Assembly (NCBI RefSeq): GCF_026157105.1
Contig: NZ_JANPVQ010000001.1
Location: 1 to 64,000 of the forward strand
Length of the DNA: 64,000 nucleotides
Source: Sphingomicrobium marinum
GTDB taxonomy: Bacteria > Pseudomonadota > Alphaproteobacteria > Sphingomonadales > Sphingomonadaceae
Reading direction: 5' to 3'
This document shows positions 1 through 64,000 of this stretch, piece after piece. Positions within the stretch are counted from its first letter, which is position 1, and the number at the start of each line of letters is the position of its first letter. The translations under genes and the position numbers were made by a program. The notes under the pieces were generated by a model. The model saw nothing but the letters and a program-made list of their open reading frames with translations, searched no databases and was not told the origin of the DNA.

Positions 1-1840
1 TTGTCGAATACCAGGCTCGGATCGTAGACGAGCGGCGCTTCCTCGCTGTCCTGGGTCGGATCGGTCTGGTCGCTGTCGGCCGTCGCAGTATTGTCGATGT
101 CGCCATCGCCGCCACCCTGCGTGTCGAGATCGGTTTGTGTGATTGCATAGCTACCGGTGAACATCGCGCTATCACCCGGCGCAAGCGAGGCGACTAGCTC
201 GTTATTCCCCGTCAACGGATCGACCACGGTGACATTGGTCAGCGTGACATTACCGTTGTTGGTGACGGTGAACTTGTAATCGATGACGTCGCCTACCTCA
301 TCGAGCAGGCCGTTCCCGGCAGCATCCTCGCCCGTGATTTCCTTGTCGAACATCAGGCTGGGCATCTGGACCAGCGGCACCATTTCGCTGTCGTTGGTCG
401 GATCGGTCTGGTCGCTGTCGGCCGTCGCGGTATTGTCGATGTCCCCATCGCCGCCGCCATTATCATCGAGATCGCCTTGGGTGATCGCGTATTGGCCGCT
501 CACCGTCGTGCTGGCGCCGACCTCAAGGTCGCCGATATTCACGTTGGTGCCCGTCAGCGGGTCGACCACGGTGACATTGGTCAGCGTGATGTTGCCGACG
601 TTGGTGACTACGAAGTCGTAGTCGATGATCTCGCCAGCATTATTAAGGATGCCATCGCCAGCCGCGTCGATATCCTTGACCTGCTTGTCGAACATGAGGG
701 CAGGGTTCTGGACGATGTCGACCTCTTCACTATCGTCGACGGGATCGGTCTGGTCGCTGTCGGCGGTCGCGGTGTTGTCGATGTCGCCATCGCCGCCGCC
801 ATTATTATCGAGATCCTCCTGCGTGATCGCATAGCTGTCATACTGGGTGGAGAATTCGCCCGGCGCGAGCGTACCGACATTGACGTCGAGCCCCGTCAGC
901 GGGTCCTGCACGATGACATTGGTCAGCGTGACATTTCCGATATTGGTCACCGTGAAGCTGTAGTCGATCAGTTCGCCGGCATTGTTTAGAATGCCGTCGC
1001 CGGCTTCGTCCTCGCCTTCGACTACCTTGTCGAGCGTCAGCAGCGGCGCGCGCAGGAACGGTACGGTCTCGTCATCCTGCACCGCATCGGTCTGATCGCT
1101 GTCGGCCGTCGCCGTGTTGTCGATATCGTTATCGGGGCCATCGGGGCTATCGTTGCCAAAATTGTCGATGTCGCCCTGGGTCAGGGTATAGCTGGCATCG
1201 ACCGTAGCGCTTTCGCCCGGCGCCAGCGTACCGACATTTTCGGACGTACCCGTGCGCGGGTCGACCACGGTGACATTGGTCAGCGTGACATTACCCATGT
1301 TGGTGACGACCAGCTTGTAGAGGATTTCCTCACCAGCATGATCGAGCTGGCCATTGCCGGTCGCATCCACGGAAAAGATCTGCTTGTCGAACGCCAGCGC
1401 CGGGGATTGCACCAGCGGTGCATCGGCATCGTCGCTGTCGCTTACCGGGCCGCGTGCGGAATCCGCTTCGACTGACGCCGTGTTATCGAGATCTCCATCG
1501 GGACCATCAGAGCTGTCGTCGCCATTACTGTCGAGTTCAGCCTGCGTGACCGCGCGCGTGGCCGTATAGGTCCACGTCTCCCCGACATCGAGCACGCCAT
1601 CCATGTCGAGATCGCCATCGTTGAAGCCGCCCGTCTGGTCCGGCTCGAGATTATCGGCGGCGCTGTCGGTCACGACCACATTGGTCAGGTCAAGCTCGCC
1701 ATCATTAAAGACCGTGATCGAGTAGGTGACCACGTCACCTGCACTATCGAGCACGCCCGTGATGCCGTAATCGCCATCGTCGTCGATATCGATGACCGAC
1801 TTTGTGATCTTGATGCTGGGATCGAGCGGGCGGTTGCCGA
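1..1840 (-). repeat. Tandem ~342-bp coding repeats of the surface protein
   Basis: The same motif (ttgtcga on the plus strand, encoding the FDK/LDK start of each unit) recurs at 1, 343, 685, 1027 and 1384. Spacing is exactly 342 bp three times, then 357 bp. Neighbouring units share long near-identical stretches around the DSDQTDP motif. The repeats encode the DUF11-type domains and continue beyond the window edge. Confidence 0.85.
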
Positions 1841-2933
1841 TCGGATCGACCTGAAGAATCGTGCCGGCATCTAGCGAACTGTCGATCAGCACCGTTTCGA
1901 AATCGCCCGTCGTCTGTACATACCCGTCGGGCACAACTTCATCGATACGTAGCGAATAGTCGCTATCTTCAAGAACTACACTGCCAAAGCTGTATTTACC
2001 GTTGGAATCGGTTTCCGTGAAACGCTCGCCGTCATCCAGAATGCCATTTTCATTCTCGTCAATGAAGATCGTTACGCCTGCGAGTGGTCCTTCACCTATA
2101 TCTTGAACGCCATTGCCATTTAGGTCCTCGAACTTCATGCCCTGGAGGATGACGGCGTTCTGGATGTTCCATTCCTCGAACCCGCCATTCACGCCCCAGC
2201 CGGCACCGGCATAGCCCATGCCGACATCGAGATAGAGCCAGGTCGTCGCCGCGTCATAGCCTGCAAAAAGCGCGGCAGGCACGAGGACGGCATAGTCGTC
2301 CGTACCGCTACCCGAGCTATTGGCTTCGCTGAGCAGGACCGAGACGTCGCCATCGGGGCCGCCATCCATGTCAAAGACGAGATCGGTAATGACCGGGTTT
2401 TCAAGATCGGTGCGCGTCTGGATCGTGCCGTCAGATGACACATAGAGCTTGAAGATATCGAGCGAGATCTGGGTATTGGGAGCTGAGTTTGCTTCGTTGA
2501 GATCGACGCGGAATTCGTAATATTCCACACCATCGATCACGGTGATGGGAATGGCACCGAGCAGGACCGCTTCGGTCTTGGCATGATCGATCTCCGGGTT
2601 GGAGCCGTCCAGCGGTGGTGAATCGATCGTGTTGAAGCCGCGCTCCCAGTCGCCTGGATCGTTATTGTCCTGGATCGCCAGGAAAGTGTTGTAGTTGCCG
2701 GTTCCCGACCCGACGTTGACGGCGTCGGTAAAGACTGCGCCGTTAATGGTCCCGCTCTCGCCGCCAGCGGTAATATCAAGATCCGGTTTTCCATCGCCCG
2801 TCTTGTCGGGTTCGACAGTTGCGTTGATGGTGAAGGAGGTGATGGTGAAACCGCTTGAGGAGTAGCTGGTAGACCCAGGCGCCAGCATCATGTCTTCCGT
2901 GGCGAACAGATCTTCTTCTTCGTCAAAGGCCAT
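1..2933 (-). CDS. Large repeat surface protein (SdrD B-like + DUF11-type repeats), partial
   Basis: The reading frame is open from the ATG at 2933 to the left window edge, so the C-terminus is missing (at least 977 residues). Residues about 1-260 form an acidic beta-type region with no signal peptide. Residues about 265-340 resemble an SdrD B-like domain, with acidic turns such as DLNGNGVQD and DENENGILDDGE that suggest calcium binding. From about residue 370 the protein is a run of DUF11-type repeats of about 114 residues, each with a VTNxGNVTLTNVTVVDP-like strand and a DNTATADSDQTD-like motif. Proteins of this build are secreted adhesins or cell-surface proteins. The lack of an N-terminal signal suggests type I secretion, with the C-terminal signal outside the window (inference). 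GGGGATAG precedes the start. Family assignment is confident; exact role unknown. Confidence 0.85.
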   Translation of the reverse strand, partial: MAFDEEEDLFATEDMMLAPGSTSYSSSGFTITSFTINATVEPDKTGDGKPDLDITAGGESGTINGAVFTDAVNVGSGTGNYNTFLAIQDNNDPGDWERGFNTIDSPPLDGSNPEIDHAKTEAVLLGAIPITVIDGVEYYEFRVDLNEANSAPNTQISLDIFKLYVSSDGTIQTRTDLENPVITDLVFDMDGGPDGDVSVLLSEANSSGSGTDDYAVLVPAALFAGYDAATTWLYLDVGMGYAGAGWGVNGGFEEWNIQNAVILQGMKFEDLNGNGVQDIGEGPLAGVTIFIDENENGILDDGERFTETDSNGKYSFGSVVLEDSDYSLRIDEVVPDGYVQTTGDFETVLIDSSLDAGTILQVDPIGNRPLDPSIKITKSVIDIDDDGDYGITGVLDSAGDVVTYSITVFNDGELDLTNVVVTDSAADNLEPDQTGGFNDGDLDMDGVLDVGETWTYTATRAVTQAELDSNGDDSSDGPDGDLDNTASVEADSARGPVSDSDDADAPLVQSPALAFDKQIFSVDATGNGQLDHAGEEILYKLVVTNMGNVTLTNVTVVDPRTGTSENVGTLAPGESATVDASYTLTQGDIDNFGNDSPDGPDNDIDNTATADSDQTDAVQDDETVPFLRAPLLTLDKVVEGEDEAGDGILNNAGELIDYSFTVTNIGNVTLTNVIVQDPLTGLDVNVGTLAPGEFSTQYDSYAITQEDLDNNGGGDGDIDNTATADSDQTDPVDDSEEVDIVQNPALMFDKQVKDIDAAGDGILNNAGEIIDYDFVVTNVGNITLTNVTVVDPLTGTNVNIGDLEVGASTTVSGQYAITQGDLDDNGGGDGDIDNTATADSDQTDPTNDSEMVPLVQMPSLMFDKEITGEDAAGNGLLDEVGDVIDYKFTVTNNGNVTLTNVTVVDPLTGNNELVASLAPGDSAMFTGSYAITQTDLDTQGGGDGDIDNTATADSDQTDPTQDSEEAPLVYDPSLVFD

Positions 2934-3405
2934 GTCACTATCCCCAAGTTAATGTCTGGCGCGCGCACACCACCACAAATCGCCGCGCGAAACGCACGGT
3001 GCAAACGCCTCCATTCGAACAAAATCGGTACTGCTTCTCGTGGGTAGGAAACCCAAAAGGACCCCTGTCCCGATTCCGGACAGTGAACTTTTCATTAACA
3101 TGAGTCAAACAATTGGATTATTCTTTATCTAAAAGTTAAATAATCCAACTGGGAGTTAAACAAAATTTAATGCATCGGCGAAAACGACTCGGGTAGCGAC
3201 TCGAGACAATGAGTTGCCAGCCGCGAAAACTTGCAAGTCGGATCATTTTAGATCTGAAAAATGGTTTCGCCGCCCATCTTAAGGAGTGCCGCGACCGTCA
3301 AAATGGATCGATCGGGAACATCGTGCGCTATTGCCGCTGATCGGCTTGAAATGGCTCGATGCAACATTACTTCAAGATTCCTGAACAAATGAGGAAAGCG
3401 AATTC
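2934..3405. other. Intergenic region between surface protein and GST genes
   Basis: About 470 bp without a credible gene, between the divergent surface protein and yghU-like genes. It has an AT-rich core (about 3085-3175) unlike the GC-rich surroundings, with repeated gttaaa-type words and one perfect 10-bp inverted repeat (listed separately). It probably holds both promoters and the control region of the surface protein. Confidence 0.5.
3113..3148. promoter_or_regulatory. Perfect inverted repeat upstream of the surface protein gene
   Basis: TTGGATTATT (3113-3122) and AATAATCCAA (3139-3148) form a perfect 10-bp inverted repeat with a 16-bp spacer, about 180 bp upstream of the surface protein start, in the only AT-rich patch nearby. 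It could be a dimeric regulator operator or a 5'-leader hairpin. There is no T-tract, so a terminator is less likely. Confidence 0.4.
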
Positions 3406-4263
3406 ATGGCCGATTACGAGCCCCCCAAGGTATGGACCTGGAACAAGGAAAACGGCGGCAAATTCGCTTCCATCAATGCGCCCACCGCCGGTGCGCGCGA
3501 GGACAAGGCGCTGCCTGTCGGCGATCACCCGCTGCAACTCTACAGCCTTGCCACGCCCAACGGGGTGAAGGTGACCATCCTGCTCGAAGAGCTGCTCGCC
3601 GCCGGTCACGATGCCGACTATGACGCCCACATCATCAACATCGGCGATGGCGACCAGTTCGGCTCGGGCTTCGTCGCGATCAATCCCAACAGCAAGATCC
3701 CCGCGATGGTCGATCATGCGCCCGCTGGCGGCAGCGAACCGCTGCGCATTTTCGAGAGCGGCAATATCCTGCTCTACCTCGCCGAGAAGTACGGGGCCTT
3801 TCTGCCGCAGGATGTCGCGCCCCGCACCGAGACGCTCAACTGGCTGTTCTGGCAGATGGGCGCGGGACCGTTCCTCGGCGGCGGCTTCGGCCACTTCTAT
3901 CATTATGCGCCCGAGAAGATCGAATATGCGATCGACCGCTATGCGATGGAAGTGAAGCGCCAGTTCGACGTGCTCGACCGCCAGCTTGCGGAGAAGCGCT
4001 ATATCGCGGGCGACGACTATACGATCGCCGACATGGCGATCTGGCCCTGGTACGGCGCGGTGGCCAACGGCGAAGCTTACGGCGATGCCGCGACCTTCCT
4101 CGCGCTTGACGAATACAAGCACGTCCAGCGCTGGGTCGCCGAGATTGGCGAACGCGACGCCGTCAAACGCGGCCGCATCGTCAACAAGAGTTGGGGCGAC
4201 GTGCAGCTGGAGAACCGCCACAGCGCGGCCGATATCGACAAGGCGCTGGGGGTGACCGCCTAG
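3406..4263 (+). CDS. yghU: Glutathione S-transferase, YghU type
   Basis: Predicted cytosolic glutathione-dependent disulfide-bond oxidoreductase of the Nu-class/YghU family. The 285-residue length and the conserved N-terminal extension (YEPPKVWTWN... before the thioredoxin fold) match the family. The GSH-binding region follows: TPNGVKVTILLEEL, then NPNSKIPAMVDH with the cis-Pro, then FESGNILLYLAEKYG. The helical C-terminal domain has a YTIADMAIWPW motif. The start is supported by GAGGAAAG about 8 nt upstream. It converges on the esterase remnant, and the two stop codons overlap in a GCCTAGGC palindrome. Likely role: handling of peroxides or disulfides. Confidence 0.9.
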   Translation: MADYEPPKVWTWNKENGGKFASINAPTAGAREDKALPVGDHPLQLYSLATPNGVKVTILLEELLAAGHDADYDAHIINIGDGDQFGSGFVAINPNSKIPAMVDHAPAGGSEPLRIFESGNILLYLAEKYGAFLPQDVAPRTETLNWLFWQMGAGPFLGGGFGHFYHYAPEKIEYAIDRYAMEVKRQFDVLDRQLAEKRYIAGDDYTIADMAIWPWYGAVANGEAYGDAATFLALDEYKHVQRWVAEIGERDAVKRGRIVNKSWGDVQLENRHSAADIDKALGVTA

Positions 4264-5152
4264 GCCAGCAGCCGGGCCAGCATTTCGTCAAACTGCGTTG
4301 CTGTCTGCGCGAAGGCGTGACCGGCATCATAGACCCTCGCCATGAGGTTGGTCCCGCGTTGCCAGCCCTGTCCTTCCAGCGCCGCCGTGATGGCGCGTTG
4401 GTGGACTGCCATGCCCGCATCCATCATCTGCGTCCCGTGATCGAGCCACAGGCGACGGCCTTGAGGGGGTCCAGCTTCCCGAAATAGCCTGCCCATTGTT
4501 CGGGCAGGCCCGGATAATCGAGGAACCGTCCGTCATAGACCGCCCAATTGGGCGACATGCACCCGCCAAGGCCGAACGTGTCGCCTGCTTCCACGAAGAT
4601 CGCACCCGACATGATGCCGGCCATGCTTGCGCCGAAGATCGCGGTGTCGAGGCGACCCGGCAAGGTGCGATAGGCGGCGTCGATGCGCGGTTTGAGCTCG
4701 CGGACCAGGGCGTCGATGAAAGGCGCCGACAAGAGCTGCTTGCGCGACGCATTGGCGATCTCGCGTTCTACGCCTGCGCGCAAGTCGGGCCCGCCTTCGT
4801 CGTAGATCGTCTGCGGCATATATTGGAGGAAGCGGTCGTCACCGAGATTGTCGATTGCGACGATGATCGTCGGGCGGATCGTATCCGACGCCATAAGCCA
4901 CGCGGCACGGGTGTCCGCTGACAGAGTGACGCCGCCTGCGTCACCCGCAAAGGCCCACTGGCCATCGAGAAGGTAGAGCGTTTTATACCGCAGCCCGCTT
5001 CGGTCATAGCCGGGCGGGAGCCAGACGCGCGTGCGTGGCAACGCGTCACACGACAAGGTCTCGATCCGGCCGGTCGCGGTCGGTCGCCACGGGATGACCG
5101 GCTGGGCCAGCGTCGCCGCCGCCACCGCCATGAAGGCGCGGCGATCGATCAC
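4260..5152 (-). pseudogene. Alpha/beta-hydrolase esterase (putative esterase/Fes family), frameshifted
   Basis: The N-terminal part (5152 down to about 4470) encodes an exported (MIDRRAFMAVAAATLAQP) esterase-like protein. It contains LYLLDGQWAF, an IVAIDN motif and the nucleophile elbow GASMAG. This frame then runs into a stop at 4424. The missing C-terminus, including LWLDHGT and the catalytic-His-like AGHAF, lies in another frame down to 4260. The frames would join if the G5 run at 4465-4469 (C5 on the coding strand) had one more base. Either the gene is broken or the run is miscounted. A repaired product would be about 297 residues, normal for the family. The frameshift is seen directly; its cause is not known. 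Confidence 0.75.
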
Positions 5153-5218
5153 GCGATGATCAGGATACTGTCCATGGGGCGAGCCTAGCCCGCCCCATGC
5201 ACCAAGTCGCGATCGAAT

Positions 5219-6883
5219 TTAGCCGCGCGATTCCATGCGCGGACCACGGCTCGGACCGCGGTTACCGCGCTCGCCACCCTGGCCGCGCTGCCCGCCGGGC
5301 TTGCCCTGCCCGCCCGGCTTGCCGCCGAACTTCTTGGCGCCGCCCTTGCCCTTGAAGGGCTTTCGGCCGAACGGCTTGTCGCCGGGACGGCCACCGGGCT
5401 TGCCGCCCTGCTTCTTGAACTGGCGGCGCGGCTGTTCGCCGGCACTCGCGTTGGTGCGCTCGTCGTCACGGCGCTGGGGACGCGGGCCTCCAGGCCTACG
5501 CGCACGGCGCGGCTGTTCATTGCCAGCGTCAGCTGCGGCCTCTTCGCGCTTTTCATAGCGCTTACCGGTGCCCTTGATGCGGTGCGCCGGCTTCTTGCGG
5601 CGCGGACCGCGATCCTGGCGGGGGCCGCGATGATCGTCGCGGCTGAAGTCCGAACCACGACCGCCGCGCGCAGCATGACCGTTACGCTTGCCTTCGGCCT
5701 GCGTCACCGGCTTGGGCAGCTCCGCCGCCAGCTGGTTGAAGCCCTCCGGCAGCGGCAGCGGCATCGCGTTGGTACCGGTCAGCCGCTCGATGGCGCGCAG
5801 GTAATTCTTCTCGTCGGGCGCGACGAAGCTCATCGCGATACCCTCGGCACCCGCACGCGCGGTCCGCCCGATGCGGTGCACATATTGCTCCGCCACGTTG
5901 GGCAGCTCGTAGTTGAAGACATGGCTCACGCCCGGCACGTCAATGCCGCGCGCGGCGATATCGGTCGCCACGAGGACGCGCGTCTCGCCCGAACGGAAGC
6001 GGTTCAATGCATGGGTGCGCTGCCCCTGGCTCTTGTTGCCATGGATCGCGGCGGCATCGATGCCCGCGCCCAGCAGGAAGCGCACGACGCGATCGGCGCC
6101 GTGCTTGGTGCGGGTGAAGATCAGCGCGCGATCGAGCGAGCCGTCACCCAGATATTCCTTGAGGCGCAGCGTCAGCAGCGCCTGCTTCTCGCGCTGGTTG
6201 ATGAAGGTCGCATATTGCTCGATCCGCTCGGCGGTCGTCGCCTGCGGCGTCACTTCGACGCGCACCGGATTGTCGATGAACTGCTTGCCGAGATCGGCAA
6301 TCGCCTTCGGCATGGTGGCCGAGAAGAACAGCGACTGGCGCTCCTGCGGCAACAGTTTTGCAATGCGCTTAAGGTCGCGAATGAAGCCGAGATCCATCAT
6401 CTGGTCAGCCTCGTCGAGCACGAAGATCTCGACGTTGCGCAGCGTCAGCGCGCGCTGGTCGATGAGGTCGAGCAGGCGGCCCGGCGTCGCGACGAGAATG
6501 TCGGTGCCGCGAACCAGACGGCGCGCATGCTTGGACGCGGGCACGCCGCCGAACACGCACTGCGTTTCCAGCTTGAGGTGCTTGGCATAGCCGTCGATGT
6601 TGCGCGCGATCTGCGCGGCGAGCTCGCGCGTCGGCGAGAGCACCAGCATGCGGCATGAGGCCGGCTGGCGCGGCACGAAGCCCTGCGCGGCGAGGCGATG
6701 GAGCGAAGGCAGCGCGAACGCGGCCGTCTTGCCGGTACCCGTCTGGGCAATGCCCATGAGGTCGCGGCCTTCCAGAAGCGGCGGAATGGCATCGCGCTGG
6801 ATCGGTGTAGGATTGTCATAACCGCGATCGCGAAGCGCGCGGACGATGGGCTCGGCAAGGCCGAGCGTGTCAAAAAAGCTCAT
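5219..6883 (-). CDS. rhlE: DEAD-box RNA helicase, RhlE type
   Basis: ATP-dependent RNA helicase of 554 residues. The Q-motif region (TPIQRDAIP) is followed by Walker A AQTGTGKTAAF, PTRELA, TPGR, DEAD (VLDEADQM), the SAT motif FFSATMP, and the C-terminal helicase motifs ATDIAARGIDVPGV and HRIGRTARAG. The last 150 residues or so are a low-complexity basic tail rich in Gly, Arg and Lys (RGG-like), typical of alphaproteobacterial RhlE homologues and likely to bind RNA. A GAAAGAAAT sequence precedes the ATG. Role: rRNA or mRNA remodelling in ribosome assembly and cold adaptation (family knowledge). Confidence 0.93.
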   Translation of the reverse strand: MSFFDTLGLAEPIVRALRDRGYDNPTPIQRDAIPPLLEGRDLMGIAQTGTGKTAAFALPSLHRLAAQGFVPRQPASCRMLVLSPTRELAAQIARNIDGYAKHLKLETQCVFGGVPASKHARRLVRGTDILVATPGRLLDLIDQRALTLRNVEIFVLDEADQMMDLGFIRDLKRIAKLLPQERQSLFFSATMPKAIADLGKQFIDNPVRVEVTPQATTAERIEQYATFINQREKQALLTLRLKEYLGDGSLDRALIFTRTKHGADRVVRFLLGAGIDAAAIHGNKSQGQRTHALNRFRSGETRVLVATDIAARGIDVPGVSHVFNYELPNVAEQYVHRIGRTARAGAEGIAMSFVAPDEKNYLRAIERLTGTNAMPLPLPEGFNQLAAELPKPVTQAEGKRNGHAARGGRGSDFSRDDHRGPRQDRGPRRKKPAHRIKGTGKRYEKREEAAADAGNEQPRRARRPGGPRPQRRDDERTNASAGEQPRRQFKKQGGKPGGRPGDKPFGRKPFKGKGGAKKFGGKPGGQGKPGGQRGQGGERGNRGPSRGPRMESRG

Positions 6884-7096
6884 GGATTTCTTTCAAATAT
6901 GATGCGCAGCGCGCCGCACATGCGAACGCACTAAGCAGGTGTCTTAAAGGCGACCCTGCGTGAAAAAGGCGGCTGCGAAAATCTGTGTCGGCACGGGCTG
7001 TCTAGAGCCTCACGCTGTGCCGGATGAAGCGTTGGAAGCTTCATGCGTTGAGCGCCCTCTATGCTGCATCGCACCAAAACGCAAGCTGAACAGTGC

Positions 7097-8566
7097 CTAA
7101 GGCAGATAGCGTATCGTGCCCGTGCCGCGCGCCGCGACCGGCAGGTACAGCCCCGCGCCTGTCGCCTGCACCTGGCCGTGGCTGACGCTGTCGATCGTCG
7201 CCGAGACGCGAAAGTCGCCTTGCTCCAGCTCAGCGAGTGCCTCGCGCACCGATCCGATGATGCGGTCATATTCGCCCGAGAAATCTTCCTGCAGCGCACC
7301 CTCGATCTTCGCCTTGACCTCGGGGCTGAGCAGCAAGGCGCCGATGCGGTTTAGCACCGCGCTGTCGCTGCGCCCGTAAAGATCGAATTCCTCGATCGTG
7401 ATCTGCGTACTGCCCGGCGCGTTGACCGGGCGCCCCGTCAGCCACACCCTACCCTTGCGCGTGCCGAACAGGCGCGACCACCACGAGCCTTCGCTCTTGA
7501 GCTCGGCCTCGATCCCCACCGCCACGCGTCCGCCCTCGATCGCGTACACCGTCACATCGAGAAACGCCGCGCGCACTTCACCCACATCGGGCACTTCAAT
7601 GCCCTGCTCATCGAGCTCGCGCAGTTCGCGCAAGATAACCGGCTCGAGCTCTTCATAATCGGCCAGCACCGGCACCGCGAAGGCCAGCCCCTCGTCCCCG
7701 CCCATCGCCCGCGGCGCGGGGAGCGCGGTTACTTCGGGCGCAGGCGGTGCTTCGCCGACGAAGATCTCGGACAATGCCTCCAATGACAAATCGAGCACCG
7801 CCTCGCGCCGCGACGCCCGGATGCATTCGAGCCCCACCGCGCGCGGCGTCACCCGCAAATAGGTCGGCGGATCGCTTTCGACCTCCTGCACGGTAAAGCC
7901 CTTCGCCCACACAGCCTCGGCCTGGGCACGCAAATCGAGCTGCCCGATCGCCGCTTCCAGCTCGCGCTCGACCCGCCGCACCACGCCGGCAAGCTCCTTG
8001 TCCGCGCGGCTGGCAAAACCGATCCGCTGGCCGAGGAAATCGATCCCCGGCTCCTCGCGCCAGTCATAGGCGATGCGCACGTCCGCATCGGGCCGCCAGT
8101 CCTCCCCCAAGCTCAGCTGCACCTCCATGCGCACATCGGCGCGCGCATCCGCCGTTTCGCCCTTGAGCACCCCGCCAATATCGTTGGCCGAGACCGCCGC
8201 GTTGACCGGCATCGTCACGATCAGCCGGTCGCCCTGCCCGCGCAGCGTCAGCTTCCCGCGCGTCACCTGCCCGACGACGCGGCAGCCGATATCGGGGGTC
8301 AGCCGCACCCGCACGCCCAGCGCCTCGACCCGCTGCGGCGGCACGCAATTGTCGAACGCCCGATCGATCCCCCACAACCGCCGCGGCACCCGCGCCTCGA
8401 GCGCCGCTTCGAGCGGCGCGAGCGGCACCGCGACCGGCGCCGTAAGCCGCGAAGACACCCCTTCGAGCGAAGGTGCATCATGCACCCGCGCAGGCGCCTC
8501 GATAGCCGTCTCATCCGCGCAAGCGGCGAGGAGGAAGGTGAGGGCTAGAACAGCAAGCGTGCGCAT
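7097..8566 (-). CDS. DUF4403 family lipoprotein
   Basis: A 489-residue predicted lipoprotein. The chosen ATG gives MRTLAVLALTFLLAAC, a hydrophobic signal with a lipobox ending in LAAC; a TTG start seven codons upstream is the alternative. The rest matches the DUF4403 pattern: an N-terminal half with repeated beta-strand and amphipathic segments (ADVRMEVQLSLGEDW, IAYDWREEPGIDFLG) and a C-terminal half resembling a second lipid-binding-like repeat (FDLYGRSDSAVLNRIGALLL). The function of the family is not established. It lies alone upstream of rhlE on the same strand, with a 213-bp gap. Confidence 0.75.
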   Translation of the reverse strand: MRTLAVLALTFLLAACADETAIEAPARVHDAPSLEGVSSRLTAPVAVPLAPLEAALEARVPRRLWGIDRAFDNCVPPQRVEALGVRVRLTPDIGCRVVGQVTRGKLTLRGQGDRLIVTMPVNAAVSANDIGGVLKGETADARADVRMEVQLSLGEDWRPDADVRIAYDWREEPGIDFLGQRIGFASRADKELAGVVRRVERELEAAIGQLDLRAQAEAVWAKGFTVQEVESDPPTYLRVTPRAVGLECIRASRREAVLDLSLEALSEIFVGEAPPAPEVTALPAPRAMGGDEGLAFAVPVLADYEELEPVILRELRELDEQGIEVPDVGEVRAAFLDVTVYAIEGGRVAVGIEAELKSEGSWWSRLFGTRKGRVWLTGRPVNAPGSTQITIEEFDLYGRSDSAVLNRIGALLLSPEVKAKIEGALQEDFSGEYDRIIGSVREALAELEQGDFRVSATIDSVSHGQVQATGAGLYLPVAARGTGTIRYLP

Positions 8567-8888
8567 GCCGCGCACTGTGCAACGCAAAGCGATGAAGCGA
8601 AAGAGGGCGCGGCGATTCTAAGCCCGGCGAACTGGAGCGCCGTTCGCGGCGAAACTGGAAGCGCCGAGCGCAAGAGGGAACGGAGCGAAGCGAATGAGCT
8701 TGCGTCGCGATGGCTTACTATAGCCATACGTGATTATTGCCGACGACTTCATGACCAAGATGTCTTCGGGCTGTCGAAAGCTGCTCATCCAAGCACACGC
8801 CGTGCGCGCTTTGCCTCGTCACCGGCTAACGCCCGAAGTGGGTTTCATTGAAAAGAAGGGGAGCCACGGGGCTCCCCCAAAAACCGGC
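8567..8888. other. Intergenic region with nothing but a terminator
   Basis: About 320 bp between the DUF4403 gene and the AIPR-like gene. It contains GC-rich, gcgaagcg-type repetitive sequence around 8630-8710 and the terminator hairpin at 8851-8877. I see no credible gene; a short frame at 8730-8975 has no ribosome-binding site or recognisable motif. Confidence 0.5.
8851..8877 (-). terminator. Rho-independent terminator of the AIPR-like gene
   Basis: On the minus strand GGGGAGCC - CCGT - GGCTCCCC (8877 to 8858) forms a perfect 8-bp stem followed by TTCTTTTC, 12 nt downstream of the AIPR-like stop codon. Confidence 0.8.
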
Positions 8889-10283
8889 TCAAAGAACCTT
8901 GTAATAGCTGGCAGCCTGTTTGTGGCTCGACGGGCTTTTTGCGAGGCGCTGGGGGTCCCAGTCATAAGCATCTAGCTGGCCGTCGAACAGCGGTGCTGCC
9001 TTCGAAAGCTTTTCGAGAAGTACGGAATCGATATTCTCGTGGGCCCAAACGATCTTGCCGTTTTCGACTTTCATCAATGAAGAAAGAGCAGTGACAAACG
9101 GGATTATCAGTGCGTCTGGATATTTCCATTTCATCTCAGGAGTTGCGCGCTGGAAAAATGGAGTGACCGGACGGACACCGGTATATCCGCTCACGTCTTT
9201 GCCCTCCTCCTTGAGCTGCTTGAGCTTGGCCGGGTCATACATCTTTACGACGTTTCGGCGGCCAAACCGGAAGCCCCCATTGTTGTAGAGGATCGGGAAT
9301 CGCTCATAAATTAAGTCAAAAAGGCGTGGCAGATCACCCGTAATCTCCAAGCACGATTGCACAGTTTTGTGATGAAGTTGGCGCGCTTGGCCAGCTTGCC
9401 CGCCAATTGGTTGCGTCACTTCATCATTCAACATCAATGTGTTGAACTTGTCGGAGCATTCTCCTTTATTTCGGTAAATGTTTTGGGGGAGGACCGAAAT
9501 ATCAAGCGGGAGAAGATCATTAGCTGCGGCGAGGTTCAGAGGGATCCATGCCAACGCAACAATGTCACGTACCGGAATAGGCTTCGCATCATCTGCCTCC
9601 ACGACACCGGGCTTCCACTCTACTCGCTCGCTAAGTTCTTTGGGAAGAGCTTCTTTCAAGACGTCGTAGAAGCCCAACTTGTTCTGAAACGCTTCGGTTT
9701 TGACCTGCGTGTTAGCATTTCGAGCCTGCGAAATATCGAACGCCGCACGATCAAAAGCCTCTTGCGCACCTTCGTCGCTCGAACACGGGTAAATCAGCTC
9801 TACAGCAATGAGATCTTCGGGATCGAAAGTGATTTCGTCGATCTGGTCGCGATATTCCGACCACGCATCGTCCAACTGTTCCCAAGTGCGGATACGCTTC
9901 AGGGCTTTTTCGTCAACGATCTGGCTGAGAACAAAGAGCCCAATTGCGAAAAGATTGTGGCCGCCGTCCAAGACGCCGTCCACGAATTCTTTCTCGAACA
10001 AAATACGGAAACGGCCGCGTTGCAGTTCTTCGACTTCATGCGATGAAATCAACAGGCCTTTCGACTTAAAACGGAACAATTCTGGCGTGTCGTTTAGGGT
10101 ACCTACGATTGCCTCAATAATCGCATTACGCTTAGCGTTCCGAGGGTTAGGCGCCAGCGCTTTGCTGTCGAGGATCGGCAGCAGCTGACCGATATTCACA
10201 AAGCCGATAGCCCGACGGATCCCATCTTCCTCAGTATTCGGTTGGATCGCGACGTGAGCAAACTTCAAAATAAACGAAGACAT
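8889..10283 (-). CDS. AIPR-like protein (abortive infection phage-resistance family)
   Basis: A 464-residue cytosolic protein. Features resembling AIPR proteins are FRFKSKGLLISSHEVEEL (compare the FxxkNkGi-type motif), then GVLDGGHNLFAI (compare the DGG/NGxQT turn), and FDISQARNANTQVK (compare the (T)NsQ motif). AIPR proteins are tied to phage defence, but the mechanism is poorly defined. Base composition and codon use are more AT-rich than the neighbours, suggesting transfer. The start (MSSFILKF) is chosen because AAGGGA sits 9 nt upstream; an in-frame start 25 codons earlier would run through a hairpin. No partner gene is adjacent, so it appears to be a solitary defence gene flanked by housekeeping genes. 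Family call is moderate. Confidence 0.6.
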   Translation of the reverse strand: MSSFILKFAHVAIQPNTEEDGIRRAIGFVNIGQLLPILDSKALAPNPRNAKRNAIIEAIVGTLNDTPELFRFKSKGLLISSHEVEELQRGRFRILFEKEFVDGVLDGGHNLFAIGLFVLSQIVDEKALKRIRTWEQLDDAWSEYRDQIDEITFDPEDLIAVELIYPCSSDEGAQEAFDRAAFDISQARNANTQVKTEAFQNKLGFYDVLKEALPKELSERVEWKPGVVEADDAKPIPVRDIVALAWIPLNLAAANDLLPLDISVLPQNIYRNKGECSDKFNTLMLNDEVTQPIGGQAGQARQLHHKTVQSCLEITGDLPRLFDLIYERFPILYNNGGFRFGRRNVVKMYDPAKLKQLKEEGKDVSGYTGVRPVTPFFQRATPEMKWKYPDALIIPFVTALSSLMKVENGKIVWAHENIDSVLLEKLSKAAPLFDGQLDAYDWDPQRLAKSPSSHKQAASYYKVL

Positions 10284-10317
10284 AAAAAAACGTCCCTTCT
10301 TTGACAAAAGAGGGACG
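10284..10317 (-). promoter_or_regulatory. Terminator-like, SD-masking hairpin directly before the AIPR-like start codon
   Basis: On the minus strand CGTCCCT (10317-10311) pairs with AGGGACG (10297-10291), and the stem extends with CTTT/AAAG across one bulge. T7 (10290-10284) follows, and the ATG is at 10283. The stem contains the Shine-Dalgarno AAGGGA. The element therefore looks like an intrinsic terminator and also hides the ribosome-binding site. A second palindrome, GCTCGA-TCAG-TCGAGC, lies just upstream (about 10336-10351). This suggests attenuation or a small RNA made upstream of the gene. Confidence 0.6.
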
Positions 10318-10572
10318 GCTCGGCTCGATAGAGCGGCTCGACTGATCGAGCGATGCATTTTCGACCGAAACCGTCTCTGGTTTCAAAACGAGCCTATCCA
10401 GGCCCAACTCCGCGACCTTCACAGATCGCATCTAGGTCACTAACTTACTTAACTTAGTTTGCTAAAGAATAACTAGAAAGATTGCTTCTTCGCTTCTTTG
10501 CGCACTCCGCCTTAGCGCGCTCTCGAGTTTGCTTGCGGTTGCGCCGCAATCGCTTCCTGCTGCTCGGCGCTC

Positions 10573-12393
10573 CTAATTGTCATCCCCCATCTTAAGCGCC
10601 GCAATAAACGCCTCCTGCGGGATGCTCACACTGCCATATTCCCGCATTTTCGCCTTACCCTTCTTCTGCTTCTCCAGCAGCTTGCGCTTGCGGGTCGCGT
10701 CACCGCCGTAACACTTCGCCGTCACGTCCTTGCGCATCGCGCTGATCGTTTCGCGGGCGATGATCTTGCCGCCGATGGCGGCCTGGATGGGGATCTTGAA
10801 GAGGTGGCGGGGGATGAGGTCCTTCAGCCGCTCACACATGCCGCGGCCGCGTTCTTCCGCGGTGCCGCGGTGGACGATCATCGACAGCGCGTCGACCGGC
10901 TCCTCGTTGACGAGGATGCTCATCTTCACCAAGTCGCCCTCGCGGTAGCCGATCTGCTCGTAATCAAAGCTCGCATAGCCTTTGCTGATCGACTTCAGCC
11001 GGTCGTAGAAATCGAACACGACTTCATTGAGCGGCAGCTCGTAGATCACCTGCGCGCGGCCGCCGACATAGGTCAGTTCCTTCTGGATGCCGCGGCGGTC
11101 CTGGCATAGCTTCAGGATGCCGCCGAGATATTCGTCGGGGGTGTAAATCGTCGCCTTGATCCACGGTTCCTCGATGAAGTTGATGCGGTTCACATCGGGC
11201 ATGTCGGCGGGGTTGTGCAGCTCCAGCACCATCGCTTCTTCGGTCTTCGTGTGGGCGAGGTCCATCTTGTAGACGACGCTGGGCGCGGTGGTGATGAGGT
11301 CGAGATCATATTCGCGGGTCAGCCGCTCCTGGATGATCTCGAGGTGGAGGAGGCCGAGGAAGCCGCAGCGAAAGCCGAAGCCCAGCGCCGCCGAGGTTTC
11401 CATCTCGAAGCTGAACGAGGCATCGTTGAGCCTGAGCTTGTAGAGGCTGTCGCGCAGCTTCTCGAAATCGGCGGCGTCGACGGGGAAGAGCCCGCAGAAG
11501 ACGACCGGCTGGACTTCCTTGAAGCCCGGCAGCGGCTTTTCGGTCGGGTTCTTGACCGTGGTGATGGTGTCGCCGACCGCGGTCTGGCTGACTTCCTTGA
11601 TCTGCGCGGTGATGAAGCCGATTTCGCCCGGGCCGAGCTCTTCGAGATCGGTGCGCTTGGGGGTGAAGCAGCCGACGCGGTCGATCAGGTGCTGGGTGCC
11701 GGCCTGCATGAACTTGACCTGCTGACCCTTCCTGATGAAGCCGTCCTGCACGCGCACGAGGATGACGACGCCGAGATAAGGGTCATACCAGCTGTCGACC
11801 AACATGGCTTTTAGCGGCTTGTCGCGGTCGCCTTGCGGGGGCGGGATGCGATCGACGATCGCCTGCAGGATCGCTTCGATGCCGATGCCGGTCTTGGCGC
11901 TGGCTTCGACCGCGTCTTCGGCGGGCAGGCCGATGACTTCTTCGATCTCCAGTTTGACGCGATCGGGATCGGCGGCGGGCAGGTCGATCTTGTTGATGAC
12001 GGGCACGATCTCGTGGTCATGCTCGATCGACTGGTAGACATTGGCAAGCGTCTGCGCCTCGACGCCTTGTGCCGCGTCGACCACCAATAGCGCGCCTTCG
12101 CACGCGGCAAGGCTGCGCGAGACTTCGTAGGCGAAGTCGACGTGGCCCGGCGTGTCCATCAGGTTGAGCTCGTACGTCTCGCCGTCGGCGGCCTGCCAGT
12201 TGAGCCGCACCGTCTGGCTCTTGATCGTGATCCCGCGCTCTTTCTCGATGTCCATATTGTCGAGCACCTGCTCGCGCATCTCGCGCTGCGTCAGCCCGCC
12301 CGTCACCTGGATAAGGCGATCGGCGAGCGTGCTTTTGCCGTGATCGATATGCGCGATGATGGAAAAATTGCGGATTTTGGAGAGGTCAGTCAT
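10573..12393 (-). CDS. lepA: Elongation factor 4 (LepA)
   Basis: Ribosome-associated GTPase, 606 residues, the usual length. The start at [19 protein letters not shown] is chosen because it matches the LepA N-terminus; the frame extends 20 codons upstream without similarity. G1 [11 protein letters not shown]3 DTPGHVDF and G4 NKIDLP are present. The C-terminal LepA-specific domain ends with [22 protein letters not shown], the diagnostic motif. It back-translocates or remodels stalled ribosomes (family knowledge). It is divergent from the DUF1206 gene. Confidence 0.98.
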
Positions 12394-12506
12394 TTCGCGG
12401 CGTCGGCTAGCAGGGAAATACATCCTTGTCAGCAAAATCAGGAACCATGCCACCTGCCCAATCGTCTTGCCCTGAAATGGGGGAAACAGAACAGGGAGCC
12501 ATATTG

Positions 12507-13280
12507 ATGGTCAGTACCTCCGGATTGGAATCCACCGCCTCGAACCTCGAGACCTGGACGCGCATCGGCTTTTTCGCGCGCGGTCTCATCTACATCCTGC
12601 TGGGCTATGTCGCGCTGAGCGCAGCGGCGCCCGATAGCACGTCCGATCTTTTCAAGAGCGTGGAAGACCTTCCCGCAGGTATGGTGATGCTTGGTATCAT
12701 TGCCCTGGGTGCGATCGGCTATGGCATCTGGAAAATCATGAATGCCGTCCAGAACTACGAGGGCATCGACGACGACACCAAGGGCAAGATCAAGCGCTTC
12801 TTCTATATCGTCGGCGGGCTGGGCTATTTCATCCTCGCCTATCTTGCGGCCAAGACACTACTGGGATCGGGAGGGTCTGGCGACGGGACCGAAGAAGCCG
12901 CGCAGATGGCGCCGGCTTGGTTGGTCCTGACCGTTGGCGCAGGCATCCTCGTCGCCGGCGCTTTCCAGATCAAGAAGGGTGTCACGCGCGAATTCCTAGA
13001 GGGCCTGACGGGCGATACGCCGCCATTTGTTGAGTGGTTCGGGCTGGCCGGGCATCTCGCGCGCGGCGTCGTTTTCATCGTGTCAGGCTGGTTCGTGGTT
13101 CAGGCCGCGGGCGGCGACAGCGACCAGGCCAGAGGGCTGGCCGGAGCGCTGAGCAGTCTCAGGGATACCGGCACGCTGTTCACGATCTTGTGCATCGGGC
13201 TGATCCTTTTCGGCCTCTTCAGTCTTGTCGAAGCCAAGTATCGCGTCATCCCCAACAAGGATTTGCGTCCCCACCACTAG
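12507..13280 (+). CDS. DUF1206 membrane protein
   Basis: A 257-residue integral membrane protein with about six transmembrane helices in three repeated pairs. Each repeat begins with an arginine-containing helix start ([54 protein letters not shown]), the DUF1206 signature. The start is set by CAGGGAG upstream; an earlier in-frame start lacks similarity. Function unknown. It is divergent from lepA and upstream of, but not overlapping, the M16 peptidase gene. Confidence 0.85.
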
Positions 13281-13401
13281 GCCTTCCGCCATTCGTCGAC
13301 CGCGATAGGCCGTTGGTAGACCACCTTTCGGCCACCCTTGCCCTTTGCCGTGCGCGCAGCCAACGTCGCGCGCGGGAATTCCTACGCATCGCGGAGATAG
13401 T

Positions 13402-16221
13402 ATGAACAAGTTCAAGACATTTGCCGCCGCACTCGCCAGTGCGACCGCGCTGACCGCCGTACCCTCGCTGGCCGTCGCGACCGATAATCACGTCGAGGCA
13501 TCGAACGAGGCGCTGCAGAGCCTCGTCGACCAGGTCAAGATCGAGCACGAAACCTTCACCCTCGACAATGGCCTTACCGTTATCGTCCACGAAGATCGCA
13601 AGGCGCCGATTATCGCGGTATCGGTGTGGTATAATGTCGGCTCGAAGGACGAGCCCAAGGGCAAGACCGGCTTTGCGCACTTGTTCGAACATCTGATGTT
13701 CAATGGTTCGGAGAACCTGCCGGGCGACTATTTCGAATGGACCGAACAGATCGGCGCCACCAATCTCAACGGCACGACCTGGTACGACCGGACCAACTAT
13801 TTCCAGAACGTGCCCACCGGCGCCTTCGAACGCGTCCTGTTCATGGAAAGCGACCGCATGGGTTACCTGCTTGGCGCGGTGACGCAGGAAAAGCTGACCA
13901 ACCAGATTGGCGTCGTCCAAAACGAAAAGCGTCTTGGCGACAACCAGCCGGGTGGTCTTGTTGGCTACGAAGTGTCGGAAGCGCTGCTGCCCGAAGGTCA
14001 TCCCTATCGTCACTCGACCATCGGTTCGATGGCCGATCTCAACAGCGCGACTCTGGGTGATGTCCAGAACTGGTTCATCGACAAATATGGTCCCAACAAC
14101 GCGGTCATCGTGATCGCCGGGGACATCAACGCCGAAGAAGCGCGCCCCGCCGTCGAGACATATTTCGGCGCCATTCCGCGCGGCAAGGTGAACAACCCGG
14201 CGCAAGCCGATGTGCCGACGCTTGGCGAAGCCAAGCGCCTGGTCATGTACGATCGCATCCCGACGCCGCGGGTGCAAAAGCACTGGGTGGTCGGCGGTCT
14301 CAATGATCCCGATGTCGAAGCGCTGGAAATTGCCGGGCGCATCCTCGGCGGCCTCGCGTCCTCGCGATTGGACGCGCAGATCGTTCGCGGCGAAGAAATC
14401 GCGAACAATGCTTACGCCAGCAACCAGGCGTTTCACCGTCTCGGCCGCTTTTCCATGGGCGCCGAAGCCAAGGAAGGTGTCGAGGTCAACGCGCTCGAAC
14501 AGCGTCTCAACGAGATCCTGACCAAGTTCGTGATCGAAGGCCCGACGCAGGAAGAAGTCGACCGCGCGGTCACCGACCTGTTGGCCGACCGGATCCGCGG
14601 GCTCGAGCAGGTTGGCGGCTTTGGCGGCAAGGCCAATGCGCTCGCCGAAGGCAAGCTCTATTCGGACGACAGCAATTATTATGCTGAAGCGCTGCAGGAA
14701 TATGCCTCGCTGACGCCCGAAGACGTGCGCGCGGCGGCTGCCAAATGGCTTGCCCGCCCGTCGGTAACCGTCAACCTCATGCCGGGCGAACGCGGCGAAT
14801 ATGAGGAACCCGAGGGCCCGCCGCCATCGAGCACCGAAGTGCGCGAATATGAAATCACCAAGCGTGAAATGCCGCCCATCGGCACGACCTCGGCGCTCGA
14901 CTTCCCCGATGTCGAAAGCGTGCAGCTTTCGAACGGCGCGATGCTCTATTATGCGCAGCGCGACACGGTGCCGGTGACCCAGTTGGTCATCGAATTCGAC
15001 GCCGGTTCGTCTGCCGACGGCATTGGGCGCGCCGGCCTTGCCAACATGACGATGGGTCTGCTCGATGAAGGTGCGGGCGGCATGGATGCGCAGGCGATCG
15101 CCGAAGCCGAAGAAGCGCTCGGCGCCAATATCGGTTTCGGCAACAGCCAGGATGAAAGCATCGCCAGCATGTCGGCGCTGTCGACGAACCTGGCGGCCTC
15201 GCTCGACCTGCTCGGCACGATGCTGCGCGAACCGACCTTTGCCGAAGGCGAAATCAATCGTGTGCGCAGCCAGGCGCTGGCCGGTATCGCTCGCGCCAAG
15301 TCGAGCCCCAACGGGCTGCTTGCGATGGCGCTGCCCAAGATCATCTACGGCGAAAACGATCCGTACGGCGCTAGCCCGTTCGGCGATGAAAACGCGATCA
15401 AGTCCTTCGATCGCGACGATCTGGTGGCCTTCAAGGATGCCTATATCCGTCCCGATAACATGGAGGTCTACGTCGTTTCCGACCTTCCGCTGGAGCAAGT
15501 CCAGGCTGCGCTGGAGGCCGAATTCGGTGACTGGGCGGCCCCAAGCGTCGCCAAGGGCGAGAAGGTCTTCCCTGACCGCCCGACGCGCCCGACGTCGACC
15601 CGCGTGGTGCTGATCGATCGTCCGGATTCGCCGCAATCGGTGGTTGCCGCCGCGCAAATCCTGCCGATCGATCCGACTGCCGACTTGGTGGACCTCAATG
15701 CCGCCAACGAAGCATTGGGGGGCAACTTCCTGTCGCGTATCAACATGGATCTTCGCGAAACCAAGGGCTGGTCCTATGGCGTGCGCGGTTCGGTGCAGCG
15801 CCGCGATGCCGATGTCGGTTACCTGATCACGGCGCCGGTACAAGCGGACCGCACGGCCGATAGCTACAAGGCGCTGGACTTCCAGTATCGCGACTTCCTG
15901 TCGGAAAATGGCGTCACCGACGCCGAACTGGCGCGCATCAAGGCGAGCAATATCGCCGCGCTTCCGGGGCAGTTCGAAACGTCGAATTCGGTCCTTGGCG
16001 GCATTCGCAACAATGTCGAGCTCGGCCGTCCGATGGACTATTACGAGACGCTCTCGGAGAAATATGCGGCGCAGACCCGCGAAGGCCTCGACGCGACCAT
16101 CCGCGATGTCATCGATCCCGATGGCTGGGTGTGGGTGATCGTCGGCGATGCCGATGTCGTCCGCCCGCAGCTCGACGAAGCGGGCATCGAATATGAAATG
16201 GCAGGCGATCTCGGCCTGTAA
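13402..16221 (+). CDS. M16 family zinc metalloprotease (pitrilysin/insulinase-like)
   Basis: A 939-residue exported protein. MNKFKTFAAALASATALTAVPSLAVA is a signal peptide, and GGAGA lies just before the start. The first M16 half has the inverted zinc motif HxxEH (FAHLFEHLMFNG), with the downstream glutamate probably in VVQNEKRLGDNQPG. A second, non-catalytic M16 half begins near residue 500, as usual in two-domain periplasmic members. Expected role: degradation of peptides in the periplasm. A terminator hairpin follows the stop codon. Confidence 0.93.
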   Translation: MNKFKTFAAALASATALTAVPSLAVATDNHVEASNEALQSLVDQVKIEHETFTLDNGLTVIVHEDRKAPIIAVSVWYNVGSKDEPKGKTGFAHLFEHLMFNGSENLPGDYFEWTEQIGATNLNGTTWYDRTNYFQNVPTGAFERVLFMESDRMGYLLGAVTQEKLTNQIGVVQNEKRLGDNQPGGLVGYEVSEALLPEGHPYRHSTIGSMADLNSATLGDVQNWFIDKYGPNNAVIVIAGDINAEEARPAVETYFGAIPRGKVNNPAQADVPTLGEAKRLVMYDRIPTPRVQKHWVVGGLNDPDVEALEIAGRILGGLASSRLDAQIVRGEEIANNAYASNQAFHRLGRFSMGAEAKEGVEVNALEQRLNEILTKFVIEGPTQEEVDRAVTDLLADRIRGLEQVGGFGGKANALAEGKLYSDDSNYYAEALQEYASLTPEDVRAAAAKWLARPSVTVNLMPGERGEYEEPEGPPPSSTEVREYEITKREMPPIGTTSALDFPDVESVQLSNGAMLYYAQRDTVPVTQLVIEFDAGSSADGIGRAGLANMTMGLLDEGAGGMDAQAIAEAEEALGANIGFGNSQDESIASMSALSTNLAASLDLLGTMLREPTFAEGEINRVRSQALAGIARAKSSPNGLLAMALPKIIYGENDPYGASPFGDENAIKSFDRDDLVAFKDAYIRPDNMEVYVVSDLPLEQVQAALEAEFGDWAAPSVAKGEKVFPDRPTRPTSTRVVLIDRPDSPQSVVAAAQILPIDPTADLVDLNAANEALGGNFLSRINMDLRETKGWSYGVRGSVQRRDADVGYLITAPVQADRTADSYKALDFQYRDFLSENGVTDAELARIKASNIAALPGQFETSNSVLGGIRNNVELGRPMDYYETLSEKYAAQTREGLDATIRDVIDPDGWVWVIVGDADVVRPQLDEAGIEYEMAGDLGL

Positions 16222-16252
16222 GCGCCGGGGTTCACTCTAGCCCAAGACAACG

Positions 16253-16291
16253 TGGGGCGCGTTATCCAAGCCGGGTAACGTGCCCCATTTT
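16253..16291 (+). terminator. Terminator of the M16 peptidase gene, inside the purK 3' end
   Basis: TGGGGCGCGTTA (16253-16264) pairs with TAACGTGCCCCA (16276-16287) over 12 bp with one G-U pair, followed by TTTT. The hairpin includes the purK stop codon on the opposite strand, so one sequence serves both genes. Confidence 0.75.
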
Positions 16292-17317
16292 GCGTCCGGG
16301 GCGTGCTTCGCGCTTGCCGTAGAGGTGCAGGTGCGCGTCCTCCTCGCCTAGCAGGCGCTCCCAGCTTTCGACTTCGCTGCCGATCAGGTTGTCCATCGTC
16401 ACGTGCGGCGCGACCAACCCGGTATCGCCCAGCGGAAGATCGCAAATGCAGCGGACATGCTGCTCGAACTGGCTGGTGAGCGCGCCTTCGATCGTCCAGT
16501 GGCCGCTATTGTGGACGCGCGGTGCGATCTCGTTGATCAGCGGGCCGTTTTCGGTGGCGAAGAATTCGACCGCCATTACCCCGACATGCCCCATTTCGCT
16601 GGCCAACTTGCAGGCGATGGCAACGGCTTCGTCGACCTGCTGATCGACCGGGTGGCCCGCGGGCACTTCGGATCGGCGCAATATGCCGCCGTCATGAATG
16701 TTGCGCGGCGCGTTCCAGACCTTCATCTCGTCATTGGCCTTGCGCGCGACGAGGATCGAGAATTCGGCGAGGAAGTCGACTGCAGCTTCGGCGATCGCAG
16801 GCTCGCGGTCGATTGCCTCCCAGGCATCCATCAGCTGCGCATGTTCGCGCACCCAGGCCTGCCCCTTGCCGTCGTAGCCCAGACGACGAGACTTGATGAC
16901 CAGCGGGTAGCCCAATTGCTCTGCCGCCGCGTCGAGGTCGTCTGCGGAATCGATAATGTGCCACCCGGCAACCTTGCCGCCCTGCTCTTCGATGAACCGT
17001 TTTTCGTGAGCACGATCCTGCGCGATGGCGAGACTTGCCGTGGTCGGCTGCAACTGGTCGCCGAGCGTTTCGAGCGGATCGACCGGCAGGTTCTCGAATT
17101 CGTACGTCACGACGTCGCAATCGGCGGCAAAGGCGGCGAGCGCATCGGTGTTGCCGTAGTCGGCGCAGACATAAAGGCTCGCGACGGACGCCGCGGGCGG
17201 ATCGGGGTCTGGCGCGTAGACATTGACCTTGTAGCCAAGCTGCGAAGCGGCCTGGCACAGCATACGTCCGAGCTGGCCTCCACCGATGATGCCAATGGTC
17301 GATCCGGGTGGGATCAT
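16262..17317 (-). CDS. purK: 5-(carboxyamino)imidazole ribonucleotide synthase
   Basis: ATP-grasp enzyme that carboxylates AIR to N5-CAIR in purine synthesis; 351 residues. The N-terminal dinucleotide-binding motif is [12 protein letters not shown]. Also visible are [17 protein letters not shown] (ATP-grasp loop), [28 protein letters not shown] and [15 protein letters not shown], all classic PurK. Start and stop codons of purK and purE overlap in ATGA, so PurE and PurK are translationally coupled. Confidence 0.97.
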
Positions 17318-17790
17318 TCGGTCGGTTCCTCCGCAATGCTGTCGGTCTGTTCTTGGCGCCAATCGTCGAGCCGAGCGGCCAGCGCATCGTCGTTCGTCGC
17401 CAGCATGGCGGCGGCTAGCAGCGCAGCGTTGACCGCACCGGCGCGGCCAATAGCCAACGTGCCGACGGGGATGCCCGCGGGCATCTGGACGATGGAATAG
17501 AGACTATCGACACCGCGCATCGCGTTCGACTGTACCGGCACACCCAGTACCGGAAGCGGTGTCATCGAGGCGGTCATCCCGGGCAGGTGCGCTGCGCCCC
17601 CGGCCCCGGCGATAATTGCCTTGAGACCGCGTGCCTTCGCGCCCTTGGCATAATCGACCAGCCGATCGGGCGTGCGGTGCGCCGAAACGATCTTCTTTTC
17701 GTAAGGAATGCCGAGCGCCTCGAGCGTCTCGGCGGCATGCCGCATCGTCTCCCAGTCCGACTGGCTGCCCATGATGATACCGACGGTCAT
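17314..17790 (-). CDS. purE: N5-carboxyaminoimidazole ribonucleotide mutase (class I)
   Basis: 158 residues, typical of class I Pur[17 protein letters not shown] carries the substrate-binding GSxSDW motif; SAHRTPDRL and [14 protein letters not shown] complete the active site. Converts N5-CAIR to CAIR, the product step after PurK. First gene of the purEK pair; upstream it faces the diguanylate cyclase gene. Confidence 0.98.
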
Positions 17791-17906
17791 ATGCTTTCCC
17801 GTTATAACGGTGAGAGCGCTTGCGTGTAGGCCAAGTCAGGCATGAGGCGCAACGGGTGCGATAAGCCGAGATGATATGCGCGCCGACATCGGCTATGTTC
17901 GCTTAG

Positions 17907-18473
17907 ATGGCCGAGCGTAGCGACCTGACTAATGCCTCCGAGGCGACCGAGCTTGAGCGACTGCGCGAGGAGAACGAGGCCCTGCGCCAACGCGTCAGCG
18001 ATCTCGATGCGATGGCGCATGAGGATGCCCTGCTGAAGGTGCCCAATCGCCGCGGCCTGATGCGCGAAGTCGCCCGCTTCGTCTCGCGCGCCACCCGCTA
18101 TGGGGAGAGCGCAGCCTTGCTGTTTCTCGATTTCGATGGGCTCAAGGCAGTGAACGACCGTCATGGGCACCGCGCCGGCGACGCGGCGCTGAAGCACGTG
18201 ACCCGGCTCCTTGGCGATACCCTACGAGCGAGCGACGTGATCGGCCGCTATGGCGGGGACGAATTTTGCGTCCTGCTCGCCCATGTCGATGAACAGGAAG
18301 CGCAGGAGACCGCGAGACGGCTGGAAACGGTCGTGGCGGCAAGCGACTTCGTCTATGAAGACCGGCCCGTCCCGCTGGCCGTGACGATCGGCATCACGAT
18401 GGTGCGCAAGGACGATGATCCCAATACGCTGCTCGATCGCGCCGACAAGGATATGTACGCACGCAAGGACTAG
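17907..18473 (+). CDS. Diguanylate cyclase (GGDEF domain)
   Basis: 188-residue soluble c-di-GMP synthase. A short N-terminal coiled coil ([20 protein letters not shown]) probably drives dimerisation; the GGDEF domain follows. The active site RYGGDEF is intact. RASD five residues before it is an RxxD inhibitory site, so product inhibition is expected. There is no sensory domain. No clear Shine-Dalgarno precedes the ATG, so translation may be leaderless. Three PilZ proteins in this window are possible c-di-GMP readers (inference). Confidence 0.93.
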
Positions 18474-19156
18474 GCCTCGCCGACATATGCCCGCTGGCCT
18501 GACTGGAACGTGTCGTCGAGATCGTAGACGATCGGCTTGCCGGTCGGGATTTCCAAACCGGTAATGTCTTCGTCCGAAATGCCTGAGAGATGCTTCACCA
18601 GCGCACGCAAGCTGTTGCCGTGTGCACTGATCAGAACGCGCTTGCCCGATTTAAGCTCGGGCATGATGACGTCCTCATAATATGGCAGTACCCGCTCGAT
18701 CGTCAGCTTGAGGCTTTCGGTGCGCGGCACGGTAACGCCTTCGTAGCGGCGGTCGCCGGACATTTCGTAAGGACTGTCCTGCTCCATCTCGGGCGGCGGC
18801 ACATCGAAGCTGCGGCGCCAGATGTGCACCTGCTCGTCGCCGACCTTGTCGCGCATTTCCTGCTTGTTGAGCCCGGTCAGCCCGCCATAGTGACGTTCGT
18901 TGAGGCGCCAGTGCTTGGTCACCGGCAGCCACAGGCGATCCATCTCGTGCAATGCTAGGTGCAGCGTACGGATGGCGCGGCTCTGCATCGAGGTGAAGCA
19001 CGTATCGAAGTCGAGGCCCGCGGCTTTCATCGTGCGCCCCGCTTCACGCGCTTCTTCGACGCCCTTTACGGTCAGGTCGACGTCCCACCAGCCGGTGAAG
19101 CGGCCTTCGAGGTTCCATTGCGACTGGCCGTGACGGACGAGGACGAGCTGGCTCAT
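18470..19156 (-). CDS. gpmA: 2,3-bisphosphoglycerate-dependent phosphoglycerate mutase
   Basis: Glycolytic enzyme interconverting 3- and 2-phosphoglycerate; 228 residues. [26 protein letters not shown] contains the phosphohistidine RHG motif. [11 protein letters not shown] and [14 protein letters not shown] carry the other active-site residues. Its ATG overlaps the stop of the upstream M14 peptidase gene (ATGA), indicating co-translation. Its stop overlaps that of the converging GGDEF gene. Confidence 0.97.
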
Positions 19157-20295
19157 TTATCGGCTTTCCAAGCCTTGAGGTCGGGCAGGATCGTCGCAAG
19201 GCTGTCGAGGCAGGCAGCGCCAAGCTGGCGGCAGCGCTCGGGGCTCCAGCCGTAGATCGCGTCGGGCAGGTCGTCATTGTCCTTGAAGGGCATTTCCAGC
19301 GTCATCGATACCGCACCGAAGCGTTCGGCCAGCTGGGTCGTCGACATCGACAGGTTGGCCTTGCCGGGCTTCGATTTTTCGTATCCCTTTTCGTCCTGGA
19401 AGTCGGGCGTGCGCTTCTTGAGCGTATCGCTGAACAGGTCGAACAGTGCCTGTTGCTCCTTCTTGAGCGAGGGGATGCCTTCGAACCCGGCAAGGAAGTT
19501 CGCGGGGATCGCCTCATCGCCGTGCACGTCCATCGCGAAATCGACGCCCGTTTCGTCCATGCGATTGCGGACGTACAGGACCTCGGGGCTCTTCTCCTGC
19601 GTCGGATTGTTCCATTCGCGGTTGAGGTTGGTGCCGACCGCATTGGTGCGCAGATGCCCGCGCTTCGAGCCATCGGGATTCATGTTGGGCACGATGTGCA
19701 GCGTGCATTCCTTTAGCAGCGTGCGCGTCACCGGGTCGTCATAGTCGGTAAGCTTTTTGAGCGCCCCTTCCATCCACCAGCTGGCCTGTGTTTCGCCCGG
19801 ATGCTGGCGGGCGTAGAGCCAGACGACGAGATCGCCCTCACCCAGCTTGAGATAGTCGAGATCCTGCCCATCGATCGTATGGCCGAGGCTTTCATAATCG
19901 ACGCCCGGCAGCGCCGCGACGGTCGAGACCAGGTCGAGACAGCGCTCGATCGAATAGGGCGCAAAATAAGCGAGGAAGACGCTGTCGGTGTCGGGCACCA
20001 GCTTGATGGTGAGCACGCCGTCCTCATAGCTGGTGGCATCAACGCGTTCCCAATCCTCACGATCGGTCGACATTACCGCCTTGTAGTCGGTCCATCCATC
20101 GGGATAGGCCGCACCGCCCGCATTGCTGATCTTCAGCACCATGTCGCGGCTGCGTGCGCCCGTCAGGCGGAAATGGAACCACTGGTAGAAGTCGCTTTGG
20201 TGATCTTTCACGATCTCCAGCTCGATCTCGTTGTCCTCGATGCTGATGACACGGATATTGCCGCTGTCGAATGCACTGGAAATCGATACGCCCAT
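19153..20295 (-). CDS. M14 family zinc carboxypeptidase (cytosolic carboxypeptidase/AGBL-like)
   Basis: 380 residues with no signal peptide. An N-terminal beta domain of about 120 residues ([15 protein letters not shown]) is typical of cytosolic carboxypeptidase-like M14 members. The catalytic domain has the zinc motif HPGE ([14 protein letters not shown]), [21 protein letters not shown] with the substrate Arg/Asn residues, the third zinc ligand in DVHGDE, and a catalytic Glu in TLEMPF. It is translationally coupled to gpmA. Substrate unknown. Confidence 0.92.
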
Positions 20296-20466
20296 GGAAA
20301 CCCCTGCTTGAATATTCGGACCGGTTGGATCGCGCTCCTGATAGTCAGCGTCCGTGGCGATGGAAAGCCCTTCATCGGCACTGGGCTCCCGTTTGCAGAA
20401 TCTGTTCGCGCGTGCGCGGGAATCCCGCTAGCAGGGCGATCGAATTTCACATCAGGACCGATTGCC

Positions 20467-22038
20467 ATGCGTCTCGCGCTTACCGCCGCCGCCTTTTTCC
20501 TCGCTGTCACGCCCGCCGCCGCGCAGGAGATGCGCGCCGAGGCGAGCGAAGTGCAGGCTCATGTCGAATTTCTTGCCGATGATCTGCTTGAAGGTCGCGG
20601 CTCGGGCCAGCGCGGCTATGACCTGGCCGCGCTTTACGTCGCCAGCCGCTACCGCGCGCTCGGGCTCGAGCCGGCGGGCGACGACGGCACCTATTTGCAG
20701 AACATCCTCTATCGCCGCTCAAGCCTGACTGGCAGCGAAGTGCGGGTCGATGGCAACAAGACGGGCGACATCAAGGTAACCCCGAACGTCGACAGCGAGC
20801 GCCTCGACCTCGATGCCGATTTGGTGTTCCTTGGCTACGGATTGGAAGCGGGCGCCTACGGCCACGACAGCTATGCCGGGGTCGACGTGGCGGGCAAGAT
20901 CGTCGTGGTCTTCAACGGCACGCCCGACCTTCCCAATGACCTCAATAGCGACATTCCCGCGCACCTCGGGAACAGCAAGGTCGACAGCGCCGCACGGCGC
21001 GGCGCGGCGGGCGTCATCACCATCGGCTCGGGCCGCTTTGTCAATTTCTTCGCCAATCGTCCGACGACAGCATGGATCGACCACGAGGGCCGCGCCAGCA
21101 ACCTGCCGGGCGACCTCAAGATGCGCGCTTTCGTGTCTACCGGCGATGCCAAGAAGCTCTTTTCCCGTTCGGGCCGCGATTTCGATGCGCTGGCGGCGGC
21201 CGCCCGCAAGGGCGATGCGCTTCCCAGCTTCGACCTTCGCAGCAGAATGTCGGTCAGGGCCAGCTTCGAATGGAGCGAATTCAACGCTCCCAATGTCGTC
21301 GCCAAATTGCCCGGCGCCAATCCGGCGATGGCGAACGAGCATGTCGCAATGACCGGGCACCTCGATCATCTCGGCATTCGCGAGGATGAGAAGGGCGACA
21401 ATATCTACAACGGCGCGCTCGATAACGCATCGGGCATCGCCACCATGCTCGAGGCGGCGCGGCTTTTCGCCACGGCGGACGAGAAACCAGATCGCTCAAT
21501 CCTCTTCGTCGCATTCTCCGCCGAAGAGCTGGGCCTTCTCGGTGCCAGCTATTACGCCACCAATCCCACGGTCAGCGACCTGATCGGCGTCGTCAATCTC
21601 GACATGCCCGTCCCGCTCTACGACTTTACTGACGTCACTGCTTTTGGCGCACCGCATAACACGATCGCCGTGGCGGTCGCCGAAGCGGGCGCGGAAATCG
21701 GCATTCGCGTTGCGCCCGATCCGATGCCGGGCCAGGCGATCTTCACCCGCTCGGACCATTACGAGTTCGCCAAAAAGGGCATTCCAGCAATCTTGCTTTT
21801 CACCGGTTACGGCAATGGCGGCGAGGCCAAGTGGAACAAGTTCTTCGCGGATTATTATCACCAGGCCGACGACGACCTGTCGCTCGACATCAACTATCCC
21901 GCGCTCGCCCGATATGCCGAGCTTAACTACCGCATTGCCAACCGGCTCGCGAACAATCCGCAGCGCCCACTCTGGTACGAGGGCAACTTCTTCGGCGACC
22001 TGTTCGCACCCGATGCGCCCAAGGCGCCGATCAAATAG
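20467..22038 (+). CDS. M28 family zinc peptidase with PA domain
   Basis: 523-residue exported aminopeptidase-like enzyme. MRLALTAAAFFLAVTPAAAQ is a signal peptide; the start is supported by AGGA upstream, although the frame is open for another 220 codons antisense to the M14 gene. A PA-type insert lies in the middle. Co-catalytic zinc ligands are visible: GHLDHLG, GALDNASG, SAEELGLLG, NLDMPV and YYHQADDD. It faces away from the M14 gene. Expected role: cleaving N-terminal residues from peptides in the periplasm. Confidence 0.92.
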   Translation: MRLALTAAAFFLAVTPAAAQEMRAEASEVQAHVEFLADDLLEGRGSGQRGYDLAALYVASRYRALGLEPAGDDGTYLQNILYRRSSLTGSEVRVDGNKTGDIKVTPNVDSERLDLDADLVFLGYGLEAGAYGHDSYAGVDVAGKIVVVFNGTPDLPNDLNSDIPAHLGNSKVDSAARRGAAGVITIGSGRFVNFFANRPTTAWIDHEGRASNLPGDLKMRAFVSTGDAKKLFSRSGRDFDALAAAARKGDALPSFDLRSRMSVRASFEWSEFNAPNVVAKLPGANPAMANEHVAMTGHLDHLGIREDEKGDNIYNGALDNASGIATMLEAARLFATADEKPDRSILFVAFSAEELGLLGASYYATNPTVSDLIGVVNLDMPVPLYDFTDVTAFGAPHNTIAVAVAEAGAEIGIRVAPDPMPGQAIFTRSDHYEFAKKGIPAILLFTGYGNGGEAKWNKFFADYYHQADDDLSLDINYPALARYAELNYRIANRLANNPQRPLWYEGNFFGDLFAPDAPKAPIK

Positions 22039-22069
22039 CGAAATTCCGAGGAGAAACCGGGCTTTGGCC

Positions 22070-22098
22070 TTGACGAATCTGCTGCGCGCACTTATCTC
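22070..22098 (+). promoter_or_regulatory. Candidate promoter of rpmJ
   Basis: TTGACG (22070-22075), a 17-bp spacer and TATCTC (22093-22098) lie about 65 bp upstream of rpmJ. The -35 box is good and the -10 box is weak. Confidence 0.35.
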
Positions 22099-22161
22099 GC
22101 CGCCAGCTTTGGAGGCAAAGCCCCCGAAAACTTATTGAATTAGAGGCAAGGGTATCCGGCC

Positions 22162-22287
22162 ATGAAAGTACGTAACTCTTTGAAATCGCTGAAGTCGCGC
22201 CACCGCGATTGCCGGGTTATCCGTCGTCGTGGTCGCACCTATGTGATCAACAAGACCAATCGCCGCTTCAAGGCCCGCCAGGGCTAA
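22162..22287 (+). CDS. rpmJ: 50S ribosomal protein L36 (zinc-free type)
   Basis: 41 residues beginning [17 protein letters not shown] and rich in Arg/Lys, matching L36 of the alphaproteobacterial long type. Most of the zinc ribbon cysteines are replaced (only one Cys remains), so it is the zinc-independent form. It sits between the M28 gene and the lasso cluster, has its own promoter candidate and is followed by a strong terminator. Confidence 0.97.
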
Positions 22288-22314
22288 TCGGCAGCCGATT
22301 CGGCTTGAGACAAA

Positions 22315-22341
22315 CGCCCGCCCTCACCGGCGGGCGTTTTT
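22315..22341 (+). terminator. Terminator after rpmJ
   Basis: CGCCCGCC (22315-22322), loop CTCACC, GGCGGGCG (22329-22336), then TTTTT. It also separates rpmJ from the converging lasso kinase gene, whose stop is at 22346. Confidence 0.92.
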
Positions 22342-22345
22342 CGTT

Positions 22346-23188
22346 TCAGGCTTCGAGATGCGCCGCCAGCGCAGCGAAATGATCGGCCAGCCCATCGCGA
22401 TCGTCCGGTCGCGAGAACCGCCAGATTTCGAGCTTGCCGGCCAGCGCCAGCGCTTCGGTGAACTGGTCCCCCGTTTCCCCGCGTACCTCCTGCCCCACGC
22501 CGAAGCGGTAGAGATTGGCAAGCAGCGCATTGGCCGCGGCGACGCCTTCCAACCGCTCGAACGCGAGCGCACCACTTTCCAGGACGTAGAGGCGCGACAA
22601 TGTGCGCGCGCCAGACTGCACCGGCGGTAAAGGTACGTGGAACTTGTCGAGATCGCTCGCGACCTTTCGCAAACTGTCCGGCTTCAAGCCCAAGAGTGCC
22701 AGATCGTCGCGCCACAATTTGAGGCGCAGCACGCCCGGATGCACATTGCCATCGGCATCGAGCGCCAGCAGGTCGTCTCCAAGCACCGCCCATCCGGCTG
22801 CCGCGGCCATCGCGGCGAGGCTCGATTTTCCCGCGCCGCTGTCGCCAGCAAAAGCAACCGACACGCCCTGCGGCGTTTCGAGACAGTTTGCGTGCACTGT
22901 CAGCCTTGCGCGCTGGTGGAGGAGCGCCGCCATCACCGTTCCTAAAAGCCAGATCGAAATATCCTCGCGCAGTGCGTCGGGTGGCGCCCAGATATCGATC
23001 TGCGCGCCGTTTGCGACCCGATAAACGAACGGATCCTCCTCAGGCGCGAACCAGTAGGCGCCATCCCCGCGCTCATCGGGCGGTGCTTGAGCATGCCGCC
23101 GAATGATGACATCGGCGGCGCCCCTCCCTTCAGCCAATTCCGGCAGGGGCAGTTCGCTGTCGATCAGGAGGCCGAAGGCGCGATACAT
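22346..23188 (-). CDS. HPr-kinase-like lasso peptide kinase
   Basis: 280 residues. The C-terminal two thirds is an HprK-type P-loop domain: AFAGDSGAGKSSLAAMAA (Walker A) followed by GWAVLGDDLLALD, the paired Asp motif. HprK/P regulatory domains are absent. Proteins of this type in lasso clusters (for example PadeK, ThcoK and SyanK) phosphorylate the C-terminal Ser of the precursor, and the precursor encoded here ends in Ser. The start at MYRAFGLL is chosen by AAGGTGG 5 nt upstream; the frame extends further without similarity. It is transcribed away from the B1-D-A-C-B2 genes, with only 46 bp between the assigned starts. It converges on the rpmJ terminator. Confidence 0.88.
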   Translation of the reverse strand: MYRAFGLLIDSELPLPELAEGRGAADVIIRRHAQAPPDERGDGAYWFAPEEDPFVYRVANGAQIDIWAPPDALREDISIWLLGTVMAALLHQRARLTVHANCLETPQGVSVAFAGDSGAGKSSLAAMAAAAGWAVLGDDLLALDADGNVHPGVLRLKLWRDDLALLGLKPDSLRKVASDLDKFHVPLPPVQSGARTLSRLYVLESGALAFERLEGVAAANALLANLYRFGVGQEVRGETGDQFTEALALAGKLEIWRFSRPDDRDGLADHFAALAAHLEA

Positions 23189-23234
23189 GGACACCACCTT
23201 GCCGATCATCCGCCGCGCGGCTAGCCCCAAAGCC

Positions 23235-23513
23235 ATGTACGCGCCCGACACGATCTTTGTTCGCAACGACAAATTGCCCTCCGGCGAGGTCGATGGCGAG
23301 CTGGTTGCGCTCGATATGGACAAGGGCGACTGCTTCGGGCTCGACAAGATCGGGACCGAGATCTGGCACCTTGCCGCCGCGCCTATTACGCTCAGCGCCA
23401 TCATCGCCAGGATGGTCGACACCTACGACGTCGACGAAGCGCAATGCGCCGCCGATCTCCAGCCATTCCTGGTGGACATGGTCGAGGCAGGCCTGCTGCG
23501 TATCGCCGCATGA
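23235..23513 (+). CDS. Lasso leader-recognition protein B1 (PqqD-like RRE)
   Basis: 92 residues with the PqqD/B1 pattern: LVALDMDKGDCFGLDKIGTEIWHL, then a helical C-terminal half (ITLSAIIARMVDTYDVDEAQCAADLQPFLVDMVEAGLL). B1 binds the precursor leader and hands it to the B2 protease. The start at MYAPDTIF fits the family but has no Shine-Dalgarno. An in-frame ATG at 23187 has GAAGG 8 nt upstream, and would overlap the divergent kinase start codon. The stop overlaps the exporter start (ATGA). Confidence 0.9.
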   Translation: MYAPDTIFVRNDKLPSGEVDGELVALDMDKGDCFGLDKIGTEIWHLAAAPITLSAIIARMVDTYDVDEAQCAADLQPFLVDMVEAGLLRIAA

Positions 23514-25123
23514 TCGGTCAGGCGCGCGCGCTGCTGTCACGACTGGCGGTCTCTGCCGGCTGGCGACTGTGGCTGCTGCTGACGCTCATGCTGGCCAGCG
23601 CCGCGGCGGAGACGATCGGGATCCTTTCGATCGTCCCGCTGGTCGGCGCCGCGCTCGAGGCCGGCAGCTTCCCGGTCCTCGGTGCGATCGGTCTTTCGCT
23701 GGAACAGGCGCTGCTCCTGTTTCTGGGAGCCATGGGCCTGCGCATCGGCCTCGGCTGGTGGCGCGACCGGTTGAGCGCGTCGATCGGCGCGCGGTTTGAA
23801 GCCGAGCTCGGCGCGCGGGTCGCCCGATCGCTGGTTGACGCGCCCTTTGCCGACTTCGCCGTTCGGGGGCGCGGCGATATCCAGTCGCTATTGGGCTTCG
23901 ACACGCCCCGCGCAGCGGCTGCGGCCGACCAGCTGCTGGCCCTAGGGGTAACGCTGGCCTTGCTGCTGGTAGCGGGCGCGGCAGCTGCCTGGCTTGCGCC
24001 CGTTTTCACGCTGGCGGTGCTTGTCGGCGTGGCACTGCTCGTCCTGCTTTCCGTTCCGCGCTGGCGACGCGCACGGGCCAATGGCCAAGCCATCGCCGCG
24101 TTGCACGTCGAACAGGACGAGATGGCGCAGCGGCTCTTCGGTGCGATCAAGGCAGCCAAGGCACAAGCGAGCGGCACGTATCTGGCCAATGCCTATCGCC
24201 AGCGCCTGCTCGCCATGGCGGCGCGAGAACAGCGGCTGCTGCATTACCAGGCGGACGGGCGCGCGCTCGTGCTCCTCGTCAGCGCGATTGTCGCGGCAGG
24301 ACTGGTGCTGGTGGGCACACGTGTCCTGGGCATGGATATCGTGACTCTCGGTGCAAGCCTCATCTTATACGCGCGGCTGGCCCAGCCCGCGCAGGCCCTG
24401 CATCGCATCATCGATACCCTGTCAGCATTGCTCCCCTCCTTTGCACGCATCCGCCCGCTGCTTGCTACGGTGCCCTCCAGCGCCCCCACCGAACGCGGAT
24501 CGTGGCAGCAGTTGAGCGCAAGGCGCCTCGTGCTGGCGCATGAGGACCCGTTGTTCGATCCTGTCGATATCGACGTCGCGCCGGGCGAGTGGGTGGCCAT
24601 CACCGGTCCTTCGGGCATTGGCAAGACCACGCTGGTCGATGCTTTTGCAGGCCTGCAAATGCCGTCCGAGGGCGCTATCGAAATCGATGGTGGAAGGCTC
24701 TCCGCGCGCGCTGATTGGCCGCTACACATCGCCTACGTCGTCCAGTCCGATCTTGTCTATCACGACACCATTGCCGCGAATCTCGATCCCGAAGGCAAGC
24801 TGGATGCCGCTACACTCCAACGCATTTGCGATTGTGTCGGGCTCGACCATTCCCTCGATGCGCAAGTCGTCGAGCTGGGGAGCGGGCTGTCGGGCGGCGA
24901 GCGTCAGCGATTGCTGATCGGTCGCGCGCTGTGCCGCCGGCCTACGCTGTTGTTGCTCGACGAGGCTCTCGGCGCGCTTGACGACGATGCCGCACGGACA
25001 CTTGTCGAGCGGATCAGGATGGAATTTCCCGACATCGCCGCGGTGCTGGTCACGCATCGAATGTCGCTGGCTAATCAATGTGATCGGCGCATTGCCCTTG
25101 GCAAAAGCACCGAGACCACTTAA
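23510..25123 (+). CDS. Lasso peptide ABC exporter (D protein; TMD-NBD fusion)
   Basis: 537 residues. The membrane domain (about 1-300) has six helices, starting WRLWLLLTLMLASAAAETIG. The nucleotide-binding domain has Walker A ITGPSGIGKTTL, signature LSGGERQRLLIGRAL, Walker B LLLLDEALGALD and the H-loop VLVTHRM. It matches McjD/PadeD-type exporters, which pump out the mature lasso peptide and give self-immunity (family knowledge). Translation is coupled to B1 by an ATGA overlap. The precursor gene begins 35 bp downstream. Confidence 0.93.
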   Translation: MIGQARALLSRLAVSAGWRLWLLLTLMLASAAAETIGILSIVPLVGAALEAGSFPVLGAIGLSLEQALLLFLGAMGLRIGLGWWRDRLSASIGARFEAELGARVARSLVDAPFADFAVRGRGDIQSLLGFDTPRAAAAADQLLALGVTLALLLVAGAAAAWLAPVFTLAVLVGVALLVLLSVPRWRRARANGQAIAALHVEQDEMAQRLFGAIKAAKAQASGTYLANAYRQRLLAMAAREQRLLHYQADGRALVLLVSAIVAAGLVLVGTRVLGMDIVTLGASLILYARLAQPAQALHRIIDTLSALLPSFARIRPLLATVPSSAPTERGSWQQLSARRLVLAHEDPLFDPVDIDVAPGEWVAITGPSGIGKTTLVDAFAGLQMPSEGAIEIDGGRLSARADWPLHIAYVVQSDLVYHDTIAANLDPEGKLDAATLQRICDCVGLDHSLDAQVVELGSGLSGGERQRLLIGRALCRRPTLLLLDEALGALDDDAARTLVERIRMEFPDIAAVLVTHRMSLANQCDRRIALGKSTETT

Positions 25124-25158
25124 AGTGGCAGCTAAATTATTACAGTGCCGAGATCATC

Positions 25159-25284
25159 ATGACGAAAACACCAAAACAGCGGCGCCCTTGGGCGCGGCCG
25201 ACGCTCCAGAAGCTCGACACCAAGCTGGCGACGATGGGCGGGTCGACCCGCAACGGCGAAGGCGGTCCGCTGAAAAAGAGCTGA
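25159..25284 (+). CDS. Lasso peptide precursor (A)
   Basis: 41 codons, too short for most gene callers and lying inside the upstream extension of the cyclase frame. The leader (residues 1-26) is basic and contains WARPTL, matching the YxxPxL leader motif bound by B1, and has Thr25 at position -2, the conserved lasso recognition Thr. The predicted core is residues 27-41, GGSTRNGEGGPLKKS: Gly1 can form a macrolactam with Glu8, leaving a seven-residue tail GGPLKKS. The C-terminal Ser15 is the expected target of the kinase. The stop is 2 bp before the cyclase start. GAG lies about 10 nt upstream of the ATG. Leader, core and ring are inferred; the reading frame is seen. Confidence 0.85.
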   Translation: MTKTPKQRRPWARPTLQKLDTKLATMGGSTRNGEGGPLKKS

Positions 25285-25286
25285 GC

Positions 25287-26927
25287 GTGTTCGAGGGCCC
25301 GCTGGCGGCAACGTTCCGCATCGGCGCTACGCCCGACATTCACGACACGGCATCAGCGCATGATTGGCGCCTCGAGGTTTCCCACGCAGGCGCTATCTTG
25401 CTCCTCGATTGGCCGCCCCAAGACAGCCCCCACTTTCCACAGAAAATATTCGACCTCCTCGTAGCAAAGCAGTTCGACCGACTTGCTGACATCGACGAGC
25501 GGTTCGCTGCCATCTTCATCGATACGGACGAAGTCCTTCTGGTGCGCAACTGGATTGGGTCGCGGCCGCTCCATTTTCGTATCGATGGCGATCGGCTCGA
25601 TGCTGCGACGATGCCGCAGGACCTGGCGCGAGCCGACGACAACCCCGACTGGCACTGGCTCGCCCGCCGCGCGGCAATGCAGACGCGGTCGAGCGATGGC
25701 ACGGCGTATACAGACGTAAAGCGCGTTCGCCCCGGGCATCTCGTCCGCTGGTCACGCTCAAGCGGTCGGCGCGATGACGTTCGCTTCTGGCGCCCCGACC
25801 GAACACCGCTCGGTGCGAATTTTAACGACGTTGTCGCCGAGGCCGATTCCCTGTTTGCATCCGCCATGGATCGCGCGCTGGCCGGAGCCACGCCGCCGAT
25901 CGCCGCGCAACTGACAGGGGGGCTCGACAGCTCGCTCGTCGTTTCTCATGCCGCCAAAAAAGCTTCATTGGTCACGCTGACGGGAACGCATCACGGCGCG
26001 CCCGTCGATCCCGGGCGCGGCTATTTCCTCGACGAAGCGGCGCGCGCGGCCGCCACGGCCAAGGCATTGGACGTGCCGCACTATGTCGCGCGATCCGACC
26101 GTACGTCGCTGCTCGATCAGATCGATACCTGGCAGGCACATCTGGGCGAACCCATCGCCAACGCCGACAATCTCAGTTGGCTCGACCCGCTCTACCGAAA
26201 AGCACGCGATTTGAGTGCGTCGCGGATCCTGACGGGCGCGCTCGGCAATTTTACCCTGAGCTGGCCGGGAAGCGGCGCGTTGGCCGAACTGCTGCGCCGC
26301 GGGAAACTTGCCCAATGGTGGCGGAGCGCACGCGCGCACCGCGATCGACTTGGGGCCAGCCGGAAAGGCATCACAGCGCTGAGCTTACCGTGGCTGGCGC
26401 CTGGCCAGTCCGAACAGGTCCGCTTCATCGAAGGGCCCGCGGGAAACTGGCGCGTTGCGCGCGATCGCCGCGAGGTCCGCGCCGACATCCTGCTCGGCCA
26501 CGATCCGGGACCCTGGCATGAGGCGGTACGCAGGCTCTATGGGATCGACGAGGTCGACGGTTTTGCCGATCGTAGATTGGTCGAATTCTCGCTGCGGCTA
26601 CGTGAGAGCCATTGCTATCAGCCCGGTCAGCCGCGGGCGCTCATTCGCGCTATGTTGCGTGGGCGGGTCGACGATGCGGTGATCGATGAGCCCAAGCGCG
26701 GACTGCAGGGCGCCGATTGGCCGCAGCGGCTTGCGGAGGCCTTGCCGACGATCCGGGACCAACTGGCCCGAAGCGAGGTGCCGCCGCCATTCGATGGTGA
26801 CGCGCTGCAAAGTGCGGCGATGGAATTTAGTCCTTCGGATGCATCGACCGATACCGAGACCGAAATGCGGTTTGATTTCACCCGCGCCATCGCCGCGCTA
26901 CGCCTGGGCCAGCGGATCGGGGGATGA
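25287..26927 (+). CDS. Lasso cyclase C (asparagine-synthetase-like)
   Basis: 546 residues. The N-terminal glutamine-hydrolase-like domain (about 1-190) lacks the start-adjacent Cys of true asparagine synthetases. The ATP pyrophosphatase domain has AQLTGGLDSSLVVSHA (PP-loop SGGxDS-like) and GYFLDEAARAAATAKALDVPHYV. It adenylates the Glu8 side chain and closes the ring on Gly1 (family knowledge). The GTG at 25287 is chosen: it lies 2 bp after the precursor stop, behind AAAAAGAG. The frame is open further upstream to 24978, but that would overlap the exporter and precursor genes. It is coupled to B2 by an ATGA overlap. Confidence 0.92.
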   Translation: MFEGPLAATFRIGATPDIHDTASAHDWRLEVSHAGAILLLDWPPQDSPHFPQKIFDLLVAKQFDRLADIDERFAAIFIDTDEVLLVRNWIGSRPLHFRIDGDRLDAATMPQDLARADDNPDWHWLARRAAMQTRSSDGTAYTDVKRVRPGHLVRWSRSSGRRDDVRFWRPDRTPLGANFNDVVAEADSLFASAMDRALAGATPPIAAQLTGGLDSSLVVSHAAKKASLVTLTGTHHGAPVDPGRGYFLDEAARAAATAKALDVPHYVARSDRTSLLDQIDTWQAHLGEPIANADNLSWLDPLYRKARDLSASRILTGALGNFTLSWPGSGALAELLRRGKLAQWWRSARAHRDRLGASRKGITALSLPWLAPGQSEQVRFIEGPAGNWRVARDRREVRADILLGHDPGPWHEAVRRLYGIDEVDGFADRRLVEFSLRLRESHCYQPGQPRALIRAMLRGRVDDAVIDEPKRGLQGADWPQRLAEALPTIRDQLARSEVPPPFDGDALQSAAMEFSPSDASTDTETEMRFDFTRAIAALRLGQRIGG

Positions 26928-27316
26928 GGCGACCGCCTTTCAGCGTCTATCTTGAAGCCTGCATGGCGCTGGCCATGGCCCGCATGGCGTTGCTGGCGCG
27001 GCCGAGCAAGACGCACTTTTCCGCATCAGTCGGGGGCGCACCCGCGAGCGAAGAACAGGTCGCGCTGATCCATCGCACGCTGACCGCGGCCAGCCGTCGC
27101 CTGCCGTTTCGTACCCTGTGTTACGAACAGGCGCTCGCGGCGCGTACGATGCTGGCGCGGCGCCGCCTGTCGTCGCGACTGCATTTCGGCACGGGCAAGA
27201 CCGATGGCGATCTGACGGCGCATGTCTGGCTGACCAGCGGGGAGCGTATTGTCGTGGGCGCGGACGAGGCCGCGCGCCACATCGAATTGGCGCGCAGCCC
27301 TGAACCGGAAGCCTGA
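26924..27316 (+). CDS. Lasso leader peptidase B2 (transglutaminase-like cysteine protease)
   Basis: 130 residues. Catalytic residues are visible: Cys in RTLCYEQALAARTML, His in LTAHVWLTSG, and an Asp in VVGADEAA, the pattern of B2 proteins. It cleaves the leader after Met26 (inferred from the lasso rule). N-terminal helices precede the protease domain. The start overlaps the cyclase stop (ATGA). Last gene of the B1-D-A-C-B2 unit. Confidence 0.92.
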   Translation: MRRPPFSVYLEACMALAMARMALLARPSKTHFSASVGGAPASEEQVALIHRTLTAASRRLPFRTLCYEQALAARTMLARRRLSSRLHFGTGKTDGDLTAHVWLTSGERIVVGADEAARHIELARSPEPEA

Positions 27317-27362
27317 GCGTTTTTCAGCCGCGGTTCATGCGGAAATTTGTTATATTCGCGGC

Positions 27363-27626
27363 ATGAACAAGATGATTCCCGTGGCGATCATCGCCGGCAT
27401 CGCGCTCGTGTGGCCCGCATTTGCGGCGTCGCAGGATCGCCCGCGCACGCCAAAGAACTGGGATTACGAGATTGTCGATGGCAAGCGCGTTCCCAAGGCC
27501 AAGCGCACGGTGAACCCCGACGGCAGCTGGCGCGAGGAAAAACGCGACGGCAAATGCGTCGAGATCAAGGAAATGAGCGCCTCGGGCGAACTCAAGATCA
27601 CCCGCAAATGTGACGACGAGGGCTAG
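27363..27626 (+). CDS. Small exported protein of unknown function
   Basis: 87 residues with signal peptide MNKMIPVAIIAGIALVWPAFA and a mature, Lys-rich region (RPRTPKNWDYEIVDGKRVPK, GSWREEKRDGKCVEIKEM). Not recognised. It starts 46 bp after B2 on the same strand, so it could be co-transcribed with the lasso genes, but nothing in its sequence links it to them. Its stop overlaps that of the converging lipoprotein gene. Confidence 0.7.
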   Translation: MNKMIPVAIIAGIALVWPAFAASQDRPRTPKNWDYEIVDGKRVPKAKRTVNPDGSWREEKRDGKCVEIKEMSASGELKITRKCDDEG

Positions 27627-28033
27627 CCCTCTTCCCCCACACTGGCGCTATCGGACGCGTAAATGCCTGTCCCTAGACGCGTAATATCGCAGCGCGGCAG
27701 GTCGATCGCTTCGACATCGTCGCAGTAGCGAACCTGCGCCGTGTCATCGGCGCCGATGAATACCGCCCATTCGCGATCATCGTCACAAGTGGCGACCCAC
27801 ATCTCCATATTCTCGTACGGCGCGGCATAGCCCGACCCGGTTACCCGATCACACGGATAGCCCGCCCCGGTGATGGCGCGTCGCATGGCGATGTCGCGGT
27901 TCATGTCGGAAAGTTCGAACAGCGCGTCCTGGTTTTCACCGCGTGTCTGAATGGTTTCGTTCTCGGCGGGCGGCGATGTATCGCCGCAGGCGGCGAGCAT
28001 GAGAGGCACGGTCAACAGGGCAATGCGAAACAT
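27623..28033 (-). CDS. Putative lipoprotein of unknown function
   Basis: 136 residues. MFRIALLTVPLMLAACGDTS is a lipoprotein signal with LAAC lipobox. The mature part is short and acidic, with three Cys residues (YPCDRVTGSG, VATCDDDREW, RYCDDVEA) that may form disulfides. GGAGAGA lies just upstream of the start. Divergent from the cyclophilin gene. Not assigned to a known family. Confidence 0.75.
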   Translation of the reverse strand: MFRIALLTVPLMLAACGDTSPPAENETIQTRGENQDALFELSDMNRDIAMRRAITGAGYPCDRVTGSGYAAPYENMEMWVATCDDDREWAVFIGADDTAQVRYCDDVEAIDLPRCDITRLGTGIYASDSASVGEEG

Positions 28034-28153
28034 TGGCTCTCTCCTTTGATACAATGTCACTTGATACCATGAACCAATGCGCACGCCTACGCAAAGGTTG
28101 CGCTTCGGCGCGCATGCGGCAAGGATCCGGGCCGATCTTACGGGAGCCCGTTC

Positions 28154-29050
28154 ATGCGTATTCTCACTCTCACCGCCTTGCCTTTGCTGGCAATCGCCGC
28201 CACCGCGCCGGCACAGGATCGCGAAAAGATTTCGCCGAGCCAGATCGTGGCTGCGGCGCCGGCCGAAGCATGGGTCGAAATTCCGGCCGATGACATCCTT
28301 GTGCTCGAGCTGGCGGGCGATCGCACAGTCTATTTCCAGCTCGCCCCGCATGCAGCGCCGCAGCATGTCCAGAACATCCGCGCGCTAGCGGCCAGCGACT
28401 ATTGGGATGGCGCCAGCGTGTACCGGGTACAGGACAATTTCGTCGCGCAGTTCGGCCTGCGGGATATCGAGCGCGACCTGCCCGACGGCGTCATCGCCCA
28501 GCCTGATGCCGAATATGTGTTCGCGGGCGAAGGGCTCGATATGAAGCGGCTGGGCTATCCCGACCCGTATTCGCTGATGGCCGGGTTTTCTGGCGGATGG
28601 CCAGTCGCGTTGTATGACGACGGGACGGCGAGCCTGACGCATTGCTACGGCACGCTGGGCGTCGGGCGCGAACTATCCCCAAGCACCGGCGACAGCACCG
28701 AACTATATGTGATCATCGGCCAGGCGCCGCGTCACCTTGATCGCAACATCGCGATAGTCGGGCGCGCGATCGAAGGCATCGAACATCTTTCCAGCCTGGA
28801 GCGCGGTACCGACGGACCGCTTGGCATGTACGCGCAAGAACAGTCCGCGACCCCGATCGTGTCTTATACGATTGCATCGGCGATGCCCGAAGAGGTTCGC
28901 CCGCGGTTCGAATATCTGTCGGAAAAGAGCGAGGCTTTTGCGGCCTATATTGACCGCTGGGCCAATCGCTACGACGATTTCTACGAGGTATCGGCTGGCG
29001 GCATGGCCTTATGCCATGCGCCGGTGCCGATCCGCCGGGTCGAGGATTAG
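28154..29050 (+). CDS. Cyclophilin-type peptidylprolyl isomerase, exported
   Basis: 298 residues with signal peptide MRILTLTALPLLAIAATAPA. The cyclophilin domain follows: VYFQLAPHAAPQHVQNIRALA, SVYRVQDNFVAQFG (catalytic Arg and Gln region), and YVIIGQAPRHLDRNIAIVGRAIEG. A long insert (about residues 120-185) and a C-terminal extension make it larger than E. coli PpiA, as in other sphingomonads. Likely a periplasmic folding factor. Its stop overlaps that of the converging zinc-ribbon gene. Confidence 0.88.
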   Translation: MRILTLTALPLLAIAATAPAQDREKISPSQIVAAAPAEAWVEIPADDILVLELAGDRTVYFQLAPHAAPQHVQNIRALAASDYWDGASVYRVQDNFVAQFGLRDIERDLPDGVIAQPDAEYVFAGEGLDMKRLGYPDPYSLMAGFSGGWPVALYDDGTASLTHCYGTLGVGRELSPSTGDSTELYVIIGQAPRHLDRNIAIVGRAIEGIEHLSSLERGTDGPLGMYAQEQSATPIVSYTIASAMPEEVRPRFEYLSEKSEAFAAYIDRWANRYDDFYEVSAGGMALCHAPVPIRRVED

Positions 29051-29307
29051 GCCGCCCAGGCGTCCTTGCTGTCGCAATTGCGATGGGTGATGACCGGCGG
29101 CAGCTTTGCCAGCGTTACGACGGCTTCGGCAAGCGGTAGCGCGGTCGAGCAAAAAGCGCATTCAGCGGACAAACGACCCACCAGCCAATGCGTTCGGCCA
29201 CAGCCCGGGCAATGGTTCACCTCATTTTCGCGGTAAACCGCGTGATAGCCGCGACCCATCGGGTCATGCGCCATCTTGAGTTCGGCCAGGGTTGGTACAT
29301 GGGTCAT
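29047..29307 (-). CDS. Small zinc-ribbon protein
   Basis: 86 residues with two CxxC pairs (NHCPGCGRTHW and CAFCSTALPL) forming a likely zinc ribbon. The start MTHVPTLAEL is set by GGAAAGGACGG about 13 nt upstream; an earlier ATG has no ribosome site. Family unknown; perhaps a nucleic-acid or protein-binding adaptor. Confidence 0.7.
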   Translation of the reverse strand: MTHVPTLAELKMAHDPMGRGYHAVYRENEVNHCPGCGRTHWLVGRLSAECAFCSTALPLAEAVVTLAKLPPVITHRNCDSKDAWAA

Positions 29308-29410
29308 CGTAACAATCCGTCCTTTCCACCTCCCATTAACACTTAAATAAGCATTAAGTTGCCTTAACATATGTTGCGTCCGAAAAGGAGACGCTTTGGG
29401 GAAAGTTCGC

Positions 29411-31882
29411 CTAGCGGCCGCGCAATGCGCGCGCCGGGCGCGCGGTCAAGGCAGGCCGCGCCGCGATCAGGGCAGCGCCCACGGCAAGCAACACCGCGAT
29501 CGGCGGAATCGCCAGAATTACGGGCCAATCGGGGACAAATTCGAATTCGAAACGCCCGTCGATCATCCACTTCGCAGCGATGATCCCGACCAATGTCGCG
29601 CCCGCCGCAATCAGACCGGAAAGCGTGAAGAATTCGATCAATTGGGTCCACACCAGCTGGCGTTGCTGGCCGCCGACCAACCGCAGCAACACGAGATCGC
29701 GGGTCCGCGCCGCCCGAGTCGCGACGACCGAACCCGCCAGCACGGCAACCCCGATCGTGATGGCAAGGCCGAGCGCGATGCGGATCGCGGCGTCCAGCCC
29801 TTCGAGGATCTCGCGCCCCTGATCGAGGGCATCCGCAACGCTGATGGTACTGACCTGCGGCATCGCGGCGACAAGCGCCTGTTCGAACGCTTGCGTGTCG
29901 GTTTCGTCCGCGCTGCCCGAGGTTCCAAGCAACGTGTAGGGCGCGCCCTCGAAGGTCCCGGGGGAAAAGACTAGCGCGAAATTCACGCCAAAATTGCTCC
30001 AGTCGATTTCGCGCAGCGAGGCGACCTCTGCCGTAATGGGACGGCCCAGGATCGAAACCGTGATCGTATCGCCCGGCGACAGGCCGAGCGCGCGCGCCGC
30101 TTCGGCATCGACGCTGACCAGCGGAGGCCCAACATAATCGGGACCCCACCATTCGCCTTCGACGATTTCGTTGCCGTCGGGCAATTCGCCAAGGAAGGTC
30201 AGCCCGCGGTCGCCGTTGAGGATCCACGCGCCTTCGGGGATTTCCTCCATGTCGGCAACGGCTACGCCGTCCACGACCGTCACGCTGCCGCGCAGGTTGG
30301 GGACGAGATTGAGGTCGGGCGTCTCCAGATGTTCCGCGGCAATGGCACGGAATTCATCCTCGCGATCCCCCGGGATATCGAGGTGGAAGAAGGCCGGAGC
30401 GCGTTCGGGGATGGATCGGTCGAGCTGGTTGAGGAGGCTTTGCCCGATAGCAGCAAGCGCCACCAGCAGGCTAAGTCCAAGGCCCAGCGCGACGCTAAGC
30501 CGCACGGTGGCGTTGCCCGGTCGATCGAGCGCCGCGATGCCGAGCCGGAATACTGGACCGCCGCGATGCTTCAGACGTCTTGCGAGCAGGCGGATCAACC
30601 AGCCTGCGCCCGCGAACAATAGGCCAAGCACGATGAACCCGCCTGCCGCGATGGCGGCCAGTTCCGCGTTGCTCGCCGAAAAGATGGCCAGCGCCATGGC
30701 CGCGCCGCCGGCAAGGATCGGCACTAGCCAGCTGCGCCTTCCGGATTGTTCTTCAAGGCTACCGCGAAGCAGCGCCGCGGGCCGCGCGCCAAGAGCGCTG
30801 GCAACGGGCGACCAGGCGGCCGCAAGTGTCACGAGAATGCCGACGAGGCTGGCCTGCGCAAGCGCGGCCCAGTGCGGCCCTGGATCGGGCGCGATGGGCA
30901 ACCGATCGCCAACGAATTGGCCGACAAGCAACGGCACCAAAGCGCCCAGCGTGAGGCCGATGACCAACGCCGCGGCGACCACGACAATGATCTCTATCGC
31001 CAGCATGAGCCCGATCGTCGCGCGCGTGCCGCCGACCAGCTTGAGCTGAGCCACGGTGGCGCGTCGGCTTGCGGCAAAGGCCCTGGCCGCGCTGGCAATG
31101 CCGAGCGCCCCGATCCCGAGCGCCGAAAAAGCGATCAGCAACAGCATGTCGCCGGTGCGTGCGACAAAGCGCTGCGTGCCGCCCGCGGCCTCGTCGCGCG
31201 TCGTCGATTCCCAGCTTCCTTCGCTAAATTCGGTCGTGAACCGGGTGCCCGCGACCGATGGATCGGCATCCTCGTCATCGAGCAGCAGCAGATATTCGTT
31301 GCTGTACAGACTGCCGGGCTGCGTGAGCTGTGTTGCAGGCAGGCTTGCCTGGTCGATGAAGACGACCGGGGCGAAATTGAAACCCCCGCCCTGGGCGCGG
31401 TCGCTGACGATCCCCGAGACGATCAGGTCGGCAAAACCCAATCGCACGCTATCGCCAATGTCTAGCCCGAGATCGTCAGCGAGCGCGCGGTCGATACCGA
31501 CCTCGCCTTCGCCGGGGCGGTCGCCTTCGAATTCGAGCGGGCCGGCTAGCGGATAATTGTCCTCGACGGCCTTCAGTTCGACGAGACTGATCTTGGCCGG
31601 TCCGGCGACCAGCATCGCGCGCGTTTCGACGACATGCGTGACCTCGCCATATTCGCGCATCAGCGCCAGCTCGTCTTCACTCGCGCTGCGGCTAGCGACT
31701 TGCAGTTCGAGGTCGCCGCCGAGCAAGGCGCGACCATTATCGGCAATGGCCTTGTCGAGCGAGGCGACAAGGCTGAGCACGCCGGCCAACCCTGCGACCG
31801 ACAACATCAGGCACAGCCACAACAGGCCGAGCCCGCCGAGACCACCGCGCAAGTCGCGCTTGGCAAGCGTGCAGGACGTCAC
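29411..31882 (-). CDS. ybbP: ABC transporter permease, FtsX-like (YbbP)
   Basis: 823-residue membrane protein with the FtsX/MacB-type layout: one N-terminal helix, a large periplasmic domain, then two sets of transmembrane helices with FtsX domains (MLLLIAFSALGIGALGIASA; LAGSVVATRAARTRDLVLLRLVGG). It pairs with the ATPase encoded immediately upstream, and the two genes overlap by ATGA. The arrangement next to divergent tesA matches the E. coli tesA/ybbA-ybbP locus. Proposed role: lipoprotein or lipid-related transport at the inner membrane. Confidence 0.9.
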   Translation of the reverse strand: MTSCTLAKRDLRGGLGGLGLLWLCLMLSVAGLAGVLSLVASLDKAIADNGRALLGGDLELQVASRSASEDELALMREYGEVTHVVETRAMLVAGPAKISLVELKAVEDNYPLAGPLEFEGDRPGEGEVGIDRALADDLGLDIGDSVRLGFADLIVSGIVSDRAQGGGFNFAPVVFIDQASLPATQLTQPGSLYSNEYLLLLDDEDADPSVAGTRFTTEFSEGSWESTTRDEAAGGTQRFVARTGDMLLLIAFSALGIGALGIASAARAFAASRRATVAQLKLVGGTRATIGLMLAIEIIVVVAAALVIGLTLGALVPLLVGQFVGDRLPIAPDPGPHWAALAQASLVGILVTLAAAWSPVASALGARPAALLRGSLEEQSGRRSWLVPILAGGAAMALAIFSASNAELAAIAAGGFIVLGLLFAGAGWLIRLLARRLKHRGGPVFRLGIAALDRPGNATVRLSVALGLGLSLLVALAAIGQSLLNQLDRSIPERAPAFFHLDIPGDREDEFRAIAAEHLETPDLNLVPNLRGSVTVVDGVAVADMEEIPEGAWILNGDRGLTFLGELPDGNEIVEGEWWGPDYVGPPLVSVDAEAARALGLSPGDTITVSILGRPITAEVASLREIDWSNFGVNFALVFSPGTFEGAPYTLLGTSGSADETDTQAFEQALVAAMPQVSTISVADALDQGREILEGLDAAIRIALGLAITIGVAVLAGSVVATRAARTRDLVLLRLVGGQQRQLVWTQLIEFFTLSGLIAAGATLVGIIAAKWMIDGRFEFEFVPDWPVILAIPPIAVLLAVGAALIAARPALTARPARALRGR

Positions 31883-32544
31883 GCTGCGAGAAGCCCGTCG
31901 CGCATATGGAGGGTGCGGCTTGCGCGCTTGGCCAGTGCCGGGTCGTGGGTGATGACGATGAGGCCGGCGCCCGCTGCTTGCGCACGTTCGAACAGCAGGT
32001 CGATGATACCTGCACCGGTCGCGGCATCGAGGTTCCCGGTGGGTTCGTCGGCCAGCAGCAGATGCGGCTGCGGCGCGGTGGCGCGCGCGATCGCGACGCG
32101 TTGCTGTTCGCCGCCTGACAATTGCGCAGGATAATGGCCCAGCCGGTCGCCAAGCCCGACGCGTTGCAGTTCGAGCGCTGCCTTGGTGCGCGCATCGGCA
32201 ATTCCGGCAAGCTCCAGCGGGACGGCGACATTTTCGTGCGCCGTCATCGTGGGCAACAATTGGAAGTTCTGGAGGATGATGCCGATGCCGCGCCCGCGCA
32301 GGCGGGCCAGCGCATCTTCGCTCATGCCGCCAATATCCTCATCGAGCAGCAGCGCCTTGCCGCCCGTTGCACGCTCGAGCCCCGAGGCGACCGCCATCAG
32401 CGACGACTTGCCCGAACCCGAAGGCCCAAGGATGGCAACGGTTTCGCCCGGCATGACCTTGAGATCCACGCCCTTCAATATCTCGGTGCGCGCAGCCCCC
32501 TGACCCAGTGTCAGGCGGATATCCGTCAGATCGATCAATGCCAT
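31879..32544 (-). CDS. ybbA: ABC transporter ATP-binding protein (YbbA)
   Basis: 221 residues of the LolD/MacB ATPase type: Walker A LGPSGSGKSSLM, Q-loop LQNFQLLPTMTAHENV, signature LSGGEQQRVAIARA, Walker B LLLADEPTGNLD, and H-loop VITHD. It energises the downstream permease. The gene starts 57 bp from the divergent tesA gene. Confidence 0.95.
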   Translation of the reverse strand: MALIDLTDIRLTLGQGAARTEILKGVDLKVMPGETVAILGPSGSGKSSLMAVASGLERATGGKALLLDEDIGGMSEDALARLRGRGIGIILQNFQLLPTMTAHENVAVPLELAGIADARTKAALELQRVGLGDRLGHYPAQLSGGEQQRVAIARATAPQPHLLLADEPTGNLDAATGAGIIDLLFERAQAAGAGLIVITHDPALAKRASRTLHMRDGLLAA

Positions 32545-32601
32545 GAAATTCTCTTGAGATTATGCTTGAGGCGGGAGCGATTGGCCCTCACCATTGGTTC
32601 C

Positions 32602-33234
32602 ATGAGCTTCATGACCCGCATTTACCTGCTTATCGCCCTCGTTTCGACCAGCCCCGCCTTGGCATCCGACGAACGGCCCGTGATCGTCGCTTTTGGAGAC
32701 AGTTTGACCGCCGGGTACAACCTGCCCGAAGGGCTCGGCTACGCACCGCAGCTTGAAGATGCGCTGCGCCGCGAAGGCATTGCCGCGACGGTCGTGGATG
32801 CCGGCGTATCGGGCGACACCACCAGCGGCGGTCGCCAACGGCTCGCATTTGTTCTCGACGGGCTCGAGCAGACGCCCGACCTCTTGCTGCTCGAACTTGG
32901 CGGCAACGACGTGCTGCGGGCCATCGACCCGGCTGTGACGCGCGAAAACCTCCAATGGATGATCGGTGAAGTGCAATCGCGCGGGATCGACGTCGTCCTG
33001 CTCGGCATGCGCGCGCCGCGCAACTACGACCCCGCTTATGTCGAAGCTTTCGAGGCCATCTACACCGATCTGGCGACGCAATACGACGTGCCGCTCTACC
33101 CCTTCTTCCTCGAGGGACTCGAAGGGGTCGATGGCACGATCCAGCGCGATGGTATCCATCCCACTTTCAAAGGTATCAAGCTGATGGTCGGCGGCAGCCT
33201 GCCCACCGTTATCGAAGCGTTAGAGGCTGATTAG
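32602..33234 (+). CDS. tesA: SGNH/GDSL arylesterase (TesA)
   Basis: 210 residues with signal peptide (FMTRIYLLIALVSTSPALA). Block I FGDSLTAGYN holds the Ser nucleophile; block III LELGGNDVLR and block V DGIHPTFKG complete the catalytic set. It is the TesA/arylesterase subgroup, a periplasmic thioesterase/lysophospholipase in E. coli. An in-frame ATG at 32611 is an alternative start. Confidence 0.92.
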   Translation: MSFMTRIYLLIALVSTSPALASDERPVIVAFGDSLTAGYNLPEGLGYAPQLEDALRREGIAATVVDAGVSGDTTSGGRQRLAFVLDGLEQTPDLLLLELGGNDVLRAIDPAVTRENLQWMIGEVQSRGIDVVLLGMRAPRNYDPAYVEAFEAIYTDLATQYDVPLYPFFLEGLEGVDGTIQRDGIHPTFKGIKLMVGGSLPTVIEALEAD

Positions 33235-33539
33235 CGTCCCGTAATCTGGGCCGTGTCGATCGGTTCGGCGAACTGGGCGCCAAGCTTGTCGCCCGCCGTC
33301 CAACGCACCAGCGCCGACGCCCGCTCGCGATCGGGCAATAGCAGCCAGATACGGCTGCCGACTTCGAACTCGATGCCGGTTACTTCGGCCATGAAACCAT
33401 TTTCGGAAATGTTGACGATCCGCGCTTCGCACCCCTCGGCGCCCATCTCGCGCACTTGTGCGTCGAGTGCGACATCCTGCCGCTCGCTTTCGCGACGTTC
33501 CTCGCCCGTCTGTTCGGCGATACGCGCCTTGATTGCCAC
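33231..33539 (-). CDS. PilZ domain protein
   Basis: 102 residues. RRESERQDVALDAQVRE resembles the RxxxR part of PilZ; IVNISENGFMAE is the D/NxSxxG-like part. Candidate c-di-GMP binder, although the second motif has Asn for Asp. It lies 30 bp downstream of a second PilZ gene on the same strand. Confidence 0.8.
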   Translation of the reverse strand: MAIKARIAEQTGEERRESERQDVALDAQVREMGAEGCEARIVNISENGFMAEVTGIEFEVGSRIWLLLPDRERASALVRWTAGDKLGAQFAEPIDTAQITGR

Positions 33540-33569
33540 TTTGGTTCACTCCTTCGCCGTCCTGTCCAG

Positions 33570-33866
33570 TCAGGCGACGAAATTGATTCCGATGCGGCCT
33601 TCACGTACCCAGCGAACGACCGCTTTGACCTCCCCGCGATCGAGGAGCTGGAGCGTCACGGTCTCTCCTATATGGGGTGTTTCCGCAAAAATCACCATGG
33701 CTCCTGAATCGGACAGGTTGACGAGGCGGACGACGTGGGCGTCACCACGAAAGCCAAGCACCGCGGTCTGCGACTGCGCATTGAAACGCTCTTCGCCGCG
33801 TTCGTCGATCATGCGCTTTACCGCGCGCGGCACGATGCCGGCGGTCAGGCTAGAATTCTCACCCAC
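33570..33866 (-). CDS. PilZ domain protein
   Basis: 98 residues. DERGEERFNAQSQTAVLGFRG and VRLVNLSDSGAMVIF form the PilZ pattern (the second motif is NLSDSG). Divergent from the L,D-transpeptidase gene and just upstream of the other PilZ gene, likely one transcript. The first motif (ERF rather than RxxxR) is weak, so c-di-GMP binding is uncertain. Confidence 0.78.
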   Translation of the reverse strand: MGENSSLTAGIVPRAVKRMIDERGEERFNAQSQTAVLGFRGDAHVVRLVNLSDSGAMVIFAETPHIGETVTLQLLDRGEVKAVVRWVREGRIGINFVA

Positions 33867-34041
33867 AATACTCTCCTCAAGGGCAACCCCACGTTTCCTT
33901 TAGATCACAGTTGCTTAAAGAATGGTTTGCGCAGCCTTAAGGGCGCTTTCCTCGGGCTGTTCAGCGTCTATATTGGATCATGACGCTAAAGGGGGACGGT
34001 CTTGGGAACCGGATCTGCCGGTTCGAAGGAGGGATAATTTG

Positions 34042-35361
34042 GTGAAGAAGGCACTATTTCTGGCAGGCTCGCTCTTGGCGAGCGCGGCATTCGCGCAGCC
34101 ACAAGAAGCACCTGTCGTCGGCGACGCACCGGAAGCCGGCATCGCGCCGCAAGAGGCGCCCGGCGCCAAGCGCATTCTCGTCGCCGAAGAGCCCGATCCC
34201 GAAATGGCCGACAAGCTGGACGAGGCCTTCGACCAGCCGATCGATGCCGCCCCGTTCTGGACGGTCGCCAATGCCGAGGTCCTGCTCGACTATATCGAAG
34301 CCGTCGCGGCGGAGGGTCTCGTTCCCGCCGATTACAATCCCGAAGGCCTACGCGCCGCCATCGTAGCTGGCGACATGAGCGCGCTGGCGACCACCGCCAC
34401 CGACAGTTTCAACAAGCTTTCCGCGCACCTCGCGCTTGGCCAGGTCGATCACGAAGCGCGCGTCGACTGGCACATCAAGGATGCCGACCTGTCCGAAGAG
34501 CGCCAGCGCGCGCTGCTCGAATGGGCGCTGTACGAAGGCAAGCTGAAAGAATCGCTCGACAAGCTTCTGCCCGAGCATCCGCAATATGCGGCGCTAAAAA
34601 ATGCGCTGGCAGTCGCCGACCCGGCAGACGCCGAGGGGATCGCCAAGATCCGCCTGAACCTTGATCGCTGGCGCTGGCTGCCGCGCGATCTGGGTGATCG
34701 CTACATCATCGTCAATGTGCCGGCCTACACCGCCGCGCTGGTCGAAAACGGCGAGACGATCTCGCGCCATCGCGCGGTCGCCGGTGCTGTCAGGACGCCG
34801 ACGCCGCAGCTGATGGCCGAAGCCACGGGCGTGATCTTCAACCCTTATTGGAACGTGCCCAAGTCGATCGAACCCGAGGTTCGCGGCAAGGCTGGCTACG
34901 AAGCGATCCGCGACGATGACGGCAACATCGTCCGCTATCGCCAACCGCCTGGACCCAACAACTCGTTGGGACGCATCAAGTTTGTGATGTACAACCCGCA
35001 CCTCATCTACCTACACGACACCAATGCGCGCGGCCTGTTCAATGCAGAGGAACGCGCCCGCAGCCATGGCTGCATCCGGACCGAGAATATCCTCGGCCTG
35101 GCCAACATGCTGCTCAAGATGGATGGTAATGACTGGAGCGAGGAAAAGACGCTCGAGATCGTCAATTCGGGCAAGAATACCGGCGCCAAGTTTGCCAACA
35201 GCCTGCCGGTCTTCATCGCCTACTTCACGCTCGCCGCGCGCGGCGATGGCAGCGTGATCGACTATGAGGACATTTACGGCCGCGACAAGCCGGTCGCCGA
35301 GGCGCTCAACGAGTGGCAGCCGTCATCGGCAGAAGACGCGCAGGTCGCCGAGGCAAGTTAG
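34042..35361 (+). CDS. L,D-transpeptidase (YcbB/LdtD-like)
   Basis: 439 residues. The GTG start is chosen because GAAGGAGGG lies 8 nt upstream and the product opens with a signal peptide (KKALFLAGSLLASAAFA). A scaffold domain (about 60-190) precedes the YkuD catalytic domain: IFNPYWNVPKSI, then IYLHDTN with the active-site His, and SHGCIRTENILGLA with the catalytic Cys. It makes 3-3 cross-links in peptidoglycan or attaches proteins to it. It converges on another YkuD-type gene with overlapping stop codons. Confidence 0.93.
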   Translation: MKKALFLAGSLLASAAFAQPQEAPVVGDAPEAGIAPQEAPGAKRILVAEEPDPEMADKLDEAFDQPIDAAPFWTVANAEVLLDYIEAVAAEGLVPADYNPEGLRAAIVAGDMSALATTATDSFNKLSAHLALGQVDHEARVDWHIKDADLSEERQRALLEWALYEGKLKESLDKLLPEHPQYAALKNALAVADPADAEGIAKIRLNLDRWRWLPRDLGDRYIIVNVPAYTAALVENGETISRHRAVAGAVRTPTPQLMAEATGVIFNPYWNVPKSIEPEVRGKAGYEAIRDDDGNIVRYRQPPGPNNSLGRIKFVMYNPHLIYLHDTNARGLFNAEERARSHGCIRTENILGLANMLLKMDGNDWSEEKTLEIVNSGKNTGAKFANSLPVFIAYFTLAARGDGSVIDYEDIYGRDKPVAEALNEWQPSSAEDAQVAEAS

Positions 35362-36035
35362 GCGCGCTTGTCGGCGTAGAGAAGGTGACCGTCGGAAAGG
35401 CGGTTCATCACATGCCAGTGATCGCGCTTGGAGAAGGCAAAGCAGCCCTCCGAGCGGCCCATCTTGCCCTGCTGCGCGACCACTTCGGGTTCGGCATACC
35501 AGGCGTGGTGCATGACGATGGCGCGCGCGTGCGCGTTGCTGTTCGACCAGTCGAGGCCGTGCATGCGCTGCGACAGCCCGTACTTGCCGTGATACTGGTT
35601 GGCGATGACGTAGGCACCGTTGGACGTGGCAAGGCTGCCGGGGCGGTTCGAGAAATTGTCGAGATAGCCGTTGTGATTGCGATCGGACCCGCGGCCATGC
35701 GTGGTGCGGAAGCTTTCCACCGTGCCCGACGGCAGGTGGACCAGCTGGCAGCGCTCTTCCCCCGAATGCCGGTTGAAGTCGACGATGCCGATCCAGTCGC
35801 GGTGCCTGATCGAATTGGCGTGCTGATCCAGCGCGGCCTTGGCGCGCCCGAATAGCGCCGGGTCGACGCCGGCAGGCGCGGCATTCAGCGTCTGCCGCAC
35901 TTGGGCGGGCACCGGTTGAGCGGGCGGGACACGGAAGGTGAAGTTGTTGGGATTGGCCAGACTCGGTCCGGCAAAGGCCGCACCGACGGCAGCGGCAGCA
36001 CCCTTTATCAAAAACTCACGTCGTCCGATTGTCAC
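35358..36035 (-). CDS. YkuD_2-type L,D-transpeptidase-fold protein, Tat-exported
   Basis: 225 residues. RREFLIKGAAAAVGAAFA is a twin-arginine signal. The rest follows the YkuD_2 (murein L,D-transpeptidase catalytic domain-like) family: GIVDFNRHSGEERCQLVHL, HGRGSDRNHNGYLDNFSNRPG, IVMHHAWYAE and GRSEGCFAF with the putative catalytic His and Cys. Convergent with the other transpeptidase gene. Likely in cell-wall remodelling. Confidence 0.9.
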   Translation of the reverse strand: MTIGRREFLIKGAAAAVGAAFAGPSLANPNNFTFRVPPAQPVPAQVRQTLNAAPAGVDPALFGRAKAALDQHANSIRHRDWIGIVDFNRHSGEERCQLVHLPSGTVESFRTTHGRGSDRNHNGYLDNFSNRPGSLATSNGAYVIANQYHGKYGLSQRMHGLDWSNSNAHARAIVMHHAWYAEPEVVAQQGKMGRSEGCFAFSKRDHWHVMNRLSDGHLLYADKRA

Positions 36036-36287
36036 TCTTTACCCCTCCCACGGTTCAATAACTCTTTACCATTCAAGAGGTTAACGCGGGATGGATATTA
36101 TTGCGGGTTGCCGCTGCCACGCCTCGGTTCATCGCGCCCGGACTATAGCGACGGCTCTTGTATTGGGTTGCGCCCGCTGCTAGAGGGCCGCCGATACGCC
36201 GGGTGACGGAGATTCGCCCGGCTTTGCTATTTTTGCTATAAGGGCCGCTTGTCGTGCCTCAAATCGAATTGGAGTTGAACCAAGCTT

Positions 36288-36494
36288 ATGCAGATCATCG
36301 TTCGCGATAATAATGTCGACCAGGCGCTGCGCGCCTTGAAGAAAAAGCTGCAGCGTGAAGGCGTCTATCGTGAGATGAAGCTTCGCCGCCACTACGAAAA
36401 GCCGTCGGAAAAGCGCGCGCGCGAACGTGCCGCCGCGATCCGCCGGGCGCGCAAGCTCGAGCGCAAGCGCATGGAGCGCGAAGGCGGCCGCTAG
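36288..36494 (+). CDS. rpsU: 30S ribosomal protein S21
   Basis: 68 residues, [25 protein letters not shown]..., rich in Arg/Lys with the S21 coiled C-terminal helix ([20 protein letters not shown]). A ribosome site (GGAG) lies upstream inside a short TTGG/CCAA palindrome. It is followed by an FKBP gene with a 35-bp gap, likely on one transcript. Confidence 0.98.
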
Positions 36495-36529
36495 GGCCCC
36501 CTCTTACTTTCTCAAATCAGGATGCGCTG

Positions 36530-37072
36530 ATGTCGGCCACCCAGGTACCGCTTCGCCCGATCAAGAAGGGTTCGCTCATTAAGCTGTGGCTGGCGATATT
36601 CCTGCTGGTCGGCGCCGGAGTCGCGCTGGCCTATGCCGGCACCAAGCCGCTCGAAAAGCTCGAAGAGCTTGGCGTCGAGGTCGTGACCGAGGGCACGGGC
36701 GAGCCGATCCGCCTCGAAGACGGCGCGATGGTCATCTACGAAGGTCGCACCAAGGATGGCGCGGTGTTCGATACATCGGATGGCAGCGCGGTACCGATGA
36801 TGCCGACGCGCGTCATTCCGGGTTTCCGCGACGCGCTGCTGCAGATGCGCGAAGGTGGTACCTACGAAATCGCCATCCCGGGCGAACAGGCATATGGCGA
36901 AGAACCGCCTGCGGGCTCGCCATTCGAACCCAACGAGGATCTCTACTTCACCGTCACGGTCGAACGCATCGAGCGCGACGTGATGCGTCAGCTCCAGCAG
37001 ATGCAGCAGATGCAACAGGAACAGCAGGGTCTTCCCGAAGGCGCCGAGCTGCCGCCCCCGCCGGGCGAATAA
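36530..37072 (+). CDS. FKBP-type peptidylprolyl isomerase, membrane-anchored
   Basis: 180 residues. One N-terminal transmembrane helix (LIKLWLAIFLLVGAGVALAYAG) anchors a FKBP domain outside: MVIYEGRTKDGAVFDTS, VIPGFRDALLQMREGG and IPGEQAYGE. A Gln/Met-rich tail (RQLQQMQQMQQEQQ) follows. Probably a periplasmic folding helper. Terminator-like hairpin downstream. Confidence 0.9.
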   Translation: MSATQVPLRPIKKGSLIKLWLAIFLLVGAGVALAYAGTKPLEKLEELGVEVVTEGTGEPIRLEDGAMVIYEGRTKDGAVFDTSDGSAVPMMPTRVIPGFRDALLQMREGGTYEIAIPGEQAYGEEPPAGSPFEPNEDLYFTVTVERIERDVMRQLQQMQQMQQEQQGLPEGAELPPPPGE

Positions 37073-37075
37073 ACT

Positions 37076-38167
37076 TTATTCGGATGCAGGGGGCGCTTCG
37101 GGCGCCCCTTCTTCTTTGACCTTGCTGATTTCTTCGAGCGTCGCCTTGATTGCGGCGATGATCGGATCTGCCAGCAGCAGGCCGAGGAAACCGAACAAGG
37201 TGCCAAAGATCAATTGCGCCGCCAGCACCAGCGCCGGTGCCAGGTCGACCGTCTTTCGCGCGATGTACGGGATCACCACATAGCCGTCGAAATTCTGCAC
37301 GAAGAAATAGACGAAGATGCAATAGAGACCCGCTTCGGTGGACACCGAAAAGCCGACCGCGACCATCAGGATGCCCGAGACCACCGCGCCCACATTGGGA
37401 ATGAAGGCAAGCAGCCCGGTGAGCAGCGCCAATACCGCCGCCAGGGGAAGAGCGCCGATGCCGATCATGGAGGCGACCAGCGTCAGCATGATGTAGGTGA
37501 AGATGCCTTCGACCAGCATGCCGACGATGCGGCCGAACAACAGGCGACGAAGCGTATAGGCCACCTTGTCGCTGACTTCGTAGAACGTGTGGCGATGGGT
37601 GGTCGGCAGCATCCACGCCACTCCGCGATCATAGAGGCGGGGTTCGGCGGCGATGAAAATACCGATGACAAGGATAAGCAAGCCGCCTGCGATGGCGCCC
37701 AGCGCGCTGCTCAATACGCTCGTCACCCGCCCCACGCTATCGAACAGCCGTCCGCTGATATCCTCCATGCTGAAGTCGGGCACTGCATCGTGGGCCGTCG
37801 CCCACGCCGCCAATCGGTCGAGCTGCGCGATGACCACGTCTTGCAGGATGACGAATTGACCCGCCAGCATCACGCCCGAATACCATGCGGTCCAGCCAAC
37901 GAAGGCCAGCCCGGCAAGGATGACGATCAGTAGGCGAAAGCCGCGCGGGATGGGTAGGACGCGGCCCAGCAAACGCGCGCCGCCATCGAGAATAACCGCC
38001 AGAACCATGGCGCCCACGATGACCAGCAGGGGTGCGGCAAGCACGACGACACCCGCTGCAAGCAATGCCATCCCGATCCAGACCGCGGCCTTCTTGGCCT
38101 CCCGCACGACTATCGGATCACGAATGTCGGTGGGGCCGGGACCCTGGTCTTCGGGGTTATAGGTCAT
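37076..38167 (-). CDS. AI-2E family transporter (YdiK/PerM-like)
   Basis: 363-residue membrane protein with about seven helices: AVWIGMALLAAGVVVLAAPLL, LIFGTLFGFLGLLLADPIIA and so on. The closing LLLADPIIAAIKATLEE is typical of the AI-2E/PerM family. Members export diverse small molecules or ions, so autoinducer transport is not implied. Its ATG overlaps the lepB stop (ATGA); last gene of the pyrE-pdxJ-acpS-lepB unit. Confidence 0.9.
   Translation of the reverse strand: MTYNPEDQGPGPTDIRDPIVVREAKKAAVWIGMALLAAGVVVLAAPLLVIVGAMVLAVILDGGARLLGRVLPIPRGFRLLIVILAGLAFVGWTAWYSGVMLAGQFVILQDVVIAQLDRLAAWATAHDAVPDFSMEDISGRLFDSVGRVTSVLSSALGAIAGGLLILVIGIFIAAEPRLYDRGVAWMLPTTHRHTFYEVSDKVAYTLRRLLFGRIVGMLVEGIFTYIMLTLVASMIGIGALPLAAVLALLTGLLAFIPNVGAVVSGILMVAVGFSVSTEAGLYCIFVYFFVQNFDGYVVIPYIARKTVDLAPALVLAAQLIFGTLFGFLGLLLADPIIAAIKATLEEISKVKEEGAPEAPPASE
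37090..37117 (+). terminator. Terminator after the FKBP gene
   Basis: GGGGCGC (37090-37096), loop TTCGG, GCGCCCC (37102-37108), then TTCTTCTTT. It lies within the 3' end of the converging AI-2E gene. A UUCG-type loop supports stability. Confidence 0.55.
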
Positions 38168-39099
38168 TCATCTCCAGTAGCGCCGGTCGAGCCACGAAGG
38201 CTAGTCCAGCCACGTCCTTCGCGGAACGATGACAGCCAGGTCGCGGGATTCCAGGCGGTCGTACCGTCGAGCGAGAAGGTGATGAATTCGGCGCGGCCGC
38301 CGATATTCTCGACCGGCACCGCGCCGCCAAGGCCGCGCTCCTCGAGCGAGACGCGGCTGTCGCTGGAGCGATCGCGATTGTCGCCCATCAGGAAGACATG
38401 ATCGTCAGGGATGGTGAGCGGCCCATAGTCGTCGCCTTCGAACCGGCCAAGATCGACCGTGTCATAGGAGACGCCGTTGGGCAGCGTCTCGCGCACGATG
38501 GGCAGCGAGCAATAAAGTCGTCCGTCGTCACCCGCCTCGATCTGCTGGACGAGCGCGAGATCAACGGGCGCGCCGCCGCGGCTACGACCGCAGGGCGAAT
38601 TGGGGTCGACGGGAATGCGCGCATTGTCGACGACTTCGCGCGCGACAGGGGTGCCGTCGATCATGACCGTGCCGTCGACCAGCTCGATCGTTTCGCCGGG
38701 CAGGCCGATAACGCGCTTGATATAGTCTTCATTCTTCCCCGGCGGGGTAACGATGACAATATCACCGCGCTGCGGCATGCTGCCGAATAGGCGGCCTTCC
38801 ATCGGCGGCAGCGTGACCGTCCAACGGCCAGGATCGCCGCCCGGCACGATGGCCTTGGCGATGCCGATCGGGTCAGGGATCGTCGGCGAGACGAAGCTGT
38901 AGCCATAGGGATATTTGCTCACCACCAGCCGGTCGCCAGTAAGCATCGCGGGCATCATCGATTCAGAGGGAATGTAGAAGGGCTTGGCCACGAAGCTGTG
39001 CACCAGCAGCACCACCAGCAGTACGATGGTCAGGCCCTTGATCTCGGCCCATACGGCGCGGCCAAAGCCGCCAATGTCGAAAGATTTCTTGGATGCCAT
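38164..39099 (-). CDS. lepB: Signal peptidase I
   Basis: 311 residues. A single N-terminal helix (LTIVLLVVLLVHSFVA) precedes the catalytic domain. IPSESMMPAML has the Ser nucleophile, DYIKRVIGLPGE the general-base Lys, and MGDNRDRSSDSR the box E motif. It removes Sec signal peptides at the membrane. It follows acpS with a 4-bp gap in the same operon. Confidence 0.97.
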   Translation of the reverse strand: MASKKSFDIGGFGRAVWAEIKGLTIVLLVVLLVHSFVAKPFYIPSESMMPAMLTGDRLVVSKYPYGYSFVSPTIPDPIGIAKAIVPGGDPGRWTVTLPPMEGRLFGSMPQRGDIVIVTPPGKNEDYIKRVIGLPGETIELVDGTVMIDGTPVAREVVDNARIPVDPNSPCGRSRGGAPVDLALVQQIEAGDDGRLYCSLPIVRETLPNGVSYDTVDLGRFEGDDYGPLTIPDDHVFLMGDNRDRSSDSRVSLEERGLGGAVPVENIGGRAEFITFSLDGTTAWNPATWLSSFREGRGWTSLRGSTGATGDE

Positions 39100-39103
39100 T
39101 TCT

Positions 39104-39508
39104 TTAGTCCAGCGGGCGGGCCTCGAGGATGACGAAGGCCTGCGCCCATGGGTGGTCGTCGGTTAGGGTGAGATGAACGTGCATCGCGTGGCCCTCAGGC
39201 GTCATCGCGTCAAGCCGTTCCTTCGCGCCGCCGGTGAGATGAAGCGTCGGTGCGCCCGATGGTGCGTTTACCACGCCGATGTCTTTCATGTAGACGCCGC
39301 GTTTGAAGCCCGTGCGCACGGCCTTGGAGAAGGCTTCCTTGGCGGCAAAGCGCTTGGCTAGCGTACCGGCGGCAGTGAACGGGCGACGCTTGGCCTTGGC
39401 GCGTTCGACCGCGGTGAAGCTGCGCTGGAGAAAGCGGTCGCCAAAGCGATCGAGCGACTTCTGGATCCGCTCGATATTACAGAGGTCCGAGCCGAGACCG
39501 ACGATCAC
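39104..39508 (-). CDS. acpS: Holo-[acyl-carrier-protein] synthase
   Basis: 134 residues. The GTG at 39508 overlaps the stop of the upstream 85-residue gene (GTGA). [14 protein letters not shown] and [18 protein letters not shown] are the conserved AcpS motifs that transfer 4'-phosphopantetheine from CoA to [19 protein letters not shown] ends the fold. Confidence 0.96.
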
Positions 39509-39762
39509 AGGACCACCTTGAGGCCAATCGGTGCAACGAGGGCAGACACCCACCCGAACACGATCGCGATTCCCGGCTGTGAAGACGCGAGCCACTGCGC
39601 GATGAAACCCGCGGCAATTGCAACCAAACCGGGCCACATGATCGCCAAATATTCTTCCGTGGTAGTTGCCTTGGCACCAATTGATGTCGCCATGAAAAAG
39701 AGGCCGATCCAAGCCATCCCTGCCAAGATTCCGATAGTCGAGAGAATGCGTGCGAAGGTCAT
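39505..39762 (-). CDS. Small three-helix membrane protein of unknown function
   Basis: 85 residues with three hydrophobic stretches ([52 protein letters not shown]). Its start overlaps the pdxJ stop (ATGA) and its stop overlaps the acpS start (GTGA), so it is embedded in the operon. Unrecognised. Confidence 0.8.
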
Positions 39763-40493
39763 CCGCGCGCCTCATCCATCAGCATCCGCATTTTGCGCAC
39801 GCTTTCCTCGAGTCCGACGAAGATCGCTTCGCCGACGAGATAGTGGCCGATATTAAGTTCGGCGATCTGCGGGATGGCGGCGATGGGCTGCACGTTCTCG
39901 TAAGTAAGACCGTGCCCGGCATGGGGTTCGATCCCGTTCTTGGCCGCCAACGCTGCCATATCGGTAATGCGCTTCAGCTCGGCCGCCAGCTTGTCGCTGT
40001 CACCGTCGAGGAAGGCGTGCGCATATTCACCCGTGTGGAACTCGACCACCGGGGCACCGAGACGGAGCGCGGCATCGAGCTGGCGTTCGCTGGCTTCGAT
40101 GAACAGGCTGACGCGGATGCCCGCATCATTCAATCGCGACACGAAGGGCGCGAGATGGTTGTGCTGGCCCGCCGCATCGAGCCCGCCCTCGGTAGTCCGC
40201 TCCTCGCGCTTTTCGGGCACAATGCAGGCGGCGTGCGGCTGATGACGAAGCGCGATCTCGAGCATTTCCTCGGTCGCCGCCATTTCAAGGTTCAATGGCA
40301 GGTCGGTGGCGTCCTGGATGCGGCGCAGGTCCTCGTCGCGGATATGGCGGCGATCCTCGCGCAGGTGCGCGGTGATGCCGTCGCCGCCAACACTGGCGAC
40401 GATCTCGGCCGCGCGCACGGGATCGGGGTGATCGCCGCCGCGTGCATTCCGCACTGTCGCGACATGATCGATATTGACGCCGAGGCGCAGCAC
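39759..40493 (-). CDS. pdxJ: Pyridoxine 5'-phosphate synthase
   Basis: 244 residues, [19 protein letters not shown] at the start; [18 protein letters not shown] and [13 protein letters not shown] are conserved. Condenses 1-deoxyxylulose-5-phosphate with amino-acetone phosphate to form PNP in vitamin B6 synthesis. It begins with GTG, which overlaps the pyrE stop by one base (TAGTG), suggesting termination-reinitiation. Confidence 0.97.
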
Positions 40494-41083
40494 TAGGCGC
40501 GGCTCCCGGGTTTCACTGCAGGGATCGCTTCGAGTTCAGGCGGAAGGTTGTCGGATGCATAGCTGGGTACGTCCAAAGCAATCAGCGGGTAGAAGGGCAC
40601 GCCCAGATCGACCGAGCCGCCCGACCGGTCGACCAACGATGCTTCCGCGATGACTTCGCCGCCCGCTTCGCCGACGGCGGCGATGGCCTCGCGGCTCGAC
40701 AGCCCGGTGGTGACGACGTCCTCGACCATCAGCACCTTTGCTCCGGCTTCCAACGCGAAACCGCGGCGGAAATGGAACACGCCGTCGGGACGTTCGAGGA
40801 ACATCGCGTCCTTGCCCAATGCGCGGCCCATTTCGTGGCCGATGATGACCCCGCCCATCGCCGGCGACACGACGACATCGATGGCGCCGCGCACATCGTC
40901 CGGCAGCTTGGCGGCAAGCGCCTCGGCCAGCCGACTGGCGCGCTTGGGGTTCATCAGGACTCGGGCGCACTGCAGATAGCGCGGGCTCCTGCGCCCGGAC
41001 GACAGGATGAAATGGCCTTCGAGCAGCGCCCCTGCGTCCTGGAATTCCGCCAAAATCTGTGATTCCTGCACCCGCATCTCCAT
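40493..41083 (-). CDS. pyrE: Orotate phosphoribosyltransferase
   Basis: 196 residues. [20 protein letters not shown] and the PRPP-binding [18 protein letters not shown] identify OPRTase, which makes OMP from orotate in pyrimidine synthesis. First gene of the minus-strand unit. Confidence 0.96.
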
Positions 41084-41240
41084 GGCAATGACGCGCCTGC
41101 ATTAGAGCGATGTGGCTGGCCCCGCAACCAAGCGCAATATGGGCTTTGGATCACGGCTTGAGCCTTTGCACCCTCCTGCCTATAAGGCGCCCAATTCGCA
41201 GGGCACGAGTCACCGCGTGCCTAGACCATCTGGAGCTATC

Positions 41241-43990
<2,750 letters not shown>

Positions 43991-44012
43991 GCAGAATATC
44001 GAATTTAAATAG

Positions 44013-44045
44013 AAAAGGCCCCGGTGTGAACGCCGGGGCCTTTTT
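44013..44045 (+). terminator. Strong terminator after ctaD
   Basis: AAAAGGCCCCGG (44013-44024), loop TGTGAACG, CCGGGGCCTTTT (44033-44044) and T45. A 12-bp stem with a U-run, 23 nt after the ctaD stop. Confidence 0.95.
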
Positions 44046-44065
44046 CTTGGTGCGCGGCCGAACGA

Positions 44066-44560
44066 TCAGCCGTGACCGCTCTTCACGTTGCGGCTCAGCA
44101 GCCAGTAATTGACTGGCCAGGCCGCGATGAAGCCCGCGGGGACTGCCACGAAGAATGCGCGCCAGAACATCCAGCTGAAGATGCTGGGGGCCGTCATGCC
44201 ACCCATCGAATAGTCGACCCAGTTCATGACGATTTCCATGACCCCGATCGAGATGACTTCGCCGAGCCAGATGATCTTCAACGCAGCGAGCATCCCGATC
44301 TTCCGGCTTCGCATGACGGGTACGAGGCCCAGGGTCATGCCACTGATGTAAGCCAGCGTCGTCGCGAGGATGATGGTTTGCCAGATGCCCAACCCGAACG
44401 TGACACCGATGGCCAAGCCGATGACTTCGCCGATCACACAGCCCAATAGACAGTGCAAAGTCGCGAAGGCGGAAAGTTTTACCGGACCACCGGACCCGTG
44501 ATGGGAATGGGCAGCGTGGAACCCCTGGTCATGGACCGAATGTTGCATGGCACCGTCCAT
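44066..44560 (-). CDS. DUF4396 membrane protein, probably metal-linked
   Basis: 164 residues with a His-rich N-terminus (MQHSVHDQGFHAAHSHHGSGG) and about four hydrophobic helices (CVIGEVIGLAIGVTFGLGIWQ; FFVAVPAGFIAAWPVNYWLL). It matches the DUF4396 family. The ATG four codons in (44548) is an alternative start. A CsoR-type palindrome lies 21 bp upstream of the start, so copper-responsive repression is likely. Sits between ctaD and the porin gene on the opposite strand. Function unproven; a role in copper binding is inferred from the His residues and operator. Confidence 0.72.
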   Translation of the reverse strand: MDGAMQHSVHDQGFHAAHSHHGSGGPVKLSAFATLHCLLGCVIGEVIGLAIGVTFGLGIWQTIILATTLAYISGMTLGLVPVMRSRKIGMLAALKIIWLGEVISIGVMEIVMNWVDYSMGGMTAPSIFSWMFWRAFFVAVPAGFIAAWPVNYWLLSRNVKSGHG

Positions 44561-44580
44561 CCTGTTGATCTGAGTCGTAT

Positions 44581-44597
44581 ATACCCCCCGGGGGTAT
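44581..44597. promoter_or_regulatory. CsoR/RcnR-type operator
   Basis: ATACCCCC-C-GGGGGTAT, a perfect 17-bp palindrome, matches the GC-tract operators of the CsoR/RcnR/FrmR repressors (TACCC...GGGTA). It lies upstream of the DUF4396 gene, about 150 bp from the divergent porin gene. The repressor gene is not in this window. Confidence 0.75.
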
Positions 44598-44750
44598 TTT
44601 GCAAACCAATTCGTTAAAGGCGATTTGAGGTCTGATTGGCCTCATTTATCCCGTCATGCGCTCCTCATCGGCGTGAAAAAAAACTGTCACCGTGTTCCGC
44701 TAGAGCACGCGCAACATTCGGAAGCCTTCTCACTCGAACGAAGAGAGATA

Positions 44751-46154
44751 ATGACGACAGCCAAAACCGCATGGCTGCTGCTCGGTGCAGCGGCGATCAG
44801 CCTTGCAACTCCCGCGAATGCGCAGGAGTTGAGCCCCGAAGACGCCGCAAAGCTCATCGAACGCCTCGATGCGCTCGAAGCCGAAGTGACCGACCTACGT
44901 GCCAAGCTTGAAGCTGCGGAGGCTTCGAGCACACAGCAAGCTGCTGCGGCACAAGCCGATGCTACGGCCGCTTCCGCCGCCGCTGCCGAAGCCCAGGCTG
45001 CGGTCGCAGCCCAGGCTGAAACCACCCCCGCCATTGCGATGAAGCCGACCCCCGAAATCGAAGCCGGCGGCTTCACCTTCAAGCCGCGTGGCCGTCTCCA
45101 GTATGACGTTGCCAACGTGCAGGCGCCCGACGCCATCATGGCCGCCGATGACGGGCTTGGCACCAACACCACGCTGCGCCGTGCGCGCCTTGGCGTCTCG
45201 GGCGATATGCCGGGCGGGTTCGGCTACAAGTTCGAAGTCGATTTCGCGGACAACGACGTCGCCATCACCGATGCGATCATCACCTACGGCGACGGCCCGC
45301 TTGGCCTCACCGTTGGCCAGCACAATGCCTTCTGGGGTCTCGAGGAGATGACCTCGAGCAACCATATCAGCTTCATCGAGCGCGCGGGCTTTACCGATGC
45401 CTTCGGCTTCAGCCGCCGCGTCGGCGCCTCGGCCGATTATTCGGTCGGTGACGTGACGGTGTGGGGCGGGCTGTTTTCGTCGAGCATCGATAATCTCACC
45501 AGCGACGAGGCCGACAATTGGGGCCTCGACAGTCGCATCGTCTTCGCTCCCAAGATGGGCGATACGCAGCTGCACTTCGGCGGCTCGGTCCACTGGGTCG
45601 ATCTCGACGAGAACGACATGTCGGTGCGCTATCGCCAGCGCCCCAACATCGCCACGACCGACACCCGCTTCGTCAACACCGGGAGCTTCGCCGCCTCCGA
45701 TACGCTGAGCTACGGGCTGGAAGCGGCGGCCATTGCCGGCCCGCTGCATTTTGCCGGTGAGACGCACTGGCAGACCGCCAGCCGCCCCGGCATGGACGAT
45801 CCGACCTTCTTCGGCGGCTATGCCGAGATCGGCTACTTCCTGACGGGCGGTGACAGTCGCGGCTATAAGGGCGGCAAGTTCGATCGCATCCGCCCCGCGA
45901 ACCCCGTCGGGGAAGGCGGCATGGGCGCGCTCCAGGCGAACCTGCGCTTCGATCATCTCGACCTGACCGATAGCGGCATCGTCGGCGGCACGCAGAATGC
46001 CTACGGTCTCAGCCTCATCTGGACGCCGATGGATTATATCCGGCTAATGGCGCAGTATCAGCGCCTCGACATCAGCGATGCCGCGATCTTGAATGGCCTC
46101 GACGCCGATTATTCGGTCGACGTGGTCGGCGCCCGCGCGCAGGTCGAATTCTAA
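44751..46154 (+). CDS. OprO/OprP-like phosphate-selective porin
   Basis: 467 residues. MTTAKTAWLLLGAAAISLATPANAQ is a signal peptide; AGAGAGA precedes the ATG. A coiled-coil segment (SPEDAAKLIERLDALEAEVTDL) and an Ala-rich spacer lead to the barrel, with FKPRGRLQYDVA and LRRARLGVSGDMPGGFGYKFEVDF matching the OprO/P family. The C-terminus ends in Phe as in outer-membrane proteins. It converges on phoU; a GGACCG/CGGTCC hairpin (46170-46193) covers the junction. Anion/phosphate uptake is the expected role; specificity is not shown by the sequence. Confidence 0.85.
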   Translation: MTTAKTAWLLLGAAAISLATPANAQELSPEDAAKLIERLDALEAEVTDLRAKLEAAEASSTQQAAAAQADATAASAAAAEAQAAVAAQAETTPAIAMKPTPEIEAGGFTFKPRGRLQYDVANVQAPDAIMAADDGLGTNTTLRRARLGVSGDMPGGFGYKFEVDFADNDVAITDAIITYGDGPLGLTVGQHNAFWGLEEMTSSNHISFIERAGFTDAFGFSRRVGASADYSVGDVTVWGGLFSSSIDNLTSDEADNWGLDSRIVFAPKMGDTQLHFGGSVHWVDLDENDMSVRYRQRPNIATTDTRFVNTGSFAASDTLSYGLEAAAIAGPLHFAGETHWQTASRPGMDDPTFFGGYAEIGYFLTGGDSRGYKGGKFDRIRPANPVGEGGMGALQANLRFDHLDLTDSGIVGGTQNAYGLSLIWTPMDYIRLMAQYQRLDISDAAILNGLDADYSVDVVGARAQVEF

Positions 46155-46178
46155 AGAGTGTCTGGCGCGGACCGGCGC

Positions 46179-46856
46179 CTAGGCGTCGGTCCGTTCGGGC
46201 ATCGCTTCGCCGGTCGCGGCATAATGCACGAATTCGGCGATATTGGTGGCATGATCGCCAATCCGCTCGAGATGCTTGGCGATGAAGAGCGCGTGCGCGC
46301 GCTCGGCAATCCCGCTGGCATCGGCGGCCATGGCCCCCAGCGAGTCGGTGAAGATCTTCGAATAGAGATCGTCGATATCGTCGTCGCGGACGGCGATTTC
46401 CCTGGCCAGCTCGCTATCGCCTTTCTTGAAAGCGGTGAGCGCCATCGCCACCAGATCGGCGGCCAGGCTGCCCATCTTGATCAGCGGATCGATCGTCTCG
46501 GGCTCGCGCTTTTCGAGCTGCGGGATACGCTTGGCGACATTCTTGGCATAGTCGCCGATACGTTCGACCACCGCCGCAATCTTGAGTACGGCAACGACGT
46601 CGCGAAGATCGTCCGCCATGGGCGCGCGCAGCGCCAGCGTACGGATCGCGAGCTGGTCGATCTTCTGTTCGAGCTTGTCGATCTGCGCGTCCTGCTCGAC
46701 GACTTTCTTGGCCAGCTTCGCATCGCCGGTCTGGAGCGCCTTGATTGCTTGATCGATCGCCTTTTGCGCCCGCTTGCCGATCTTGTCGGTGAGCGCGTGA
46801 AGCTTGTCGATATCGTTATCGAACGCGGGATTGGTGTGGTTTGGTACGCTAGCCAT
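46179..46856 (-). CDS. phoU: Phosphate uptake regulator PhoU
   Basis: 225 residues forming two repeats of a three-helix bundle. The E/DxxxD metal motifs are seen in repeats (VERIGDYAKNVAKRI; LERIGDHATNIAEF). It restrains PhoR and PstSCAB when phosphate is plentiful. No pst genes are adjacent; instead it faces a phosphate-porin-like gene. Confidence 0.95.
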   Translation of the reverse strand: MASVPNHTNPAFDNDIDKLHALTDKIGKRAQKAIDQAIKALQTGDAKLAKKVVEQDAQIDKLEQKIDQLAIRTLALRAPMADDLRDVVAVLKIAAVVERIGDYAKNVAKRIPQLEKREPETIDPLIKMGSLAADLVAMALTAFKKGDSELAREIAVRDDDIDDLYSKIFTDSLGAMAADASGIAERAHALFIAKHLERIGDHATNIAEFVHYAATGEAMPERTDA

Positions 46857-47005
46857 AATGTGACCGTTCTATGACAAAAGTGTTGCGATTTCCAGACTCA
46901 ATATCTTGCAGCGCTTAAAAAACCGTCGATTTCAGAAAGTTACGCCGCCGAAAGGCCCGGAACTCGCGCGCGCATCGACCCGTTGATTGCCCAAAGGAGA
47001 CAAAA

Positions 47006-47164
47006 ATGGGTAATCTTATTCTAGCAATCGCATCGATTTTGCTGCCGCCGCTGGGCGTCGCGCTCGGTAAGGGCATTGGTGGGACCTTCCTCGTCAACCT
47101 CGTGCTGACGCTGCTGTTTTTCATTCCCGGCGTTCTGCACGCACTATATGTAAATTTTATGTAG
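47006..47164 (+). CDS. Pmp3/YqaE family small membrane protein
   Basis: 52 residues with two hydrophobic helices (NLILAIASILLPPLGVALGKG and FLVNLVLTLLFFIPGVLHAL), the Pmp3 (stress-induced hydrophobic peptide) pattern with PPxGV and PGxxHA motifs. AAGGAGA lies upstream. Too short for many callers. Linked to membrane potential and salt stress in other organisms. Confidence 0.93.
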   Translation: MGNLILAIASILLPPLGVALGKGIGGTFLVNLVLTLLFFIPGVLHALYVNFM

Positions 47165-47220
47165 TTACGTAGTTGGAAGGCCGTTTCAGCGTCCGGCGCT
47201 TGGCTCGCCATTGAAACAAT

Positions 47221-47258
47221 ATCGCCGCACGGTTTATTGCCGGCGCGGCGATTTTTTT
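47221..47258 (+). terminator. Terminator after the Pmp3 gene
   Basis: ATCGCCGC (47221-47228) pairs with GCGGCGAT (47245-47252) across a 16-nt loop, followed by a T-run to 47258. Confidence 0.85.
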
Positions 47259-47307
47259 AGAACACACGCCGCTTCAATCGCGGCGCCTTCATGCTACCGT
47301 CGTCGGC

Positions 47308-48381
47308 ATGGCGCGTGACCCGATCTACCGATTTGGCGACTTTACTTTCGACAAGGCGCAATGCCGCCTGCAACGCGGTGGAACGTCGGTAGATCTCAGC
47401 CCACGATATATCGACGTCCTTCATCTGCTGGTAGCCAACGCGGGCGACCTAATAAGTCGCGACCGCTTCTTCGAAGAAGCCTGGAGCGGCGTTACCGTTG
47501 GCGACGAGGCACTGAGCCAGGCCATCAAGGATCTGCGCCGCGCGCTCGGCGACAGTGCTACCTCTCCAACCTACATCGAAACCGTGCCCAAACGGGGCTA
47601 TCGCTTCATTGCCGATGTCTCCGCCCAGGAGAACGATCGCTCCGATCCCGCGAAGCCGGCTCGGCCATCGCTGTCACGGCTTGTGCTCGGCGGAACACTG
47701 GGGGGTACCGCGGCGGGTGCGTTAGGCGGTCTCGTCTATGGGCTGGTTGCCGGCATGGGAAACGATGCGGCGCTCATCATCTTGCTGGTCATGACATTAT
47801 TGACTGCGGTCATCGCATTTGTCGGAAGCCTCGCTTTGTGCCTCGGCATGGCCGCAGCCGCCAGGATAGCGCGGCGCGACTGGCTATTTTCGATCGGCGG
47901 TGCCGCTCTAGGCGGCTTCATCATCGGCGAATTGTTTCACAGCATTGCGAGCAGCAGCTTCTCAATCTTCGTCGGGCGCGCGCACACCGACTTCACCGGC
48001 GGGCTAGAGGGTGCCGCGCTGGGAGCGGCAATCGCGTTGGGCGCGCGCTACGCGGGCGGCATCGAGGGGCGTTGGCCCCGACCGGTCCTCGGCGGCGCGC
48101 TTGGCGGAGCGCTGGCCGGCATCGCTCTTTCACTGTTGGGGGGCAAGCTCATGGCGGCGAGCCTCGCAGCGCTCGCCAGAAGCTTCCACGGGTCTACGCT
48201 CGAACTTGGCTTTTTTGGCCGTTTTTCAGGATCGGACGGTCTTGATCCACTCGCACAGGCCGCCGTGGCTGGCTGCGAAGGTCTGCTGTTCGGCGCAGGG
48301 ATCGTGTCCGGCATCGTTCTGGCCGCACGCTCTGCTCAAGAGAATTTCACGACTTCCTCACCTTCCGCTCATTCCTTTTGA
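47308..48381 (+). CDS. Winged-helix (OmpR/CadC-type) membrane regulator
   Basis: 357 residues. The N-terminal 105 residues are an OmpR-type DNA-binding winged helix (FGDFTFDKAQCRLQRGG, LSPRYIDVLHLLVANAG, LISRDRFFEEAWSG, TYIETVPKRGYRFIA). The C-terminal 230 residues are a Gly/Ala-rich membrane region with several helices (LIILLVMTLLTAVIAFVGSLAL). So it is a CadC-like one-component sensor, but with a polytopic membrane half instead of a single periplasmic domain. Its targets are unknown; the adjacent membrane gene is a candidate. Confidence 0.78.
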   Translation: MARDPIYRFGDFTFDKAQCRLQRGGTSVDLSPRYIDVLHLLVANAGDLISRDRFFEEAWSGVTVGDEALSQAIKDLRRALGDSATSPTYIETVPKRGYRFIADVSAQENDRSDPAKPARPSLSRLVLGGTLGGTAAGALGGLVYGLVAGMGNDAALIILLVMTLLTAVIAFVGSLALCLGMAAAARIARRDWLFSIGGAALGGFIIGELFHSIASSSFSIFVGRAHTDFTGGLEGAALGAAIALGARYAGGIEGRWPRPVLGGALGGALAGIALSLLGGKLMAASLAALARSFHGSTLELGFFGRFSGSDGLDPLAQAAVAGCEGLLFGAGIVSGIVLAARSAQENFTTSSPSAHSF

Positions 48382-48430
48382 GCGGTGGCCGCGCATGTCG
48401 TGCGGCATCAACGGAAAGAGGAATACGATC

Positions 48431-48994
48431 ATGACTGATTCGCAATCGACCCTTCGCAAACTGCGTGTCGCAGGTTGGACGACCGTTGGGCTGCTGCTGG
48501 TTCTGCCTGCCGCTGCAATGGGTCTGCAAGTCGAAGGCGTGGATTGGGGGCCCGGAGATTTCATCGTCGCGACCGTTCTTCTCGTCGGATCCGGACTGGC
48601 GATCGAAGGATTAGTCCGGGTCAGTGACAATGCCGCCTACCGCCTTGGCGCTGCGCTCGCTGTTTTTGCCACGCTTTTCATGATCTGGTCGAACCTCGCG
48701 GTCGGTATCGTCGGATCGGAAAACGACCCGTTCAACGCGCTATATTTCCTGCTCATCCCGATCATCGGTCTCGGCGCGCTGGTCGCCCGCTTGTCGGCGA
48801 GCGGAATGGCCAAGGTGATGGCGCTGGCCGCGCTTTTCCCGGTTGGCATGGCGATCGCCGCCCTCCTGCTCGGCAAGCATCTCCAGCCGATCGATTCGAT
48901 CGTCGAAGTGGTGGGCGCTAACGCGCTGTTCGTCACGCTCTATGGTGTCAGCGCGCTGCTCTTTTCGAAGGCAGCGCGGCAACGCGATCGTTAG
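48431..48994 (+). CDS. Membrane protein of unknown function
   Basis: 187 residues with about six helices (WTTVGLLLVLPAAAMGLQVE; LALAVFATLFMIWSNLAVGIVG-like; YFLLIPIIGLGALVARL). It follows the winged-helix gene by 49 bp on the same strand, so it may be co-transcribed. Its stop overlaps that of the converging cyclophilin gene. Not recognised. Confidence 0.75.
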   Translation: MTDSQSTLRKLRVAGWTTVGLLLVLPAAAMGLQVEGVDWGPGDFIVATVLLVGSGLAIEGLVRVSDNAAYRLGAALAVFATLFMIWSNLAVGIVGSENDPFNALYFLLIPIIGLGALVARLSASGMAKVMALAALFPVGMAIAALLLGKHLQPIDSIVEVVGANALFVTLYGVSALLFSKAARQRDR

Positions 48995-49638
48995 TCGCCG
49001 TCCACCCGCTCGGCACCGGTGATCTTGACCGGGTCGGCGAGCATCTGGCCCTTCATCACGCCCTCGCCTTTGTCGGGATCGATCGGCGCGGCATAGATCG
49101 CCTCCACCACGTCCATGCCTTCGACCACTCGGCCGAACGGCGCAAAACCTGGACCATTGTCACAGCAATCGAAGCCGGGGATCGGCGCCATCGCGATGTA
49201 GAAGTCGGATCGACCGGTGCCGGGACCGGCATTGATGAGCGCAATCGTGCCGCGCTCATGCTTGAGCCCTGTCTCGTTGGTCGGCTCATGCGCGATGGGA
49301 TCATGCGTCTTGTCGAGACGCCGTACGCCGAACTGGGCGAGGCCGGTGTCGCCAAAGGGCATGGCACGATAGAATTCCGCAAACTCAATGTAGCCGTCAT
49401 CGACATAGGCCAGGAAATTGGCGGTCGTGATCGGTGCGCGGCCGCGATCCAGCTCGAGCACGATCCGGCCCATCGTGGTATCGATGGCCACGGTGACGAG
49501 ATCTTCGGCAGGCGCTTCGTCAGCGTCTTCGGCGACTTCTTCGACAACCGGTGCGGGCGCGGCATCATGGGCGGGATCGACGGGGGCGTCCTGCACGGCG
49601 GCGAGGAGCAAAGCGAGGCTGGTTACGGTGATACTCAT
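48991..49638 (-). CDS. Cyclophilin-type peptidylprolyl isomerase, exported
   Basis: 215 residues. N-terminal signal (SITVTSLALLLAAVQ) and an acidic linker (VVEEVAEDADEAPAED) precede the cyclophilin domain: ITTANFLAYVDDGYIEFAEFYRAMP, GTIALINAGPGTGRSDFYIAMAP and FGRVVEGMDVVEAIY. The second cyclophilin in this window. Divergent from ctaB. Confidence 0.9.
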   Translation of the reverse strand: MSITVTSLALLLAAVQDAPVDPAHDAAPAPVVEEVAEDADEAPAEDLVTVAIDTTMGRIVLELDRGRAPITTANFLAYVDDGYIEFAEFYRAMPFGDTGLAQFGVRRLDKTHDPIAHEPTNETGLKHERGTIALINAGPGTGRSDFYIAMAPIPGFDCCDNGPGFAPFGRVVEGMDVVEAIYAAPIDPDKGEGVMKGQMLADPVKITGAERVDGD

Positions 49639-49717
49639 GACCTGAGAATAATCGAGAGCGCCCCCGCCCGAAAGCCCCTCTTTTGCTTAATGAAATCTGC
49701 CTTTATAGGGGCCGCAA

Positions 49718-50644
49718 ATGACATTGATTCCCGCCCCCGAGACCGTCGCGCCGACACCGGCGATGCCGAGCGACTGGCGCGACCTGTTCGCGCTGACCAA
49801 GCCGCGCGTGATGACGCTGGTCGTCTTCACCGCGCTTTGCGGCCTGATCGCGGCGCCGGGCGGCATCCACCCGATCCTCGGCTTCACGGCAATCCTGTGC
49901 ATCGCGGTTGGCGCCGGCGCGGCCGGCGCGCTCAACCAGTGGTACGAGGCGGATATCGACGCCAAGATGAAGCGCACCGCATCGCGCCCGCTGCCGGGCG
50001 GCCGCGTAAGCCGCGAGAGCGCGCTGCATTTCGGTGTCGGGCTGTCCTTCTTCAGCGTGATCCTGATGGGCGTGGCCACCAACGTGCTTGCTGCCGCGAT
50101 CCTTGCTTTTTCGATCTTCTTTTATGCGGTGGTTTACACAATGTGGCTCAAGCCGCGCACCGCGCAGAATATTGTCATCGGGGGCGCTGCCGGCGCCTTT
50201 CCGCCGCTGATCGGCTGGGCCGCGGTAACGGGCGATGTCACCGTCATGCCGGCGCTGCTGTTCGCCATCATCTTCCTGTGGACGCCGCCGCATTTCTGGG
50301 CGCTCAGCCTGTTCGTGAAGATCGATTACGAAAAAGCCAATATTCCCATGCTGCCCGTGGTCGCGGGCATTGCGTCGACGCGCCGCCACATCCTGCTCTA
50401 CACGTTGCCGATGGTCGCTGCGGCGATTGCGCCTTGGCCGCTCGGGTTCGCCGGGCCGATCTACGGCGCCACGAGCGTCGCGCTGAATGCCGTCTTCCTA
50501 TACTTCGCGCTGCGCGTGGCGATGAGCCGCACGACCGAACCCAAGGACATGAAGGCCGAAAAGAAATTGTTCGGCTTCTCGATCCTCTATCTGTTCGTCC
50601 TCTACGCGGCGCTCGTCGCCGATCGCCTCGTTCCGCTGGCCTGA
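49718..50644 (+). CDS. ctaB: Heme O synthase (protoheme IX farnesyltransferase)
   Basis: 308 residues with about eight helices. [31 protein letters not shown] is the prenyltransferase (N/DxxxD) region. Farnesylates heme b to heme O, the first step to heme A for the oxidase. It starts the second cytochrome oxidase unit. Confidence 0.97.
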
Positions 50645-50652
50645 GAAAGCAT

Positions 50653-50793
50653 ATGACCAACCAACCGCCATTCGACGAAGCCGAAGTTCGACGCCGCCAG
50701 AAAGCGCGCAGTCGCATCATGGCGCTGGGCCTGCTGGCCTTCGTCGCGCTCGTCTTCGGTATCACCATTGCCAAGCTGGGTATCTGGGGATGA
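50653..50793 (+). CDS. Small single-helix protein between ctaB and ctaG
   Basis: 46 residues: a soluble basic stretch (FDEAEVRRRQKARSRIM) and one helix (ALGLLAFVALVFGITIAKLG). It resembles the CoxF-type small proteins found at this place in alphaproteobacterial oxidase operons. Its stop overlaps the ctaG start (ATGA). Confidence 0.85.
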   Translation: MTNQPPFDEAEVRRRQKARSRIMALGLLAFVALVFGITIAKLGIWG

Positions 50794-51338
50794 CCAGCGC
50801 AGCACTCGGTAACGCCAACGCCAAAACCGCGCTCAAGATGGCGCTGTTTGCATTGGGCATGCTCGGCCTCGCCTTTGCCAGCGTGCCGCTCTACCGCGTC
50901 TTTTGCCAGGTCACCGGCTTTGGCGGCACCACGCAAGTCGCCGCCACCGCGCCGGGCGCGGTTGCCGGGGAAATCGGCGTGCGTTTCGATGCCAACGTCA
51001 ATGGCGTGCCGTGGCGCTTCAAGCCAAAGCAGACGACTGTACGCATCGCGCCGGGCGCGCGTACGCAGGTCGCTTACGAGGCCACCAGCCTCGTCGCCCG
51101 TCCCACGTCGGGCACCGCGACCTTCAACGTCACGCCCGCCATCGCCGGCCAGTATTTCAGCAAGATCGAATGTTTCTGCTTCACCGAACAAACGCTTGAA
51201 GCAGGCCAGAGCGTCGACATGCCCGTCATCTTTTTCGTCGATCCGGCGATCAAGGAAGACCCCGATACCGCGCACATCGACGAAATCACCCTAAGCTACA
51301 CGTTTTTCCCCTTGGAAAAGCAGGCCGCCTCACGCTAG
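50790..51338 (+). CDS. ctaG: Cytochrome c oxidase assembly protein (Cox11)
   Basis: 182 residues: one N-terminal helix (ALKMALFALGMLGLAFASVP) followed by YRVFCQVTGFGGTTQ and the Cu-binding FSKIECFCFTEQTL motif (CFCF). It delivers copper to the CuB site of subunit I. Coupled to the small gene upstream. Confidence 0.97.
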   Translation: MTSAALGNANAKTALKMALFALGMLGLAFASVPLYRVFCQVTGFGGTTQVAATAPGAVAGEIGVRFDANVNGVPWRFKPKQTTVRIAPGARTQVAYEATSLVARPTSGTATFNVTPAIAGQYFSKIECFCFTEQTLEAGQSVDMPVIFFVDPAIKEDPDTAHIDEITLSYTFFPLEKQAASR

Positions 51339-51369
51339 AGCGCGGCATACCCAAACCTGAGGACACATC

Positions 51370-52197
51370 ATGGCCGGTACCGTCAATCACGATTATCACA
51401 TCCTTCCGCCGTCGATCTGGCCGCTTATCGGTTCGATCAGCGCGATCCTGATGTTTGGCGGCCTGGTCTTCTGGATGCACGACAGCGCCTACGGCCAGTA
51501 CGTCTTCGGCGCCGGTTTCATCGGTGTTCTCTTCACCATGCTGATGTGGTGGATGGATGTTCGCAAGGAAGCCAATTCGGGCGATCACACCCCGGTGGTG
51601 CAGCTGCATCACCGTTACGGCATGATCCTCTTTATAGCGTCTGAAGTCATGTTCTTCGTTGCCTGGTTCTGGGCCTATTTCAATGCCTCGCTGTTCCCGC
51701 CGATGGTCGACGCAATCGGCGGTGAATGGCCGCCGGCGGGCATGGAAGTGCTCAATCCCTTCGGCTACCCGCTGCTCAACACGCTGATCCTGCTATGTTC
51801 GGGCACCACGGTCACCTGGGCGCACCACGCGCTGATCCACGGCAACCGCAAGGACTTCAAGACGGGTCTCTTGCTGACCATCATTCTCGGCCTCGTGTTC
51901 ACCGCGATCCAGGCGTATGAATATGGCGTCGCGCCCTTCTATTTCGACAAGGCCGACGGCGGCAACATTTATTCGTCGACCTTCTTCATGGCGACCGGCT
52001 TTCACGGTTTCCACGTCATCGTGGGCACCATCTTCCTGATCGTATGCTACCTGCGCGCGCGTGCTGGTGACTTCACCCCCAAGCAGCATTTCGGTTTCGA
52101 AGCGGCAGCCTGGTACTGGCACTTTGTCGACGTCGTCTGGCTGTTCCTCTTCGCCACCATCTACGTCTGGGGCGGCTGGGGCGCGACTTACCACTAG
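51370..52197 (+). CDS. ctaE: Cytochrome c oxidase subunit III
   Basis: 275 residues with seven helices. RYGMILFIASEVMFFVAWFWAYFNASL and FHGFHVIVGTIFLIVC are conserved; VWLFLFATIYVWGGWG closes the protein. Found with ctaB/ctaG as usual, though ctaC-ctaD are 5.7 kb away. Confidence 0.98.
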   Translation: MAGTVNHDYHILPPSIWPLIGSISAILMFGGLVFWMHDSAYGQYVFGAGFIGVLFTMLMWWMDVRKEANSGDHTPVVQLHHRYGMILFIASEVMFFVAWFWAYFNASLFPPMVDAIGGEWPPAGMEVLNPFGYPLLNTLILLCSGTTVTWAHHALIHGNRKDFKTGLLLTIILGLVFTAIQAYEYGVAPFYFDKADGGNIYSSTFFMATGFHGFHVIVGTIFLIVCYLRARAGDFTPKQHFGFEAAAWYWHFVDVVWLFLFATIYVWGGWGATYH

Positions 52198-52203
52198 AGC
52201 CGC

Positions 52204-52776
52204 ATGAGGCTGCTGAGCCACCTCGTCGTATTCATCGCCGTCGCGATTCTCTTCGCGCTTGGCGTGTGGCAGCTGGACCGCGCGCGCTGGAAAGAGGCAC
52301 TCCTCGCCGAATATGAAGCGGCGGCTGACCGGCCCGCCGTGGACTTCCCCTATGCGAGCGACGACCCGCCTCTATTTCGCCGGTCAGCTGTGACCTGCGA
52401 GCGCGTAAAGGGCTGGCGCGATGTCGCGGGGGCGAACGAAGCCGGACGCAGTGGTTACGCCCACGTCGCGACCTGCACCAATGGGCCAAACGACTTCGCC
52501 GTCGAAACGGGGTGGAGCACCGATCCGAACGCCGGACGCGATTGGACGGGCGGCAACGTCTCTGGCGTGATCGGCCCCGACGGCACCTATGGCTACCGGC
52601 TGGTGTCGAGCGAAGGGCTGGGCGGCCTCGAGGCCAGCGCGCCGCCTTCCCCCGATGCGGTGCGCAACAACCATCGCAGCTATGCCGTGCAGTGGTTCAT
52701 CTTCGCGTTTCTGGCAGCCGGCATCTACCTGCTCGCGCTACGCAAGAAGATTCGCGAGGAACGCGCCGATGGATAA
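52204..52776 (+). CDS. SURF1 family oxidase assembly protein
   Basis: 190 residues with one helix at each end (VVFIAVAILFALGVWQLDRARWK; WFIFAFLAAGIYLLAL). The GVWQLxRxxWK start and YAVQWF motif mark SURF1; it is shorter than many family members. Involved in heme A insertion. Its stop overlaps the start of the methyltransferase gene by 8 nt. Confidence 0.88.
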   Translation: MRLLSHLVVFIAVAILFALGVWQLDRARWKEALLAEYEAAADRPAVDFPYASDDPPLFRRSAVTCERVKGWRDVAGANEAGRSGYAHVATCTNGPNDFAVETGWSTDPNAGRDWTGGNVSGVIGPDGTYGYRLVSSEGLGGLEASAPPSPDAVRNNHRSYAVQWFIFAFLAAGIYLLALRKKIREERADG

Positions 52777-53635
52777 GCTTACTACCCTAGTGGCCGAGCC
52801 GTGGGACGATTGGGCGCTGATCGATTCGGGCGACGGTCAGAAATACGAACGCTATGGCGACATCCGGGTCGTCCGGCCCGAACCGCAGGCCATGTGGCCG
52901 CGCGCCAGTGACGACTGGGCGCCCCACGCCACCTTCATGCCGGCGAGCGACGAAGACGGGCGCGGACGCTGGGTCGAACATAGCCATGTTCCGGCCAGCT
53001 GGGAGCTGTCGCGCGGCACGGTTAAATTCAACGCCAGCCTGACCCCCTTTCGCCATCTTGCTTTCTTCCCCGACATGGCGCCGCAGTGGGACTTTGCGCG
53101 CGAGCGGCTGGGCCCGGGCAGCGAAGCGATGAACCTGTTCGGCTATACCGGCGTGGGCACACTGCAAATGAGCGAGACCGGCGCCAACCTTGTCCATGTC
53201 GATGCGTCCAAGAAGTCGGTCGACGGCGCGCGCGAGAATGCCGCGCTGTCAGGCATGGAAGCCAATCCCATCCGCTGGCTGGTTGAAGACGCTGCCAAAT
53301 TTGCCGCGCGCGAGGTGCGCCGCGGGCGCCGCTATGACGGCATCATGCTCGACCCGCCCAAGTTCGGGCGCGGGCCCAAGGGCGAACGCTGGCAGCTCGA
53401 AGAACAGCTCGCCCCGCTGGTCGGCGATTGCGCGCAGCTGCTCGATGACAAGAGCCGCTTCTTGATCCTAACCGTCTATGCGGTGCGCATGAGCGCGCTT
53501 GCCGTCGGTGAACTGGTGCGCCAGTCCACCGCGAATCTGGGCGGCACGGTCGAGCTGGGCGAGATGAGCGTACGCGAGGAACGTCGAGGACTGTTGCTAC
53601 CGACAGCGATCTTTGCGCGCTGGAGCCGCGCCTAG
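52769..53635 (+). CDS. Class I SAM-dependent methyltransferase (RlmI-like)
   Basis: 288 residues. AMNLFGYTGVGTLQMSETGANLVHVDASKKSV is the SAM-binding motif I region; MLDPPKFGRGPKGE is motif IV (DPPK), and LILTVYAVRMSALA follows. The motif set is that of rRNA methyltransferases like RlmI/RlmK, but no PUA domain is visible, so the substrate is uncertain. The start overlaps SURF1. Confidence 0.87.
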   Translation: MDKLTTLVAEPWDDWALIDSGDGQKYERYGDIRVVRPEPQAMWPRASDDWAPHATFMPASDEDGRGRWVEHSHVPASWELSRGTVKFNASLTPFRHLAFFPDMAPQWDFARERLGPGSEAMNLFGYTGVGTLQMSETGANLVHVDASKKSVDGARENAALSGMEANPIRWLVEDAAKFAAREVRRGRRYDGIMLDPPKFGRGPKGERWQLEEQLAPLVGDCAQLLDDKSRFLILTVYAVRMSALAVGELVRQSTANLGGTVELGEMSVREERRGLLLPTAIFARWSRA

Positions 53636-54267
53636 GTCCGCGCCGCCCGGATCGCAGCGCCGGTCACGAACGGGCTGCCCGCCGCCAACAACAGCGCCAC
53701 CGCCAGCTCAAACTTGAGCGCCGCATTGCCCTCGAGCCCTGTCGCAGCCGCCCCGAAGATCAGCAATGGCACCGTGACGGGCAAGGCCACGATGCTGGCC
53801 AGCATTCCGCCGCGAGGCAGGCCTGCGGTCAGCGCGGCAGCCGCGACCGCGACTGACGCCAAGGCGGGCGTTCCGATGGCCAAGGCAAGCAGAATGCGTC
53901 CCAGACCTGGCCCGTCGACGCCGAGCATGGCGGCTGCGGGCAGCGCTGCGATCAGCAGCAGCGGGCCGAAGCTAAGCCACAGGCCGGTCGCCTTCGCGAG
54001 CCCGATCACTTCCTCGCTCACGCCGCGGATGGCGAGCTGGTCGATGGTGCCGTCTGCCAGATCGGGCTCGATCAGGCGCTCGACGGGCAACATCGCCGCC
54101 AACAATGCCGCGACCCACATGACGCCGCCACCGATCTGCGCCAGCAGGCGCGCGTCGGGGCCGACGCCGAATGGTACCAGCGCCGCTACCAGCAGGAAGA
54201 AGGCGATCGGCATCCATGTCGATGCGCCGAGGCTGCGGCGGACCTCGCGGATGATCAGCGCGGTCAT
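53632..54267 (-). CDS. ccmB: Heme exporter protein CcmB
   Basis: 211 residues with six helices, typical CcmB (LIIREVRRSL; LADGTIDQLAIRG near the middle). The ATG overlaps the ccmA stop (ATGA). With CcmA it forms the CcmABCD complex that releases holo-CcmE in cytochrome c maturation. Confidence 0.93.
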   Translation of the reverse strand: MTALIIREVRRSLGASTWMPIAFFLLVAALVPFGVGPDARLLAQIGGGVMWVAALLAAMLPVERLIEPDLADGTIDQLAIRGVSEEVIGLAKATGLWLSFGPLLLIAALPAAAMLGVDGPGLGRILLALAIGTPALASVAVAAAALTAGLPRGGMLASIVALPVTVPLLIFGAAATGLEGNAALKFELAVALLLAAGSPFVTGAAIRAART

Positions 54268-54830
54268 AGCGCCACCTCGCGCCAATTGGGGCCAAGCGAG
54301 ACATGGCTTGCCGCCAGCACGGCGCCCTTGGTGGATAGATGGAAATCGATTTCTTCGCAGAGCTGCTTCTGTCCTGCCGCATCCAGACCGCTGAACGGCT
54401 CATCGAGAAGCCAAAGCGGGGACGGCGAAGCCATCACCCGGGCAAGGCGCGCGCGCTGCCGCTGGCCGGTCGACAGAAAGCGGACAGGCACGTGAGCCAG
54501 GTCCATCAGTCCCACGCGGTTCAGCGCGCTCGATGCTGCCCCATCGTCACCGTCGTCGAAGTCGGTCCAGAACTTGATCGCAGCTTCTAATGTGCGCTCG
54601 CCGTCCAGTGCCAGTCGCTCGTCGGCCAGCGCCGCGGGGGAGGCGTGCACCTTGCCGGCACTTGGCTCCAGCAATCCCGCGACAAGTCGGATCAAGCTGG
54701 ATTTGCCGCGCCCATTGGGGCCGGTCAGCACGACGGCCTCGCCCTGCGAAACGGTCAGGTCGAAGTCCTCGAAAAGCAGTCTCCCGCCACGCCGCAACGT
54801 TACGCCGTCGAGGCGCACCAGCGCGCTCAA
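54264..54830 (-). CDS. ccmA: Heme exporter ATPase CcmA
   Basis: 188 residues: Walker A LTGPNGRGKSSLIRL, signature FLSTGQRQRARLARVM and Walker B WLLDEPFSGLD. It powers release of heme-CcmE from the CcmABCD complex. First coupled to the metallopeptidase gene (ATGA-type overlap) and then to ccmB. Confidence 0.94.
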   Translation of the reverse strand: MSALVRLDGVTLRRGGRLLFEDFDLTVSQGEAVVLTGPNGRGKSSLIRLVAGLLEPSAGKVHASPAALADERLALDGERTLEAAIKFWTDFDDGDDGAASSALNRVGLMDLAHVPVRFLSTGQRQRARLARVMASPSPLWLLDEPFSGLDAAGQKQLCEEIDFHLSTKGAVLAASHVSLGPNWREVAL

Positions 54831-55228
54831 ACCTGGTCCTCCAAAGCGTGCATATCCTCGTCCGAAAGGCCGAAATGGTGTCCGACTTCATGGATCAGCA
54901 CGTGGCTCACCAGATGCTCCAACGTTTCGTCGCCGCGCTCGGCCCATTCGAGCAGGATGGGCATGCGGAACAGGCGCACCCTATCGGGCATCGTGCCGCT
55001 ATGCTCGACGCTCTTTTCGTGCATCGGCAGGCCTTCGTAGATGCCGGTCAATTCGAACGGCTCTTCGAGGCCGACCGATTGCAATGTCTGCGCGTCAGCG
55101 AAGTCCTCGACGAGCAACACGACATCGCCCAGATGTTCGCGCATTTGCGCGGGAAGGCGCGCCATCGCGCCGCGCGCGATCGCCTCCATTTCCGCCGCCG
55201 TGGGCGCGATGCCGATTTCCCGCTGCAT
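54827..55228 (-). CDS. Minimal zinc metallopeptidase (minigluzincin type)
   Basis: 133 residues. HVLIHEVGHHFGLSDEDMHAL contains the HExxHxxGxxD zinc motif of small cytosolic metallopeptidases. A TTG or GTG upstream could extend the N-terminus by up to nine codons. The substrate is unknown. It is translationally coupled to ccmA. Confidence 0.88.
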   Translation of the reverse strand: MQREIGIAPTAAEMEAIARGAMARLPAQMREHLGDVVLLVEDFADAQTLQSVGLEEPFELTGIYEGLPMHEKSVEHSGTMPDRVRLFRMPILLEWAERGDETLEHLVSHVLIHEVGHHFGLSDEDMHALEDQV

Positions 55229-55317
55229 GCGCCGGTTTGTAGTCACTCCCCGCAAGACGGCAAGGTGCCTTGCCCCAAGCCACGGCGGGCGCTACATCGC
55301 CGCCTTCCAGTCAATGC

Positions 55318-55408
55318 GGAGCGGTGGCCGAGTGGTCGAAGGCGCACGCCTGGAAAGTGTGTATACGGTAACCCCGTATCGTGGGTTCGAATCCCACCCG
55401 CTCCGCCA
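55318..55408 (+). tRNA. tRNA-Ser (anticodon GGA)
   Basis: A 91-nt class II tRNA: acceptor arms GGAGCGG/CCGCTCC, anticodon stem CACGC/GTGTG with loop CTGGAAA (anticodon GGA), long variable arm, T-arm GTGGGTTCGAATCCCAC and encoded CCA. Its 3' end is the attachment site of the genomic island. The terminator expected just downstream is missing here and lies beyond attR. Confidence 0.97.
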
Positions 55409-55412
55409 TTGA
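55395..55412 (+). repeat. attL core (tRNA-Ser 3' end)
   Basis: CACCCGCTCCGCCATTGA, identical to the copy at 62603-62620. It covers the last 14 nt of the tRNA, including CCA, plus four bases. Confidence 0.93.
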
Positions 55413-55546
55413 CCCATTCCTGCATGTTTCTAACCGGCCGATGGTTTGATCATAAACCAGAGTTTTCAAGTCTTTTTTGATCCTGCCGATCCCTTGCCGT
55501 TTCTGGCCAGCCGCCTTACGGTGTGGGAAACGATGTGGGAAATACC

Positions 55547-56707
55547 ATGGGAAGACTTACAGCAGCAGCGGTAAGGGCCGCGAATCAGCCGGGACGATAC
55601 GGTGACGGCAACGGCCTCTACTTAGTGGTGGGAAAGGGCGGCGCGAGAAGCTGGGTAGTCAGAGTTCAAAAAAATGGACGGCGTCGAGACATAGGTCTCG
55701 GCAGCGCCTCAAAGGTATCCCTAAAGCTCGCAAGACAACGCGCGTCGGACGTGAGAGAGCAGATTGAGATTGGCAAAGACCCCGTAGCCGAGCGCAAAAG
55801 AGCGGCTGGGATTCCGACGTTTAGAGAAGCCGCAAAGCTCGTCCACGCAGAGCACGCCCCAAGCTGGCGAAACCCCAAGCACCGCGCGCAATGGCTCTCC
55901 ACACTAGAGACTTACATCTTTCCCGTTTTCGGAGACCGTCCCGTCTCTCAGATCGAAACAGGGGACGTTAGAGACGCACTAGCGGCCATTTGGCTTGATA
56001 AGCCCGAAACCGCCCGTCGGCTACGCCAGCGCGTGCGTACGGTTGTCGATTGGGCTGTAGCGAAGGGCTATCGCGACAATGCCTTAGCCATGAGCGTTAT
56101 CGACAAGGCATTGCCGCCTCAACGGACCAAGGTGAAGCATCACAAAGCTCTGCCTTACGATGAGCTTCCAAATTTCCTAGCCACCTTGAAGGACAGCGAA
56201 ACGATAGGTCGGCTGGCGCTGGAGTTTGTCATTTTAACGGCGGCGCGGTCGGGCGAGGTGCGGCTGGCGACATGGGACGAAGTCGATTTCGACAAGCGCC
56301 TTTGGACGGTGCCAGCTGAGCGCATGAAGGCGGGACGTGAGCATGTCGTTCCTTTATCGAAGGCGGCGATTGATGTGCTGAAGCGCGCCGAGCGCTACCA
56401 GCGCGGAGACAGCAATCTCATCTTCCAGGGGCAGAAGCGCGGCAAACCGCTCAGCGATATGACGCTGACGAAAATCCTGCGGGACATGGGGCGTAAGATA
56501 ACGGTGCATGGTTTTCGGTCGACGTTCCGCGATTGGGTGGCAGAGCAAACAGACTATCCGGGAGAAGTTGCCGAGGCCGCTCTTGCCCACGCCGTGGCGG
56601 ACAAGACAGAGGCGGCATATCGTCGTGGTCCAATAATTGACAAAAGGGAACGGCTCATGGCGACTTGGGCTAAGCATTGCCGGAGTAAGGATTATGGCCG
56701 TAAGTGA
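55547..56707 (+). CDS. int: Tyrosine-type site-specific integrase (P4 family, DUF4102 N-terminus)
   Basis: 386 residues. The N-terminal DUF4102-like arm-binding part (RYGDGNGLYLVVGKGGARSW) is followed by a core-binding domain (SWRNPKHRAQWLSTLETYIFP) and the catalytic domain with Arg in ARSGEVRLATWDEVD, His-x-x-Arg in HGFRSTFRDW and the Tyr in KTEAAYRRG. A GTG 24 nt upstream is an alternative start. It catalyses integration at the tRNA-Ser gene. The next gene overlaps its end. Confidence 0.95.
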   Translation: MGRLTAAAVRAANQPGRYGDGNGLYLVVGKGGARSWVVRVQKNGRRRDIGLGSASKVSLKLARQRASDVREQIEIGKDPVAERKRAAGIPTFREAAKLVHAEHAPSWRNPKHRAQWLSTLETYIFPVFGDRPVSQIETGDVRDALAAIWLDKPETARRLRQRVRTVVDWAVAKGYRDNALAMSVIDKALPPQRTKVKHHKALPYDELPNFLATLKDSETIGRLALEFVILTAARSGEVRLATWDEVDFDKRLWTVPAERMKAGREHVVPLSKAAIDVLKRAERYQRGDSNLIFQGQKRGKPLSDMTLTKILRDMGRKITVHGFRSTFRDWVAEQTDYPGEVAEAALAHAVADKTEAAYRRGPIIDKRERLMATWAKHCRSKDYGRK

Positions 56708-57434
56708 CGACGAGCGAGAGACTTTACATGTAATTCTGGACGCCCTGTTGAATGCTCGTGAGTCTCTTGAACGGGTCAATGTCGACGCCCTCTCCAAGGG
56801 GCAAGCTTTCTACAAAGCTTGGAGCGAGCCTCGACGAGATTTGACGCTCAATGGTAGTCGCTTCTTGCGTCGGGTAATCGGCCAACAGCTTCATAACGCA
56901 GAATTGAGCCAAATTTTCAGAGACCTCCCTGATTCCGTCGGGCCGGACAATGAAAATTTGGCAAGTCTAGCGAATGCTCTTCGCTCGTTCCTGCCGCTAT
57001 TTGAGCCCACGGCTAACAACAGACACACAGAAACATTCGTTGGGCAAATGATTGATGATTTTATGGGCATTTACTGGGGTGATGCACCGCGATTTTTCGT
57101 CGAACTTCCCAAGAGGCCAGGTCAGCACAAGCGCCCATTTCGATTTGATAGGCTTAGACTGAAAGCCCTAGATTGGGAGAAGTTTTTGGCTGCTGCTGGC
57201 CTGCCCGCTTTCGAACGCCAAAGTATGGTTGCGACTGCCTACAGGACCCAGTGGGATGCAATTCGAAAATGGGCAAAGCCCATTGAGGAAAATTGGGGCA
57301 TTATCTCGTGGCCTCTAACCCCAGACCAAGCTGCTGATGCGCGGGTTCGTTACCGCGACGATCCAGCCAAGATTTCTGCCGAAATCGACCGGGATGGCAG
57401 GGAGTACTGGGCCGAGAAATCAAATCAGACATAG
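56694..57434 (+). CDS. Island protein of unknown function
   Basis: 246 residues, soluble, no recognised domain. GGAGTAAGG lies just upstream of the ATG, which is inside the integrase end. Sequence features: acidic N-terminal helix (DERETLHVILDALLNARES) and Trp-rich C-terminal region (WGIISWPLTPDQ). AT-richer than the chromosome. Confidence 0.75.
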   Translation: MAVSDDERETLHVILDALLNARESLERVNVDALSKGQAFYKAWSEPRRDLTLNGSRFLRRVIGQQLHNAELSQIFRDLPDSVGPDNENLASLANALRSFLPLFEPTANNRHTETFVGQMIDDFMGIYWGDAPRFFVELPKRPGQHKRPFRFDRLRLKALDWEKFLAAAGLPAFERQSMVATAYRTQWDAIRKWAKPIEENWGIISWPLTPDQAADARVRYRDDPAKISAEIDRDGREYWAEKSNQT

Positions 57435-57573
57435 GAAAATCTCAGAGAACCTTTTCCGGAAATCAAAAGAATAGCTATTCCCTAGCTTTCGCATCGAAAT
57501 CAGTTGACCCTTGAAACACCAAAGCAATCGCTGGGGTGCGCTCCCGACGCTCATTGGGAATGAGGAGGCAAGC

Positions 57574-57768
57574 TTGGCACAACAAGCTGAATTGATGACG
57601 ATGGGCGAATTCCTTGCTCGCTACAGCATCGGACGAACAACTGCTTATCGTGAGGTGGCGGCTGGACGTCTGAAAATCCGAAAACTTGGATCTGCAACGC
57701 GCATTGCGCGGGAGGACGCTGACGCATGGATGGCTAGCCTGCCCGTGCGCGGCGGAGCGGCCGCATGA
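57574..57768 (+). CDS. AlpA/excisionase-like DNA-binding protein
   Basis: 64 residues from a TTG start that has AGGAGG 6 nt upstream (a longer TTG start at 57511 and an ATG at 57595 are alternatives). MGEFLARYSIGRTTAYREVAAGRLKIRKLG and TRIAREDADAWMASL form the helix-turn-helix 17/MerR-like fold of excisionases and AlpA regulators. Its expected job is island excision or integrase control. Confidence 0.85.
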   Translation: MAQQAELMTMGEFLARYSIGRTTAYREVAAGRLKIRKLGSATRIAREDADAWMASLPVRGGAAA

Positions 57769-57855
57769 CGAAGCTTTCGGACGCCGAAAAAGAATTGGGT
57801 CCTGAAGTCGGTAGGACGACTCAGGACCCGCGTATTTACATGAAAGGCAAATACC

Positions 57856-58005
57856 ATGAGAACATATACCCATAGCGAGACCGACCGCAACCAACATCGC
57901 GCAGTGACCGTGCCGCGCGAAACCATCGCTCACCTCATTGACGACCTCGTCGGCTTGCTTCTGATCGAAGAAGCGGAAGACGAAAAGGAGGCGTTCAATG
58001 ACTGA
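57856..58005 (+). CDS. Small island protein
   Basis: 49 residues: a polar start, then an acidic helical C-terminal half (HLIDDLVGLLLIEEAEDEK). Overlaps the next start codon, so co-translated with it. Not recognised; its gene is below the length of most ORF lists. Confidence 0.65.
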   Translation: MRTYTHSETDRNQHRAVTVPRETIAHLIDDLVGLLLIEEAEDEKEAFND

Positions 58006-58300
58006 CCCTTCCAACGTCCAGCCGCATGAAGTGGCATCCGTTTGCTATCGAGATCTAGCGGGCCAGGAATGGCGCTACAGGGGAAAACGCGCCCGTGTGA
58101 TGGCTATGCTGGTCCGTGAGCCCAGTTTGACCCAGTGGGACATTTTGCCGTGGCATACACGGCTGGGAGGCACCATTCACTCGCTGCGCGAAGATGGGCT
58201 CAATATCAGCACCGAATTGGAGGGCCGCTATCGCCATGCGCGCTATCGCCTCCACACCGAGGGCTCGCTGATAATACAGCGGAAAAACACCGACAGCTAA
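57998..58300 (+). CDS. Winged-helix island protein (HTH_39-like)
   Basis: 100 residues. TQWDILPWHTRLGGTIHSLREDGLNIST is a winged-helix domain of the type found in mobile elements (Helix-turn-helix 39 pattern). AAGGAGG lies 7 nt before its ATG. Likely a small regulator or replication helper of the island. Confidence 0.75.
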   Translation: MTDPSNVQPHEVASVCYRDLAGQEWRYRGKRARVMAMLVREPSLTQWDILPWHTRLGGTIHSLREDGLNISTELEGRYRHARYRLHTEGSLIIQRKNTDS

Positions 58301-58402
58301 GAAGACGCGGGGCGGCGGTTCAGGCCGTTTGCCCCGCCCTTTATCTGACAACTTGAAACTTGGACGCGCGAGCCAAACCCTGCCTGCTAAGACAGGCGAA
58401 AA

Positions 58403-59149
58403 ATGGCGCTTGCGCGCGAGGTGGCATGCGCATTGCAATTATATGGTTTAGGGCCTGACCCCAACAGGAAGCCTCCCGATCTATCCGAAACTGCGCAGAT
58501 ACGCGCGCACGCGAGAGCAGCAACATCACAGCAAATAGTTTCGCGACCAATACGCGCGCACGCGCACGCGCGAGGCTGGGGCGGCGCTCGCAACCGTGCC
58601 GATCGAACGAGCTTTTATCTATCGGAGAGTCAGGCTCGTATGTTGCTGGCGGCGCATGAGATGGCGCTACGGCTTGGGTTAGAACCGAATGTGCATTGGA
58701 CGGTACATTACGAATGCGCGGGCATTCCGGATGAGGAAGGAACGGCGTTTGTTGGGCGCATATTGGCAGACGCCAGAAACTACGCCCGACGGCGTGGTCT
58801 GCCATTCGCGGCCTACTGGGTGCGCGAGAATGGGCAAGGCAAAGGCGCTCACATCCATATCGCAATGCACTGGCCCAGGGGCTTGTCCTTGCGCGGGCTG
58901 ACCAGTCGATGGATCAAGAATGCGGGCGGAACGTGCATGAAAGGGACCAGCGTGGTTCGGCGCATCGGTGGGTTAGCCCACTATCAAAGGGGCAAGTGGT
59001 TTGACGCCAATGCTCATGAGCTGACGCTTTACATGCTGAAGGGTGTTGCGGACGCCTTGGGCGAGGAGCTTGGCTTACGCCCATCGAGACGCGGAAAGGG
59101 CGGGAACATTGTTGGCAAACGCGCTGGGCGGACCCAGAACCTGTGCTGA
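58403..59149 (+). CDS. HUH-motif replication-initiator-like protein
   Basis: 248 residues. GAHIHIAMHWP carries a HUH-type His-hydrophobic-His motif, the metal-binding site of rolling-circle replication and relaxase proteins. A Tyr-containing segment (LTLYMLKGVADALG) lies about 70 residues later, a possible nicking Tyr. The N-terminal half has two RAHAR-type repeats. The family is not certain; an inovirus-like or plasmid-like Rep is the best guess. A hairpin follows the stop. Confidence 0.6.
   Translation: MALAREVACALQLYGLGPDPNRKPPDLSETAQIRAHARAATSQQIVSRPIRAHAHARGWGGARNRADRTSFYLSESQARMLLAAHEMALRLGLEPNVHWTVHYECAGIPDEEGTAFVGRILADARNYARRRGLPFAAYWVRENGQGKGAHIHIAMHWPRGLSLRGLTSRWIKNAGGTCMKGTSVVRRIGGLAHYQRGKWFDANAHELTLYMLKGVADALGEELGLRPSRRGKGGNIVGKRAGRTQNLC
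58500..58564. repeat. Direct repeats of an alternating CG tract inside the Rep-like gene
   Basis: TACGCGCGCACGCG occurs at 58500-58513 and 58551-58564, 51 bp apart. The repeat is in frame (RAHAR). Similar alternating purine-pyrimidine DNA recurs at 60307. It may be an iteron/ori element or a Z-DNA-prone sequence. Confidence 0.6.
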
Positions 59150-59223
59150 GTTGGCTGCTCGCAAACTTCTTAGTTTAGGTCGTTGCCAGCCGGTACGCTT
59201 TCATGCCCCTTTTGCTGGGAGAA

Positions 59224-59256
59224 AAGGGAGGTCAAAGGGGTAGATCAACCTCCCTT
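59224..59256 (+). terminator. Candidate terminator after the Rep-like gene
   Basis: AAGGGAGGT (59224-59232) pairs with ACCTCCCTT (59248-59256), a 9-bp stem with a 15-nt loop. The downstream T-run is weak (CCCTCGCG), so it could also be an origin hairpin. Confidence 0.45.
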
Positions 59257-59295
59257 CCCTCGCGTCGCTGCGAATTCCCAACATAAGCAGATATT

Positions 59296-59310
59296 CGTTC
59301 ACTGTGAACG
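59296..59310. promoter_or_regulatory. 15-bp palindrome
   Basis: CGTTCACTGTGAACG, a perfect palindrome with a 1-nt centre, between the Rep-like gene and the VOC gene. The context (between converging genes) makes a promoter operator less likely; an ori- or regulator-binding site is possible. Confidence 0.4.
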
Positions 59311-59341
59311 TCTGCGTTGGGGTGGACAGCTGCCACCAGCT

Positions 59342-59698
59342 TCAGTTTTGAATCAGGCGGATAAGTGATCCATCGGGGTCAACCATATAGGCTATTGTGA
59401 GTCCGCTGTCCTCACGCTGTGGTGGATGAAGGCGAGGCCATCCCCAGCACTGCTCGGGCAATCCGGCCTCTTTACACGCCTTATACATTGCGTCCATATC
59501 GTCCAAACGGAGGCAGCAACTGAAATTGCTCTCGGCAGCTTTCAGATCTGGATATGGGAAGAACTCTAAGGCGATTCCGCCTCGATTGAGAATCATCCAG
59601 CCCTCGTCTCTCCAGCTTTCTTCAAACCCTAAGCTTAAGTAAAAGCGTGAAGTGGCTTCAAAACTGGTTGATGGCAGGTTTGGCGTTGCGTGGTCCAT
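59342..59698 (-). CDS. VOC superfamily protein (bleomycin-resistance/glyoxalase-like)
   Basis: 118 residues. DHATPNLPSTSFEATSRFYLSLGF and SGLTIAYMVDPDGSLIRL have the paired beta-alpha-beta-beta-beta repeat of the VOC fold, and the sequence resembles bleomycin-binding (Ble) proteins. AGGGAG precedes the ATG. Substrate not shown. A typical mobile-element cargo gene. Confidence 0.85.
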   Translation of the reverse strand: MDHATPNLPSTSFEATSRFYLSLGFEESWRDEGWMILNRGGIALEFFPYPDLKAAESNFSCCLRLDDMDAMYKACKEAGLPEQCWGWPRLHPPQREDSGLTIAYMVDPDGSLIRLIQN

Positions 59699-59789
59699 AT
59701 GGCACTCCCTGACGGATTTTATGCAGCGCGCTGCTCAGGACCGCAATCGGGTCGTTAGCGGCTGGTCGGTTTGAGGTGGGAAGCATACC

Positions 59790-60236
59790 CTATGAGACCA
59801 GACGTGGTCCTCTAGCGAGCAACGGTGTCCAGACTTGAGCTAGCGTTGCATTCGACCGAACGGCGGCGGCCTCAATCGTCTTCTCCAATGCAGCGATCAA
59901 CGAGCGGCCATTCACGCTACCGACTAATCGGCCTTGCTGCGTAAACTCCCATGCCCATCCTGCACTCTTGTCAGGCTTCCGGGCGTCTACGAAGACCCAG
60001 CGGTCGCTCCAGACGTATAAGCGTAGGATCTGATCCGCCGCTGTCATTTCTATTTCGATCTTCTCATGTTCTTCGCCATCCGTTCGCTCACGAATTTTCT
60101 CGACCGAGATGTCGCGGGCATGGTACCGAATAGCCTTCCTTCTCCTTGCCAGAGCCGCAAGGGTTTCGACCAAAAAAGCGCTCTTCGGTGGAGATGATAG
60201 TGGGTCGGAGAAGGGTGGCATGTCCTCAGATCGCAT
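59790..60236 (-). CDS. Island protein of unknown function
   Basis: 148 residues (or 143 from the second Met). A basic helix (LVETLAALARRRKAIRYHARDI) is followed by a short mixed domain (LRLYVWSDRWVFVDARKPD) and a C-terminal helix (LIAALEKTIEAAA). Not recognised. AT-richer than the chromosome. Confidence 0.6.
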   Translation of the reverse strand: MRSEDMPPFSDPLSSPPKSAFLVETLAALARRRKAIRYHARDISVEKIRERTDGEEHEKIEIEMTAADQILRLYVWSDRWVFVDARKPDKSAGWAWEFTQQGRLVGSVNGRSLIAALEKTIEAAAVRSNATLAQVWTPLLARGPRLVS

Positions 60237-60562
60237 CTGGTCTTGGCGTCCGCAATGGGGTCGCTAGCAGTCGTTCCGCTTCGCCTCAGTTATTAGCGGA
60301 ACAGTACGCGCGCGGGCGCGCGCGAGGGAGGGGTGGTCCAATCGATAGGACTATCATTCTGTAAACCGCAACCGGCCCGCAACGAAAACGCTAACGCAGA
60401 AATTTTCCGTTGTTCCAGTTGGATCTGCGCTACGAGCGACGCAGCGTGCTTGGCTACGGAGGGCGTCACAGAATCTCCGCGCTACCTGCTAGGTAAAATC
60501 AATAGCTGGATTTTTTTCCTCGCCCCGCTATCGCAGCCCTAGTCGTAGAAAGTAGTTTAGTT
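60237..60562. other. Island intergenic region
   Basis: About 325 bp with no credible gene between two divergent island genes. It has a GCGCGC-rich palindrome at 60307-60324; otherwise I see nothing definite. Probably the promoter region of the small membrane protein. Confidence 0.5.
60307..60324. repeat. Alternating CG palindrome
   Basis: CGCGCGCG-GG-CGCGCGCG, 8-bp arms, about 1.8 kb after the related tracts inside the Rep-like gene. Prone to Z-DNA or cruciform; possible element of the island's replication region. Confidence 0.55.
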
Positions 60563-60988
60563 GTGCGTATTCTTTTTTTTCACGCTCTCCTTCTGCTGAC
60601 GTTCTTGGTGGCCTTGAGGCGTGGCGACAGGACCGAAAATATAGCGGCATTGGTTTGCGCAGGAGGCGTGCTCCTGACGACTTTTTGGCGCATTTGGCTC
60701 GACTTTTCGTGGAGTGGACTCGATCACTCTACTTTTGTCATCGACGCGCTGATGCTCGCCTTTTTCGTTTACATTGCACTTCGAACCGACCGATTTTGGC
60801 CGCTTTGGTCAGCCGGTTTGATGCTGGTCCTGACGATGGGCCATCTCATCCTGTTTCTCGGATGGCCTCTAACTCCACAGCTATATGCAATCACCGGCGC
60901 CTTTTGGAGTTACCCGGTCTTAGTCACAGTGTTGATTGGCGCGTGGCGGACACCGCGATACAAGAGACGTTTGGCTGAACAGGCCTAA
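60563..60988 (+). CDS. Small membrane protein of unknown function
   Basis: 141 residues from a GTG with no clear ribosome-binding site; about four helices (MRILFFHALLLLTFLVALR; LMLAFFVYIALR; AGLMLVLTMGHLILFLGW; FWSYPVLVTVLIGAW). Not recognised beyond a sphingomonad-like small membrane protein. Confidence 0.68.
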   Translation: MRILFFHALLLLTFLVALRRGDRTENIAALVCAGGVLLTTFWRIWLDFSWSGLDHSTFVIDALMLAFFVYIALRTDRFWPLWSAGLMLVLTMGHLILFLGWPLTPQLYAITGAFWSYPVLVTVLIGAWRTPRYKRRLAEQA

Positions 60989-61065
60989 CTTCGCCGGTGC
61001 CTAGGCGGCAACTTTCGATAGCGGGGAACGGTTCGATCGATGGCTTGGTTTGCGCCAGTCTACAG

Positions 61066-61368
61066 TCAGCTGTCGCTTCCCTTAATGCTCCTGAGTAAGT
61101 GCTCAAAGACAGCTGGGTGGATGGGAGTTCTGAATTCGACACCCACGTGAAATTTATCTGCCCAACATACTGCAGCGCGTAACGGCTCGAGATTGGGAAG
61201 GCGCACCCAAATTTCGTCATGCACATTCACTGGAGAAAGCAACTCTAGACGGCATCCGAGTCTGGTCACGTCCACTAATTTGGCTTTCGTTTCGCGAAGG
61301 CCAGCTCCTCGTGCCTTGATAATACACGCTACTGATTCACGTGGCTCTTTGCGAAATTGTTCGGCCAT
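61066..61368 (-). CDS. PilZ domain protein (island cargo)
   Basis: 100 residues. RKEPRESVACIIKARG is the RxxxR-type motif and VDVTRLGCRLELLS the [D/N]xSxxG-type motif, here with Thr for Ser and Leu inserted. It follows the exported-protein gene by 4 bp, so the pair is likely an operon. The third PilZ of the window. Confidence 0.75.
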   Translation of the reverse strand: MAEQFRKEPRESVACIIKARGAGLRETKAKLVDVTRLGCRLELLSPVNVHDEIWVRLPNLEPLRAAVCWADKFHVGVEFRTPIHPAVFEHLLRSIKGSDS

Positions 61369-61372
61369 TGTG

Positions 61373-62422
61373 TCAAGTCCCTGGCAGCCTGACTCTGGCT
61401 GGCTTAGGCGGGACGTTGCACTGAAGAACGATAGATGTTTCCGCAGTTTTCAAAAGACGCCCTTGTTCATCGGCCACATTCACATGGAAATTTAGCTTCT
61501 GCTGCATATCTGGCCGTTTTCCAGCAGTCGTAGCTAGTTCATCGATAGTCGCATCCCATCTGACGTCGAAAGTCTCTGTCACGGATTGGGAGCCCGCCTC
61601 GCCAAAGAGCAGGTCCTTGGGTGGCGTGAGAAATTTGGGGCCTCGCATAAGCACTTTGAATTTCGTGCGGTGCCGGGCTTCGATTGTTGCGTACAACCTA
61701 ACCTTGTCGGGACAGGATTGGCGGCCGATTGTTTCGCTTCCCATGGCGGCGGCACGCAAGGCGACCTTTGAAACAGCATTTGAAGGCTTCCCGACAGGGG
61801 TGGGAGCCCCAAGCGGCTCGCAAATGATTGTCACCCCAAGAGGAGTGCTATCTACAAATCGTTTCGTCTCAGTCGAATTTCGACCAGACGCTAATCGATG
61901 TTTGCGAACCCGCCAAATCTGCTCGACGATAGCATTATACGCAGCCCAGTTATAAAATTCGCCTCCATCGCGTTGGAAGGATCGAAGTTCCTCCCCGCTG
62001 AGCCGAGCTAATTTGTCGTTGCATAACGATATTGGGGACACCGTCTTTGAAGGAATATCTTTATCGCGCATGTCGCGATAGTCAGTTTCAACCTCGAAGA
62101 CCTGTGGGTGCCTATTAATTGAAAATAAGCCGACCGGGTATCCATTAATGTGGAAGGTGGCGGGAGATTGTGAGACGGGATAATTCGGAATACCCGGCTG
62201 CCAAACACGTAACCAAAAGCGCAACGTGTCATTTTCAACGGTATCGTACTGACCTCCGAGCTTACCGCTTACGCGTATTTCGGTTTTACCGGCTGGCCCT
62301 CCCGGAAGCGCCGGATTATCTACCGGAGCAGCTTGTTCGATCTTTACGCGGTGCTCGTGGTGGTTATCTAGAGAGGCAGCTGCCAATAAAGCGCTTACCG
62401 GGATGAAACTGAACCAAAGCAT
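61373..62422 (-). CDS. Exported protein of unknown function (island cargo)
   Basis: 349 residues from a start chosen to place a signal peptide (MLWFSFIPVSALLAAAS) at the N-terminus; an ATG 13 codons earlier is the alternative. The mature part has beta-sandwich-like segments (KTEIRVSGKLGGQYDTVEND; FDVRWDATIDELATTAGKRP) and three Cys. Not recognised. Upstream of and probably co-transcribed with PilZ. Confidence 0.68.
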   Translation of the reverse strand: MLWFSFIPVSALLAAASLDNHHEHRVKIEQAAPVDNPALPGGPAGKTEIRVSGKLGGQYDTVENDTLRFWLRVWQPGIPNYPVSQSPATFHINGYPVGLFSINRHPQVFEVETDYRDMRDKDIPSKTVSPISLCNDKLARLSGEELRSFQRDGGEFYNWAAYNAIVEQIWRVRKHRLASGRNSTETKRFVDSTPLGVTIICEPLGAPTPVGKPSNAVSKVALRAAAMGSETIGRQSCPDKVRLYATIEARHRTKFKVLMRGPKFLTPPKDLLFGEAGSQSVTETFDVRWDATIDELATTAGKRPDMQQKLNFHVNVADEQGRLLKTAETSIVLQCNVPPKPARVRLPGT

Positions 62423-62602
62423 GAGCAACCCCCTGTCTCGATGATGCCAGACAGTGCTCATACATACTACATTATGCTATCGTAGACGAATCCCCTGACC
62501 GCGCGGGAGGCATAACATGACGTGGTATAAAATGTGGGATAAGAGATAAGTCAGTTTATGATTTGTTAGCGTATTCAACGGCTTAACCATTTATAATACA
62601 GA

Positions 62603-62620
62603 CACCCGCTCCGCCATTGA
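62603..62620 (+). repeat. attR core
   Basis: CACCCGCTCCGCCATTGA, identical to the attL core at the tRNA-Ser 3' end. It marks the right end of the island. Confidence 0.92.
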
Positions 62621-62649
62621 AAAAGGCCGCTCCATCGGGGCGGCCTTTT
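62621..62649 (+). terminator. Terminator, probably the original tRNA-Ser terminator
   Basis: AAAAGGCCGC (62621-62630), loop TCCATCGGG, GCGGCCTTTT (62640-62649). It starts immediately after the tRNA-end duplicate, as would be expected of the tRNA-Ser terminator before island insertion. Confidence 0.85.
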
Positions 62650-62750
62650 CGATGCCGATGGGGAGTGTGGACGAACTCACCGGGTCCGAAACGAAGCGAT
62701 GCGAAGGAGACCGAGCAAGCGAGGTCAATTCCGCCCGCGGCCCACTGGCA

Positions 62751-64000
62751 CTACACCGCGGGGCAATACTGGCGCAGGAATTGATCGTGGGTAGGCATTT
62801 GCGCGACGAGATATTTGATCGAGTCCTCGATACCCTTCACTTCCTTGTCGAGTTCGCTGCCGCCAAGGCCTGCCGCCATCGGATTGTAGCCGCTCGGCGT
62901 GACGCCCTGCCCCAGCATTACCGCGACCCAGCTGGTCGAGGTAAAGAGCTCGTCGTCTTCGCGGAAGATCTGGCCGTTGAGGCGGAATAGGTCCATTTTC
63001 TCCTGTAGCGAATCCGGGATGCTCATCGTCCGGCAGTAGTTCCAGAACTCCGAATCATCTCGCTTTGTGGCGTGATAATGGAGGATCAGGAAGTCGCGGA
63101 TGCGCTCATATTCCTTGGTCGTCAGCCGGTTGAAGGCCTGTTCCTGCTGCGGGGTGATGCCGTCCAGCGACAGCAAGGCGATCAGCTTGTTGATGCCGGT
63201 ATTGATCAGATGGATCGAGGTGGATTCGAGCGGCTCCATGAAGCCCGCGGCAAGCCCCAGCGCGACGACATTTTTGTTCCAGAATTTCTTGCGCCGCCCG
63301 GTCACGAAACGCAGATGGTTGGGGTCGGCCTGCACCTCGCCATCGACATTGGCGAGCAGGATGTCGGTCGCCTCGTCGGCTTCCATGAAGCTGGAGCAGT
63401 AGACATGGCCGTTGCCGTTGCGTTTCTGCAGCGGGACGCGCCATTGCCACCCCGCCTTGTGTGCAGTCGCGCGGGTATAAGGTAGCACCGTTCCATCGCC
63501 TGCGCTGGGCAAGGCCACCGCTCGATCGCATGGCAGCCAGTGCGTCCATTCCTCGTAACCGCTTTCCAGCGCTTGCTCGATCAGCAAGCCGCGAAAGCCC
63601 GAGCAATCGACGAACAGGTCGCCGGCAATCTCGTCGCCGCTTTCGAGCTGCACCGAGCGGACGAAACCGCTTTCCCCGTGGAGGTGTACATCGGCGATGC
63701 GCCCTTCCTGGCGCTTGACGCCGCGGCCTTCGGCGAACTTGCGCAGATATTGCGCATAAGCCCCGGCATCGAGGTGGTAGGCATAGTTGATCGGCGGCAG
63801 GTCTTCGCGCTGGTTCGCATCGGTCTTGGCGAACTTGCGGTTCATCGCCGCCATCGTTTCGGGGCTGAAGGCGTGGAGCGGGCGCTCGTCTCCCGCCATA
63901 CGCCGCTTGATCCACAGATGGTGGAAATCGAAACCGTCGATTTCGTAGCCATAGTTGCCGAACGGGTGGAAATAGCTGGCGCCCTGGTTTTCCCAGTTCA
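62751..64000 (-). CDS. Flavin-dependent tryptophan halogenase family protein, partial
   Basis: The frame is open from 62751 to the right window edge, so the N-terminus (FAD motif and the catalytic Lys) is missing. Visible hallmarks: AGWQWRVPLQKRNGNGHVY (WxWxIP-type motif, Val for Ile), GDLFVDCSGFRGLLI, GLAAGFMEPLESTSIHLI with the Glu/Ser region, and QGVTPSGYNPMA. Many sphingomonad relatives sit with TonB-dependent receptors and may not act on free tryptophan. Substrate unknown. Confidence 0.9.
   Translation of the reverse strand, partial: NWENQGASYFHPFGNYGYEIDGFDFHHLWIKRRMAGDERPLHAFSPETMAAMNRKFAKTDANQREDLPPINYAYHLDAGAYAQYLRKFAEGRGVKRQEGRIADVHLHGESGFVRSVQLESGDEIAGDLFVDCSGFRGLLIEQALESGYEEWTHWLPCDRAVALPSAGDGTVLPYTRATAHKAGWQWRVPLQKRNGNGHVYCSSFMEADEATDILLANVDGEVQADPNHLRFVTGRRKKFWNKNVVALGLAAGFMEPLESTSIHLINTGINKLIALLSLDGITPQQEQAFNRLTTKEYERIRDFLILHYHATKRDDSEFWNYCRTMSIPDSLQEKMDLFRLNGQIFREDDELFTSTSWVAVMLGQGVTPSGYNPMAAGLGGSELDKEVKGIEDSIKYLVAQMPTHDQFLRQYCPAV

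Follow-up and report, generated by a model that had tools for sequence, protein, structure and literature searches.

A probable paeninodin-type lasso peptide cluster with an unusual gene order beside rpmJ in Sphingomicrobium

Six adjoining, intact open reading frames (22346-27316) in the window, a 64,000-nucleotide stretch of the Sphingomicrobium marinum genome, very probably form a complete lasso peptide cluster of the paeninodin type, with a kinase and a split B protein. The kinase gene, K, is divergent and is followed by B1-D-A-C-B2 (Table 1). A preliminary description had assigned these frames to leader binding, export, precursor, cyclisation, leader cleavage and an HprK-like kinase. Each assignment survived family profiles, motifs and alignments, and a lasso pathway with an HprK-like kinase is the best reading of the six genes. 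The positions of the genes and the ATGA overlaps joining B1 to D and C to B2 were borne out too, as was the tight spacing of A (25159-25284), whose stop lies 2 bp before the GTG of C.

Table 1. Features of the putative lasso peptide cluster, in window coordinates
Feature	Position	Strand	Remark
K: HprK/PEPCK-type lasso precursor kinase	22346..23188	-	280 aa from MYRAFG
Promoter-like CTTGCC-N17-CTAGCC, K-B1 gap	23198..23226	+	predicted
B1: PqqD-fold RRE, predicted leader binder	23235..23513	+	profile matches
D: ABC exporter	23510..25123	+	ABC_tran match; ATGA overlap with B1
A leader MTKTPKQRRPWARPTLQKLDTKLATM	25159..25236	+	W-16, P-13, L-11, T-2, M-1
A core GGSTRNGEGGPLKKS	25237..25281	+	predicted Gly1-Glu8 macrolactam, C-terminal Ser15
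C: asparagine-synthase-like lasso cyclase	25287..26927	+	predicted GTG start
B2: transglutaminase-fold leader peptidase	26924..27316	+	ATGA overlap with C

An additional in-frame ATG of K lies at 23236, and the start was placed at 23188 because relatives begin at an MYRAFG-like residue, which leaves a gap of 46 bp to B1. The frame of C stays open far upstream, hence its start at 25287 is a predicted one. A pair of elements loosely similar to the promoter-like pair in Table 1 was seen, as judged by eye, in eight of ten K-B1 gaps; if this pair acts as a promoter, the B1 transcript would be almost leaderless.

Ten of the 71 genomes covered for the genus, that of the window among them, carry this gene set together with a homologous precursor at one slot beside rpmJ; in one of the ten the cluster is split over two contigs. 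Such recurrence is more than would be expected by chance.

Family membership and catalytic motifs are consistent with these assignments. B1 matches PqqD (1.9e-15) and lasso_PqqD_Bac (4.8e-16, below the model cut-off), as expected for the RRE/PqqD protein of a split-B lasso system. The nearest PDB entries to its profile are the lasso RREs TbiB1 (3.3e-16) and PbaB1 (1.5e-15), followed by LppB of the LPP family (7.7e-7) and TfuB1 (1.2e-5). The Gly and Gln of the RRE pocket (Gly42/Gln79 in PbaB1) are absent from B1, where Asp37 and Asp74 occupy the positions mapped by alignment; this pocket is described for Bacillota (PMC13381572), so the mismatch bears on the sub-family only. B2 scored 60.6 bits against lasso_biosyn_B2 (cut-off 33), D matched ABC_tran (1.3e-27), and C matched Asn_synthase (1.7e-19) and, below the model cut-off, lass_lactam_cya (1e-13). 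For K, B1 and C alike, the score with the closest NCBIfam model stays under its cut-off. The expectation that the enzymes keep their key residues held in part. B2 retains the Cys and His of a transglutaminase-fold peptidase and C the ATP loop (QLTGGLDSS, similar to SGGLDSS) of an asparagine-synthase-type cyclase, whereas the third triad acid of B2 is not conserved in its clade and the second motif of C is GN, not GD, as it also is in 25 of 27 aligned homologues.

K matches HprK_rel_A at 6e-6 (25 bits, against an NCBIfam cut-off of 200 bits), and nine of ten aligned K orthologues match this model at E 0.001 or better. Residues H99-G115-G118-G120-K121-S122-D138-D139 are invariant among the ten. 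An H-G-G-G-K-S-D-D motif is conserved in lasso kinases, and six of its eight residues matter by mutation (PMC10368454); K carries this published motif, including the His-Lys-Asp-Asp described there and in PMC9266682. Searched against the PDB, the K profile finds chiefly the P-loops of ABC proteins. The best structure model, the one usable model of five (mean pLDDT 68; the other four 30-35), matches PEPCK and HprK. Motif and model together uphold the earlier call of an HprK-like kinase, and K resembles a kinase of the HprK/PEPCK fold and bears the lasso-kinase motif. A role as a mere neighbour was set aside because K co-occurs with the cluster and carries this motif.

The architecture of the precursor, MTKTPKQRRPWARPTLQKLDTKLATM followed by GGSTRNGEGGPLKKS, is conserved. 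It combines a WxxPxL leader, Thr(-2), a predicted Gly1-Glu8 ring and a C-terminal Ser. The leader motif, WARPTL, conforms to [Y/W]xxPx[L/V/I/F/A], and a Glu is present within core positions 7-9, where Glu or Asp is expected; the cleavage site and ring are predictions from the sequence. Across 13 aligned precursors the W, the P, Ala(-3), the ring Glu and the Gly after it are invariant. Among the 16 slot-type precursors, the ring Glu is always kept and a C-terminal Ser, typical of the paeninodin type, is found in 14, the window precursor among them. The variable features are leader position -2, core position 1 and the size of the ring: Thr(-2) occurs in only two (one from the window), and Pro directly follows Met(-1), at the expected residue 1, in ten. 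The paeninodin leader ends in Thr-Met, like that of A. Compared with its nearest relative, from genome G304, A shows 13 replacements and two silent changes in residues 2-18, and one replacement and six silent changes in residues 19-37. The rarity of replacements in the latter stretch suggests that the ring and the leader end are under selection. A clean link between Thr(-2) and the B1 residue at PadeB1 Tyr38 was rejected; this residue is Cys or Val in all ten slot-type B1 proteins, yet Thr(-2) occurs in two of the ten genomes, so the link is only a hint.

From these genes and precursors we infer the order of steps, the phosphorylation and cleavage sites, threading and immunity. B1 would bind the WARPTL motif of A and present A to K, which would add a phosphate, or perhaps several, to the C-terminal Ser of A. 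B2 together with B1 would then cleave after Met26, C would adenylate Glu8 and close the Gly1-Glu8 ring around the tail, and D would export the product and probably protect the producer. The product would most likely be a C-terminally phosphorylated 15-residue lasso.

The tail of A, GGPLKKS, offers few bulky plugs, none of them aromatic, and the precursor of genome G439 ends in GTSGKS. The product could hence be a branched cyclic peptide, its ring closed but its tail unthreaded, or a lasso whose thread is held by the phosphate instead of a side chain. We regard this as unlikely, as the enzyme set and precursor architecture are typical of lasso pathways, and small lasso rings can be held by side chains of modest size. 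A second alternative, distinctly unlikely, keeps the pathway but has K phosphorylate a ring residue, Ser3 or Thr4, both of which the core contains, as BsfK of Bradymonas modifies Ser3 of BsfA (PMC10368454). Both precursors of genome G414 lack the terminal Ser although K is present there; core Ser3, however, occurs only in the window and G304 precursors out of the 16, while 14 end in Ser. A TGA flagged in the D match of G414 had suggested a decaying cluster, but D there is one open frame (query residues 5-531), so that reading was dropped and the two precursors remain exceptions. A ring of seven residues, from the second core Gly to Glu, is just as improbable. It would follow a cut after Met-Gly that parallels a Met-Pro cut in relatives, where cleavage after Pro in the ten precursors would expose a primary amine, that of Gly in eight and of Asn in two. 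Such a cut would, however, place Thr at -3 in the window precursor, and where the Met (or Asn) is followed by Ser, Ala or Gly, the precursor fits a ring of 8 or 7 residues that starts at this residue.

A more far-reaching reading, unlikely as a whole, is that the clusters of the rpmJ slot form a sub-family of phosphorylated lasso peptides. Its members would have largely abandoned Thr(-2) (in favour of Arg, Gly, Leu or Gln) and would mostly close their rings on an N-terminal Pro, and a C-terminal (poly)phospho-Ser would act as stopper for a tail poor in bulky residues; the window peptide would be a member that keeps Thr(-2) and Gly1.

Kinase-bearing lasso clusters of sphingomonads (SyanK), phosphorylation of the C-terminal Ser and precursors without Thr(-2) have already been published (PMC10368454, PMC9266682). 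Gene order sets the window cluster apart, as the preliminary description had proposed. In PMC5067487, a proteobacterial kinase cluster has the order A B1 B2 C K D, Firmicutes have C A K B1 B2 D and actinobacteria have A C B1 B2 D; B1-D-A-C-B2 with a divergent K differs from all three and is new relative to the orders given there. Nor was it found at 16 loci elsewhere in the family, at ten of which B1 was located. With the paeninodin-type clusters described (pade, thco and psm), the window shares split B1/B2, an HprK-like kinase, an ABC exporter, a WxxP leader, as in the paeninodin-like lasso leaders of Bacillota (PMC13381572), and the C-terminal Ser, which is the site phosphorylated by PadeK, ThcoK and SyanK (PMC9266682). 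It differs from them in its order (theirs is C A K B1 B2 D) and in the Asp/Asp, not Gly/Gln, pocket of B1. Unlike in the paeninodin type, a nucleotidyltransferase was not found at the window locus, and one PF14907 gene lies elsewhere in the genome. The syan cluster of Sphingobium yanoikuyae and other proteobacterial kinase clusters, probably of the same bacterial order, likewise have the kinase and split B, and SyanK polyphosphorylates the C-terminal Ser (PMC9266682); the order published for a proteobacterial kinase cluster is again different (PMC5067487). The bsf cluster of Bradymonas sediminis resembles the window in its kinase, split B and ABC exporter, and its leader lacks Thr(-2), as do most relatives of the window cluster; it differs in Ile(-2), YxxPxL, an Asp8 ring, a C-terminal Asp, the Ser3 phosphate and an N gene (PMC10368454). 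The LPP family (linear polyphosphorylated peptides) has an HprK kinase, an RRE and a transporter in common with the window. An SpI peptidase belongs to LPP clusters, and a link to lasso C and B2 is found for only about one-third of SpIs (PMC13381572). Profile searches found no SpI-type peptidase replacing C and B2 among the six window genes, and an LPP-type cluster was rejected because C and B2 are present.

The cluster occupies one fixed chromosomal spot in the one genus where it was found, and its loss there occurred on more than one occasion. In the other genomes the slot is empty (n = 42), holds D alone (n = 5), relics (n = 3) or B2 alone (n = 2), or could not be assigned (n = 9), and in a close relative 4.5 kb has been cleanly deleted. 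With the cluster missing, reduced or broken in most resolved genomes, the window copy could itself be decaying and silent, with K an unrelated neighbour, but this is highly unlikely given six open frames, K in all ten cluster genomes and mostly silent changes in the ring codons.

All five D-only slot genes are open (pN/pS 0.34-0.49). They form one clade inside the tree of cluster D genes (100/100; nesting forks 95/96 and 91/91), which was built with three hand-picked outgroup rows and with G274, G332 and G425 omitted beforehand. In three of the five genomes (G424, G434, G441) there is another kinase lasso locus, which lacks D; a fourth (G404) has C, B2 and a precursor elsewhere, with neither K nor D in the span retrieved. 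Retention of D purely as immunity was therefore set aside; export in trans is equally probable. A D-less locus of this kind also occurs in six more genomes (L195, L197-L201), none of which belongs to those whose slot holds D.

Kinase-bearing lasso clusters thus gain a compact gene order, so far confined to one genus. The 16 natural precursors provide a ready test of which features B1, B2, C and K actually recognise, and the full, empty, D-only and freshly deleted slots make gain, loss and possible exporter-only retention testable.

The lasso peptide cluster is real and complete and its genes are well assigned: six intact genes, matches to the expected families and the motif of the kinase K bear out the preliminary description of a lasso cluster with a kinase, and the gene overlaps and 2-bp gap reported there are present in the window sequence.

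Genes of the lasso cluster, with window positions
Gene	Position	Strand	State
K	22346-23188	-	intact
B1	23235-23513	+	intact
D	23510-25123	+	intact
A	25159-25284	+	intact
C	25287-26927	+	intact
B2	26924-27316	+	intact

From the sequence we infer that K starts at the MYRAFG-like residue, as in its relatives, despite an in-frame ATG at 23236, and that C starts at GTG 25287, inside a longer open frame. K and B1 are separated by 46 bp (23189-23234) that include CTTGCC-N17-CTAGCC directly before the B1 ATG. Visual comparison shows a loosely similar pair in 8 of the 10 clusters, and this promoter-like pair suggests a nearly leaderless operon.

K alone gave weak matches to HprK models, and nine of its ten orthologues matched HprK-related kinase A and eight kinase B. 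The K profile search of the PDB was unspecific: ABC-protein P-loops filled the top rows, interspersed with PEPCK (2.7e-5) and an HPr(Ser) kinase (1.9e-4). AlphaFold was given an alignment of two sequences, and the best of its five models reached a mean pLDDT of 68, against 30–35 for the rest. This model has ten-residue pLDDT means of 69–92 over residues 101–220, and its predicted fold resembles PEPCK (7.3e-7) and HPr kinase (3.9e-5) by Foldseek. Residues H99, G115, G118, G120, K121, S122, D138 and D139 are invariant among the ten orthologues, and the same motif with nearly equal spacing is reported for lasso kinases (PMC10368454). K homologues are widespread (229 of 397 family genomes at 1e-5), most of these genomes having no lasso C match in a search that scored up to three candidates per genome.

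B1 matched Pfam PqqD (1.9e-15), and a profile of ten orthologues matched the RREs TbiB1 (3.3e-16), PbaB1 (1.5e-15), LppB (7.7e-7) and TfuB1 (1.2e-5) in the PDB. Its Cys33 appears to occupy the position of PadeB1 Tyr38, numbering being transferred from PadeB1 through PbaB1 to the window B1 by our own mapping. That position is Cys or Val in all ten slot-type B1 proteins (those of clusters akin to the window's), and changing Tyr38 in PadeB1 is reported to spoil cleavage while hardly affecting binding (PMC5067487). B2 scores above the NCBIfam lasso B2 cut-off (60.6 versus 33 bits). C is an asparagine-synthase homologue that matches the NCBIfam lasso model with a score below its cut-off, and the closest solved structures by profile are amide-forming synthetases. 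The key residues anticipated on alignment were found in part: the Cys and His of the B2 triad and the ATP loop of C (QLTGGLDSS) are present, whereas the third triad acid of B2 is not conserved within the clade and the second motif of C is GN in 25 of 27 aligned homologues, an acid being retained at two loci (L048 and L050).

The window precursor consists of the leader MTKTPKQRRPWARPTLQKLDTKLATM and the core GGSTRNGEGGPLKKS. Across 13 aligned homologues the W, P, Ala(-3) and Glu with the next Gly are invariant. Slot-type precursors number 16 in total, each checked in DNA and placed in register by a conserved Met (Asn in one). The ring Glu is at position 8 in 14 and position 7 in two, and the C-terminal residue is Ser in 14, both exceptions belonging to one genome (G414). 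Residue -2 is Arg (11), Thr (2), Gly, Leu or Gln (1 each), and residue 1 is Pro (10), Gly (3), Ser (2) or Ala (1). Between the window and the genome G304, the five proteins of the cluster share 43.5–60.1% identity; with a split picked after data inspection, precursor residues 19–37 carry one replacement and six silent changes, versus 13 replacements and two silent changes in residues 2–18. In G353, two further slot-type precursors lie far from its own cluster (L134:6539-7029), adjoining an opposite-strand NTP_transf_5 gene.

In the proposed pathway, B1 would bind the WARPTL segment of the leader, K would phosphorylate the terminal Ser while still on the precursor, B1/B2 would cut after Met26, C would join Gly1 to Glu8, closing the ring, and D would export the product. 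Phosphorylation before cleavage, with B1 helping, is the most likely order by analogy, being taken over from work on PadeK and BsfK. The predicted product would give [M+H]+ 1426.740 when unphosphorylated and 1506.706 when singly phosphorylated.

Across 71 genomes of the genus, the cluster occupies a fixed slot between rpmJ and conserved flank genes ending in a peptidyl-prolyl isomerase. It is complete in ten (the window's genome, G304, G353, G392, G399, G402, G414, G421, G439 and G438, the last counted as complete though spread over two contigs). An NTP_transf_5 gene lies between D and A in G439, and a similar frame follows D in G438; in the window's genome a single PF14907 nucleotidyltransferase is encoded, at a site distant from the cluster (G000:C1:1070273-1070971). 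Five slots hold D alone with an open frame (G404, G424, G434, G440, G441), and these genes (L091, L092, L093, L094, L097) group as one branch within the tree of cluster D genes and are under evolutionary constraint. Relics remain in three (G274, G332, G425); B2 stands alone in two, open in G415 and in two frames in G426, with rpmJ not found adjoining either. The slot is empty in 42 genomes, with 149–277 bp from rpmJ to the next flank gene, and unassigned in nine (contig ends or rearrangement in seven, G451 without marker, G428 locus not included). The G425 locus (L140), from a close relative, lacks one stretch, window 22555-27031, which is exactly the cluster interior, and keeps the ends of K and B2; its nucleotide identity with the window is 88.6% on one side of the missing stretch and 87.1% on the other. 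The flanking peptidyl-prolyl isomerase (28154-29050) is 44–45% identical to those of G304, G392 and G402 and 61% to that of G332; other G304 flank genes match the window's strongly, and the isomerase gene may have been exchanged.

C matches occurred in 33 of 397 family genomes, 28 of them outside the genus, with up to three candidates scored per genome. Sixteen loci, taken from 13 of the 28, were compared: B1 was found at ten, and D was not found between B1 and C at any. A B1 profile search of 396 genomes of the order (up to 12 candidates scored per genome) gave 123–138 bits for the eight slot-type B1 in the sample, and at most 75.5 for others among the matches listed. The genus also holds a second lasso type (L192-L195, L197-L201, L139), whose precursors read W..PxV/L...A[GD]xAE with Glu at presumed -2, a few carrying Lys or Gln at presumed residue 1; their terminal Ser is no evidence, because the precursor filter demanded it. 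None of these ten loci has D, and K was found at seven.

Published lasso gene orders include A B1 B2 C K D, C A K B1 B2 D and A C B1 B2 D (PMC5067487), and PadeK, ThcoK, SyanK, PsmK and PsmN are described in PMC9266682. Kinase clusters with Ile/Val(-2) include some from Sphingomonadales (PMC10368454), and WxxP is the paeninodin-like motif in Bacillota (PMC13381572). The window's gene order and Arg/Glu(-2) were not met in the literature at the level of titles and abstract openings, and the claim of novelty extends to that scope only. Within that scope, the new features of this cluster, which is otherwise of a known kind, are its gene order, its precursor set and its fixed slot.
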